Of a stretch of DNA of 38,396 nt, positions 1 through 38,396 are shown piece by piece. Origin of the DNA: a virus; the IMG/VR virus record IMGVR_UViG_3300012271_000026, positions 1 through 38,396 of that record; one strand, given 5' to 3'. The notes under the pieces are model-generated. The model was not told the origin of the DNA, did not search any database, and saw nothing but the letters and a program-made list of their open reading frames with translations. Both the position numbers and the translations under genes were made by a program. How positions within the stretch are numbered: the first letter of the stretch is position 1; every line of letters starts with the position of its first letter.

Positions 1-1685
1 CCACTTGTAAGTTTGTTGATTGTAAAATCAACACCCTCCTGATCAGGGTTTATGATAACGGAGGTAGGGTTAAACTCAATGGAGGGGGTACCGTCGAATC
101 TGAATTGGAATTTCTTAGTTGAAGTACCACCGACATTAATATATGGAGATACTAAGTCAAAACCTAAGTCAGCATAAGCAGAGCCTACTGGATCAGACGT
201 TCTGAAAACGCTGCCGGTACCTGTGTATATATGTAGAGGTATTCCGACAGTGGGGACTCCTCCTATACCTATAATACCTACATTGACTCCTAGAGAGGCT
301 GTTCCTATTCTCAGATCATCGCCTGCTGTTTTAGTGCTCAGGGTTGTTCCTGTTCGCTGAAAGAAAACGTCAGATAAATGTGCTAATATCCCGTCTTTAT
401 CCTGGAGAGAATGGGTTCTAGTTGTTCCAGTTGATTGTGCGTTAGTATTAAACTTAGTAAGTTTAGTGTTGTCTGTATCATTAATTATAGTTTTATCAGC
501 AAAATCACTCAGGGTGTAATCTTGGTTATTGTTTAAGAAAAAGTTTGATTTCCCTACTTTAGTACAATTTCTTATTCCAGTCTGTGATGCTCCTTCAATA
601 TAGTTACAATCGACACTTGTGGAACTAAAAATAGGATATCTGTTGTTAATGAAATAATTACCTACAACATTGTATGAGGCATACACACCGTAATTTCCAT
701 TACCACATCGACAACCTGTTATATTGTAACATGCGTTTATAGCTTTGCTGAGATGATATGTCGAGCAATTAGTTACGCTTGCACATGTATCAAAACCTAT
801 ACCAGTATTCGCAGTGCCAAAAACAAAGCAGTCAGAAGCTCTTAGACCTGTGAATCCGTATCCACTAAAAACATTTCCCCATACTCCAATACCACAATTT
901 CTTGCCGCTGTCATTGGTTGTATATTACTAATTCCCGCACCTTTAAAAACACTATAAGACGCATTGATATAATTTATTACTGTAACATTCTCAATTAAGC
1001 AATCATAAGGTAGAGACAATAAATCTTGAACCAATGTATTTACTGCCCCATTAACATCAAGAATAACACCATTTCTACTTTCACCGCTGATACGTTTAAT
1101 ATTGGCATGACAAACAATAGGATTGATTTCATTATCTGTACACAGATATGTACCATTAGGTATAAATACTGTTCTATACAGCCCTGACTCCAGTGCGGTT
1201 ACCAGATCATCCCAGTCAGCAGGTGTTATATAATAATCATATTCTTTTATATTATCAACATATTTGGTTGTAGCAATTGCCAGATCTGCTATACCTGTAG
1301 GCTGCGCTGATAACCTGGCAGCGTCAGCAGGTGTTGTGATATTGAATTGCACACCGTCAAATGTATGAGCATCAAGACTGTTGTCATACAGATAAGCTGC
1401 TCCGCTTGCGGGTTTGTTTATAGTAAAGTCGTAGGAGCCTCTGGTAGAGTTAAAAACAGATCCCGCGTCTACAGACAGGCCATCGTCTGCAGTAGCCGGA
1501 GAAAGGATAGTACCGGTACGTTTCCATAAAGAAGTGCCTGAGCTGTTCCGAAGCTCATCCAACGCGTCTCTTACATTGTCGCCTGTTACTGAAGAGTTAT
1601 TCAGTATATCTGAAGCAAGGTAAGCACCGTCTGGTCCTGAGCCTTCGGGAGGCTGGGGTGCGAATCCTGTTTTATTAAAACTCAT
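1..1685 (-). CDS. Tail fibre or tailspike with beta-helix domain, 3' end cut by the window edge
   Basis: The reading frame is open from ATG at 1685 to the window edge (561 codons, no stop), behind the strong ribosome site GGGGGAG. Residues 1-50 resemble fibre N-termini, with a VRDALDEL motif. At about 125-130 comes ATTKYVDN, typical of tail fibre head-proximal regions. Next, PADWDDLVTALESG followed by VFIPNGTY looks like the entry to a pectate-lyase-like right-handed beta-helix. This is followed by rungs rich in Asn, Gly, Cys and short hydrophobic strands. The phrase DFTINK occurs near residue 85 and again at the visible end, so the shaft contains repeated units. It is probably the receptor-binding or polysaccharide-binding appendage. 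It lies directly downstream of a small structural gene. Chaperone and enzymatic domains, if any, would lie beyond the edge. The fibre class is fairly sure; the ligand is unknown. Confidence 0.8.
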   Translation of the reverse strand, partial: MSFNKTGFAPQPPEGSGPDGAYLASDILNNSSVTGDNVRDALDELRNSSGTSLWKRTGTILSPATADDGLSVDAGSVFNSTRGSYDFTINKPASGAAYLYDNSLDAHTFDGVQFNITTPADAARLSAQPTGIADLAIATTKYVDNIKEYDYYITPADWDDLVTALESGLYRTVFIPNGTYLCTDNEINPIVCHANIKRISGESRNGVILDVNGAVNTLVQDLLSLPYDCLIENVTVINYINASYSVFKGAGISNIQPMTAARNCGIGVWGNVFSGYGFTGLRASDCFVFGTANTGIGFDTCASVTNCSTYHLSKAINACYNITGCRCGNGNYGVYASYNVVGNYFINNRYPIFSSTSVDCNYIEGASQTGIRNCTKVGKSNFFLNNNQDYTLSDFADKTIINDTDNTKLTKFNTNAQSTGTTRTHSLQDKDGILAHLSDVFFQRTGTTLSTKTAGDDLRIGTASLGVNVGIIGIGGVPTVGIPLHIYTGTGSVFRTSDPVGSAYADLGFDLVSPYINVGGTSTKKFQFRFDGTPSIEFNPTSVIINPDQEGVDFTINKLTS

Positions 1686-1696
1686 ATACTCCCCCT

Positions 1697-2089
1697 TTAT
1701 TCATAGCATAGTTTGAGAGAGTTGAAGACAGCGGTTCCCCCGGTGAGCTTAATACCGAATCTCAAGTATTTGCCTATTACAATGGACATAGGTATAGCAT
1801 CTTTGATCACAGGCTGTGCTGTTTTTAAAGGATTTCTGTAAGAGGGCTGGAACCAATCGTGTACTCTATCTTTCTGTTCACCTGCCTCTTCACCCGGATC
1901 TGTTTCGTATACTATTTCAAAGGTGCCGCTGCCTGTGCAATCAAGGTATAATCCCTGGACGCCACCATTGCCGTACCCTTTAATAGTGAACGATCTGGTC
2001 CATACAGTTTCCCCGTCGCTTACAGTTTTATTTCTGAAATCAGCGTCTTCAAAAGTATCTATATAGGGCTCATTACTTATACCTGACAT
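1697..2089 (-). CDS. Small beta-rich virion protein, possibly fibre- or neck-associated
   Basis: This is a 130-residue protein with a good ribosome site (AAGGAG, 7 bases before ATG). I do not recognise the family. The sequence alternates short hydrophobic strands with Gly and Asp turns (SFTIKGYGNGG, LYLDCTGSGTFEIVYET, IVIGKYLRFGIKLTGG), which suggests a compact beta-sandwich. It has no signal peptide or membrane segment. It stands between a terminator and the fibre gene, and only 11 bases separate its stop from the fibre start, so the two are probably co-transcribed. A role as a fibre-attachment, head-decoration or baseplate accessory protein is inferred from position only. Confidence 0.65.
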   Translation of the reverse strand: MSGISNEPYIDTFEDADFRNKTVSDGETVWTRSFTIKGYGNGGVQGLYLDCTGSGTFEIVYETDPGEEAGEQKDRVHDWFQPSYRNPLKTAQPVIKDAIPMSIVIGKYLRFGIKLTGGTAVFNSLKLCYE

Positions 2090-2144
2090 ATTTGCTCCTT
2101 ACCATTTCTACTACAATAACATTTTATAGGTAATAATCAAAGCT

Positions 2145-2190
2145 AAAAAAAAGGGGGCAGGTAAGGGTGACCACCCCGAACCTGCCCCAG
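2145..2190 (-). terminator. Rho-independent terminator after the acidic protein gene
   Basis: Read on the minus strand, a 9-bp stem GGGGCAGGT/ACCTGCCCC (2180-2188 pairing with 2154-2162) encloses an inner GGGTG/CACCC stem and is followed by a run of T. It lies 17 bases past the stop of the acidic protein gene and separates it from the fibre unit. Confidence 0.9.
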
Positions 2191-2206
2191 GAGGGTATGC
2201 AATGAT

Positions 2207-2923
2207 TTATTTCTTTTTAAGTATCTTCTCGATGATCTTTTTCTTAGTATCATCTTCTGAGTATACAATATCCAGACTGTCTGCTACGTCGCATACACTA
2301 GGTTTATTCATTTTTCCCAGAGCTGTTTTGGAAGGTATTTCCACTGACTCTTCAACTTCGGGAGCTTCTTCTGCTACTTTTTCTTCTTTCCTGTCATCAC
2401 CCACAACGCTTATAGCCCTGTTAGTAGCCAGGATATCATCTTCGTCGATGTCGTGCAGATTATTTACAATAACCACATCTTCCTGAGGAATCTCATTGTC
2501 TCTTTCATCAAAGACAGGTTCGAAGTCATCATCTTCTACAATTACCACACCTGGGATACCTGCTTCAATATCAGGAGATTTCTCAACTTCTATTTCTTCA
2601 ATAACAGCGTCGCCCAAAGTAGTTGTTGTCTTTTTGTCCGAGGCTTTTACTACAGGGACATCAGGAACCTTTACAGGAGCCGGAGCTTCTTCTACAGGTT
2701 TACCTTCAGGTTTTCCGAATTCTGTATCAACGTCTGTTACCATGACAGCTCTTCCTGAGCTTAGATCCTGGGCCATGTCAATACGGTTGCGTTTGTGTTT
2801 TGCTTCTACCATTCCTATAATCTCGATAGATTGTCCGGCTTCCAACCATAGACCGTGTTTAGGTACCCAACAGTAGTGTTGACGACTTTCGGTAGGATTC
2901 TTAATTGTTGTCTTTACCATCAT
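2207..2923 (-). CDS. Acidic virion-associated protein, function unknown
   Basis: This is a 238-residue protein; the start MMVK lies behind a GGAG ribosome site. Residues 1-65 form a small folded-looking domain (HYCWVPKHGLWLEAGQSIEI). It is followed by a long Pro/Val/Glu/Asp-rich, probably disordered linker (about 70-190) and a short Lys-rich C-terminal helix (KKKIIEKILKKK). This resembles phage head or neck accessory proteins with a folded N-terminus and a low-complexity arm, but I recognise no family. The gene is a one-gene transcription unit: a palindrome plus promoter-like element lies at 2976-3033 and a strong terminator follows it. The separate promoter immediately after the capsid gene suggests it is needed in high or separately controlled amounts. 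Confidence 0.7.
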   Translation of the reverse strand: MMVKTTIKNPTESRQHYCWVPKHGLWLEAGQSIEIIGMVEAKHKRNRIDMAQDLSSGRAVMVTDVDTEFGKPEGKPVEEAPAPVKVPDVPVVKASDKKTTTTLGDAVIEEIEVEKSPDIEAGIPGVVIVEDDDFEPVFDERDNEIPQEDVVIVNNLHDIDEDDILATNRAISVVGDDRKEEKVAEEAPEVEESVEIPSKTALGKMNKPSVCDVADSLDIVYSEDDTKKKIIEKILKKK

Positions 2924-2975
2924 CTTGCATCTCCGCTTTTATTAGTTAATACGACTACATTGTTCTAAAGGTAAT

Positions 2976-3033
2976 AATATACTCTTTCTGTTGGATATTT
3001 TCAACCTTTATAAGAAAGTCGTATATATACGAC
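2976..3033 (-). promoter_or_regulatory. Palindrome plus sigma70-like promoter before the acidic protein gene
   Basis: A perfect 16-bp palindrome GTCGTATATATACGAC occupies 3018-3033. Thirteen bases further in the transcription direction comes TTGAAA (2999-3004), then a 17-base spacer, then TATATT (2976-2981), which are five-of-six matches to both -35 and -10 consensus boxes. It lies just beyond the capsid gene terminator and about 50 bases before the next start codon. The same palindrome with 26 identical bases occurs at 30438-30463, and the palindrome again at 6172-6187. Confidence 0.65.
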
Positions 3034-3036
3034 AAT

Positions 3037-3072
3037 TAAAAAAGCCCCCGCTTTCTTATGAAAACGGGGGCT
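3037..3072 (-). terminator. Rho-independent terminator after the major capsid gene
   Basis: On the minus strand an 8-bp stem AGCCCCCG/CGGGGGCT (3065-3072 with 3043-3050) has a 14-base loop and is followed by six T (3037-3042). It lies about 20 bases past the capsid stop codon. Confidence 0.92.
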
Positions 3073-3093
3073 GTTATAGTTACTTAATCGAAC

Positions 3094-4110
3094 TTACGGG
3101 GTGGTATCCCATCCATAATAAGTTCCAGAGAAATGTCCGGCTGCAACAGAAGCTGCATTACCGATCGCTCCGCCGAGTGTTTCCCATGCCCAGAACTCAA
3201 TCCAAATGTCTTCGGCTTTAGTGCTGAGAGTGGTATCACGCAAGGCGTAGTTTTTACCGGTGAACTTAGGTTCAGCAAACTGATAGATAGTATTGGTCGG
3301 AACCAATTTTTTCTTAATCGTTACTGCCCAGTCAAGTCCCATGATCTTCTGTTCAGAGAAACCATTCTTGAACATCTCTTCCGCGAGATCTCCACCGATT
3401 TCATCACGAGTCAAACCAACAACGTCACGTACTGTGATGTTATTAACAAGAGCGATGCTCGGGTTAAGACTGCGGTTGGTAGTAGGCAGACCTTTTGTGA
3501 ACTCTTTAAGGGAGTCACGATCCATACCTGTAGCACCACCGAGAGTAATATTCTGATTAGCTTCCAGTTCAGCATTCCAACTGTTGACGTTAACATTACC
3601 AGCAGCTGCAATAGTTGCCGGATCAGTAGAGTTGCCCTGAGTAACAATATATGTTACAACAGAAAGGAATTTACGATCTTCTTCTTCCTGAATCTTCTTC
3701 AGAAGGATATCTTCCATGACCTGTTTGATATCCATGCGATATGTGATCAATTTATCAATATCAATACGATGACGTTTTGACATGATACGATCAAACATAA
3801 CACGGAATTTAGGTCCTTTAATATACGCTCCGATAGGCATTGTTCCGAAAGGTACTGAGTAAGCCGCGCTTGCGTTTGGCTCTTTCTCAACAACTTTTGT
3901 AGGAACATCAGTGTCGACCTGATCGGTCAACTCATCAGCCGTGATGGTGCGGATAGGAAGAATCTTACGATAGAAGCCATCTTCATACAGACGCATGCGA
4001 AGATATTCTTCTGCACCCTCTGCTGCTTCTTTATACATTTCTGTCCCTTTAGGAGACAGTAACCCATCAATTAATTCTTGATTGGCTATTTCTTTTACTG
4101 CTTCGCTCAT
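3094..4110 (-). CDS. Major capsid protein (HK97-fold type)
   Basis: This is a 338-residue protein with a GAGGAG ribosome site. It follows protease, scaffold and accessory-protein genes in the classic head-gene order, and a strong terminator follows it. Features fitting an HK97-fold coat protein are a charged helical N-arm (1-45), a YRKILP.RTITADEL segment, a long helix around VMEDILLKKIQEEEDRKFL (about residues 130-150, spine-helix position), a Gly/Asn-rich central domain, and a C-terminal beta section ending in aromatic residues. The N-terminal region (about 1-35) is Glu/Ala-rich, as in arms trimmed by prohead proteases, but I cannot fix a cleavage site. No other gene here fits the coat protein better. 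The family assignment rests on context and general layout. Confidence 0.78.
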   Translation of the reverse strand: MSEAVKEIANQELIDGLLSPKGTEMYKEAAEGAEEYLRMRLYEDGFYRKILPIRTITADELTDQVDTDVPTKVVEKEPNASAAYSVPFGTMPIGAYIKGPKFRVMFDRIMSKRHRIDIDKLITYRMDIKQVMEDILLKKIQEEEDRKFLSVVTYIVTQGNSTDPATIAAAGNVNVNSWNAELEANQNITLGGATGMDRDSLKEFTKGLPTTNRSLNPSIALVNNITVRDVVGLTRDEIGGDLAEEMFKNGFSEQKIMGLDWAVTIKKKLVPTNTIYQFAEPKFTGKNYALRDTTLSTKAEDIWIEFWAWETLGGAIGNAASVAAGHFSGTYYGWDTTP

Positions 4111-4125
4111 TGTAATCTCCTCAGA

Positions 4126-4785
4126 TTATGCGCCAGTTGGCCCAGTTGCTCCAGTTGCTCCAGTTGCGCCGGTTGATCCGGTTGCACCAGTTGCTCCGTC
4201 ATTACCTACAGCAGCTCCGTTAACAGCAGGACAAAATACTGACCAGAAGGCAAGTACTTGCTTGTTGTATTCGTTAGCTTTTGCTGCACGGCTTACGACC
4301 CCGATAACCTGTTCGTCAGAGTATTTAGCTCCGGCTTTTTTGACAAGGCCACGTGCTGTTGGTGAATCACCTGTTAACCCGAAGGTAAGAGGTTGATTCG
4401 GCAGATAGGAAATTCCTACGCCCTGTACAAATTCAGTGGTTTCGAGTTCATAACCACCAGATGCTACCAGTACTGACTGGACTCCACCTGAGAAGTTACC
4501 GATATCTGAATTCGAGTCGAATTCATCGCGGCCCTGAATAGCAAAAAGAGCCATCGGAGTTTTACCTGCGACTGCACCTATTTCTGCGTCATTTCCAAGT
4601 CCTAAACCTGCTTGTATCTCGCCTGCATCATTAAGTGTGCAAACGCCACCTTGCATTACTGCTACCGCATCAACAGATGCTGCTACTGCAGGGGCTGCAA
4701 AGTCCAGGGGATAAGTCAACGAACGACCGCTAAGTTCAATCCCTGTATGATCAAACATTTGGCCTGGTGTTAATGTTCCTGGCAT
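4126..4785 (-). CDS. Capsid accessory/decoration protein with collagen-like C-terminus
   Basis: This is a 219-residue protein with ribosome site AAGGAG. Residues 1-195 are a Gly/Ala-rich, beta-leaning globular region with no membrane segment (e.g. SGGVQSVLVASGGYELET). The last 20-odd residues are Gly-X-Y triplets (GATGATGSTGATGATGATG), a collagen-like repeat encoded by near-identical 9-base units at about 4129-4190. Collagen-like triplets are known from phage fibres and head fibres, where they trimerise and project. Lying directly before the major capsid gene, with 15 bases between, it is most likely a head decoration or head-fibre protein. The alternative is a minor capsid subunit. The repeat is prone to slippage, so its length may vary. 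Confidence 0.7.
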   Translation of the reverse strand: MPGTLTPGQMFDHTGIELSGRSLTYPLDFAAPAVAASVDAVAVMQGGVCTLNDAGEIQAGLGLGNDAEIGAVAGKTPMALFAIQGRDEFDSNSDIGNFSGGVQSVLVASGGYELETTEFVQGVGISYLPNQPLTFGLTGDSPTARGLVKKAGAKYSDEQVIGVVSRAAKANEYNKQVLAFWSVFCPAVNGAAVGNDGATGATGSTGATGATGATGPTGA

Positions 4786-4800
4786 TTTCTTTCTCCTTGT

Positions 4801-5157
4801 TTATATTAGACCTAAACGAGTGTACAATTGCACCTCTGAAGGCCTAAGGTTGTCTGTGTTTCCGGTATCCCCGTCAAGCTCTCCCCAGGAATCATCTACA
4901 TCCTCGAGTTCAGCTTCCTTTTCGAGAAGACCGATATCCATCTTTCGGATAGCATTAATAACACTACCCGTTTTATATTGTCCTTCTTTAAGACAATTAG
5001 CTAATTTGTACAGATTATCCTCCGACGCATGTTTGTCCATTTTTCGATCAGCCTCAGCTTTCTCGAGCTTATTCTGGAGGACTGCAATCTCTGCAGCCTG
5101 TTTCTCCATGTAAGCCTGGGACTCTTCTATATACTGCTGTACAAGTTGTTCGTTCAT
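4801..5157 (-). CDS. Small coiled-coil head-region protein
   Basis: This is a 118-residue protein. Residues 5-50 form a strong coiled-coil-like helix (YMEKQAAEIAVLQNKLEKAE). A second helix and an acidic Asp/Gly segment (EDVDDSWGELDGD) follow, then a short hydrophobic end. I see no strong ribosome site. The start lies five bases after the scaffold stop, so translation is probably coupled. Between the scaffold and the decoration protein, it could be a second core/scaffold component or a head-completion factor. I do not recognise a family. Confidence 0.6.
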   Translation of the reverse strand: MNEQLVQQYIEESQAYMEKQAAEIAVLQNKLEKAEADRKMDKHASEDNLYKLANCLKEGQYKTGSVINAIRKMDIGLLEKEAELEDVDDSWGELDGDTGNTDNLRPSEVQLYTRLGLI

Positions 5158-5162
5158 TTAAT

Positions 5163-5744
5163 TTACCGTGATTTGAAGTCTCTTACTAATTTCTTCAGTG
5201 TCTCATGGCGATCTGCTGCCATTTTTTCAACTTCTGCTTCTGGTATTTCTTCTTCCATTGCTGCTCCGTCTTCGTTATTAACTTCTTCGACGACTGCCGC
5301 GAGTTCTTCGGGAGTTACACCTGCTGCTTCCAGTTCGCTTGCAAGCTCTTCAAGCATTGCTATGTCTTCTTCAGACAACCCGCCTTCGCCTGCTGGGGCG
5401 CCTTCACCTGCTAAAGCTTCTTCTGCTAAAGCTGCTTCGTCACCTTCTGGTATTACCAAAGAAGGGTCTTCTGCTGCAATTTCTTCAAGAGTAGCTGCTG
5501 CATCTTCCTGAGGAACACCTTTAGCATCCACGATAGCTTGTACGTCTTCAGCTTTTTTCTGCATTCCTGCAGCGAAAGACTGGATGTAGTCTGCATAATG
5601 TGCATCTGCTATACCCTGAAAAGCTACCAATGCTTTTTCTTCAGAAAGTTTTTCGAATTCTCCTTGTTGGTTCTCACTGGCTTTCTTTTCAAGTTTCTCA
5701 GAGATTTTTGATCCGAGGGCTTGAATACGTTTTTGTTCACTCAT
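5163..5744 (-). CDS. Possible shorter scaffold form from an internal start
   Basis: Codon 119 of the scaffold gene is ATG, preceded by CAGGAG with 8 bases of A/T before the start. This is as strong as any ribosome site in the window and lies within a Ser-Gly-Glu coding stretch. The product (193 residues, MSEQKRIQALGSK...) would hold all helical and basic scaffold parts without the disordered N-terminal 118 residues. In-frame nested scaffolds are known in other phages (lambda Nu3 within C). The alternative is that the upstream part was added to an older scaffold gene that kept its ribosome site. Inference from sequence only. Confidence 0.45.
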   Translation of the reverse strand: MSEQKRIQALGSKISEKLEKKASENQQGEFEKLSEEKALVAFQGIADAHYADYIQSFAAGMQKKAEDVQAIVDAKGVPQEDAAATLEEIAAEDPSLVIPEGDEAALAEEALAGEGAPAGEGGLSEEDIAMLEELASELEAAGVTPEELAAVVEEVNNEDGAAMEEEIPEAEVEKMAADRHETLKKLVRDFKSR

Positions 5745-6098
5745 TATTTTTTCTCCTGATTCTTTGTCGATTGATCCGGCTTCAAAATCAGTAGGAACAG
5801 GATCAGCTTTACCATCTGCGTTAGCTGCCACATCCTCTACCTCAACTCCGCCAGTAGATTCTTTGATATCCGTATGCTTTTCAGAAGCAAACGCTCCTTC
5901 AGCGGTAGGGACTTCTTTCTTATTACACGGTTCGGCATCTTTGGTTACAGGTATCTGTTCAGTACCTGCAGGTTCTCCAGCGATAACCCCGTTCTTTTCC
6001 GCATCTTCCAACGCGGCAGCTTCTTTAGAGATGGAAACTTTACCCATAAGGGCATCCATATGCTCTATTGCTTTTAGATTGCTTAGTTTCTGCATCAT
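5163..6098 (-). CDS. Scaffolding / prohead core protein
   Basis: This 311-residue, strongly acidic, Ala/Glu-rich protein lies between the prohead protease and the capsid genes, the usual scaffold position. Residues 1-30 form a helical N-terminus (KLSNLKAIEHMDALMGK). Residues 35-118 are low-complexity and disordered. Residues 119-190 are helical (RIQALGSKISEKLEKKASE). Residues 190-285 are Glu/Ala helices (EEDIAMLEELASELEAAG), and the last 15 residues are basic (RHETLKKLVRDFKSR). An acidic helical body with a basic C-terminal helix is typical of phage scaffolds that bind coat protein. Ribosome site AGAGGA. An in-frame second start with a better ribosome site lies at 5744. Expected to be degraded by the neighbouring protease during maturation. 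Confidence 0.75.
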   Translation of the reverse strand: MMQKLSNLKAIEHMDALMGKVSISKEAAALEDAEKNGVIAGEPAGTEQIPVTKDAEPCNKKEVPTAEGAFASEKHTDIKESTGGVEVEDVAANADGKADPVPTDFEAGSIDKESGEKIMSEQKRIQALGSKISEKLEKKASENQQGEFEKLSEEKALVAFQGIADAHYADYIQSFAAGMQKKAEDVQAIVDAKGVPQEDAAATLEEIAAEDPSLVIPEGDEAALAEEALAGEGAPAGEGGLSEEDIAMLEELASELEAAGVTPEELAAVVEEVNNEDGAAMEEEIPEAEVEKMAADRHETLKKLVRDFKSR

Positions 6099-6136
6099 AG
6101 TTATTTTCCTCTATTTTTGATTCTGCTCCTCTACTT

Positions 6137-6187
6137 AAGATATAACGAAAGGAACACTAATTCAAGAAAAAGTCGTATATATACGAC
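6137..6187 (-). promoter_or_regulatory. Palindrome plus promoter-like element before the scaffold-capsid operon
   Basis: The perfect palindrome GTCGTATATATACGAC (6172-6187) is followed in the transcription direction by TTTTTC, then TTGAAT (6160-6165), a 17-base spacer and TATCTT (6137-6142), each four-of-six matches to -35 and -10 boxes. It fills the 93-base gap between the protease stop and the scaffold start. The palindrome followed by T-rich sequence could also be a weak terminator for the protease operon. Confidence 0.55.
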
Positions 6188-6191
6188 TATT

Positions 6192-8780
6192 CTATACAAA
6201 TTTCTGCAGAACAGACATCTTTTCTGCAAACTCATCATCACACACCCTGTTAAAAGACAGAAGGTATTTACCATACTCTTTGGCCACAAAATCAGCTGCG
6301 CTGTTTTCTTCCGAAGATTTTTTATGCAGGTTCAACTTCTTGTCCACATCATCCGATCCGTTATTAAGGATCGTGATAGTTATTCTTTTCTTAACAGGTC
6401 CGAATTCCATAGAATGAGATCCTATCATCTTATCCAGGAGAGGTTTTATATGTCTATGCTCTCCAGGCATCCCGTCATATGTTCCGTCTTTTAGTATGTC
6501 ATCCATATCATCTGATCCCAGCATATCAGAGAACAATGTCGGCATTCTATCCTTAACTGCCGGCATAAGTTCATCTGAGCTGTCTTTATCAGGAGAGTTT
6601 TTAAGCATGAGCTCCATGAATAATTCCAGAGGTAGCACAACTTTACTTCCGTGCATGAGTCCGAGACTCCTATCAGTATCTCTGTTTATCACATCTCCTG
6701 TGTTTTCATCAATATCTTTGAAACCTGATTTATCACAGAAAGCGCCTTTAGCTACATCATCTCCAGTGGCTATGATCTCTTTCTCCAATTCAGCAAGTTT
6801 GACAAGTTTGGAATATTTATCAAATACTTTTCCGTAAAGACTGTCCGCCAGACTGCTGGGTGCTACGTAGCCCTCAAGTTCGGCAAGTTCTACAGATGTC
6901 ACTACTTCGCCTGACGCTACCTTTCGTAAAGCAAATGCGATTTTATCAGCAGGTTTAATAACACCGCTGATGTCATGGAAATGTGGAGCATCATTAATAA
7001 CAAATACTTGATGCCCGTCATCCAGTATGGCGAGTTTGTGCATCTTGATATGATCACAGGAATCTTTAAAGCTTTTTCTCTTATGGCCACAGATCGAACA
7101 AATGTCATATTTAACACCGCAATTATGAACAGCCATATCATTAGCAAGATAACTATGATCTTCGTCCGCAACATGTAAATTATACACACAAGCAGTATCT
7201 ATAAACTGTGTGTTCTCTTTTACTCTGGATAATAAATAGTTACCATATATTTTTCTGTGCCCTTTACTTCCTCGTGTGCTGAAAGAAGCAGGCGGCTCGC
7301 TTATTTTAGTGGAGTACGGGTAAAACATGGCTGTGAAATTTTTAGAGCATCTTACCTTATAGCCCAGAGTATATCCTAACTGTGTCTTCTTGGATATGGC
7401 CGAATAATTATTGGTCTCTATGGCTAAAGTAGCCGGTTCCCCCATTCTAGCCAGAATAAGCTGGGAGTCCATAGCCAACTGCCTGCTGGCTGTGAAAAAA
7501 GACGCATTGTATCGACCCCTGCCTTTATTGGCACCGGTTTCAAAATAGCCATCACCTTCGTGATAAGCGCCCATGAATATTTTTTGATAAGAGACATCCC
7601 AGGCCATAACAGAAGATCCTATATATTTATCTTTCGCACCTGACCCGAACAGTTCTTTAAACAGAGCCGCCAGTTTGTGATCATAAATTGTTATATCAGC
7701 AGCTTCTTTACAATCCCGTCTGGGGATAATATTTACTTTATAACCTAAAGCAGTGCCTATATTTTCCGCGTCTTTGTATAAAGTATCCTTTTTATTGCAG
7801 GTCATACAGATACCGTCGGGCTCTTTATTTTTACTCAATGTAACATAACCCTCGGCCAGATAATAACCGCAAAGCCTGGCGAACTCGTCATTAACATAAG
7901 AAGGCGTGTGTGTCTCAGAAGGGATAGGCGTCATTAAATAATCATCTGGTTTAACATCAGCAGCCTCCACCCATACAGCTTTAGATTCGACATCCACTTC
8001 TTTATGATACCGTTTAGTAGAGGGGTTGATAACATCCTTTTCTCTTAAAATAGAATAAGGGTGGTAATCTGTGCCTGTCAGGGTAAATCCCCCTGCCGGA
8101 TGTATTCTGTTGAACAGCCCGTCTTTTATTTTTATAACACGTGTAGATTCCACTCTTACACATTTACCCTTGCGATTTACCACGACGTCTCCTGCCTGCA
8201 CATCCTCTACAGGTATCCGGGAACCATTGAGAGTACTCACTAGAGTTCCTGCTATAAAACATCCCTGTGAGAGATAGACCGGCTCATCGTTCGCCAGCTT
8301 CTCAATCTCATCATGCCATTTATCATTATCTACGGATATGATAAGCTCACCCCTGTTAAGATCGTCATTCATAGCTTCTTTTATTATAGTCCCGGAAGCG
8401 TTATCAGGGTTCTTATTATCTTTATGATTCTTATAAACGTAACCTTTATCCATATAAGTCTTATGATATTTATCCAGGCCTCCGTCCAGAGTGATGGTTG
8501 CTTCAGATCCTCTCTTAGGCATAGGCAGAGTATAAGAGCGGCTGTGTCTGTTAAACCCGTCACAATTGGAATTGGCACCGTATGTTTCCATAGCACCTGT
8601 GGTTATAACATGGATAAGCGTATGACCCTTTTCAGGTTTAATATCGTCTTTTATGTCATCGAACATGGCGGCACGTTTCATAAGCCAGCCTTTGTCAACA
8701 CCCTTGGAATGAACTTCCATGAGTTTAGCTACAGGGACTTCAAAATTAAAAGCGTCCGGTCTTATACGTTTAGATAACAT
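6192..8780 (-). CDS. Prohead maturation protease containing an intein
   Basis: The product is 862 residues; removing the intein (174-553) leaves 482. The N-extein carries the features of a phage prohead serine protease: a beta-rich core, KNHKD with the likely catalytic His119, and LSQG with the likely catalytic Ser171. After the intein comes CGVKYDICSICGH, with later Cys and His (CDHIKMH), a probable zinc site. The C-terminal part is helical with an acidic region. The gene lies directly upstream of scaffold and capsid genes, where such proteases are found; it should cut scaffold and head proteins inside the prohead. Ribosome site AAGGAG. Function is inferred from the His/Ser layout and context. 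Activity would require intein splicing, because the insertion separates the active-site strand from the zinc region. Confidence 0.78.
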   Translation of the reverse strand: MLSKRIRPDAFNFEVPVAKLMEVHSKGVDKGWLMKRAAMFDDIKDDIKPEKGHTLIHVITTGAMETYGANSNCDGFNRHSRSYTLPMPKRGSEATITLDGGLDKYHKTYMDKGYVYKNHKDNKNPDNASGTIIKEAMNDDLNRGELIISVDNDKWHDEIEKLANDEPVYLSQGCFIAGTLVSTLNGSRIPVEDVQAGDVVVNRKGKCVRVESTRVIKIKDGLFNRIHPAGGFTLTGTDYHPYSILREKDVINPSTKRYHKEVDVESKAVWVEAADVKPDDYLMTPIPSETHTPSYVNDEFARLCGYYLAEGYVTLSKNKEPDGICMTCNKKDTLYKDAENIGTALGYKVNIIPRRDCKEAADITIYDHKLAALFKELFGSGAKDKYIGSSVMAWDVSYQKIFMGAYHEGDGYFETGANKGRGRYNASFFTASRQLAMDSQLILARMGEPATLAIETNNYSAISKKTQLGYTLGYKVRCSKNFTAMFYPYSTKISEPPASFSTRGSKGHRKIYGNYLLSRVKENTQFIDTACVYNLHVADEDHSYLANDMAVHNCGVKYDICSICGHKRKSFKDSCDHIKMHKLAILDDGHQVFVINDAPHFHDISGVIKPADKIAFALRKVASGEVVTSVELAELEGYVAPSSLADSLYGKVFDKYSKLVKLAELEKEIIATGDDVAKGAFCDKSGFKDIDENTGDVINRDTDRSLGLMHGSKVVLPLELFMELMLKNSPDKDSSDELMPAVKDRMPTLFSDMLGSDDMDDILKDGTYDGMPGEHRHIKPLLDKMIGSHSMEFGPVKKRITITILNNGSDDVDKKLNLHKKSSEENSAADFVAKEYGKYLLSFNRVCDDEFAEKMSVLQKFV
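7122..8261 (-). mobile_element. Intein with LAGLIDADG endonuclease in the prohead protease
   Basis: Residues 174-553 of the host protein. It begins CFIAGTLV, the usual Cys1 block A, and ends VHN before extein Cys554. The TDYHPYS segment fits block B, and YNLHVADEDHSYLAN fits block F. Two endonuclease helices are visible: LCGYYLAEGYV (about 303-313) and MGAYHEGDGYF (about 403-413), both keeping an acidic residue. All splicing residues look intact. The insertion point is two residues after the predicted catalytic serine. Confidence 0.93.
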
Positions 8781-8789
8781 AATTACTCC

Positions 8790-10064
8790 TTATTTTCCTG
8801 GGCCTACTTTTATTTCCACAGACTGTGTTTTGTTACTGTTGTTTCCGGCTCCCCCAGAATTAATAGACTCATTCAGTGCAGAGCGACCCATGACACCCTC
8901 TTTATCACTGGAGGATTTTTCTTTGCCTGCGGAGATAAGATCTTTGATCTCGTAGATATCCATATTACCACCTTGTGCAAGTGATTTCCTAAGGATAGCT
9001 CTGAGTATCTTACTCTGCTTTGACAGCTCAGGAAATGTTTCTACAATATCATTATAGGCTGTCTGTACTTTTCTGGGAGAATAGGCGCTTATTTCCTCAT
9101 CGTTCAGCATCATGTCATAAAGCATTCTGCGTGAGTTTAAATCTTTTGCATAAGCATCCCACTCACCTGTCATACCTGTAGATAAATCCATGTGGACTTT
9201 ATCAGGTGCTGAGCTAAGTGCCGGTAAACTGCCCACAGTATCCGACAAAGGACTGAACATATCGAGTACTTCATCATTAGCTGCTTTCTGCATCTCGATC
9301 ATATTATCTCTGTCATCGATAAGCTTTTTAGCTATCTTGTAAATAGGTTTACTGGGAAGAATAGTAGCATGCGCTCTCTTCGGCAGACATTCCATATATC
9401 TTACAGGATCTCCACCATTGGCGTTGGCGGCGTTAATGATGATATGTGCATTTTCTTCACCTAGAGCATCGGCCAGATTCTGTGCTATTTTATGTAGCTC
9501 GTTTTTGCCTACTCGGGTATTGGCCGGTACTTTACTGATAGCTGCAGTGAAAGCATCAATGCCATTAGTAACAGCACGCTCAGCTTTCATTTTATCATCA
9601 CTCACACGTTTACTTATTTTTTCCATCTGGCCTTTAATAATATCAAGGCTCCTGGCTACTGACTTACGATGTATCGGATTGTGTGTTTTCTTTTCTCCGG
9701 CCACCTTAGTCATGGGAGTATCAGATTGTGCCACAAAACCCAGAGAAGCATAGTCTTTTTTCTTGAAGGATATTTCAGAAGCTTTCTTTTCATGTGTGCC
9801 GAAGATATTAGATATAACATTAGCAATCTTGGCTATGGGGTAGTTATCCGCTCTTTTATTTTCCGGTGCGCTATTCATGTAAGCTATAGCGTTAGCTTTA
9901 TTATACGCTTCGCATACTCTCTCCACCATAGGGGCATTGAGTTCGTATTCGGAGGCGACTTTAGTCAGAGCCTCATCGGGGCTCATACCCTCTTTAGAGT
10001 AATCGGCAGCTTTATTAAGCGCTTTCAACATCTTCCTCTGAGCAGGCTTTGGCATTTTTTCCAT
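8790..10064 (-). CDS. Helical virion-associated protein, function unknown
   Basis: This is a 424-residue, mostly helical protein, rich in Lys and Ala. It starts MEKMPKPAQRKMLKALNKAADYSK behind GAGGAT; a second Met is four codons in. Residues 1-60 form helices, about 140-260 form a larger helical domain (DALGEENAHIIINAANANGG), and 390-424 are a Ser/Asn/Gly-rich tail. The N-terminal region has several KKA/KVA motifs seen in other proteins of this cluster. The gene ends 9 bases before the protease, so it probably belongs to the head module as an internal head or structural protein. I do not recognise the family, and no catalytic motif is evident. Confidence 0.65.
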   Translation of the reverse strand: MEKMPKPAQRKMLKALNKAADYSKEGMSPDEALTKVASEYELNAPMVERVCEAYNKANAIAYMNSAPENKRADNYPIAKIANVISNIFGTHEKKASEISFKKKDYASLGFVAQSDTPMTKVAGEKKTHNPIHRKSVARSLDIIKGQMEKISKRVSDDKMKAERAVTNGIDAFTAAISKVPANTRVGKNELHKIAQNLADALGEENAHIIINAANANGGDPVRYMECLPKRAHATILPSKPIYKIAKKLIDDRDNMIEMQKAANDEVLDMFSPLSDTVGSLPALSSAPDKVHMDLSTGMTGEWDAYAKDLNSRRMLYDMMLNDEEISAYSPRKVQTAYNDIVETFPELSKQSKILRAILRKSLAQGGNMDIYEIKDLISAGKEKSSSDKEGVMGRSALNESINSGGAGNNSNKTQSVEIKVGPGK

Positions 10065-10082
10065 TTTAAATATCCTCGTGTT

Positions 10083-10946
10083 TTATATGGGTAATAACTC
10101 TTCTTCTGATTTTTCTTCACCAAAAGCTGACTCTTTACTATCAGCTATTGTTATCTTATACTCTAGACACGTTTCGGTTAATAGTCTAGAGTATTTTTCA
10201 TTTACGTCCGCGCTTTTTGTTCCCTGTGATATTCTTACTTCATTAATTTCTTCTGTCTGGATCTGACTAATTGTAGGACCTATCCTGTCTATCATGTTAA
10301 TGAAAGATGGCCTTGCCCAGTTATCCTCATTACCTACCAGCAGCCTGTTACCCATTCTAAGAGTTTTGATTGCTATTGATAAAGTTTTCTCACCCAGTTT
10401 TATGTCTTCCTCGTTAGGCTGCATTAATATATATGTCCTGATGAACCACTCTGCACCGTTTATAAGTACGTCCAGTTTATAACACCAATCAGGAATATCC
10501 CTCTGTATATACGACCTTAATTTAAGTCCGGCCTGTGCTCTCAACATCTGCATAGTACCTAGTTTTCCCAAATCAAAATAAAATCTTTTATAAAAAGATA
10601 CTGTCTTTTCGTGTATCCCTATAAGATCCATAATCCTTTTATTAGGACAGCCTCCCAGTATAAGAGCTTCCAGTTGCCATTTAGGCGAACTCTGATACGG
10701 ATAAACAGAGTACAGCTGAAAGGCCTCTCTGATATAATTATAGCCGTCTTTACAGTTTTTCATATACTTTACGAACTTGTAATACTGTACCAGTTTCTTT
10801 ACATCCGCCGGGGTGCCCCTGGGGAACTTAAGCTGTTTGACAGTTTTGGCATTCTTATTGTCTCCCAGTATTTTCTGGGCCAATAAATGTCCTGCTGCCA
10901 ATCTGTCCCCCAGAACATCGGTCCTTATAGACTTATCGTCAGACAC
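10083..10946 (-). CDS. Helix-turn-helix protein in the head/RNA polymerase operon
   Basis: The frame opens with TTG at 10958, but GTG at 10946 sits 5 bases behind GGGGGT and is the better start (287 residues). Residues about 92-120 read GGCPNKRIMDLIGIHEKTV, which resembles the LuxR/GerE-type pattern (NK-I---L-I---TV) of a helix-turn-helix. Helices with conserved aromatic residues follow (FYKRFYFDLGKLGTMQML). The C-terminal 60 residues are acidic. Possible roles are transcription regulator or initiation partner of the phage RNA polymerase, or small terminase subunit; the sequence does not decide between them. Flanks: a large unknown gene 22 bases upstream and a structural gene downstream. Confidence 0.55.
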   Translation of the reverse strand: MSDDKSIRTDVLGDRLAAGHLLAQKILGDNKNAKTVKQLKFPRGTPADVKKLVQYYKFVKYMKNCKDGYNYIREAFQLYSVYPYQSSPKWQLEALILGGCPNKRIMDLIGIHEKTVSFYKRFYFDLGKLGTMQMLRAQAGLKLRSYIQRDIPDWCYKLDVLINGAEWFIRTYILMQPNEEDIKLGEKTLSIAIKTLRMGNRLLVGNEDNWARPSFINMIDRIGPTISQIQTEEINEVRISQGTKSADVNEKYSRLLTETCLEYKITIADSKESAFGEEKSEEELLPI

Positions 10947-10968
10947 TGTTACCCCCAATATTTAAAAA

Positions 10969-12942
10969 CTAAATGTCACCCATGTCTTCAGAAATATTTC
11001 CTTTATTTCCGTCAAACAGGGAATCCGCGTCAGTTGTTTTTTCTTTAAGGAACAGTGTTATATCACCCATAGAGCTAAAAATGTCTACAAGCTTTTCTTC
11101 GAGTTCCACCATCTCTACTCTTCCGTACTGCTCCTCAAATTCTTCATTATCCCAATAGTACAGGCAGAGGATACTACCGAGTCTGTCCATAGCCTTAATA
11201 AGGTCAGGCATGAAATCCCCTACTTTATTCATGGTTTTTGATGTGCCTATCAGGGATGCCATGATTGATGTATCCAGTACTTCTTTAAGTCCTGTGTCTG
11301 AAGCTTTCATAGCAAGATCTGTCATAGCTGAAGGAGGCACTATAGAATCAGAAGCCACGGGACTGCTTACCTCTCTTCCTATGGTACCCATATCTGTAGA
11401 CAGATCATAAACACCTGCATACTTGATAAGGTAACGGCATGTCTTAGGGGCCGATCCGTGATCAGCAGCTTCCTTGAGCATAGCTTCCGCTTCTCCTGCT
11501 CTTATACCATGCTGATATACCAGGAGCTCGAGAGCCGCCTGTTTCTTAAGAGACCCTTTATCCGCTTTTGCAGATGTTATATAATAACCGGTGCCTGAAT
11601 CATGGAATACTTTCAAAGGTCCCATTTCAGCTTTACGGACACACTCATTAACAAAAGTGTTTACATCGCCCAGTGCGATATGCACATCACCTGTTTCGTC
11701 AAAAGACTCAACCTGTTTGAACAGGAGAATGTTTTCAGGAATCATGAGAACACCATTACGCAGATGAATCTTTCCGGGCTTTCCTGTAAAGTAAACTTTA
11801 GGCCATTCCGTCTCCGCCCCTAAAGTAAATGCGTTGCCGGTAGAATCTACTAGAAGAATTGTTTCAGTGTTCATCTCAGCAAGTTTCTTTCTGTTTAGAT
11901 CATTATTAATACTGACAGGGGATCCTTTTATTCCGCTCTGTTTTATTTCCTGAGGATTCTTTACCAGAACATTAGAGGCTGTAGCCTTAACGTATTGAGT
12001 AGGTTTATCTTTGGAAATAATAGCGCACCTGGATGATATCTGGCGTCTGTTATGATTTGTGGGATAAGTTATGTCCCGGAAACTGTTAGGGAATACAATG
12101 ATACATTCCTTAGTATTTCCATCAGACATCAATACATCGTAGAAGCCAGGCTGGGAAGGAGTCTCGAAACCTGTGCGTACCGCGTTAGCACGCTGGTATA
12201 CCAGAGATGTCTCTATACGATCATCTTTAATGAACTTACCTTCTCTCAGCATTTTTACTTTTTCATCTTCCTTCAGATCCTTAGCTTCCATAGACTCTTT
12301 AGTAAGCGTGCGTACAGGAGCTACCTCAGGTGCGTCTTCCGGAAGACTGTCAAGGTATTCAGCAACTTTACGCATATTCTGTGGGCTGTAGAATTTAAAG
12401 ATAGCATTGGCAAAATCATCGTTAGCATTCATTTCCTCAGCCAGTTTGATAAAAGTTTCTTTATCGGTTTTTCTCAGACTGTCCATGAGATTTGTGTCAT
12501 TGCATGGAGAAGAAGAGAACATAAGCTGTATTTCTTCCGGATCCATAAGATCATTTTTCTCAGAAGATTTCTTACCAATGATGTTGAGCAGATCAGCTTT
12601 TGAATCATCAACCTTAACAGAGCCAGTATCGACCAGTTCTCCTAGCGTTGCCAATTCGTTAGATTTGATATAGGATACCCAACTGTCACTCAGTGGTACA
12701 CGGATATCATAATTCTTAATATACAGGCACGGCAGTTTCAATTTCCCACTAAGGAAAAATGTAGGTATATAAACCCACGTGTTGTTGACTAGAAAAGCCA
12801 TAACACCTACACCTTTAGTGCTGTCCTCATCCTTTTCTATGAGCTGAAAACCTACCTTGTATTGATTAAGGGAAGGAACCATCTCCTGCAGTCTTGCATC
12901 TGCAAGCTGTGAAAATTTTATCTCGAAACTGCTGTCAAACAT
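10969..12942 (-). CDS. Large virion-associated protein, function unknown
   Basis: This is a 657-residue protein with a good ribosome site (GGGAG). Residues 1-110 are beta-rich (VGVMAFLVNNTWVYIPTFFL), 115-260 are helical and acidic, 260-460 are again beta-rich (RNGVLMIPENILLFKQVE), and 470-657 are helical, ending in a coiled-coil-like acidic tail. There is no recognisable enzyme motif and no signal peptide. It lies two bases downstream of beta'-C, so the two proteins may be made together. One possibility is a fourth polymerase-associated or promoter-specificity subunit; a plain structural protein is the alternative. I know no family for it. Confidence 0.6.
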   Translation of the reverse strand: MFDSSFEIKFSQLADARLQEMVPSLNQYKVGFQLIEKDEDSTKGVGVMAFLVNNTWVYIPTFFLSGKLKLPCLYIKNYDIRVPLSDSWVSYIKSNELATLGELVDTGSVKVDDSKADLLNIIGKKSSEKNDLMDPEEIQLMFSSSPCNDTNLMDSLRKTDKETFIKLAEEMNANDDFANAIFKFYSPQNMRKVAEYLDSLPEDAPEVAPVRTLTKESMEAKDLKEDEKVKMLREGKFIKDDRIETSLVYQRANAVRTGFETPSQPGFYDVLMSDGNTKECIIVFPNSFRDITYPTNHNRRQISSRCAIISKDKPTQYVKATASNVLVKNPQEIKQSGIKGSPVSINNDLNRKKLAEMNTETILLVDSTGNAFTLGAETEWPKVYFTGKPGKIHLRNGVLMIPENILLFKQVESFDETGDVHIALGDVNTFVNECVRKAEMGPLKVFHDSGTGYYITSAKADKGSLKKQAALELLVYQHGIRAGEAEAMLKEAADHGSAPKTCRYLIKYAGVYDLSTDMGTIGREVSSPVASDSIVPPSAMTDLAMKASDTGLKEVLDTSIMASLIGTSKTMNKVGDFMPDLIKAMDRLGSILCLYYWDNEEFEEQYGRVEMVELEEKLVDIFSSMGDITLFLKEKTTDADSLFDGNKGNISEDMGDI

Positions 12943-12944
12943 TT

Positions 12945-15900
12945 TTAACTCCCGTTTTGTGTATAATCTGAATATATCTTTTTACCCTCAATAACTGATG
13001 GTATATAACTCGTATCTCCTGTCTTACTGACAGATCCTTGTGTTGCCGCGTCCAGGAATGATTTCTTTAAATTGAACCCGCCCAGCCTTACTTTCCAGTC
13101 AGGGTCTGTGCCCGGCAAATCCATGATTCTGGTCATCACAGGTTCGAAAGGTGGCGCTTCTCCATGTACTACAATACTTTTAATTCCGGCATTTGACAAA
13201 TCTTTAGCTACGTTTCCTGTAATTTTTGTTCCTATTGTATAATGAAGTGCAGGTTTTTCCATATACATACCTTTGGAAGCTATAGGTGTTTTTACACGAA
13301 ATCCTTTCCTGGGTGCGTACTCTCTTACAAGTGCGTCATAAGGCACTACATCATCTACATAATAACCACCATAACCCTCAGGTTTATTTATTTTAACACG
13401 GTTGATCAACCCCCTGGATAAAGCCTCAACGTTACGTCTGTGATTGCCGGCACCGTTGTCCTGGAGCATCTGTGTGTATTTTTCTGCGAAATATCTACGT
13501 CCCTCTCCTATTCCCTTGAACTGGACAACCTCAGCAGGATTAGGTATGCCTTCTGACAATACATCCCCTGCTTCTACTTTCTGACCTGCTTTGACAGATA
13601 TTTTAACACCTTGTGGTATGTAATGCTGCTCTCTGTTAACAGTTACGTAAGTACCTCCCTGTGGTGCCGGTTTAATATCTGAAACATTACCAGCATGCTG
13701 GGATAATGTAGCTCCTCCCTGAAAATTCTTAGGAACGTTCACAAACTGTGATATCTCTTTGAACCCACTCAATTTTTTATCGTCCTGGCCTGCTACTCCT
13801 CCTGAATGTTTGGAAGAGTTACTAACTATAAGCCCGTTAGCTAAGACAAATAGATGTGAAGCAGAGTCTACTTGTATATCATATGTAGGTAATTCCCCTA
13901 TATACTCCTGAGAAAGTCTTCTGCACCTATTATATCTTAGATTAGCGTTTTGTTTGGTTATCGGGGATTCTACTGCTTCTTTCTTTAATCTCTTGATCCC
14001 ATATAGAGGTATATATCTTTTAAATTTCATTATGGAATCTTCTTTTGATACCGTAAAAGTATGCAGAGCTCTCTTTCTCTGACTTTTATTATAATTTTTA
14101 TGTATTTGTGTCCCGTATATACCGAACCTCCATCTAAGCAGTTCGTGAACCTGCTCTGCCAGTTTTAAAGAGGTGCTTCCGAAAGCAAAATAATTTCTAT
14201 TACTGCTCTTGCTTTTATATACAGAGCCGTCACTGATAAAAAGTCCTCCTATTAGCTCTGCTATTGATTTATTACTCCATGAATAAGCCTCCGTAGGTAT
14301 TTCTTTTTCATAAGCATATTTCCTTAACATGCTATGGTCCGCTAACCATTTCCTAGCTGGGTTGGTGTAACCTTCTTTAAGATATCTGCCTGTCCTGTTA
14401 TCCCTACTCCCTCCGGTACTATCAGAAGATACTTTGTAATAAATACCATCATGCCCTTTAAGCTGTGTAAAAAATAAACCTAGGTTATCCATATAATCAA
14501 TCAGTTCTTCTATAAGCGAGTCGTCTGCGCAGGAAAAATTAACACTATTGACAGAGTCTGTATAGCATCCGTCTCCTAATAACAGGCCCGCTAAAAGAGC
14601 GAAAGGCTCTTCTTTGTAGCTCCCTGTACTATCATCAAAAGTTTCAGGGAGCACAGACATAATCCATGCGCCCGGCTCACCCGCAGGAAGAATACGAGGT
14701 ATTCCGTTATATTTCTCACCCCCGCAGTTTGATTTATGCGTCATCTGAAGAACTTTATGATCCAGTGTACTGTAAAGTTCTATTGTATGCTTAGTACTGG
14801 TAGAGTACCTGTAAATAGTCTTATACACCCCTTTACTGCCGTTGGTAAAAGTATCTACTACATTTACAGGATAGGTGCTCCCGCCCTCATCAGCCCCCAA
14901 AACTTTATCACCCTTTTTTATATCTTGTATTTTTTTTACAGAATAATCAGCCATCCTAACTGCTGTGTCCTCTGCTAAACATAACGCCATCTGGATAGTA
15001 GGTTCTGCCACGGCTCTTGCAGCGGTTACGCCTACAGCTGTCCCCACAGGTGGGAAGTCACCGTTCTCACGGTGTCCTGAACACTTAGAACATATCCCAT
15101 CATCTGCCTGGCAGGTCATAGTAGACCTTGTATAAATATCCTTACCCTTGAGTTTCTTTATGTCCCCCTTCTCTATAACATGACCTGCCTCAAAACCTGC
15201 TGCAGGTCTTATCAGAACAGCCCCTATATTATGGGGATCATCTCCACTTACTTTTATTCCGTTATCGGTTCCACAATCTTTTTCAGTAACTACTACTCTA
15301 TGGGCGCCCTGTGTAAGCAGTTTACCGAAGTAACCACTGTCTGCAGTTCCAAACTGAACAGCTGCATAACCCATACGTGATCCATAACTACCTGCCCAAT
15401 ATTCCTTAGTACCCGCCCCTTCTCCATAACCTGTAAGCCCTGCTATCGGAATAGGCTTGCCCTGACTGTCCACTACCATCATGTCTCCGTAAAGAAGCTG
15501 CATTATCTGGGAGGGTTTACCGCGGGCACCTGTCTTAAGCTGCATTATAAGAGAATTTGTCTTAGGGTCCATACCGGATATAACATCCTGTACCTTTTTC
15601 ATTTCAGGGAGCATAAATTTAACAATGGCATCTCTCTTCTGAGTATCAGAGAGATTGGGGTTCTGTGTTATGCTGTCAACATATATCTTATGTTTATCCC
15701 GCATCTTTTTAAGCTCGGGACTAAGCTGGAAATCCTTGAGTGATACTGACCCGGTGCCTCCATAATAAGTAGCTGCGTCAGATGACACTTTACCTATATT
15801 CTGAAGTGAAGACACATAATCATCAGGGGACTCGTCAGCAATACGTGAGAGAAGTTTCAGAAGACCTTTCTGATCCAGTCTCTCCGTATCGTCTCTAAAT

Positions 15901-15956
15901 TGTTCCGGCACAGCTGCCCTGAACAACAGTCTCCCTGGAGTAGTGACTTCATTCAT
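12945..15956 (-). CDS. RNA polymerase beta' C-terminal half containing an intein
   Basis: The product is 1003 residues; excising the intein (326-713) leaves 615. It begins TTPGRLLFRAAVP, matching bacterial beta' just after the active-site domain (TTVGR). Next come TGARGKPSQIMQLLYGD (about 142-158, bridge helix region), YGSRMGYAAVQFGTADSGY (191-209, trigger loop), and four cysteines of the second beta' zinc site (C228, C282, C289, C292). VGTAVGVTAARAVAEPTIQ and, after splicing, SSKHSGG match the motif near the bacterial EPGTQLTMRTFH. The C-terminus keeps LSEGIPNP and later beta' jaw/clamp motifs. It lacks the DFDGD domain, which is in the fusion gene 5.5 kb upstream. No clear ribosome site is visible; the start is 9 bases after the previous stop, suggesting coupling. 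Confidence 0.92.
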   Translation of the reverse strand: MNEVTTPGRLLFRAAVPEQFRDDTERLDQKGLLKLLSRIADESPDDYVSSLQNIGKVSSDAATYYGGTGSVSLKDFQLSPELKKMRDKHKIYVDSITQNPNLSDTQKRDAIVKFMLPEMKKVQDVISGMDPKTNSLIMQLKTGARGKPSQIMQLLYGDMMVVDSQGKPIPIAGLTGYGEGAGTKEYWAGSYGSRMGYAAVQFGTADSGYFGKLLTQGAHRVVVTEKDCGTDNGIKVSGDDPHNIGAVLIRPAAGFEAGHVIEKGDIKKLKGKDIYTRSTMTCQADDGICSKCSGHRENGDFPPVGTAVGVTAARAVAEPTIQMALCLAEDTAVRMADYSVKKIQDIKKGDKVLGADEGGSTYPVNVVDTFTNGSKGVYKTIYRYSTSTKHTIELYSTLDHKVLQMTHKSNCGGEKYNGIPRILPAGEPGAWIMSVLPETFDDSTGSYKEEPFALLAGLLLGDGCYTDSVNSVNFSCADDSLIEELIDYMDNLGLFFTQLKGHDGIYYKVSSDSTGGSRDNRTGRYLKEGYTNPARKWLADHSMLRKYAYEKEIPTEAYSWSNKSIAELIGGLFISDGSVYKSKSSNRNYFAFGSTSLKLAEQVHELLRWRFGIYGTQIHKNYNKSQRKRALHTFTVSKEDSIMKFKRYIPLYGIKRLKKEAVESPITKQNANLRYNRCRRLSQEYIGELPTYDIQVDSASHLFVLANGLIVSNSSKHSGGVAGQDDKKLSGFKEISQFVNVPKNFQGGATLSQHAGNVSDIKPAPQGGTYVTVNREQHYIPQGVKISVKAGQKVEAGDVLSEGIPNPAEVVQFKGIGEGRRYFAEKYTQMLQDNGAGNHRRNVEALSRGLINRVKINKPEGYGGYYVDDVVPYDALVREYAPRKGFRVKTPIASKGMYMEKPALHYTIGTKITGNVAKDLSNAGIKSIVVHGEAPPFEPVMTRIMDLPGTDPDWKVRLGGFNLKKSFLDAATQGSVSKTGDTSYIPSVIEGKKIYSDYTQNGS
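13818..14981 (-). mobile_element. Intein with LAGLIDADG endonuclease in RNA polymerase beta'-C
   Basis: Residues 326-713. It begins CLAEDTAVRM (Cys1) and ends GLIVSN before extein Ser714. The penultimate residue is Ser, not the common His. The endonuclease motifs are LLAGLLLGDGCY (about 454-465) and LIGGLFISDGSVY (about 568-580), each with an Asp. The TLDHKV segment (about 397-402) fits block B. The insertion point falls within the highly conserved segment corresponding to bacterial EPGTQLTMRTFH. Confidence 0.92.
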
Positions 15957-15965
15957 ACTATATAC

Positions 15966-16400
15966 TTATTTATAAGGTGGTGGTTGTTCAAGACCTACCT
16001 GTTGGAAAGCACGCATAGCTGTTGCATCCGTCAGAGCTTTTTCCCTGTTGGCGCGCGCAGCATTAAGCATGTCGGTATACTCATTATTCTTACTTGCTAA
16101 ATCCATATCTCTTCCCATACCTTTACCTATTTTTGCTCCTAGAAAAGTAGAACCTGTGATACCAAGGATTCGGGCAAGTGCACGATATTTCTTGGGCAGG
16201 AACTTAGATAAACTGTTTGAAACTTTAGCCCCTACGGGTAAAGCCGCGCCCCCACCTACAACACCTCCTACTGTTTCTGTAAGAGAAGCTCTCTTATTAA
16301 TAAGAGCGGCACCCTTGCTGATTAAAGCTGCCTCTTTTGTCATCTTGGCATGATTTTTTTCATCTACCCGTTCTAGTATCATCTTTGTTCTTTTATCCAT
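15966..16400 (-). CDS. Small Gly/Ala-rich membrane-like protein
   Basis: This is a 144-residue protein with a strong ribosome site (GAGGAG). The N-terminus is basic and helical (RTKMILERVDEKNHAKMTKEA). Residues 45-60 form a glycine-zipper-like hydrophobic segment (TVGGVVGGGAALPVGAKV), and 78-95 form another (LARILGITGSTFLGAKIG). The C-terminus is polar (ends QPPPYK). This resembles short virion proteins in this cluster with one or two hydrophobic glycine-rich helices. A role in membrane penetration or as an internal head protein is possible but unproven. It lies between the Pro-rich repeat gene (1 base) and beta'-C (9 bases). Confidence 0.6.
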   Translation of the reverse strand: MDKRTKMILERVDEKNHAKMTKEAALISKGAALINKRASLTETVGGVVGGGAALPVGAKVSNSLSKFLPKKYRALARILGITGSTFLGAKIGKGMGRDMDLASKNNEYTDMLNAARANREKALTDATAMRAFQQVGLEQPPPYK

Positions 16401-16401
16401 A

Positions 16402-17358
16402 TTATTCTCCTCTGATCCTGCTGATAAGCTTACTCAGCCTTCTAGCCGGATCTTCTTTTCTTGTTGATGCTTTCTTCTGCATAGGTTTTTCAGTAACTGT
16501 TTTTTCAACTACAGGCTCCTCAACTACAGGCTCCTCAACAGCTGTTTTTATCTGCTGATCTCCTTCTTCCTGTACAGAGTCCGGACCTAGAACCTGCTGG
16601 GCTTCAGGTGACATACCTTCTTCCACTACAGATTGGGTAGTATCCGGATTTGCTTCTAATTTAGCAGCCATTTCACCAACCTGTTCTTCAAGTGCTGTGA
16701 GTCTGGCTTCTATATCTCCTCCTTGTTCTTGTGGCATAGGAGGGGCATCCATAGGGGCAGCAGGTGCTACTGGCATACCGCCACCTGTCATATCTTCCGC
16801 GGCTTTAGGCATAGGTGGTGCCATAGGAGGAGGAGGCGCAGGAGCCATTGCAGGATCCATAGGTGGTGCCCCACCAGCCATTGCAGGGTCCATTGGCGCT
16901 CCGCCTGGTGCTGCTCCCGGAGGAGGCATTTGTGCCATGAGTTCCTGAAGAATCTGTAACATTTGATCAGGTGGTATAACTTGTCCTGTCTCCATATCGA
17001 TAGGGCCTCTCTGAGGGTCTACCTGTATACCGATTTGTTCTAGCATAGCCTGAACATTAGGGTCCATCAAAGCCTGTTGCATTTGTTGAAGCATTGCGGG
17101 ATCCATTTGAGGAGGTGGTGCTCCGCCAGCCATTGCAGGGTCCATAGGAGGTGCCCCACCCATAGAAGGGTCCATAGGGGGAGGCGCTCCGCCAGCCATC
17201 GCAGGGTCCATTGGTGCTCCGCCAGCCATCGCAGGGTCCATTGGTGCTCCGCCAGCCATCGCAGGGTCCATAGGAGGCGCAGGTGGCTCAAAGGCCTCTT
17301 TATGTAATTCTGCTCTTTTTTCCATCGTCCTCAGTACATCTTTTAAATTAATACTCAT
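16402..17358 (-). CDS. Pro/Met/Ala-rich repeat protein
   Basis: This is a 318-residue protein with ribosome site AAAGGAG. Residues 1-25 form a basic helix (LKDVLRTMEKRAELHKEA). Residues 26-180 are low-complexity with repeated PMDPAMAGGAP units, separated by MLQQMQQALMDPNVQAMLEQ-like helical stretches. Then come a coiled-coil segment (IEARLTALEEQVGEMAAKLE, about 210-230), a Val/Glu-rich part (VEEPVVEEPVVEKTVTEK) and a basic end (RRLSKLISRIRGE). It is probably an extended virion linker. The portal protein C-terminus has a similar Met/Gly/Pro composition, so the two may interact, although this is inference. No homology to a named family is evident. Confidence 0.6.
   Translation of the reverse strand: MSINLKDVLRTMEKRAELHKEAFEPPAPPMDPAMAGGAPMDPAMAGGAPMDPAMAGGAPPPMDPSMGGAPPMDPAMAGGAPPPQMDPAMLQQMQQALMDPNVQAMLEQIGIQVDPQRGPIDMETGQVIPPDQMLQILQELMAQMPPPGAAPGGAPMDPAMAGGAPPMDPAMAPAPPPPMAPPMPKAAEDMTGGGMPVAPAAPMDAPPMPQEQGGDIEARLTALEEQVGEMAAKLEANPDTTQSVVEEGMSPEAQQVLGPDSVQEEGDQQIKTAVEEPVVEEPVVEKTVTEKPMQKKASTRKEDPARRLSKLISRIRGE
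17120..17275 (-). repeat. 30-bp in-frame tandem repeat in the Pro-rich gene
   Basis: Three near-perfect 30-base units lie at 17186-17215, 17216-17245 and 17246-17275, with a similar unit at 17120-17149. Each encodes PMDPAMAGGA. Degenerate copies recur near 16840-16900. The unit length divides by three, so changes in copy number keep the frame. Confidence 0.85.
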
Positions 17359-17368
17359 GATTTCTCCT

Positions 17369-20300
17369 TTATTGTATCGGCTGTTCCTGAGCAGGTAACA
17401 TTACCTCCTCCGCAGGCTCAGGTATCGGAGCTTCTTCTGCCGGAGCAGCTTCACTTCCGGGCACTGACCCAGGATCACCCATTGATTGTGTAAGAGCGTT
17501 AGCTAAAAAATTGACACGTTGATCATTCTCTACACTACTCTCTACTGTCATTTTAATTTCCTTGCCATCCATACCTTTGTCCTGGATAAGTATCTTATGC
17601 GTAGGTTCTCCTTCTTCCGGAACCTCTGGCATAGGAGCGCCTAAAGCAGGGTCTCCTGGTCTCTCAGGCATTCCTGTGGGACCTGCTTGTAATATAGCCT
17701 GTAAAGGGTTAGTTCCCAAATTCTCCGCAGATTCTTTATTCATATTAACTTTCCTTTTTTTATCACCCTTATTCGTCTGGTATAAACCTAAGCCCAATAG
17801 AGCTGTGGCTATACCCGCCGCGCCTAGCATCTTTCCTTTAGATCCTAAATAATTTTTAAGCGCACGTGAATATATACTATTGTTCAATATTTTCCTAGTA
17901 CTGCGTAAATTTTTAAGCTCCTCTGCAGATCTTACTACTGATTTTGCTTTATCCGCATTTAGAATATTATCATCCAAGACATCTTTTATTATCTTTGTAG
18001 GATCATAATCAGATGTTCCCTTAAGTGTATGCATGCGCTGCACAATACCTTCATTCCAGTCCGCTATAGGGGCTATTCTATCTGCTATACCGTTGATATC
18101 CCCAGACTCTATGAGATCTACAAGTTTATTTGCAAACTTCTTTTTATCAGCGTCTCCTAAATAGTTTCTTACTTTTCTTACTATAGCACTTGTTTCGTCA
18201 TCTAGTGCACCTGTATCTCCAGATACTATCTTACCAGCGGTATCAAAAATACCCCCAGCGCCCCCTTCTGGGAGGTCACTCATTTTTTCAATTATAGCAG
18301 ATAACACATTTTTATCTTCTATATTAAATTCCTGCGCCAGCTCTTCCACGCCTATTTTAAGGGCTGCTTCATATGTTTTACCAGCTAGTGATCCTTTCTT
18401 GGGACGCTGAGACCACTTACCCCAATCCTTAGGCATAGAAATAGGAGAAGACATCAACGCAGCTTCTGCTGCTGCGGAAGCTCCACTACTCGCCAGATGC
18501 TTATCTGCCACATTTTGTAAACCTGTATATAACCCTATGGGCATTTTACCTAATGTTATTACATCCTCATCTCCTATAATCCTACGAGTCAAAGGGTCTT
18601 TTAGTGCGTCTCCGAACTGTCCTATAACAGCCACCTTATCCGAGACTCCTTGTAATCTAATCTGCTCAGCTATCTGCCTAGTCCTCTCTGCTACATAATC
18701 CCCTCTGGTTGATCCGCTGACTATAATTAATTTTTTATCCTTAACATCATCCAACTGCTTAATTAAGTTAGGGTCTTCTTTATAAAAATCTTTAATTTCA
18801 TCAAATAATTTATCTTTATCTACTCCGGTTGAAGCATTATCAATAGCTGCTTCCATAACTGCTGGACCAAAGGAGTTTCCCAGATATTTAAGATCTACCT
18901 TATCCATAGCTTTTGGGTTGTGTTTCCTCATAAGCTGTACATATTCTTTTATATTAGGACCATATCCTAATATTTCTCTTTTTACATTACCGTATGTTCT
19001 GGGATCAGCTAATGAGGTAGCGCCTGCGTGTCTCATAGAACTAGGGGCTACATCAGTTTGGTATGACATAACAGATAAGGGCCTCGTCTTTTCTACAGAA
19101 TTTGAAAATCTGGGCGTACTTACCTGATCTTCAGAAGGAATAGAAATCGCTCCGAATCCTGTATCTATAAGAATGTTAGGCTTAGATCTGGGTTTATTAA
19201 GTATACCGCCGGGTCCTCTAACAACATCATCGGAAACATTAAAAAACCGGGAATACCAAGGTGATATTTTTTTGTCTCCAAGTATCTCTTTTATAGCTTT
19301 TGCAGGATTTTTGTGTCCCGCTGTTATTTCAGGCCCTCCATATTTTCTAGAGCCTATACCATAAGTCATGGCTACGTCCCTAGGTGTAGATAAATGGCCA
19401 GCAGCATAAGCGGCTGGGGGTACCGCGGCTATATAGGGTAAAGACTCTTTAACATCTTCTTTAGTAATTTCTGCTTTTTTATCCATTTTAGATTTTTTTA
19501 AAATATCATATAAGGTCTTACCTCCGTACAAGCCTAAAGGTATACCTGCAGCTAACAAAGGGTATTTAATTTTTCTTATAGCATCTTTTATACCTGTAGC
19601 GTATCCTTTTCCCTGACCTATAACATTAATATTATTGCCTAACATGTTCATAGCTTTACCTACTTGTCTATGATCTTTTTTCCAGGCAGGCCCACCTAGT
19701 ATCCCTTCTTTTATTCTTTTAATAAGCTCATTAACATAGTCTGGATCTTTAAGGCCTAGTTTATCCCCGTGTGTGGCTATATAATCAAGTCTTTTTTCTA
19801 TACTGTCGGGGGAAGGCCCTATTAAATAATCTCTAACCTTGGTAGGTATATTAAGTTCTCCTGATAAATAGCTAAGATGATCAGCTATAGGTTTTTTTTC
19901 AGTGTTTCTTAACTGTAAAAAATTATCAGAAAAACGTTTGGAATGTTCTTTATGTAAAAATCCGTATTTACCTGGCTCATTGACCATATTAGTCAGGACA
20001 CTGCGCATATCCTCAGGAGAGGTAGCCCCTTCCAACGCTTCTTTAGCAGCAGTATTATTAGGGAATAAGGGAGCGTTCAAATGTTCTGCTATGGTCTGTG
20101 CTATTGCGTGCCCTCTTAATGTGTTAACTGATGCTTCTGGATCAAGAAAAGCAAGCATATGATGTAGATAAGTACTATAATCTTTACCTAGATTTTTAGA
20201 TTCCCTAGCGTAATCTGAATAAAGTTTAGAAGCTTCTCTAGGATTTATAATAGCTTGTTTTAGTCGGGGTGTAAAATTAGGAATGGTTTGTGCTGCCTCG

Positions 20301-20635
20301 GACATCTTAACACCCTGCGCGTAGCCTTTTCCTACAGGTACACCGAATAATTTGCTCTTAGAAACATTCAGCATGTCTTTATTATAAGTATCTATAATAT
20401 TGTCTGCGTCTTTCATTTGCATAGAGAGAGCACCTGCAGCACCTTCTGTAGCGGAGTCTTTTCCGGCAAACAAGGTTCTTTGAAGTTGCTCTAATGACTC
20501 TCTAGACTTATTTACATTATTATCTAACTTGGAGATATCGTAAAAACCTTTACCGGCAACAGCTGAGGTACCTAAAGCTGCTAAAGGTAGCGAGAGGTCT
20601 TTTAATTTAGTATTTTTATCTTCTCTTTTATTCAT
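17369..20635 (-). CDS. Giant virion-like protein with a glycosyltransferase-B-like domain
   Basis: This is a 1088-residue protein with ribosome site AAGGAG. Residues 15-35 and about 357-380 (PLLAAGIPLGLYGGKTLYDI) are hydrophobic, as is a segment near 945 (MLGAAGIATALLGLGLY). Residues 425-450 contain GGPEITAGHKNPAKAIKE. Residues 634-725 show KLIIVSGSTRGD, KVAVIGQFGD, and LQNVADKHLASSGASAAAEA, the order seen in the C-lobe of GT-B enzymes such as MurG or diacylglycerol glucosyltransferases. The C-terminal 120 residues are Pro/Glu-rich. Probably a packaged or membrane-acting protein; a sugar substrate cannot be named. The hydrophobic helices may anchor it or be buried in the virion. Glycosyltransferase is my best guess with moderate confidence. 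Confidence 0.6.
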   Translation of the reverse strand: MNKREDKNTKLKDLSLPLAALGTSAVAGKGFYDISKLDNNVNKSRESLEQLQRTLFAGKDSATEGAAGALSMQMKDADNIIDTYNKDMLNVSKSKLFGVPVGKGYAQGVKMSEAAQTIPNFTPRLKQAIINPREASKLYSDYARESKNLGKDYSTYLHHMLAFLDPEASVNTLRGHAIAQTIAEHLNAPLFPNNTAAKEALEGATSPEDMRSVLTNMVNEPGKYGFLHKEHSKRFSDNFLQLRNTEKKPIADHLSYLSGELNIPTKVRDYLIGPSPDSIEKRLDYIATHGDKLGLKDPDYVNELIKRIKEGILGGPAWKKDHRQVGKAMNMLGNNINVIGQGKGYATGIKDAIRKIKYPLLAAGIPLGLYGGKTLYDILKKSKMDKKAEITKEDVKESLPYIAAVPPAAYAAGHLSTPRDVAMTYGIGSRKYGGPEITAGHKNPAKAIKEILGDKKISPWYSRFFNVSDDVVRGPGGILNKPRSKPNILIDTGFGAISIPSEDQVSTPRFSNSVEKTRPLSVMSYQTDVAPSSMRHAGATSLADPRTYGNVKREILGYGPNIKEYVQLMRKHNPKAMDKVDLKYLGNSFGPAVMEAAIDNASTGVDKDKLFDEIKDFYKEDPNLIKQLDDVKDKKLIIVSGSTRGDYVAERTRQIAEQIRLQGVSDKVAVIGQFGDALKDPLTRRIIGDEDVITLGKMPIGLYTGLQNVADKHLASSGASAAAEAALMSSPISMPKDWGKWSQRPKKGSLAGKTYEAALKIGVEELAQEFNIEDKNVLSAIIEKMSDLPEGGAGGIFDTAGKIVSGDTGALDDETSAIVRKVRNYLGDADKKKFANKLVDLIESGDINGIADRIAPIADWNEGIVQRMHTLKGTSDYDPTKIIKDVLDDNILNADKAKSVVRSAEELKNLRSTRKILNNSIYSRALKNYLGSKGKMLGAAGIATALLGLGLYQTNKGDKKRKVNMNKESAENLGTNPLQAILQAGPTGMPERPGDPALGAPMPEVPEEGEPTHKILIQDKGMDGKEIKMTVESSVENDQRVNFLANALTQSMGDPGSVPGSEAAPAEEAPIPEPAEEVMLPAQEQPIQ

Positions 20636-20709
20636 TATATATCTCCTTTAATGTATACTCTGCTCTATTCATATCAGGCCCCTATTTTTGGGTTATTACT
20701 AGTCATAAG

Positions 20710-21513
20710 TTATTTTATATTTTTACGGCCCCAATCTTTTTCTGCTGTAGGTCCTTTGCTGTCTGTGGGGAAAGGCTTAAGAGTCTTCCCCACAATACGC
20801 CCTCCTATAAGACCTGTTAAAGGCATACCAAGTGCAGACCCTACATATGACCCAGAAGCAGTCCCTAGTTTTTTCTGCGCGTTTTTTAAAACATCTTTAA
20901 GCCGCTCTTTGTTGTTGCCGTACTTTTTCTTGTAATAAGAGTTGAGAAGACGCATCCCTCTCTCGGAAGCTGTGAACTCCTGAGGTAGCGCCAGGAACTT
21001 ACCGGCTGCAGGTATGCCCCTTAAAAAACCATAAGCCCCAGGATTATTTCGTTTAGAAAAATCGTGAGCATGGCCTAACTCGTGGGCTAGTATATCAGGA
21101 TCATTATTATAAAGAGTTACAGCGTGGGAAGCCGGATTATAATGATCTGCTCTCGTTAGAGCTGTCGTTGCTGCTGTCGTAGGCCAACGCAAAGTAGATA
21201 GAATTTTGGTCAAAGCACTTGTTCTGGGATTCTTCCAGGTACGGGTAAGATCGTCAATAGGTTTACCACCACCCAAGTTTAAACGTAGTTCCATACCATC
21301 ATCAGTTTTATCTTTTACCATTTCAATAATCTTAACTAGATCTTTTTTGTTCGCTCCTGGCTTTAATGGCGCTGAGGTACCTAGAAGCGTTGTTTTTAAT
21401 CCACCTAATCTTCCTATTGTACTTGAGACGGGTCGAGTGTACATAGGCTCTCTATCCTGAACTTCTACGGATTTTTTTGATAAATATCCCTGTATATATG
21501 CTAACTTGCTCAT
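20710..21513 (-). CDS. Tagged HELGH zinc metalloprotease, probable packaged cargo
   Basis: This is a 267-residue protein whose ATG overlaps the stop of the upstream polymerase fusion (ATGA). It begins MSKLAYIQGYLSKKS, a variant of the N-terminal tag seen on five other proteins here. ILAHELGHAHDF (about residues 139-150) carries the HExxH zinc motif with catalytic Glu. QEFTASERG about 35 residues on could supply the third ligand, as in gluzincin-type enzymes. The C-terminus has a hydrophobic GSALGMPLTGLIGG stretch and a basic tail. It should be a metallopeptidase; the target is unknown. The tag suggests loading into the head and delivery to the host, but that is inference. Confidence 0.8.
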   Translation of the reverse strand: MSKLAYIQGYLSKKSVEVQDREPMYTRPVSSTIGRLGGLKTTLLGTSAPLKPGANKKDLVKIIEMVKDKTDDGMELRLNLGGGKPIDDLTRTWKNPRTSALTKILSTLRWPTTAATTALTRADHYNPASHAVTLYNNDPDILAHELGHAHDFSKRNNPGAYGFLRGIPAAGKFLALPQEFTASERGMRLLNSYYKKKYGNNKERLKDVLKNAQKKLGTASGSYVGSALGMPLTGLIGGRIVGKTLKPFPTDSKGPTAEKDWGRKNIK

Positions 21514-24500
21514 GTTCTTTGTATCCTTATAGGGGAGTCAACATCTATATCGCCTCTTCTGTATGCTAATATAGCATCTTTTTCGCTAGAAAACACTGCA
21601 GGTTTACCGGGTTTAGGATCTTTTGTTGCAAAATGTGCACCCATGGCATATTCCATATCAGGCTTCCATAAGAGATTGAAATCCCTGGCTCCTTTAAGAT
21701 TTTTGCCAGGAGACATCTTAGCTCGGGCTTCCTCTACAGCTTCCTGTGATACAGGCACGTGCGCTACCATAGTGTCTCCATCAAAGTCCCCTGCTATCGG
21801 TCCCAGCAGGAAATTACTTACCTGAATATTATCGCCCTTGATAAGAAGGGGCTCCAGTGCCACCATGCTATACTTATGCATTGTAGGAGCACGGTTCATA
21901 ATAACAGGACGTTCTTTTATAACTTTCCTCATTGATGTCTCGGCTCTGTCAGTTTTCTCGGCAACGGCTTTTACAGCCTCACCCGCCTTATAGCCTGACT
22001 TAACCATATCAGATATTATAAACTGCTCATAAAGTTTCCAGGCCATGTTAATAGGAATACCTACCTGATCAACTTTTATATTAGGATTAGGTGTTATTAC
22101 ACCTCTTCCCGATACATCCTGAGGCCCACCAATCATTCTACGCTGGAACTGTCCACGCTTAGGACTGCCTTTACCAAAGATACTTTTAAGTATGCCTCCG
22201 ACATTTTTCTGCTGGAGTTCTTTATTAGAAGGATCAGCCAAGCCTGTTATAGCTTTAAAATCTTTATAAACGGAAGATCTCACCTGTCTAAGCATATCTT
22301 CCGGAAGTTCGTCTTTACCGTCGCGCAGATCGTCCCTAGAATTAACGAGCTCTCTATATAGAAAGTTCACATCAGCAACCATGTTCATATCATCAGCGAT
22401 GGTTATAGGTCTGTATTTAGGGGGCAGTACAGGAATCTTTGTAATCATAAAGTCTTCCGGTTTTACCTTATTATCTTTCATACTCTGCAGAGCTCTAAGT
22501 CTTTTTACCGCCTTGTCTCTCCTGGACTGGACACCTGATCTTATATCTGTGAGGGCTGTAAGTATTTCCTGATTCATATTTACATCTTTAAGCATCTGCT
22601 CCATTGCTTCTCCACCGCGTTTCTTCTTGTATTCAGTATCTCCTGAAACAACAGAATCAAATTCTTTGGTAGTCATACCCAGAATACGTTTAACAGGCTC
22701 TTCCATAACAGGATTGAGTATAGGTTCATCGAGCTGGATATATCCGAACCTGTCTCCTTCAACACCCCCAGTAGCTCGCTCACTAAATAAACCTCCGGGT
22801 ACGGGCAGGAGCGTCCTCGGATCATATGTTTCCCCGCTTTTTATCTCGTGCCCCTTAGTCAGCTTATCAATATCATCTGCTGTCATGGCAAAAATATGTT
22901 CCCCCTCCTGATCATCATAAAGATTAACACCGGCAGCCTTTATCTGGTCCTTGAATTTCTTGTATATAAACAGATCATCAGGAGCCTTAGGTGTACGGCC
23001 CATTTTAAGCTGACGCCAGTATTCATCATTCTTCTGCCCTTTTATGAGCTTCATATCTCTCAGTACTTCAGGAACACCGTAGGATACCATGGCAGCTACC
23101 TCCATACCTCCTATACGTTTACTCTCGCCTCCTGGTTGATTATCCTGGGAATAACTTCCCAGGGAACGCGCACTCTGTTTGTTTTCGCTCATATGCTGGA
23201 GTTTATAGAAATAAGAGTTGCCTACGAATACATCTTTTATGGTACGGCCTGTGACAGGGTCTTTAACATTCTCTGTGTCAGACATTCCGTTCTTTTTTAA
23301 TTCGTGCTGTGCTTTTTCAATAAGTGATTCATCAGTGAAAGCATCAACAGCATATCTTTTACCTGTCTTGGCCGCTACTTTACCCAGAGCAGCTTCAGCT
23401 AACTGTGCTGAGTTGGTACGCGACACTATACCTAATGGATCCAGGATGATATCCAGAGCTCTGCCTTCGGAATCCTGGGGCATCTCGGAATCGGGGAGTA
23501 TCTTGGAGATAACACCTTTATTACCATGACGCCCTGACAGCTTGTCCCCTACCTTGGCTTCTGAGGTACTTCTTACAAATACTCTGTAACCGTCTTTGGT
23601 CTGTGCTACATCTGTTACCACACCTTTTGAATGGTGATCCCACACAGAGGAGGCGTCAGAGTTCAATTTACGATTCAGGGTACCAGGAGTAGGAGGCCTG
23701 TTTTTAACGGCCAGTATAAGAGGATCTCCTGTCTCTACAATAGACCCAGGTTTTATTACACCATCATCATCAAATTTATCCAGGATAGTTTTCTTGTAAG
23801 CTCCGGGGAATATACTTACGAATTTTCTTTTGTTAACATCAATATTACTCTCCTGTCGGAACTTGGTAGTATACATATGTTCACTGGTGAGTTTCTTTGC
23901 TGCTGCTTCTGAAATAGCAATACCGTCTTCGTGAGAATTATGAACAATAAGACCCCCGTCTATCATAAATGTATCTAAAGGCCGCATATCCATATCATAC
24001 ACAATATCCCCTTTAGTACCTTCTATGGTATCCACGCTTTCTACGGTATCCCACCATATAGGGGCTCTCACTAGAGAAGCAAGGCACTCAGGGAGTTGGT
24101 CTATATAAGGAAGCAGAATATCTCTAGATACAATATTATTATCCGATACGACTCTTTTTCCTATAATCTTATTAACTATTTTTTTATGCTCAGCGAGCAC
24201 AGGTATACGATCTTTAGACCAACGTTGCTTCTTATTTTTAAGTTTAATTAATCTATCATTTTTCCTCTTTGAACTAAGAGCTGGAAATTTTGCATAAGAA
24301 TAGGCGAAAACTTTAATTCTGTACTCATCCTGCCATATAGTAGGATATCTCCGGTATGTGGCTCTAACACCCATAGACCCTAAAAGAAAACAAATACCTT
24401 TTGCCAGTTCTTCGGATCTGGTGGAGGCTGTCAGCTCTTTGGTCACTGTACCGTCTCCACACCAGTAACCATCTATAAACCCTTCTATAATATCCTTGTT

Positions 24501-26426
24501 TGTTAGTATCTCTGCGGGTATCTTTTTCCCGGTGCAGAGATAACCGCAATATTTCTTCAACCACTTAGCTAAGCAGGCCCTTGTAGTCAAAACACTGTTT
24601 CCATTACGGTGATGGTGCATATCGTGTTTATTATAAAAATATTCCAATTTATTATTAAGATCTCCCTCTTTTGGGTGTATCGCTATATTCACACACTTAG
24701 TAGGTTCTCCTACTGCATAGCCTTCCGCCACAAACATACCTAGAAACCAACCAAAATCTTTATCCAGCTCTGTACGGAAAGAGGCCCCTCTGCCTTTACC
24801 TTGTATAACCAGTTGTTTCTGTCCTGTTCCTTGTATGGCAGGCTGAGCTACCGGTAACATAGTCTTTCCGGCCACCATTTCTCTGGGAGTTATCTCAGCT
24901 ATTTCACCCTCCTCGTTCATAGCCATAAAACTATGGTAATCTGTAGCTTTATAAACAGATCCGTCTATCGTTTTTACCTGAATAAGATCATCGTCTGATA
25001 TGTGTGTGCTCTTCCCGTAAACAGGTAGATTCTCGACTTGTTTATTTTTGCAATCCAGTGCGGCTGCTTTTATATGTTTATTAGAGGGTATATCTTCTAT
25101 GTTATTATAATGAGGTACGCCTTGTTCATCTACCCAGTAAACCATACTATCTTTGCTGACAGAGTAACCCTTCCATGGCATATAACCTACTCTAAGATTA
25201 AGTCCAATGGCTGCGTCGCCTTTATCCGTGGTATAGTTGGAAGTAGCCAGTGTCTGGCCCTTCTTTACCATATCCCCCGCCTTTACCTTAGGGTAACTGT
25301 TAGTGTACGTCTTACGGGCATGTGGGAAGTTATGATACATCTGATAGGACTTCTTGTTACCTTCTTTATCTTTTACAATGATTTCGTTTTTACCCACCTT
25401 CTCTACAATACCATATGAATCCGCGGTAGTGTGATAAGAAAGTTTACCCATAAGTTGATTGGTGTCTGAGCCATCATAAAGCTTATTAGTTACCAATGGT
25501 GTTTCCTTAGTGGTAAGAGGCAGAGCCTGTAAACTCATTTTACTACCCATGAGCAGACGCATACCTTTTACTCCGGAAAACTGTGAAACATTATTCGTCA
25601 TAGTACTAAACATTCTTGAGGAATGGGGTATGACATAATCTATTTTATCTCTGGGAACATATTTCAGGCCCTGTGTTCCATGTAATACCGCTAACATTTT
25701 GGACTTGGTATCTTTCATAGTTTCAGGAAAAGCTACATTGGATTTAGCAGCTATACTTGCCGGAACGAACTCCTCTTTACGAGTTTTAGGGTTATACAGT
25801 TTCTGCCATAGCTGTCCATCAGAACTGAACCGGGCATCCCTAGCTAGGTAATTATCCACTCCTATTCGTAAACTCTCAGGAGATCTAATAGGATCTATAT
25901 AACCTAGAAAAGAATTCTGTACTGCACGTGACTCATCCGGGATGGCATCCATACTCGTAATTCCGCCGGGGCCCAGTCTTGTTATTTTATGATTTAGATC
26001 ATACTGCTCCAGAGGGTTGATACCTTCTATGAGCTGATTAAGCCCTGAGTCATTGAATGTGGCATTTATATGTTTATCAAATACTGCGTGAGGCACCGCG
26101 CCTTTAAGAGTTCCCTTATTGGTAATCTTCCACAACATGTTCCTGGCTAGATAACCAGGATCCTTGGCAATACGATCAGCTATAAAATCCTGAGCTCCGT
26201 AAACTTTCTGATACTCCAGTGAATCTCTGACATCTTCCTTATCTTCTCCTCTGGACATTCCTAAAAGTTTTGCGGATGAATGCAGAAGCATCTGGGGGTT
26301 GACGTTTCCGTAAGGCAGACCCAGTGTAGACTCAGTAGCACCTTCGTTGAGTCCCGAATTGAGGAACGCGTCGATCAGGGGCTGGTGCTCGTTTACTTCT
26401 TCAATTTGTTCAGGTTGTTCTAGCAT
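21510..26426 (-). CDS. RNA polymerase beta C-terminal part fused to beta' N-terminal part, with intein
   Basis: The product is 1638 residues, 1229 after removal of the intein (422-830). Residues about 128-155 match the beta rifampicin-site region (NPLEQYDLNHKITRLGPGG). IDPIRSPESLRIGVDN matches the bacterial CPIETPEGPNIGL region. LRVGYMPWKGY/SHEDGIAIS matches bacterial MPWNGYNFEDSI. GDKLSGRHGNKG (960-971) and RIGGMEVAAMVSYG are beta C-terminal motifs. From about 1210 the chain turns into beta': DRFGYIQLDEPILNP, IPVLPPKYRP (1331-1340), NRAPTMHK (1511-1518), and the metal-binding DFDGD (D1547, D1549, D1551). It ends with SPIRIQRT, just where beta'-C begins. It lacks the beta N-terminal lobe, which is the adjacent gene. 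The start codon has no good ribosome site. Confidence 0.94.
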   Translation of the reverse strand: MLEQPEQIEEVNEHQPLIDAFLNSGLNEGATESTLGLPYGNVNPQMLLHSSAKLLGMSRGEDKEDVRDSLEYQKVYGAQDFIADRIAKDPGYLARNMLWKITNKGTLKGAVPHAVFDKHINATFNDSGLNQLIEGINPLEQYDLNHKITRLGPGGITSMDAIPDESRAVQNSFLGYIDPIRSPESLRIGVDNYLARDARFSSDGQLWQKLYNPKTRKEEFVPASIAAKSNVAFPETMKDTKSKMLAVLHGTQGLKYVPRDKIDYVIPHSSRMFSTMTNNVSQFSGVKGMRLLMGSKMSLQALPLTTKETPLVTNKLYDGSDTNQLMGKLSYHTTADSYGIVEKVGKNEIIVKDKEGNKKSYQMYHNFPHARKTYTNSYPKVKAGDMVKKGQTLATSNYTTDKGDAAIGLNLRVGYMPWKGYSVSKDSMVYWVDEQGVPHYNNIEDIPSNKHIKAAALDCKNKQVENLPVYGKSTHISDDDLIQVKTIDGSVYKATDYHSFMAMNEEGEIAEITPREMVAGKTMLPVAQPAIQGTGQKQLVIQGKGRGASFRTELDKDFGWFLGMFVAEGYAVGEPTKCVNIAIHPKEGDLNNKLEYFYNKHDMHHHRNGNSVLTTRACLAKWLKKYCGYLCTGKKIPAEILTNKDIIEGFIDGYWCGDGTVTKELTASTRSEELAKGICFLLGSMGVRATYRRYPTIWQDEYRIKVFAYSYAKFPALSSKRKNDRLIKLKNKKQRWSKDRIPVLAEHKKIVNKIIGKRVVSDNNIVSRDILLPYIDQLPECLASLVRAPIWWDTVESVDTIEGTKGDIVYDMDMRPLDTFMIDGGLIVHNSHEDGIAISEAAAKKLTSEHMYTTKFRQESNIDVNKRKFVSIFPGAYKKTILDKFDDDGVIKPGSIVETGDPLILAVKNRPPTPGTLNRKLNSDASSVWDHHSKGVVTDVAQTKDGYRVFVRSTSEAKVGDKLSGRHGNKGVISKILPDSEMPQDSEGRALDIILDPLGIVSRTNSAQLAEAALGKVAAKTGKRYAVDAFTDESLIEKAQHELKKNGMSDTENVKDPVTGRTIKDVFVGNSYFYKLQHMSENKQSARSLGSYSQDNQPGGESKRIGGMEVAAMVSYGVPEVLRDMKLIKGQKNDEYWRQLKMGRTPKAPDDLFIYKKFKDQIKAAGVNLYDDQEGEHIFAMTADDIDKLTKGHEIKSGETYDPRTLLPVPGGLFSERATGGVEGDRFGYIQLDEPILNPVMEEPVKRILGMTTKEFDSVVSGDTEYKKKRGGEAMEQMLKDVNMNQEILTALTDIRSGVQSRRDKAVKRLRALQSMKDNKVKPEDFMITKIPVLPPKYRPITIADDMNMVADVNFLYRELVNSRDDLRDGKDELPEDMLRQVRSSVYKDFKAITGLADPSNKELQQKNVGGILKSIFGKGSPKRGQFQRRMIGGPQDVSGRGVITPNPNIKVDQVGIPINMAWKLYEQFIISDMVKSGYKAGEAVKAVAEKTDRAETSMRKVIKERPVIMNRAPTMHKYSMVALEPLLIKGDNIQVSNFLLGPIAGDFDGDTMVAHVPVSQEAVEEARAKMSPGKNLKGARDFNLLWKPDMEYAMGAHFATKDPKPGKPAVFSSEKDAILAYRRGDIDVDSPIRIQRT
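23937..25163 (-). mobile_element. Intein with LAGLIDADG endonuclease in the beta part of the polymerase fusion
   Basis: Residues 422-830. It begins SVSKDSMVYW (Ser1 in place of Cys1) and ends GLIVHN before extein Ser831. ATDYHSF (about 494-500) fits block B. Endonuclease motifs are WFLGMFVAEGYAV (about 560-572) and GFIDGYWCGDGTV (about 649-661). It splits the beta motif MPWKGY/SHEDG, one of the most conserved places in the subunit. Confidence 0.93.
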
Positions 26427-26462
26427 GTTTTATTTATTCTTTTTGCTTTGTCAAATTATCAT

Positions 26463-27215
26463 TTAAGTACTCTGTCCATCATTGTTTTCCTGTCCATCAT
26501 TATTCTCCTGTTCTTCTTTATTGTATTTAGGTACAAAAATATCATAAGCACTATTAACAGCGCGTTTCTCGTTAACTACTTTATTCTTATTTAGTATATC
26601 CTCTCCCCACGTCTGTTTCAAGTCATCATCAGTAACTCCCATAGCCTTAAGAACAGGATAAGCCGGGACCTTTCTACCGCCGGCTCTGAAATCGAACTGG
26701 GCTGTCTGTGGATCAAACTGAAGTTTAAACTGTGTACCCGTGCCTTGTTTAACATTTACAAATGTCTCAAACTTACCATCATTGGTCTTACGGGAATAAG
26801 CGCCTGGTACCATACGCATCTGGTTTATCATTACTGATTCATTACCATTACGTACAAAAGTACCACGCTGTGTCAGATAGGGTACATTGGCTACCACTCT
26901 GCGTCCGCCTTTCTCCAGAACATTGCCTGTAACAGTATCTTTAAGAATGAATCTACCCTTAAGCTGTTTGGCCAGTGTACGTCCTCCAAGAATGGCGTCC
27001 TTTTGTTCTCTTAAAGTGAAAGGCTTGTCCAGATCATCATAGTCAATATCCTCCAGCTCCAGTGTATAGCGTTCGTTGCTTAAAGGGAAGCGCTGTTTAG
27101 CAGCTTCCTTAGCAGCATCGAAAACAAGCGAGCGCCTGCGATCGAAGTCATCAAACTGGATAAGTTCGTCGGTAGGTGCCGCTGTTATTTTCTCTATATA
27201 TTTAGCTGGTGGCAT
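26463..27215 (-). CDS. RNA polymerase beta N-terminal lobe (separate polypeptide)
   Basis: This is a 250-residue protein. VANVPYLTQRGTFVRNGNES and INQMRMVPGAYSR (about 107-140) match the conserved bacterial beta segment [20 protein letters not shown]...SQLHRSPGVF. FKLQFDPQTAQFDFRAGGRK (about 163-182) matches the following [20 protein letters not shown], and PAYPVLKAMG matches the ALNYTTE region. So this is the beta1-lobe half, roughly E. coli beta 30-230. Bacterial beta would continue into the next gene, which starts 37 bases downstream, where it is fused to beta'. The C-terminus is low-complexity (ENNDGQENNDGQST). The start overlaps the preceding stop region with a weak ribosome site. Polymerase assembly must join the pieces non-covalently. 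Confidence 0.92.
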   Translation of the reverse strand: MPPAKYIEKITAAPTDELIQFDDFDRRRSLVFDAAKEAAKQRFPLSNERYTLELEDIDYDDLDKPFTLREQKDAILGGRTLAKQLKGRFILKDTVTGNVLEKGGRRVVANVPYLTQRGTFVRNGNESVMINQMRMVPGAYSRKTNDGKFETFVNVKQGTGTQFKLQFDPQTAQFDFRAGGRKVPAYPVLKAMGVTDDDLKQTWGEDILNKNKVVNEKRAVNSAYDIFVPKYNKEEQENNDGQENNDGQST

Positions 27216-27216
27216 A

Positions 27217-27837
27217 TTATTTACCTATGTTAGCTATAGTGTCGGCCCATCCGCTTTCTCTGGAGTCTTTCAGATCCCACATCTGTTTACGAATAGCTTT
27301 AAGGTTACTTGATTTAGCAGGTGTGAGTTTTCCTTTTTCGTACAACTTATCAGAAGCGTTGACGTAGGAGCGTTGTGGTGCCATCATATTAGCCATGCCT
27401 TTCTTGAACTCAGCTTCTTCCTCAGGTGTCCTTTTTGGGGCAGGGGCTGGTCTTTGTTTAGCTCCACCTAAAGTTTCCATCCATTTATCATCCTCTCTTC
27501 TTTTAGTATTAAAAGCCGCCTGACGTCTGTCCATAAGACCTCCGTCCTTAAACTCGTCTTTAGAGTCTTTGGCGTGCATATTAACAACATCTGCGTGAGA
27601 CATTGGTTTAGCGGGAGTGCCGCCAAGATATGATAACGCAACACCACCTGCAGGTACTTTACCAGTTTTAGGATCAGTATAATAAGGCGCGTTTGGTTTA
27701 CCGATACCAGCTATCTTCTTATCAGCTTGTGTTCCTATTTGCTTCTGGATCTTCGGAGAATTTAGCTCATTACTATAATCTGTAACTGGCCCGGCTTGCT
27801 TACTCATGTAACCTTCTAAAAATGCTAACTTGTTCAT
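27217..27837 (-). CDS. Tagged small virion/cargo protein, function unknown
   Basis: This is a 206-residue protein beginning MNKLAFLEGYMSKQAGPV, the full shared tag. The rest is polar and basic, low in hydrophobic residues (LKAIRKQMWDLKDSR), with helical C-terminal parts and no catalytic motif. Its ribosome site AAGGAG lies inside the end of the 40-residue upstream gene. The start lies in a 70-bp direct repeat shared with the region before the 177-residue tagged gene. It is probably head cargo or an internal structural protein; family unknown. The stop lies one base before the start of beta-N. Confidence 0.6.
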   Translation of the reverse strand: MNKLAFLEGYMSKQAGPVTDYSNELNSPKIQKQIGTQADKKIAGIGKPNAPYYTDPKTGKVPAGGVALSYLGGTPAKPMSHADVVNMHAKDSKDEFKDGGLMDRRQAAFNTKRREDDKWMETLGGAKQRPAPAPKRTPEEEAEFKKGMANMMAPQRSYVNASDKLYEKGKLTPAKSSNLKAIRKQMWDLKDSRESGWADTIANIGK

Positions 27838-27881
27838 ATTATAACTCCTTTATTATTGATTGTATATCTGCGTCATCCATA
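27812..27881. repeat. 70-bp direct repeat, copy 1
   Basis: This copy is identical to 28490-28559. It covers the tag-encoding start of one gene, the ribosome site and the C-terminal codons (ADIQSIIKEL) of the gene upstream. A partial third copy of the tag-start part lies at about 27936-27975. Confidence 0.95.
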
Positions 27882-27961
27882 GCCTGGGGTACTGGTACTG
27901 TTAAATTGGGTTTCTCTGCGGATTTACTCATGTAGCCTTCTAAAAATGCTAACTTGTTCAT
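27839..27961 (-). CDS. 40-residue chimeric tag gene
   Basis: A short frame with ATG at 27961 and TAA at 27839-27841. Its product starts MNKLAFLEGYMSKSAEKP and ends DDADIQSIIKEL. The first half is the shared tag. The last 12 residues are identical to the C-terminus of the 289-residue protein at 28517-29386. AGGAG is missing; GGAGTC lies 5-11 bases upstream of ATG, a fair ribosome site. It looks like the product of recombination between repeats that joined a tag to the end of the upstream gene. Translation is plausible but the function, if any, is unknown; it may be only a relic. Confidence 0.5.
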   Translation of the reverse strand: MNKLAFLEGYMSKSAEKPNLTVPVPQAMDDADIQSIIKEL

Positions 27962-27981
27962 GTTAGACTCCTTTATTATTA

Positions 27982-28515
27982 TTATTGTGTTAGATTATTA
28001 TAAAGCATATTACCCAATACTAAAGGTGTGCCATATGCTGCTGTGGTTTTAAGACCACCTACACCCATATCTTTCAAGGCCCCGAAACCCTTATTACCTA
28101 TCTGCTCTTTATCTAATAAACCTCCTTTAGGTGCGATTACTGCTCCTCCCTGTCCTTTTGTGTCTCTCAGTAGTTTACGTAATTCGGGTGATAGAAGATC
28201 ACGGCTTACCGTACCTTTACTAGACTCCCCATTACCAAACATATGTTCATAACTATATCTGTTATTATCCACTTTTCCTACGTTTGTTCCTTTATAAGAA
28301 GCACGTAACTCTTCTTGGTTTCTGCCTAATTTTTTGGCAATGTTTTTTATATTAACCATATTGTCAAGCGATATCTGATCGTTAGCCTCTCCGAGTGCAC
28401 CAACCCCCTTTTTGAACTGTTTGGCTTTAAATATATCCATCAAAGCCCCCATCCATTCTGCTTTAGCATCAGACGCCTTCTCCATATATCCTTCTAAAAA
28501 TGCTAACTTGTTCAT
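27982..28515 (-). CDS. Tagged small protein, function unknown
   Basis: This is a 177-residue protein beginning MNKLAFLEGYMEKASDAKAE, with ribosome site AAGGAG. After the tag, residues 20-60 are helical, 60-120 are polar (LRASYKGTNVGKVDNNRYSYE), and 135-177 are Gly-rich and hydrophobic (GVGGLKTTAAYGTPLVLGNM), possibly one membrane helix. No catalytic motif is evident. It lies downstream of the 289-residue gene, and its start lies inside the second 70-bp repeat. Probably packaged cargo or a minor virion protein. Confidence 0.6.
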   Translation of the reverse strand: MNKLAFLEGYMEKASDAKAEWMGALMDIFKAKQFKKGVGALGEANDQISLDNMVNIKNIAKKLGRNQEELRASYKGTNVGKVDNNRYSYEHMFGNGESSKGTVSRDLLSPELRKLLRDTKGQGGAVIAPKGGLLDKEQIGNKGFGALKDMGVGGLKTTAAYGTPLVLGNMLYNNLTQ

Positions 28516-28559
28516 ATTATAACTCCTTTATTATTGATTGTATATCTGCGTCATCCATA
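28490..28559. repeat. 70-bp direct repeat, copy 2
   Basis: This copy is identical to 27812-27881, offset 678 bases. It covers the tag-encoding start of the 177-residue gene and the last codons of the 289-residue gene, the likely parent of the chimeric gene. Confidence 0.95.
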
Positions 28560-29386
28560 TCTACTGTATCAGTCTGTACCGGTATAGCTTCCGGTGTTTT
28601 GGCTGGCGCTTTTCTTCCCTTCTCTCTTTTATATAATTCCATAGCAATAAGCTCTTCATCTGTAAAAGGAAGTTCTTTTATCGTAGGTGACACAAGACGT
28701 TCCCTATATAATCTGTCCAGCTTATTCAAGTATTCTTTATTCTGTTTTCTGTTAGGGTTATCTTCATCAGCGTAATTTTTACCTGTAAGAAACCCTGCGA
28801 GTCCCAAAGCCGAAGCGCCTGCTATAGCGGCGGGTGTTGATAGAGGGATATTAAAAGCTTTCTTATCTATCCCAGCTTCCCCTGCTCTAATTCTTAAGTC
28901 CTTTACAATCGCTTTCAGCTGATCTTCACTGGAGATTCCATAGGCATTTAATAGATCCTCACGGTAAGCGTCATTAACTGCGTCTCTCATTCCTCCTATC
29001 TCTCTGCGCTCCCCTTTAAGTGTATCTTCCTGTTTCTTGTCCTTGATAGCTGAATAAGTAAGATAGGCAGGCACAGAAGCGGCGGCGGCATACATCGGTA
29101 TATCCAGAGCGGCTGAGTTCTTATAAATATTTTTATCTATTTCTGTTTCCTCTCCTGCTGAGGGTGACTCAATAGCCTGATACATTTTAATATTATTCTT
29201 AACTCTATCTGACTTATTTTCCTTAAATTCGTTGATTAGGATATCAGCAAGAACCCCTGATCCTACACCGGCACCAATACTAGAGACTATAGGTACTGTA
29301 GGGAATATCTCAGGTTTTTTTAAACTCATTCTTAAAAACCTATAGAATTTGTCCAGTAAATGCCCTTCTATGCTTTTTTTATCCAT
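28517..29386 (-). CDS. Membrane-like virion protein with three hydrophobic segments
   Basis: This is a 289-residue protein with ribosome site AAAGGAT. Hydrophobic Gly/Ala segments lie at about 30-50 (PIVSSIGAGVGSGVLADILI), 95-112 (IPMYAAAASVPAYLTYSAI) and 185-208 (STPAAIAGASALGLAGFLTG). Between them are charged helices. GIDKKAFNIPLS before the third segment recalls the KKA motif of other proteins in the cluster. The C-terminus DDADIQSIIKEL recurs in the 40-residue chimeric gene. It could be an internal virion protein that enters the host membrane. No family recognised. Confidence 0.6.
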   Translation of the reverse strand: MDKKSIEGHLLDKFYRFLRMSLKKPEIFPTVPIVSSIGAGVGSGVLADILINEFKENKSDRVKNNIKMYQAIESPSAGEETEIDKNIYKNSAALDIPMYAAAASVPAYLTYSAIKDKKQEDTLKGERREIGGMRDAVNDAYREDLLNAYGISSEDQLKAIVKDLRIRAGEAGIDKKAFNIPLSTPAAIAGASALGLAGFLTGKNYADEDNPNRKQNKEYLNKLDRLYRERLVSPTIKELPFTDEELIAMELYKREKGRKAPAKTPEAIPVQTDTVDMDDADIQSIIKEL

Positions 29387-29801
29387 TTTTAATATCCTTT
29401 TTTATCTTAGGTTCTTTATATATAATATCAAACCATCTAAGAAGAACGCGCCATGATTTAAGATCACTGTCGTATATTTTCTCCTCGAATGATATATCAT
29501 TAAGGCCGTCCGCTCTATCCTGGAAGATGCGGTTATATTCTTCCATGTCTTCTTTGTCGGTAAGATCAAACTGTTTTATATGAACTTTTCTACCAAGGAC
29601 AGGTAAACAATCCTTGTCAACAGTGTAGGGCTTCCCTTCGTAAGGGAAACCTTTATACATCATTACCTTTTTCTTATTCTTGTCCACCTTCTGTTCCAGA
29701 CCAGGCTGTACTTCTATTTCTTTCTTATCCTGCTCAGCCATATCCGCGTCAATAATTTTATCAAGGGGACTTCTAAAGTCTAATGGATTTTCCTGTCCCA
29801 T
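29379..29801 (-). CDS. Small charged protein, function unknown
   Basis: This is a 140-residue protein with an excellent ribosome site (AGGAGG, 7 bases before ATG). The N-terminal 55 residues are charged (EQKVDKNKKKVMMYKG), and 60-140 are a compact-looking mixed region (YTVDKDCLPVLGRKVHIKQF, SWRVLLRWFDIIYKEPK). No hydrophobic anchor or catalytic motif. It overlaps the 92-residue gene upstream by 29 bases and the membrane-like gene downstream by 8 bases, so these genes are translationally linked. Probably a small structural or completion protein. Confidence 0.55.
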   Translation of the reverse strand: MGQENPLDFRSPLDKIIDADMAEQDKKEIEVQPGLEQKVDKNKKKVMMYKGFPYEGKPYTVDKDCLPVLGRKVHIKQFDLTDKEDMEEYNRIFQDRADGLNDISFEEKIYDSDLKSWRVLLRWFDIIYKEPKIKKDIKNG

Positions 29802-30051
29802 TTAGAACCTCCTCTAATTTAGACAGTTTCTTCTTTTTATTTCTCTCTTCCAATATGTTTTTTAATTTCTCTCTTAGCAGATCAGCCTGGAAAGATTCGT
29901 ACTTTCTGGCGGGTGGTGCTTTGGCATCACTGTAAAGTTTACCTGCTAGAGCCCCTACTAAAGGTGGTGCAATCATGTAAGCCGGTAGAGAAATAGCATC
30001 TATGGCTTTTTTCTCCATCATTTCATTTCCGAATTCTAATATTGTTTTCAT
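29773..30051 (-). CDS. Small membrane-like protein
   Basis: This is a 92-residue protein whose start overlaps the previous stop (ATGA). Residues 1-15 (MKTILEFGNEMMEKKA) resemble in shape a T4 capsid-targeting N-terminus; residues 20-40 form a hydrophobic helix (LPAYMIAPPLVGALAGKLY). The rest is Lys-rich (NILEERNKKKKLSKLEEVL). No known family. The single hydrophobic helix and the neighbours suggest a virion membrane-active or internal protein. Confidence 0.55.
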   Translation of the reverse strand: MKTILEFGNEMMEKKAIDAISLPAYMIAPPLVGALAGKLYSDAKAPPARKYESFQADLLREKLKNILEERNKKKKLSKLEEVLNGTGKSIRL

Positions 30052-30956
30052 GTTATTATTCCTGAGTTTAATACAATGCCTGCTATTCCCATAACATTCT
30101 TTAATTGTTCTTTGACCTGAGGTGGCTGTGCAAATACAGTGCCTAATACCGCCCCTAGTCTATTACCGCTTGAATAACCGAATCCAGCTCTTGTCAATCC
30201 TTTTATCAAACTCTCTGTTGATATAAGTCCTGCTCCTAATCCTCCGGAAGCTGTGTTAAGGCCGTTGTTTATAGCGCCGGCAACTTCCTGTCCCATAGCC
30301 TGCGCGTTTGAATCGATAAGTTTCATAGAGCTCGCTACAGGTATATCAGCAAACCCGTGAGTATAGAGAGGCCTCACATAAGGCATCTTTATATTCATTC
30401 CGTAGAATGCATCATTCTCTGCGTTAGCTCTTTTTTCAAGAAAGTCGTATATATACGACAATTCAGATGAGTATTTATTAAAGTCAGATATGCGTCTCTC
30501 TTTGAGACGTGATTCTTCCCTCATATTATCTACGGCACCTCCTCCTCCTATGGCGGCTGCTATAGCCCCTGATACCGCTCCCACCCCTTTATCGTAAGAA
30601 GATGTACCGCCCCATAGATCCTTACCCTCTTTCCAGCCATCCTTGATAGTGCCTGTATTATTGAGCAAGGGCAGAAGAGCTGCAGTAAGTCCTGTACCGA
30701 TCCCCCACATATTTTTCTTTTTATCCCTCTCAGCCTGGAGCTGCACTCTGGTGGCATCTCTTTCCGCAGGATCCTGAATATTATCGATATATTTTTTCTG
30801 CCATGGGTTGTTAGACAATTTATCATATACATATCGTGAACCTAAATAACCCATGCCTCCCAAAATCAGAGACTGAATAACAGGAGAAGACAATAGACTT
30901 GTGTCTACTACTTCTTCTGCGTGTTTCAATAATTCCTGCTCAAGTTCTTTTCTCAT
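30048..30956 (-). CDS. Glycine-rich membrane-like virion protein
   Basis: This is a 302-residue protein starting MRKELEQELLKHAEE. Hydrophobic segments lie at about 24-40 (PVIQSLILGGMGYLGSRYV), 84-103 (WGIGTGLTAALLPLL), 126-142 (GVGAVSGAIAAAIGGGGAV) and 235-270 (SGGLGAGLISTESLIKGLTR). The gene contains, in its coding sequence, a copy of the 16-bp palindrome at 30444-30459, encoding the SYIYDFL segment. Internal position, glycine-rich helices and lack of catalytic motifs suggest a virion or ejection protein. No family recognised. Confidence 0.58.
   Translation of the reverse strand: MRKELEQELLKHAEEVVDTSLLSSPVIQSLILGGMGYLGSRYVYDKLSNNPWQKKYIDNIQDPAERDATRVQLQAERDKKKNMWGIGTGLTAALLPLLNNTGTIKDGWKEGKDLWGGTSSYDKGVGAVSGAIAAAIGGGGAVDNMREESRLKERRISDFNKYSSELSYIYDFLEKRANAENDAFYGMNIKMPYVRPLYTHGFADIPVASSMKLIDSNAQAMGQEVAGAINNGLNTASGGLGAGLISTESLIKGLTRAGFGYSSGNRLGAVLGTVFAQPPQVKEQLKNVMGIAGIVLNSGIIT
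30411..30459 (-). promoter_or_regulatory. Palindrome inside a gene with promoter-like boxes
   Basis: GTCGTATATATACGAC lies at 30444-30459 with 26 bases (30438-30463) identical to 3012-3037. Downstream in the transcription direction is TTGAAA (30434-30439), then 17 bases, then AATGAT (30411-30416), a weak -10 box. It lies about 360 bases before the next gene start. Confidence 0.45.
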
Positions 30957-30984
30957 TATATATCTCTTATTAAGGAGCTTTTAT

Positions 30985-32424
30985 TTATTCTGCCTTCGGA
31001 ACGGGGGTTGTTTTTTTCTCAGTTTCTTTCAGTGCGTCTTCTCTTGCTTTAGCTTCATCTCTTTGCCGTTTCTCCGCTGGTGTTTCTACTGGTTTTGCAG
31101 GTGTTTTATCTGCGCCCATAAGGTTCGTGAACCAACCTTCACCAACTCCGCCGAATGTGCCCTCATTAGCTAAATAGCCTGCCGCTCCCAGAGCTGCTGT
31201 GGAGAGATAAGGATGATTAGTAACCACATTACCACCACCGCCACCCATAGGTCCCATTTGATATCCGCCCATAGGTCCCATTTGATATCCGCCTCCGCCA
31301 CCACCTGAGAACATATTATATAATATATAAGCAGCTGTTGCAGATTTTATAGGGTTATTACCCACCCAGTTCCACATATCCCCTATTCTCTTGCCCCAGT
31401 CACCTAGTGTTCTCTCTGTTCCCGGAGGAAGGGCTTTCTCATTCTTACTATTAGCTTCGTTAATGAACGACTGCTCCTTATATAGAGAATCTTGTAATTC
31501 TTTTCTGGTTTCTCTCAGCCTGTTTATCTGGTCCAGAACGCCTGGTTGATCTTTACGGTTACTCATAGAATCTATTGCACTATTTACTTCCTCTAGTGAC
31601 GTAAGAACCTGCATTACCTTTTTATCATTACCATGTCCCATGGGGGAGGCTGTTTGGTCTACTATATCCTGAAAGTCCTTCTCACGTTTACTTACTCTTT
31701 TATTCACCTCGTAAATGCCAGGTTCATGATTACCTTGCTCGTAATCATCCCTATATAGACTATTAAGTCTGTCTACTTTGTTTACATACTGTTGACTATT
31801 TTCTTTATTTCCGAATCCTAAAGCATTCGATTTAGCCCACCAATAACGGAGTAGAGAATCGTCTTTTGTATCCTGTCTATCTGTTCCCAGATTCTGTGAA
31901 ACCAATCTTCTCCTGACAATCTCATCCTGATCTTTTTTAAGAGCCGCGTCAACTATAGGATCCTTCCATTCGCCTGTCTGGTAGATATTTTTCTTATCTG
32001 CTTTTAATTTGGCTATCCTGTCCTTGAAATATTTTATATTCTTTTCCCCACGCTGCTGTCTATTAGGATCAACACCACCTTTTTTACTTGCAAATTTCTG
32101 GGCATTCTTTAATCCTTCCTCATAATTAGACAACGTTGTTTTATATTTATCATCCCCTTTTTGTTGTAAGGATTTGGCTTTGGCCTCAGCAGGATTCATG
32201 GGCGTTAACAGTTTGTCTGCCTCATAAGCTACGTCCTGCTCTTCGGGCGTGTAAACAGGTTTAGGGGCTACACTGTCTATTAGGTCCATTTCCTCACTGT
32301 GGGACATCCCTGTTTTGCTCCTGTCTTCCGGAAGAAGCTTAGCGCCTATTGGTGAGACAACAGCAGCAGACTTCAACATATTCGCAGCTACTTTCTGCAT
32401 ATAAAATTCTTGCATATCTATCAT
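30985..32424 (-). CDS. Long coiled-coil virion protein with Gly/Met repeats
   Basis: This is a 479-residue protein with a good ribosome site (AGGAG). N-terminus MIDMQEFYMQKVAANMLKSA is amphipathic and tag-like. Residues 60-330 are charged helices and coiled coil (RIAKLKADKKNIYQTGEWK). Residues 340-375 carry a hydrophobic helix (IKSATAAYILYNMFSGGG), and GGYQMGPMGG is present twice. The last 45 residues are Lys/Glu-rich. It lies directly downstream of the portal gene. Possibly a head-neck or internal core protein, but no family is recognised. The Gly/Met repeats echo the portal C-terminus. Confidence 0.6.
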   Translation of the reverse strand: MIDMQEFYMQKVAANMLKSAAVVSPIGAKLLPEDRSKTGMSHSEEMDLIDSVAPKPVYTPEEQDVAYEADKLLTPMNPAEAKAKSLQQKGDDKYKTTLSNYEEGLKNAQKFASKKGGVDPNRQQRGEKNIKYFKDRIAKLKADKKNIYQTGEWKDPIVDAALKKDQDEIVRRRLVSQNLGTDRQDTKDDSLLRYWWAKSNALGFGNKENSQQYVNKVDRLNSLYRDDYEQGNHEPGIYEVNKRVSKREKDFQDIVDQTASPMGHGNDKKVMQVLTSLEEVNSAIDSMSNRKDQPGVLDQINRLRETRKELQDSLYKEQSFINEANSKNEKALPPGTERTLGDWGKRIGDMWNWVGNNPIKSATAAYILYNMFSGGGGGGYQMGPMGGYQMGPMGGGGGNVVTNHPYLSTAALGAAGYLANEGTFGGVGEGWFTNLMGADKTPAKPVETPAEKRQRDEAKAREDALKETEKKTTPVPKAE

Positions 32425-32479
32425 TATAAAACTCCTAAAATATTTATATTAAAATAACACTTAAAACGCCGTGATTCAA

Positions 32480-34291
32480 CTACTGGGCAGCTCCCGGAAG
32501 AGGTATTTGTCCAGCTCTTGTCATATTAAGTCCGTTCTGTGCTGCAGCTGTTTCCAGTTTCTGCAGTTTCTGCTTAACAAGCGCATGCAATGTTTCATCA
32601 GTTTTACCAAGCTGGATAAGAGTGGACTTCCTTGTGGAAGGATCCATCTGCATAATTTCCTGAGCCTGTTGCTCAGCCTGCATATCCATATCATCCAGAG
32701 TAGCATCACCACCCGGTCCTGGCAAAGGCCCACCTCCGGGTGCCGGGGCACCACCGCCTCCGCCCTGCATCATAGATGGATCACCCGGTGCACCCCCGCC
32801 CTGTGCCAGAGGTGTATCCATAGCACCTTGCATTTCACCCGCAAGAGCTGCATCTCTCTGTGACTCCATCATCTTATTATCAAACATCTGCTGTTCGTCT
32901 ATTATACGATCGATCTCATCCTCGTAATCAATACCGAAAGGACTAAGAGCTGTTTTATTGGATACTTTGTTGGAAGACAGCATCTGAAGTTTTACTTCCT
33001 TAGTCTTCTCATCTTCAAACACAGAGGACCGGATATATTTAATTCTGACATTTTCCCACATCTTTTTCTCACTCAACTCATTACTTACCCATATGAGAAA
33101 GTCTTCCAGCTGATTGAAAAATACACCATGCTGACGCTCGAATATACGAAGTCCTATAGGCGGTCCGGCAGCCTGTAGATTAGATACGAAGAATTCCTGA
33201 GGTATGCCCAGTGTATTAAATAATGTCTCCAGAGTATATTTAAGAAGGTCTACCGGTGCTAGTTGCTTAGCTTCGCCCCCTACAGCCTGATAAGTGACAG
33301 GGTAGGGTATAGAGTGGATAATAGTGGGATTCGCTCTCTGTGCCGCTATCATGCTCTCCACAGAGCGCATGAACTGTCCGGCATCAATATCAAGCAAAGG
33401 ATCATTCTCAGGTCCGCCTTTGGAAGGTGACAGAAATCTGAAAGGAATAAGATAGTCGATGAGGATAGCCTCGTTGTATCGTTTGAGAAGATTAAGCATA
33501 ACAACCTGATCAAAAGCAGCTAGAAATGGAGGTATTCCCCATCCTTTTAGTTTACCTTTGAGGGATGAGATACCTTCGTACTTCATATGCTTTAGACGAT
33601 TATTCTCAAATTTAATGCGTTTATTTTTAATAACACTTTGTATAATCTTCCAGGGAGTGTTCTCCATATAAATTTTATCACCGCGCTTAATAGCCCCCAG
33701 AACATCACCGTTCGGGGTATAGAAATATTGGCAGTCCTCAGTCATCTGGTTATACTCAATGTGTATATCCCTGGGGTTCCATCGTAGAATTTTATAGCTC
33801 TCTTCTCTGCGTTTAGTATCACGGCGCTTGAACACAACATGTTTTTTACAGGAGAGGCATACTCCCTTGAACGATCCTCTGGTGTCGAAAGTATAATCAA
33901 CACGACTTATAGGAAAGGCTGCATGACATTTAGGACAATGTAATATACGGTCAAAAGGCACGTGAAACGAAAGGAAACAGTTACCGTATATGAAGATATC
34001 TTTACCTACATCATAAGATGTTTTCATTATACCCAGATCTTCTTTCAGGTAATCTTTATATTTTTTCTTTATTTCGTGACCTTTCACACCGGACACTTCA
34101 ATATCCACCAGGAAATAGCTGATAATTTTATTAATGGCCTGGGAATATTCACCGCATTTATTCCACATCCATTCTCCCCAGTCGAACAATTCATTGACAG
34201 TGGAAGGTAAGGGTAATCTTGAATATGATGACAAAGCGTTTATTGACTTGCTCTTAGTATCACTGAAATTATCATGAGAGTTATTCTGCAT
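32480..34291 (-). CDS. Portal protein with zinc-ribbon insertion
   Basis: This is a 603-residue protein with ribosome site AAGGAG. It opens the main head operon after a terminator. Residues 35-115 have helices and IYGNCFLSFHVPF, like the wing/clip part of portal proteins. Residues 119-148 carry two CxxC pairs (C119, C122, C145, C148). After 150 come WNPRDIHIEYN and later LEDFLIWVSNEL, followed by a helical region to 460, consistent with stem and crown helices. The C-terminal 110 residues are Met/Gly/Pro-rich then helical. It is the best portal candidate by size, order and helical pattern. The portal forms the 12-subunit ring through which DNA passes and binds terminase. The zinc ribbon is unusual for portals I know. 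Confidence 0.78.
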   Translation of the reverse strand: MQNNSHDNFSDTKSKSINALSSYSRLPLPSTVNELFDWGEWMWNKCGEYSQAINKIISYFLVDIEVSGVKGHEIKKKYKDYLKEDLGIMKTSYDVGKDIFIYGNCFLSFHVPFDRILHCPKCHAAFPISRVDYTFDTRGSFKGVCLSCKKHVVFKRRDTKRREESYKILRWNPRDIHIEYNQMTEDCQYFYTPNGDVLGAIKRGDKIYMENTPWKIIQSVIKNKRIKFENNRLKHMKYEGISSLKGKLKGWGIPPFLAAFDQVVMLNLLKRYNEAILIDYLIPFRFLSPSKGGPENDPLLDIDAGQFMRSVESMIAAQRANPTIIHSIPYPVTYQAVGGEAKQLAPVDLLKYTLETLFNTLGIPQEFFVSNLQAAGPPIGLRIFERQHGVFFNQLEDFLIWVSNELSEKKMWENVRIKYIRSSVFEDEKTKEVKLQMLSSNKVSNKTALSPFGIDYEDEIDRIIDEQQMFDNKMMESQRDAALAGEMQGAMDTPLAQGGGAPGDPSMMQGGGGGAPAPGGGPLPGPGGDATLDDMDMQAEQQAQEIMQMDPSTRKSTLIQLGKTDETLHALVKQKLQKLETAAAQNGLNMTRAGQIPLPGAAQ

Positions 34292-34408
34292 TAAAGCTCC
34301 TTTTTATACAGTGTTATGTCTGCATCCTCCGCAACCAGCCCACTGAAATACACTAAACCGGATAATTAATAAGATACTACTCCGTAGGGATAAAATCCAG
34401 TGATTAAT
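34292..34408 (-). other. Gap before the portal gene; no clear promoter
   Basis: 117 bases between the terminator and the portal start. No copy of the 16-bp palindrome is present. Weak TTTATC and TATTAA boxes 17 bases apart exist near 34371-34400, but they match consensus poorly. Only the portal ribosome site (AAGGAG) is certain. Confidence 0.3.
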
Positions 34409-34431
34409 AAAAAAAGCCGCCCGAAGGCGGC
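34409..34431 (-). terminator. Rho-independent terminator with TTCG loop
   Basis: On the minus strand GCCGCC-TTCG-GGCGGC (34416-34431) is followed by T (34409-34415). It is 55 bases past the stop of the tagged 60-residue gene and ends the upstream unit before the portal operon. Confidence 0.95.
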
Positions 34432-34485
34432 AGGGAAATGAGAGGAGGTCTCAATTATATACGTGTCAGGCTGTTAAAATATTAC

Positions 34486-34668
34486 TCAACCCCCAGTACC
34501 TGTCTCCTTTAGTACCTTGTCATACTTGGCCCAGCCCTTTACAGGAATCTTATGCAGCTCAGGCGTATGTCCCACTGCTGGATTTTTTTTATCAGCAGAA
34601 GCCTCTTTCTGCATAACATATTCCATACTGTTAAAAGTGTAGCCGTCTAGAAAAGCAATCTTATTCAT
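34486..34668 (-). CDS. Tagged 60-residue protein
   Basis: A small protein starting MNKIAFLDGYTFNSMEYVMQ, with a good ribosome site (AGGAG). The tag variant is followed by MQKEASADKK, and then a polar tail (PELHKIPVKGWAKYDKVLKE) ending in Gly. No fold or motif can be named. Being last before a terminator and carrying the tag suggests a short cargo or internal peptide. The gene is short but the ribosome site and tag make it likely real. Confidence 0.65.
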   Translation of the reverse strand: MNKIAFLDGYTFNSMEYVMQKEASADKKNPAVGHTPELHKIPVKGWAKYDKVLKETGTGG

Positions 34669-34669
34669 T

Positions 34670-35290
34670 CTATTCTCCTATTAATAATAATACTGTTGTT
34701 TTTACTTTTTGACTTTTCATATTAAATGTTATTCCCGGAGAAATAACTCTGTAAACTTTATCTTCTATTTTAAGATCAAAAGGTTCGTCTGATTCAGGCG
34801 GTGAATATGAAAACTCAGATTTTATATCTTCCACGAGTATAATATATATCTCATTAAGGTATACATCAAGATAAACCATATTAATTTTTCCGAAAGACCC
34901 AGCGAAAGTAACCTTAGCAGCGGGTTTTCTGGATTCCTCTCTAACCACAGGCTGTTCTACTGCTTTCTTGCTTTTCCTTCCTGTCTTCTTGGTTACTACT
35001 TCTTCCTCTTCTTCTTCTTTGTCTACTTTCAGGCTTATAGGTTTCTGCGGTTTCTTCTCAGCTATCTTAACGAATGATCCACCGGAAGGTTCAAAAACCT
35101 CCGCACCCACCGGACGCATAGGATTGACTTCTTTATGTCGTCTTCTCTCTATTTCGTCATCATCATCGTCATCATCATCGTCCAGGCCGCTGGTGTATCT
35201 TTTGACAACCACCTTAGTTTCCGCTTCTTCCTCGTCTGTCTGATCATCCAGAGTTATGAACTCCTCACTATAAATAGCGTCTCCTGCCAT
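34670..35290 (-). CDS. Acidic protein with poly-Asp stretch and beta-rich C-terminus
   Basis: This is a 206-residue protein with ribosome site CGGAGG. Residues 12-30 are acidic (DDQTDEEEAETKVV), followed by SGLDDDDDDDDDEIE, encoded by a GAT/GAC run at about 35160-35185. Residues 60-130 are mixed Lys/Glu (KKTGRKSKKAVEQ). Residues 132-206 are beta-rich (VYLDVYLNEIYIILVEDI, DKVYRVISPGITFNMK), probably a compact domain. The layout is an arm plus a folded part. No family recognised; one possibility is a head-tail connector accessory. The stop is 1 base upstream of the tagged 60-residue start. Confidence 0.58.
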   Translation of the reverse strand: MAGDAIYSEEFITLDDQTDEEEAETKVVVKRYTSGLDDDDDDDDDEIERRRHKEVNPMRPVGAEVFEPSGGSFVKIAEKKPQKPISLKVDKEEEEEEVVTKKTGRKSKKAVEQPVVREESRKPAAKVTFAGSFGKINMVYLDVYLNEIYIILVEDIKSEFSYSPPESDEPFDLKIEDKVYRVISPGITFNMKSQKVKTTVLLLIGE

Positions 35291-35316
35291 AGTATACCTC
35301 CGCGTTAACTATGTTA

Positions 35317-36387
35317 TTAATTTCCGTAATTATATCCTGCCATATATCCGCCACCCTTGATTGCCTGCCTGGCCATAGCAGGGGAATAACTGTTATCAGG
35401 CCCATAATAATTAAGCGCCGCCGTTCCTTTGTTACCAGCGTCCATTAAACCTTTATTGTTAGTTATTAACCCTCCGAGAGTCAGAGCTAAGGGAGACATA
35501 CGTATCATAGATACAGCGTCCATAGGGTCAGCCCACTGGTAAAATTTATGTCCTTCGGGGGAATGTAGGGCGTCGTATGCTGGTATTATATCATTAGCAG
35601 GTCCTTTTCCTGTAAGTATTTTTTTATAAGCCTTGTCGCCTTCTATCATTTTAAAACCGCCGGTACCTTTACCGAGTACACCTTCTATAGCACCTGAAGC
35701 TACGTGGCGCTGATTACGTATTGTTTTAATTTTATCTGTCCATATCTTCTTCATAGCCTTAAGTTCTTCAGGGGATTTAAACCATGTAGATGGACTTAGG
35801 GCTAGTTTCCTGCCTTGTCCCAACTTCTTTCCCGCTCCTACAAGTCCTGGAATATCTTTGGATCTCACGGTGGCTTTACCCGCCTGCCAGAAAGCATTAG
35901 GTACTTTGCTGAGTGTCCCTGCTTTTCTAGCTTTATTTACGAAAGAGAACAGTTTGGGTAACTTTTTTGCTACACCTACACCTGGGAGTATGCCCAGTGT
36001 GTCAAAAGCCATAGCAGGAAGCCTCTTAGCAGCACCCCCTATATTACCATGGAGCACATCACCAGCACCCCCTATAACATTCTTACCCAGATCATATGCA
36101 CTCCACGCACTGAAAGGAATAGCAGCGGCTGCGGCTAATGCAGACAGCATACCCACAAGTGCCTGCTTCTCCATATAGGAAAGCTTCTCCATCTCAGCCT
36201 GTTTATTCATACCATCTTCAGATATATATGAAGAAATCTTATCCATACCCAGGTCTATGAATTCCTCGTAGGATTCACTGCCTGCCTGTATAAGTTCGGC
36301 TACTGTTACGCCGTTGGATTCAGCGGCCTGTTTAATTATATCAGGAACAAAATCCTGCCGCATCTGACTTATTATATCTTTATTCAT
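35317..36387 (-). CDS. Hydrophobic Gly/Ala-rich virion protein
   Basis: A GTG is available at 36399, but ATG at 36387 is 8 bases behind AGGTGA and is the better start (356 residues). Residues 1-60 are helical (MNKDIISQMRQDFVPDIIK), then MNKQAEMEKLSYMEKQALV, an internal segment resembling the tag motifs. Residues 80-105 form a hydrophobic helix (MLSALAAAAAIPFSAWSAY), and 110-160 are Gly/Ala-rich. The C-terminus is Gly/Tyr-rich (GGYMAGYNYGN). It overlaps the 2H phosphoesterase stop by 8 bases. Probably a virion or ejected protein. No family recognised. Confidence 0.58.
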   Translation of the reverse strand: MNKDIISQMRQDFVPDIIKQAAESNGVTVAELIQAGSESYEEFIDLGMDKISSYISEDGMNKQAEMEKLSYMEKQALVGMLSALAAAAAIPFSAWSAYDLGKNVIGGAGDVLHGNIGGAAKRLPAMAFDTLGILPGVGVAKKLPKLFSFVNKARKAGTLSKVPNAFWQAGKATVRSKDIPGLVGAGKKLGQGRKLALSPSTWFKSPEELKAMKKIWTDKIKTIRNQRHVASGAIEGVLGKGTGGFKMIEGDKAYKKILTGKGPANDIIPAYDALHSPEGHKFYQWADPMDAVSMIRMSPLALTLGGLITNNKGLMDAGNKGTAALNYYGPDNSYSPAMARQAIKGGGYMAGYNYGN

Positions 36388-36901
36388 ATTTATTATCACC
36401 TAAAGTTAATCTAATCTTATCAGCTTGGAACTCTTTACCCTTCAGCATTCTCTCCAGAGCTTTATATTTTTCCAGTTTAGAACCTTTCTTAAGATAAGCC
36501 ACAGAAACATGAGGGTTATAATCTTTAAATGTCTTTCCAGGAATACCTATCTCCTTTTCGATCTGCTTATGTATTCTTTGCAGATCCTCGCTGTCCACAT
36601 CAAACTTGAGTACATCACTATCTGGGTTTTGGAACATATTAAGACCCCCCAGTTTTATCCGGGCGCCCCTGGGAAGCTTTAATAACTGAGATACTTTATC
36701 TTCAGGGAGCTCTTTGTCAAGACCGAAAGCAACAGTTATATGAGGATCTCTTTCTATGCCGTCTTCGGCCAGATCGTCAGGACGTATGTAACGGTGGAGC
36801 AATCTCAGACGTGCTCTGAGCTCCGGCGGTACATTAACACCCAACCACCCTTCGTGAGTGGTTCCTGATGCCAGTTTAATAAGCATTTCGACTAAACGCA
36901 T
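36380..36901 (-). CDS. 2H phosphoesterase (LigT/2'-5' RNA ligase-like)
   Basis: This is a 173-residue protein, the usual size for the superfamily. Two H-x-T/S-x motifs are visible, DPHITVAFGL (about 52-61) and YNPHVSVAYL (about 128-137), spaced as in two-lobed 2H phosphoesterases, where the paired His act on 2',3'-cyclic or 2'-5' phosphodiester bonds. Helices and beta strands alternate around them. Phage members include enzymes that cleave cyclic oligonucleotide signals (Acb1, anti-CBASS). Whether this one does so cannot be told. Alternatives are RNA end processing or tRNA repair. The start uses GGGGAC upstream, 2 bases after the tagged gene's stop. Confidence 0.88.
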   Translation of the reverse strand: MRLVEMLIKLASGTTHEGWLGVNVPPELRARLRLLHRYIRPDDLAEDGIERDPHITVAFGLDKELPEDKVSQLLKLPRGARIKLGGLNMFQNPDSDVLKFDVDSEDLQRIHKQIEKEIGIPGKTFKDYNPHVSVAYLKKGSKLEKYKALERMLKGKEFQADKIRLTLGDNKYE

Positions 36902-36902
36902 A

Positions 36903-37199
36903 TCAGTCCCCTGTTCTGGAATCCGTCATAGTTTCAGGTACATCATCTTTGGAAGCGCTTGTTATAGCCGCTGCTAAAGTCTGCTGCTTAGTAGGTTTAT
37001 CTGCGTAAACAGAATTAACCTTAGGTTTGTCGGGAGCATTCTCTACAGTTTTCTCTTTCTCAGTCTTACCTGCGTATACCCCATAATCTCCTTCAAGTAT
37101 TCCGGAAACGGCGTCGTCTGCGTTCTCTTCCGCAGGTACTACAAAATCTTCTTCAGACAGCTTAAGTAGATACCCTTCTAAAAAGGCAATCTTATTCAT
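36903..37199 (-). CDS. Tagged small acidic protein
   Basis: This is a 98-residue protein beginning MNKIAFLEGYLLKLSEED, with ribosome site GGGAG. The remainder is acidic and polar (AEENADDAVSGILEGDYG) and probably disordered; no catalytic motif. It sits between a partial gene and the 2H phosphoesterase. The complete tag with conserved FLEGY suggests the same targeting as the metalloprotease and other tagged proteins. Function otherwise unknown. Confidence 0.65.
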   Translation of the reverse strand: MNKIAFLEGYLLKLSEEDFVVPAEENADDAVSGILEGDYGVYAGKTEKEKTVENAPDKPKVNSVYADKPTKQQTLAAAITSASKDDVPETMTDSRTGD

Positions 37200-37200
37200 A

Positions 37201-38396
37201 TTATCTCCCGTTCATGGCTAATGCGTTATTTTTTGCTTCATTCTTCTGTGACTGTACAACAGAGTTATCTTTAACACGCTGTTTTGCATATTTATCAGAC
37301 TCCGCTATAGGTCTGTTTTTTCTGGCACTGGTTACTGCATTGCCTCTAAGGACACCTGGGCTATGAGCACCTGTAGGGTTCCAACCGTTTATCGCCACTG
37401 CCTGTTTACTGGCAGGTAATCCCATTTTGCCTGCATTCAGATTACTTTTCATTTGCTGGGTTTTCTGGTTGGAGGCTATACGTCTGTTGTTCATACCTTC
37501 TTCTTCTCCCAGCATTGATTTATAATTACTTGAAGGTCTAGGCATAGCTCCGTTATTCAGGATGTCAGTTACACGATCATCGACACCTTGGAGACGTTTG
37601 TTTTCCGCCCTCAGCTGTTCAATGGTCTTGTTCTGCCCTTTACCTATAGCCTGATTTCTCTGCTGGGCTATACTGGCGCTTTGTTCAGGTGTAATAGTAG
37701 CGTTCCTATTAACTACAGTATTATCGCCTGCTACCTGAGGTGCTGGTTCGTTTATTTTATTCTTAGCTCTCCAGTCGGCCATCTGCTGTACACCCTCTGA
37801 TTCTAAGCGGGCGTCTCTCTTAGCTGCGTGTTGTGCTATCTTATTAGAATCGTATGCTCGTTTACCTTCCACCCATTCTTTATAACCGCGCTGTCCCGCC
37901 ATCATAGGAGGTGTGTTTGTTTCGTATATCGAATTACCTTGTGCTATCTGGTTATGTTCTCCAGGTGTCATTTCTCTAGCAGGTCCCTCAGGCAGGGGTA
38001 TAGTAGGAATACTTATAGCATCATTGGATGTTATTGTTCTACCTGGTGTGACGTCATTACCAGTAGCATTATCAGTCATAGAAAGTCCCAGATCTGCGTT
38101 AGCTCCTGTGTCTACAATTTGGGGAGCTGTTGGTTGTGTCCCTACTTCGCTACTGGAAGGTGAAGCTATTTCGTCAGGTTTGGTACCTGCCTGTGCGTTA
38201 GGATCATAAGCTACGCTCTGCTCTGCTTTCGCTCGGGCGTCAAGAGATACCGGATTCATAGTACCGTAAGTCATGCCGTCATTAATATCAGTATTCTCAT
38301 TGATATATTTCTCAGGGGTAGCTGCTACCTGTTGCCCTGGTTCTATACCTCTTACAAAGTCTCCCCAACCATTAGGATCATCATTCTGCTGAGTAG
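37201..38396 (-). CDS. Asn/Gln-rich virion-like protein, 5' end cut by the window edge
   Basis: The frame is open from the window edge to TAA at 37201. ATG at 38274 has no ribosome site and the frame continues upstream through 40 more codons (TQQNDDPNGWGDFVRGIEPG), so the gene starts outside the window. The visible part is polar, low in hydrophobic residues, Asn/Gln/Ala-rich, with a coiled-coil stretch (QNKTIEQLRAENKRLQGVDD) and basic C-terminus. No motif. Probably a long structural linker or core component. It is the first gene seen of the upstream unit. Confidence 0.62.
   Translation of the reverse strand, partial: TQQNDDPNGWGDFVRGIEPGQQVAATPEKYINENTDINDGMTYGTMNPVSLDARAKAEQSVAYDPNAQAGTKPDEIASPSSSEVGTQPTAPQIVDTGANADLGLSMTDNATGNDVTPGRTITSNDAISIPTIPLPEGPAREMTPGEHNQIAQGNSIYETNTPPMMAGQRGYKEWVEGKRAYDSNKIAQHAAKRDARLESEGVQQMADWRAKNKINEPAPQVAGDNTVVNRNATITPEQSASIAQQRNQAIGKGQNKTIEQLRAENKRLQGVDDRVTDILNNGAMPRPSSNYKSMLGEEEGMNNRRIASNQKTQQMKSNLNAGKMGLPASKQAVAINGWNPTGAHSPGVLRGNAVTSARKNRPIAESDKYAKQRVKDNSVVQSQKNEAKNNALAMNGR

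Follow-up and report, generated by a model that had tools for sequence, protein, structure and literature searches.

Does an intein that interrupts a phage gene two residues past the predicted catalytic serine of a head maturation protease serve as a device that times the maturation of the capsid, or is it a selfish element lodged at codons that cannot vary? We examined such a locus in a stretch of viral DNA of 38,396 nucleotides (IMG/VR record IMGVR_UViG_3300012271_000026; hereinafter, the window), and found the second answer to be the most likely one. The evidence outlined below gives us considerable confidence that a class 1 LAGLIDADG homing intein is inserted in frame in the gene for a phage prohead (head maturation) serine protease, where it would splice, home, and persist at invariant active-site codons.

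Anatomy of the precursor gene and the intein

The precursor gene (6192-8780; this gene and all its features are on the minus strand) is an open frame of 862 codons without a stop, the product of which would be a 482-amino-acid protein once spliced, assigned to its family via relatives. The N-extein (8262-8780, amino acids 1-173) ends in VYLSQG, and the C-extein (6192-7121, 309 amino acids and the stop) begins with CGVKYDICSICGH. Between them lies the intein of 380 amino acids, C174 to N553 of the precursor, which maps exactly to 7122-8261, the position given in the original prediction, with the junctions LSQG^CFIAGT...AVHN^CGVKYD. All elements of a class 1 intein are in place, namely, Cys1 (8259-8261), invariant in the intein alignment (A3), the block B motif T-D-Y-H of the TxxH form (8061-8072, intein T64-H67), the C-terminal VHN and Cys+1 (His-Asn/Cys+1 junction at 7119-7127), and the insertion in frame. 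Both LAGLIDADG motifs, LCGYYLAEG (7848-7874) and MGAYHEGDG (7548-7574), are present with their acidic residues.

Profile searches agree with this assignment. The precursor matches Pfam LAGLIDADG_3 with an E-value of 9e-10, exceeding the gathering score, and the NCBI model of the intein C-terminal region, TIGR01443, with 22.0 bits compared to the cut-off of 15.6; the matches to Hint_2 and Intein_splicing are weak. In the AlphaFold model of residues 1-660 of the precursor (mean pLDDT 76), the intein part is predicted to adopt the Hint fold, and its best Foldseek matches are the inteins PI-SceI, TliVMA and PI-PfuI (E-values from 6e-19, for PI-SceI, to 1e-14). These inteins of solved structure likewise combine a Hint splicing domain with a LAGLIDADG endonuclease, but reside in other host genes and are only 11-17% identical to the window intein in structural alignment. 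Chance does not account for an open frame of 380 amino acids that contains all splicing and homing motifs and is missing at this position in over 80 homologues.

The host gene belongs to the head maturation protease family

The spliced extein of 482 amino acids belongs to the family of head maturation proteases (prohead serine proteases), as was originally proposed. Using tblastn, we identified relatives without the interruption in Salmonella phage Arash, Vibrio phages, Bacillus phage G, and phages of Gordonia, Rhodococcus and Mycobacterium; a profile scan of IMG/VR yielded 80 uninterrupted loci, and there was one weak match in a bacterial genome (L088). All 50 non-redundant relatives match phrog_18299, 'head maturation protease' (best E-value 1e-17), several also match other PHROGs of that name, and three match Peptidase_S78 (best 0.0026). 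The connection to known proteases at the profile level thus runs via the relatives, to which the window extein is linked by homology; in Pfam and NCBIfam, the window protein itself had no match to a protease model. The structural model of an intein-free relative with 49% identity (L008; mean pLDDT 79) matches many predicted viral 'prohead protease' entries in Foldseek, with E-values down to 4e-6; neither a fold search of the PDB with this model nor a sequence search of the PDB with the extein profile produced a significant match. The gene order points in the same direction: a gene for an HK97-fold major capsid protein is located downstream (3094-4110), the neighbours of the window protease gene are shared with three relatives (L008, L009 and L105), and the genes of relatives are annotated as lying between the portal and capsid genes.

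The window protease resembles those of HK97 (Peptidase_S78), T4 (gp21, S77) and phiKZ (gp175, S80) in the order of the His and Ser residues and in the motif around the serine (VSMG/LSQG-like), and probably plays the same role, judging from the gene order; the model of its relative also matches predicted prohead proteases in fold. Unlike these enzymes, it contains a C-x2-C...C-x2-H knuckle immediately after the serine, and the S77 profile (PF03420) matched none of 18 phage records.

Position of the insertion relative to the active site

The residues originally named as the likely nucleophile and its upstream histidine, Ser171 (8268-8270) and His119 (8424-8426), are each invariant in 81 of 81 aligned sequences. 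In a profile comparison with the T4 gp21 alignment, they fall opposite Ser140 and His85, respectively, although the hhalign probability is low (3-8%). Asp223 (extein numbering; precursor residue 603, 6972-6974), D179 and the three cysteines of CSIC...C are invariant as well. By analogy with the published triad of the SPN3US protease, H77, S153 and D178, which has been matched to T4 gp21 (PMC5694885), Asp223 is a candidate for the third, acidic catalytic residue; T4 D168 aligns two columns away from it. The CSIC...CDH segment (7050-7100; extein C181, C184, C195 and H197) is a putative zinc knuckle, recognized by sequence. In six other loci (L130-L134 and L137), Cys+1 is replaced by Ser and the knuckle cysteines are altered (e.g. 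SKVPYDTSSITLDW), so this feature is not found throughout the family.

The intein is thus inserted two residues past the best candidate for the nucleophile, as predicted, between the S-Q-G motif that includes Ser171 and the zinc-knuckle insert. Alignment of intein-free homologues, the check proposed at the outset, revealed the empty site in 80 loci and six cultured phages, with the sequence continuous across the junction, e.g. 'WSQGCGVPEDICSICGN' in L008. In the model of this relative, a single beta strand (residues 167-173) holds the serine (169) and crosses the junction (171/172). The precursor model lacks this strand, and pLDDT falls below 50 at residues 171-174, which is consistent with an inactive precursor. 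Because the intein splits the serine-bearing strand, the precursor is presumably inactive before splicing.

A recurrent target of homing

Single-sequence scans of viral contigs detected no close relatives of either the whole precursor or the intein, and profile and junction-pattern scans were needed to find them. A scan with the pattern HN-C-x4-D-x-C-S-I-C, which does not require an endonuclease, identified five other contigs, and all five contain LAGLIDADG inteins at the identical site, with the homing motifs intact. When an intein profile scan was combined with extein-profile mapping, the number of different inteins located at S-[MQ]-[GAS]^C reached 29, including that of the window; because this set was found via the LAGLIDADG motif, it is no measure of how frequently the endonuclease is retained, and all intein counts given here are lower bounds that depend on the patterns used. 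One site-174 case with an uncertain C-terminal junction (L151) was misplaced by the automatic mapping. The site after the catalytic serine is a recurrent homing target.

At least five other sites in the protease gene are occupied, before extein residues 69 (L114, L171), 117 (L149; two residues ahead of the catalytic His), 176 (Eggerthella phage LE2-3), 181 (L165 and, by eye, the first of two inteins in L116) and 195, the third zinc-knuckle cysteine (L089/L114, L116 and, by eye, L138 and L140). At least two inteins are present in a single gene in L089/L114, L116 and L171. Among 50,697 records of cultured phages, LE2-3 was the only one found to carry an intein in the protease gene. Its gene LE23_71 (MW679026.1, 45222-48335; L094/L187), annotated as 'tRNA synthetase', encodes an intein-bearing prohead protease, which explains the erroneous public annotation; the protease family and the LAGLIDADG type of the intein are the same as in the window, but the insertion is two residues further on (SMGLN^C).

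A similar arrangement has been described for the terminase (TerL) of mycobacteriophages, where inteins with functional homing endonucleases occupy sites a to g through independent invasions (Kelley et al. 2016, PMC5050341). In both cases, several sites cluster around the active center of an essential enzyme of virion assembly; TerL, however, is the packaging ATPase, whereas here the host is the head maturation protease and the dominant site adjoins the catalytic serine. Phage inteins have been described in terminase, RNR, helicase and other genes, and a partial literature search turned up no earlier report of one in a prohead protease. The element is of a known kind; its host gene, for a virion-maturation protease, and its site appear to be unreported. 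This gene has a dominant homing site at the nucleophile and five or more others, including one next to the catalytic His and some at the zinc knuckle. It thus offers a series of natural cases in which to study the preference of inteins for active centers, and a way to find out whether the maturation of phage capsids is ever gated by splicing.

Mobility and inheritance

The distribution of the inteins is patchy. In the extein tree of 91 sequences, the intein label requires 17 changes, at least 11 of these on well-supported branches, and the window belongs to a supported group of three together with one intein-bearing (L105) and one intein-free (L008) relative. A clear case of recent transfer into the same site is the pair L130/L137, in which the intein DNA is 97.4% shared, compared to 74% for the N-extein and 72% for the C-extein DNA. 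The identities of inteins and exteins correlate overall (Spearman 0.57), and therefore, vertical inheritance occurs as well. The nearest relative of the window intein, in L105, is only 37% identical (45% for the exteins), so the window intein is old, and the comparison with L105 gave no sign of its recent transfer. Both intein-free alleles of the site and lateral spread are thus observed, the latter in relatives rather than in the window copy.

Under the model that we favor, the intein would splice spontaneously by an N-S acyl shift at Cys1, transfer to Cys+1, and cyclization of Asn aided by the penultimate His, to yield the 482-amino-acid protease. The freed intein would then act as an endonuclease, cut the allele that lacks an intein in relatives infecting the same cell, and be copied in. 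It would persist because the invariant codons of the active site keep the target conserved and imprecise loss is lethal. The original expectation that inteins favor conserved active sites is supported, in that they persist at conserved active-site positions.

Competing explanations

We considered several alternatives to a selfish homing intein in a protease gene. A frameshift or assembly artefact was rejected in view of the 862 open codons and the 28 parallel cases, and a group I intron in view of the in-frame insertion and the protein motifs. That the intein is dead and decaying, and blocks the protease of a pseudogene or a defective phage, is a general possibility for any metagenomic contig, but one of negligible probability here: no residue is seen to be lost, the splicing residues are all intact, as are both acidic endonuclease motifs, the frame runs through 862 codons without a stop, and the base composition of the intein is similar to that of the host gene. 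It is also very improbable that the extein is some other virion protein and that the catalytic serine is misread. The lack of Pfam and NCBIfam protease matches to the window protein, the lack of a PDB fold match for the model of the relative and the weak match to T4 gp21 would fit such a protein; they are outweighed by the match of all 50 relatives to the head maturation protease PHROG, and of several to others of that name and to S78, by the Foldseek matches to many predicted prohead proteases, by the alignment of His and Ser with those of T4 gp21, and by the gene order.

The original prediction further held that the activity of the protease is tied to splicing, which could act as a timing or redox switch. 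The first part follows logically from the position of the insertion: the protease must splice to work. Regulation by splicing, in contrast, is unsupported, and we regard it as improbable that slow or conditional splicing (responsive to redox state, zinc or temperature) times the maturation of the capsid. Apart from the dependence of activity on splicing, the Cys-rich downstream extein might be cited in its favor, as might Cys1 inteins such as mycobacterial DnaBi1, for which responses to oxidation or to zinc are reported (PMC6195587, PMC7360933). Most relatives, however, have no intein at this site, and all five inteins that were identified without bias toward the endonuclease have intact homing motifs. 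The case for redox control was built on Cys1 and Cys+1, which are ordinary nucleophiles present in every Cys-type class 1 intein and no sign of such control; a disulfide partner close to Cys1, such as a Cys at -3, is absent from positions -3 to -1, which are S-Q-G. The patchy distribution and the transfer of intein DNA further argue against regulation, and several different insertion sites in one gene are hard to square with a single conserved switch. We rejected the redox switch as the default reading. Slightly more doubtful still is the proposal that inteins at the catalytic serine are kept as a maturation gate that keeps the protease from acting before the prohead has been assembled.

Other inteins and polymerase genes

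The window contains a second intein, at roughly 13818-14981, within a gene for the RNA polymerase beta' subunit (Rpb1 domain 5; 12945-15956, minus strand). It matches LAGLIDADG_3 and Hom_end_hint, with the junction at about EPTIQMAL^C...VSN^SSKHSGG, which we take to be the start of the trigger loop, near its catalytic His. An RNA polymerase beta-like protein of 1638 amino acids and a related fragment are encoded at 21510-26426 and 26463-27215 (minus strand), so the phage has genes for a multi-subunit RNA polymerase of its own.

Related inteins in L139, L142 and L144 reside in another gene clade, with motifs such as '...SH^C...HN^[CS]DAWERKLL...FKTFIGAENYVEHIQI'; this is possibly a further clade of prohead proteases, with the intein near an N-terminal motif. 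Cytosine methyltransferase-like proteins of L185 (MT835477.1) and of Mannheimia phage 587AP2 (L095) contain distantly related inteins at a Pro-Cys motif (G-F-P^C and G-T-P^C), the cysteine of which is probably that of the active site.
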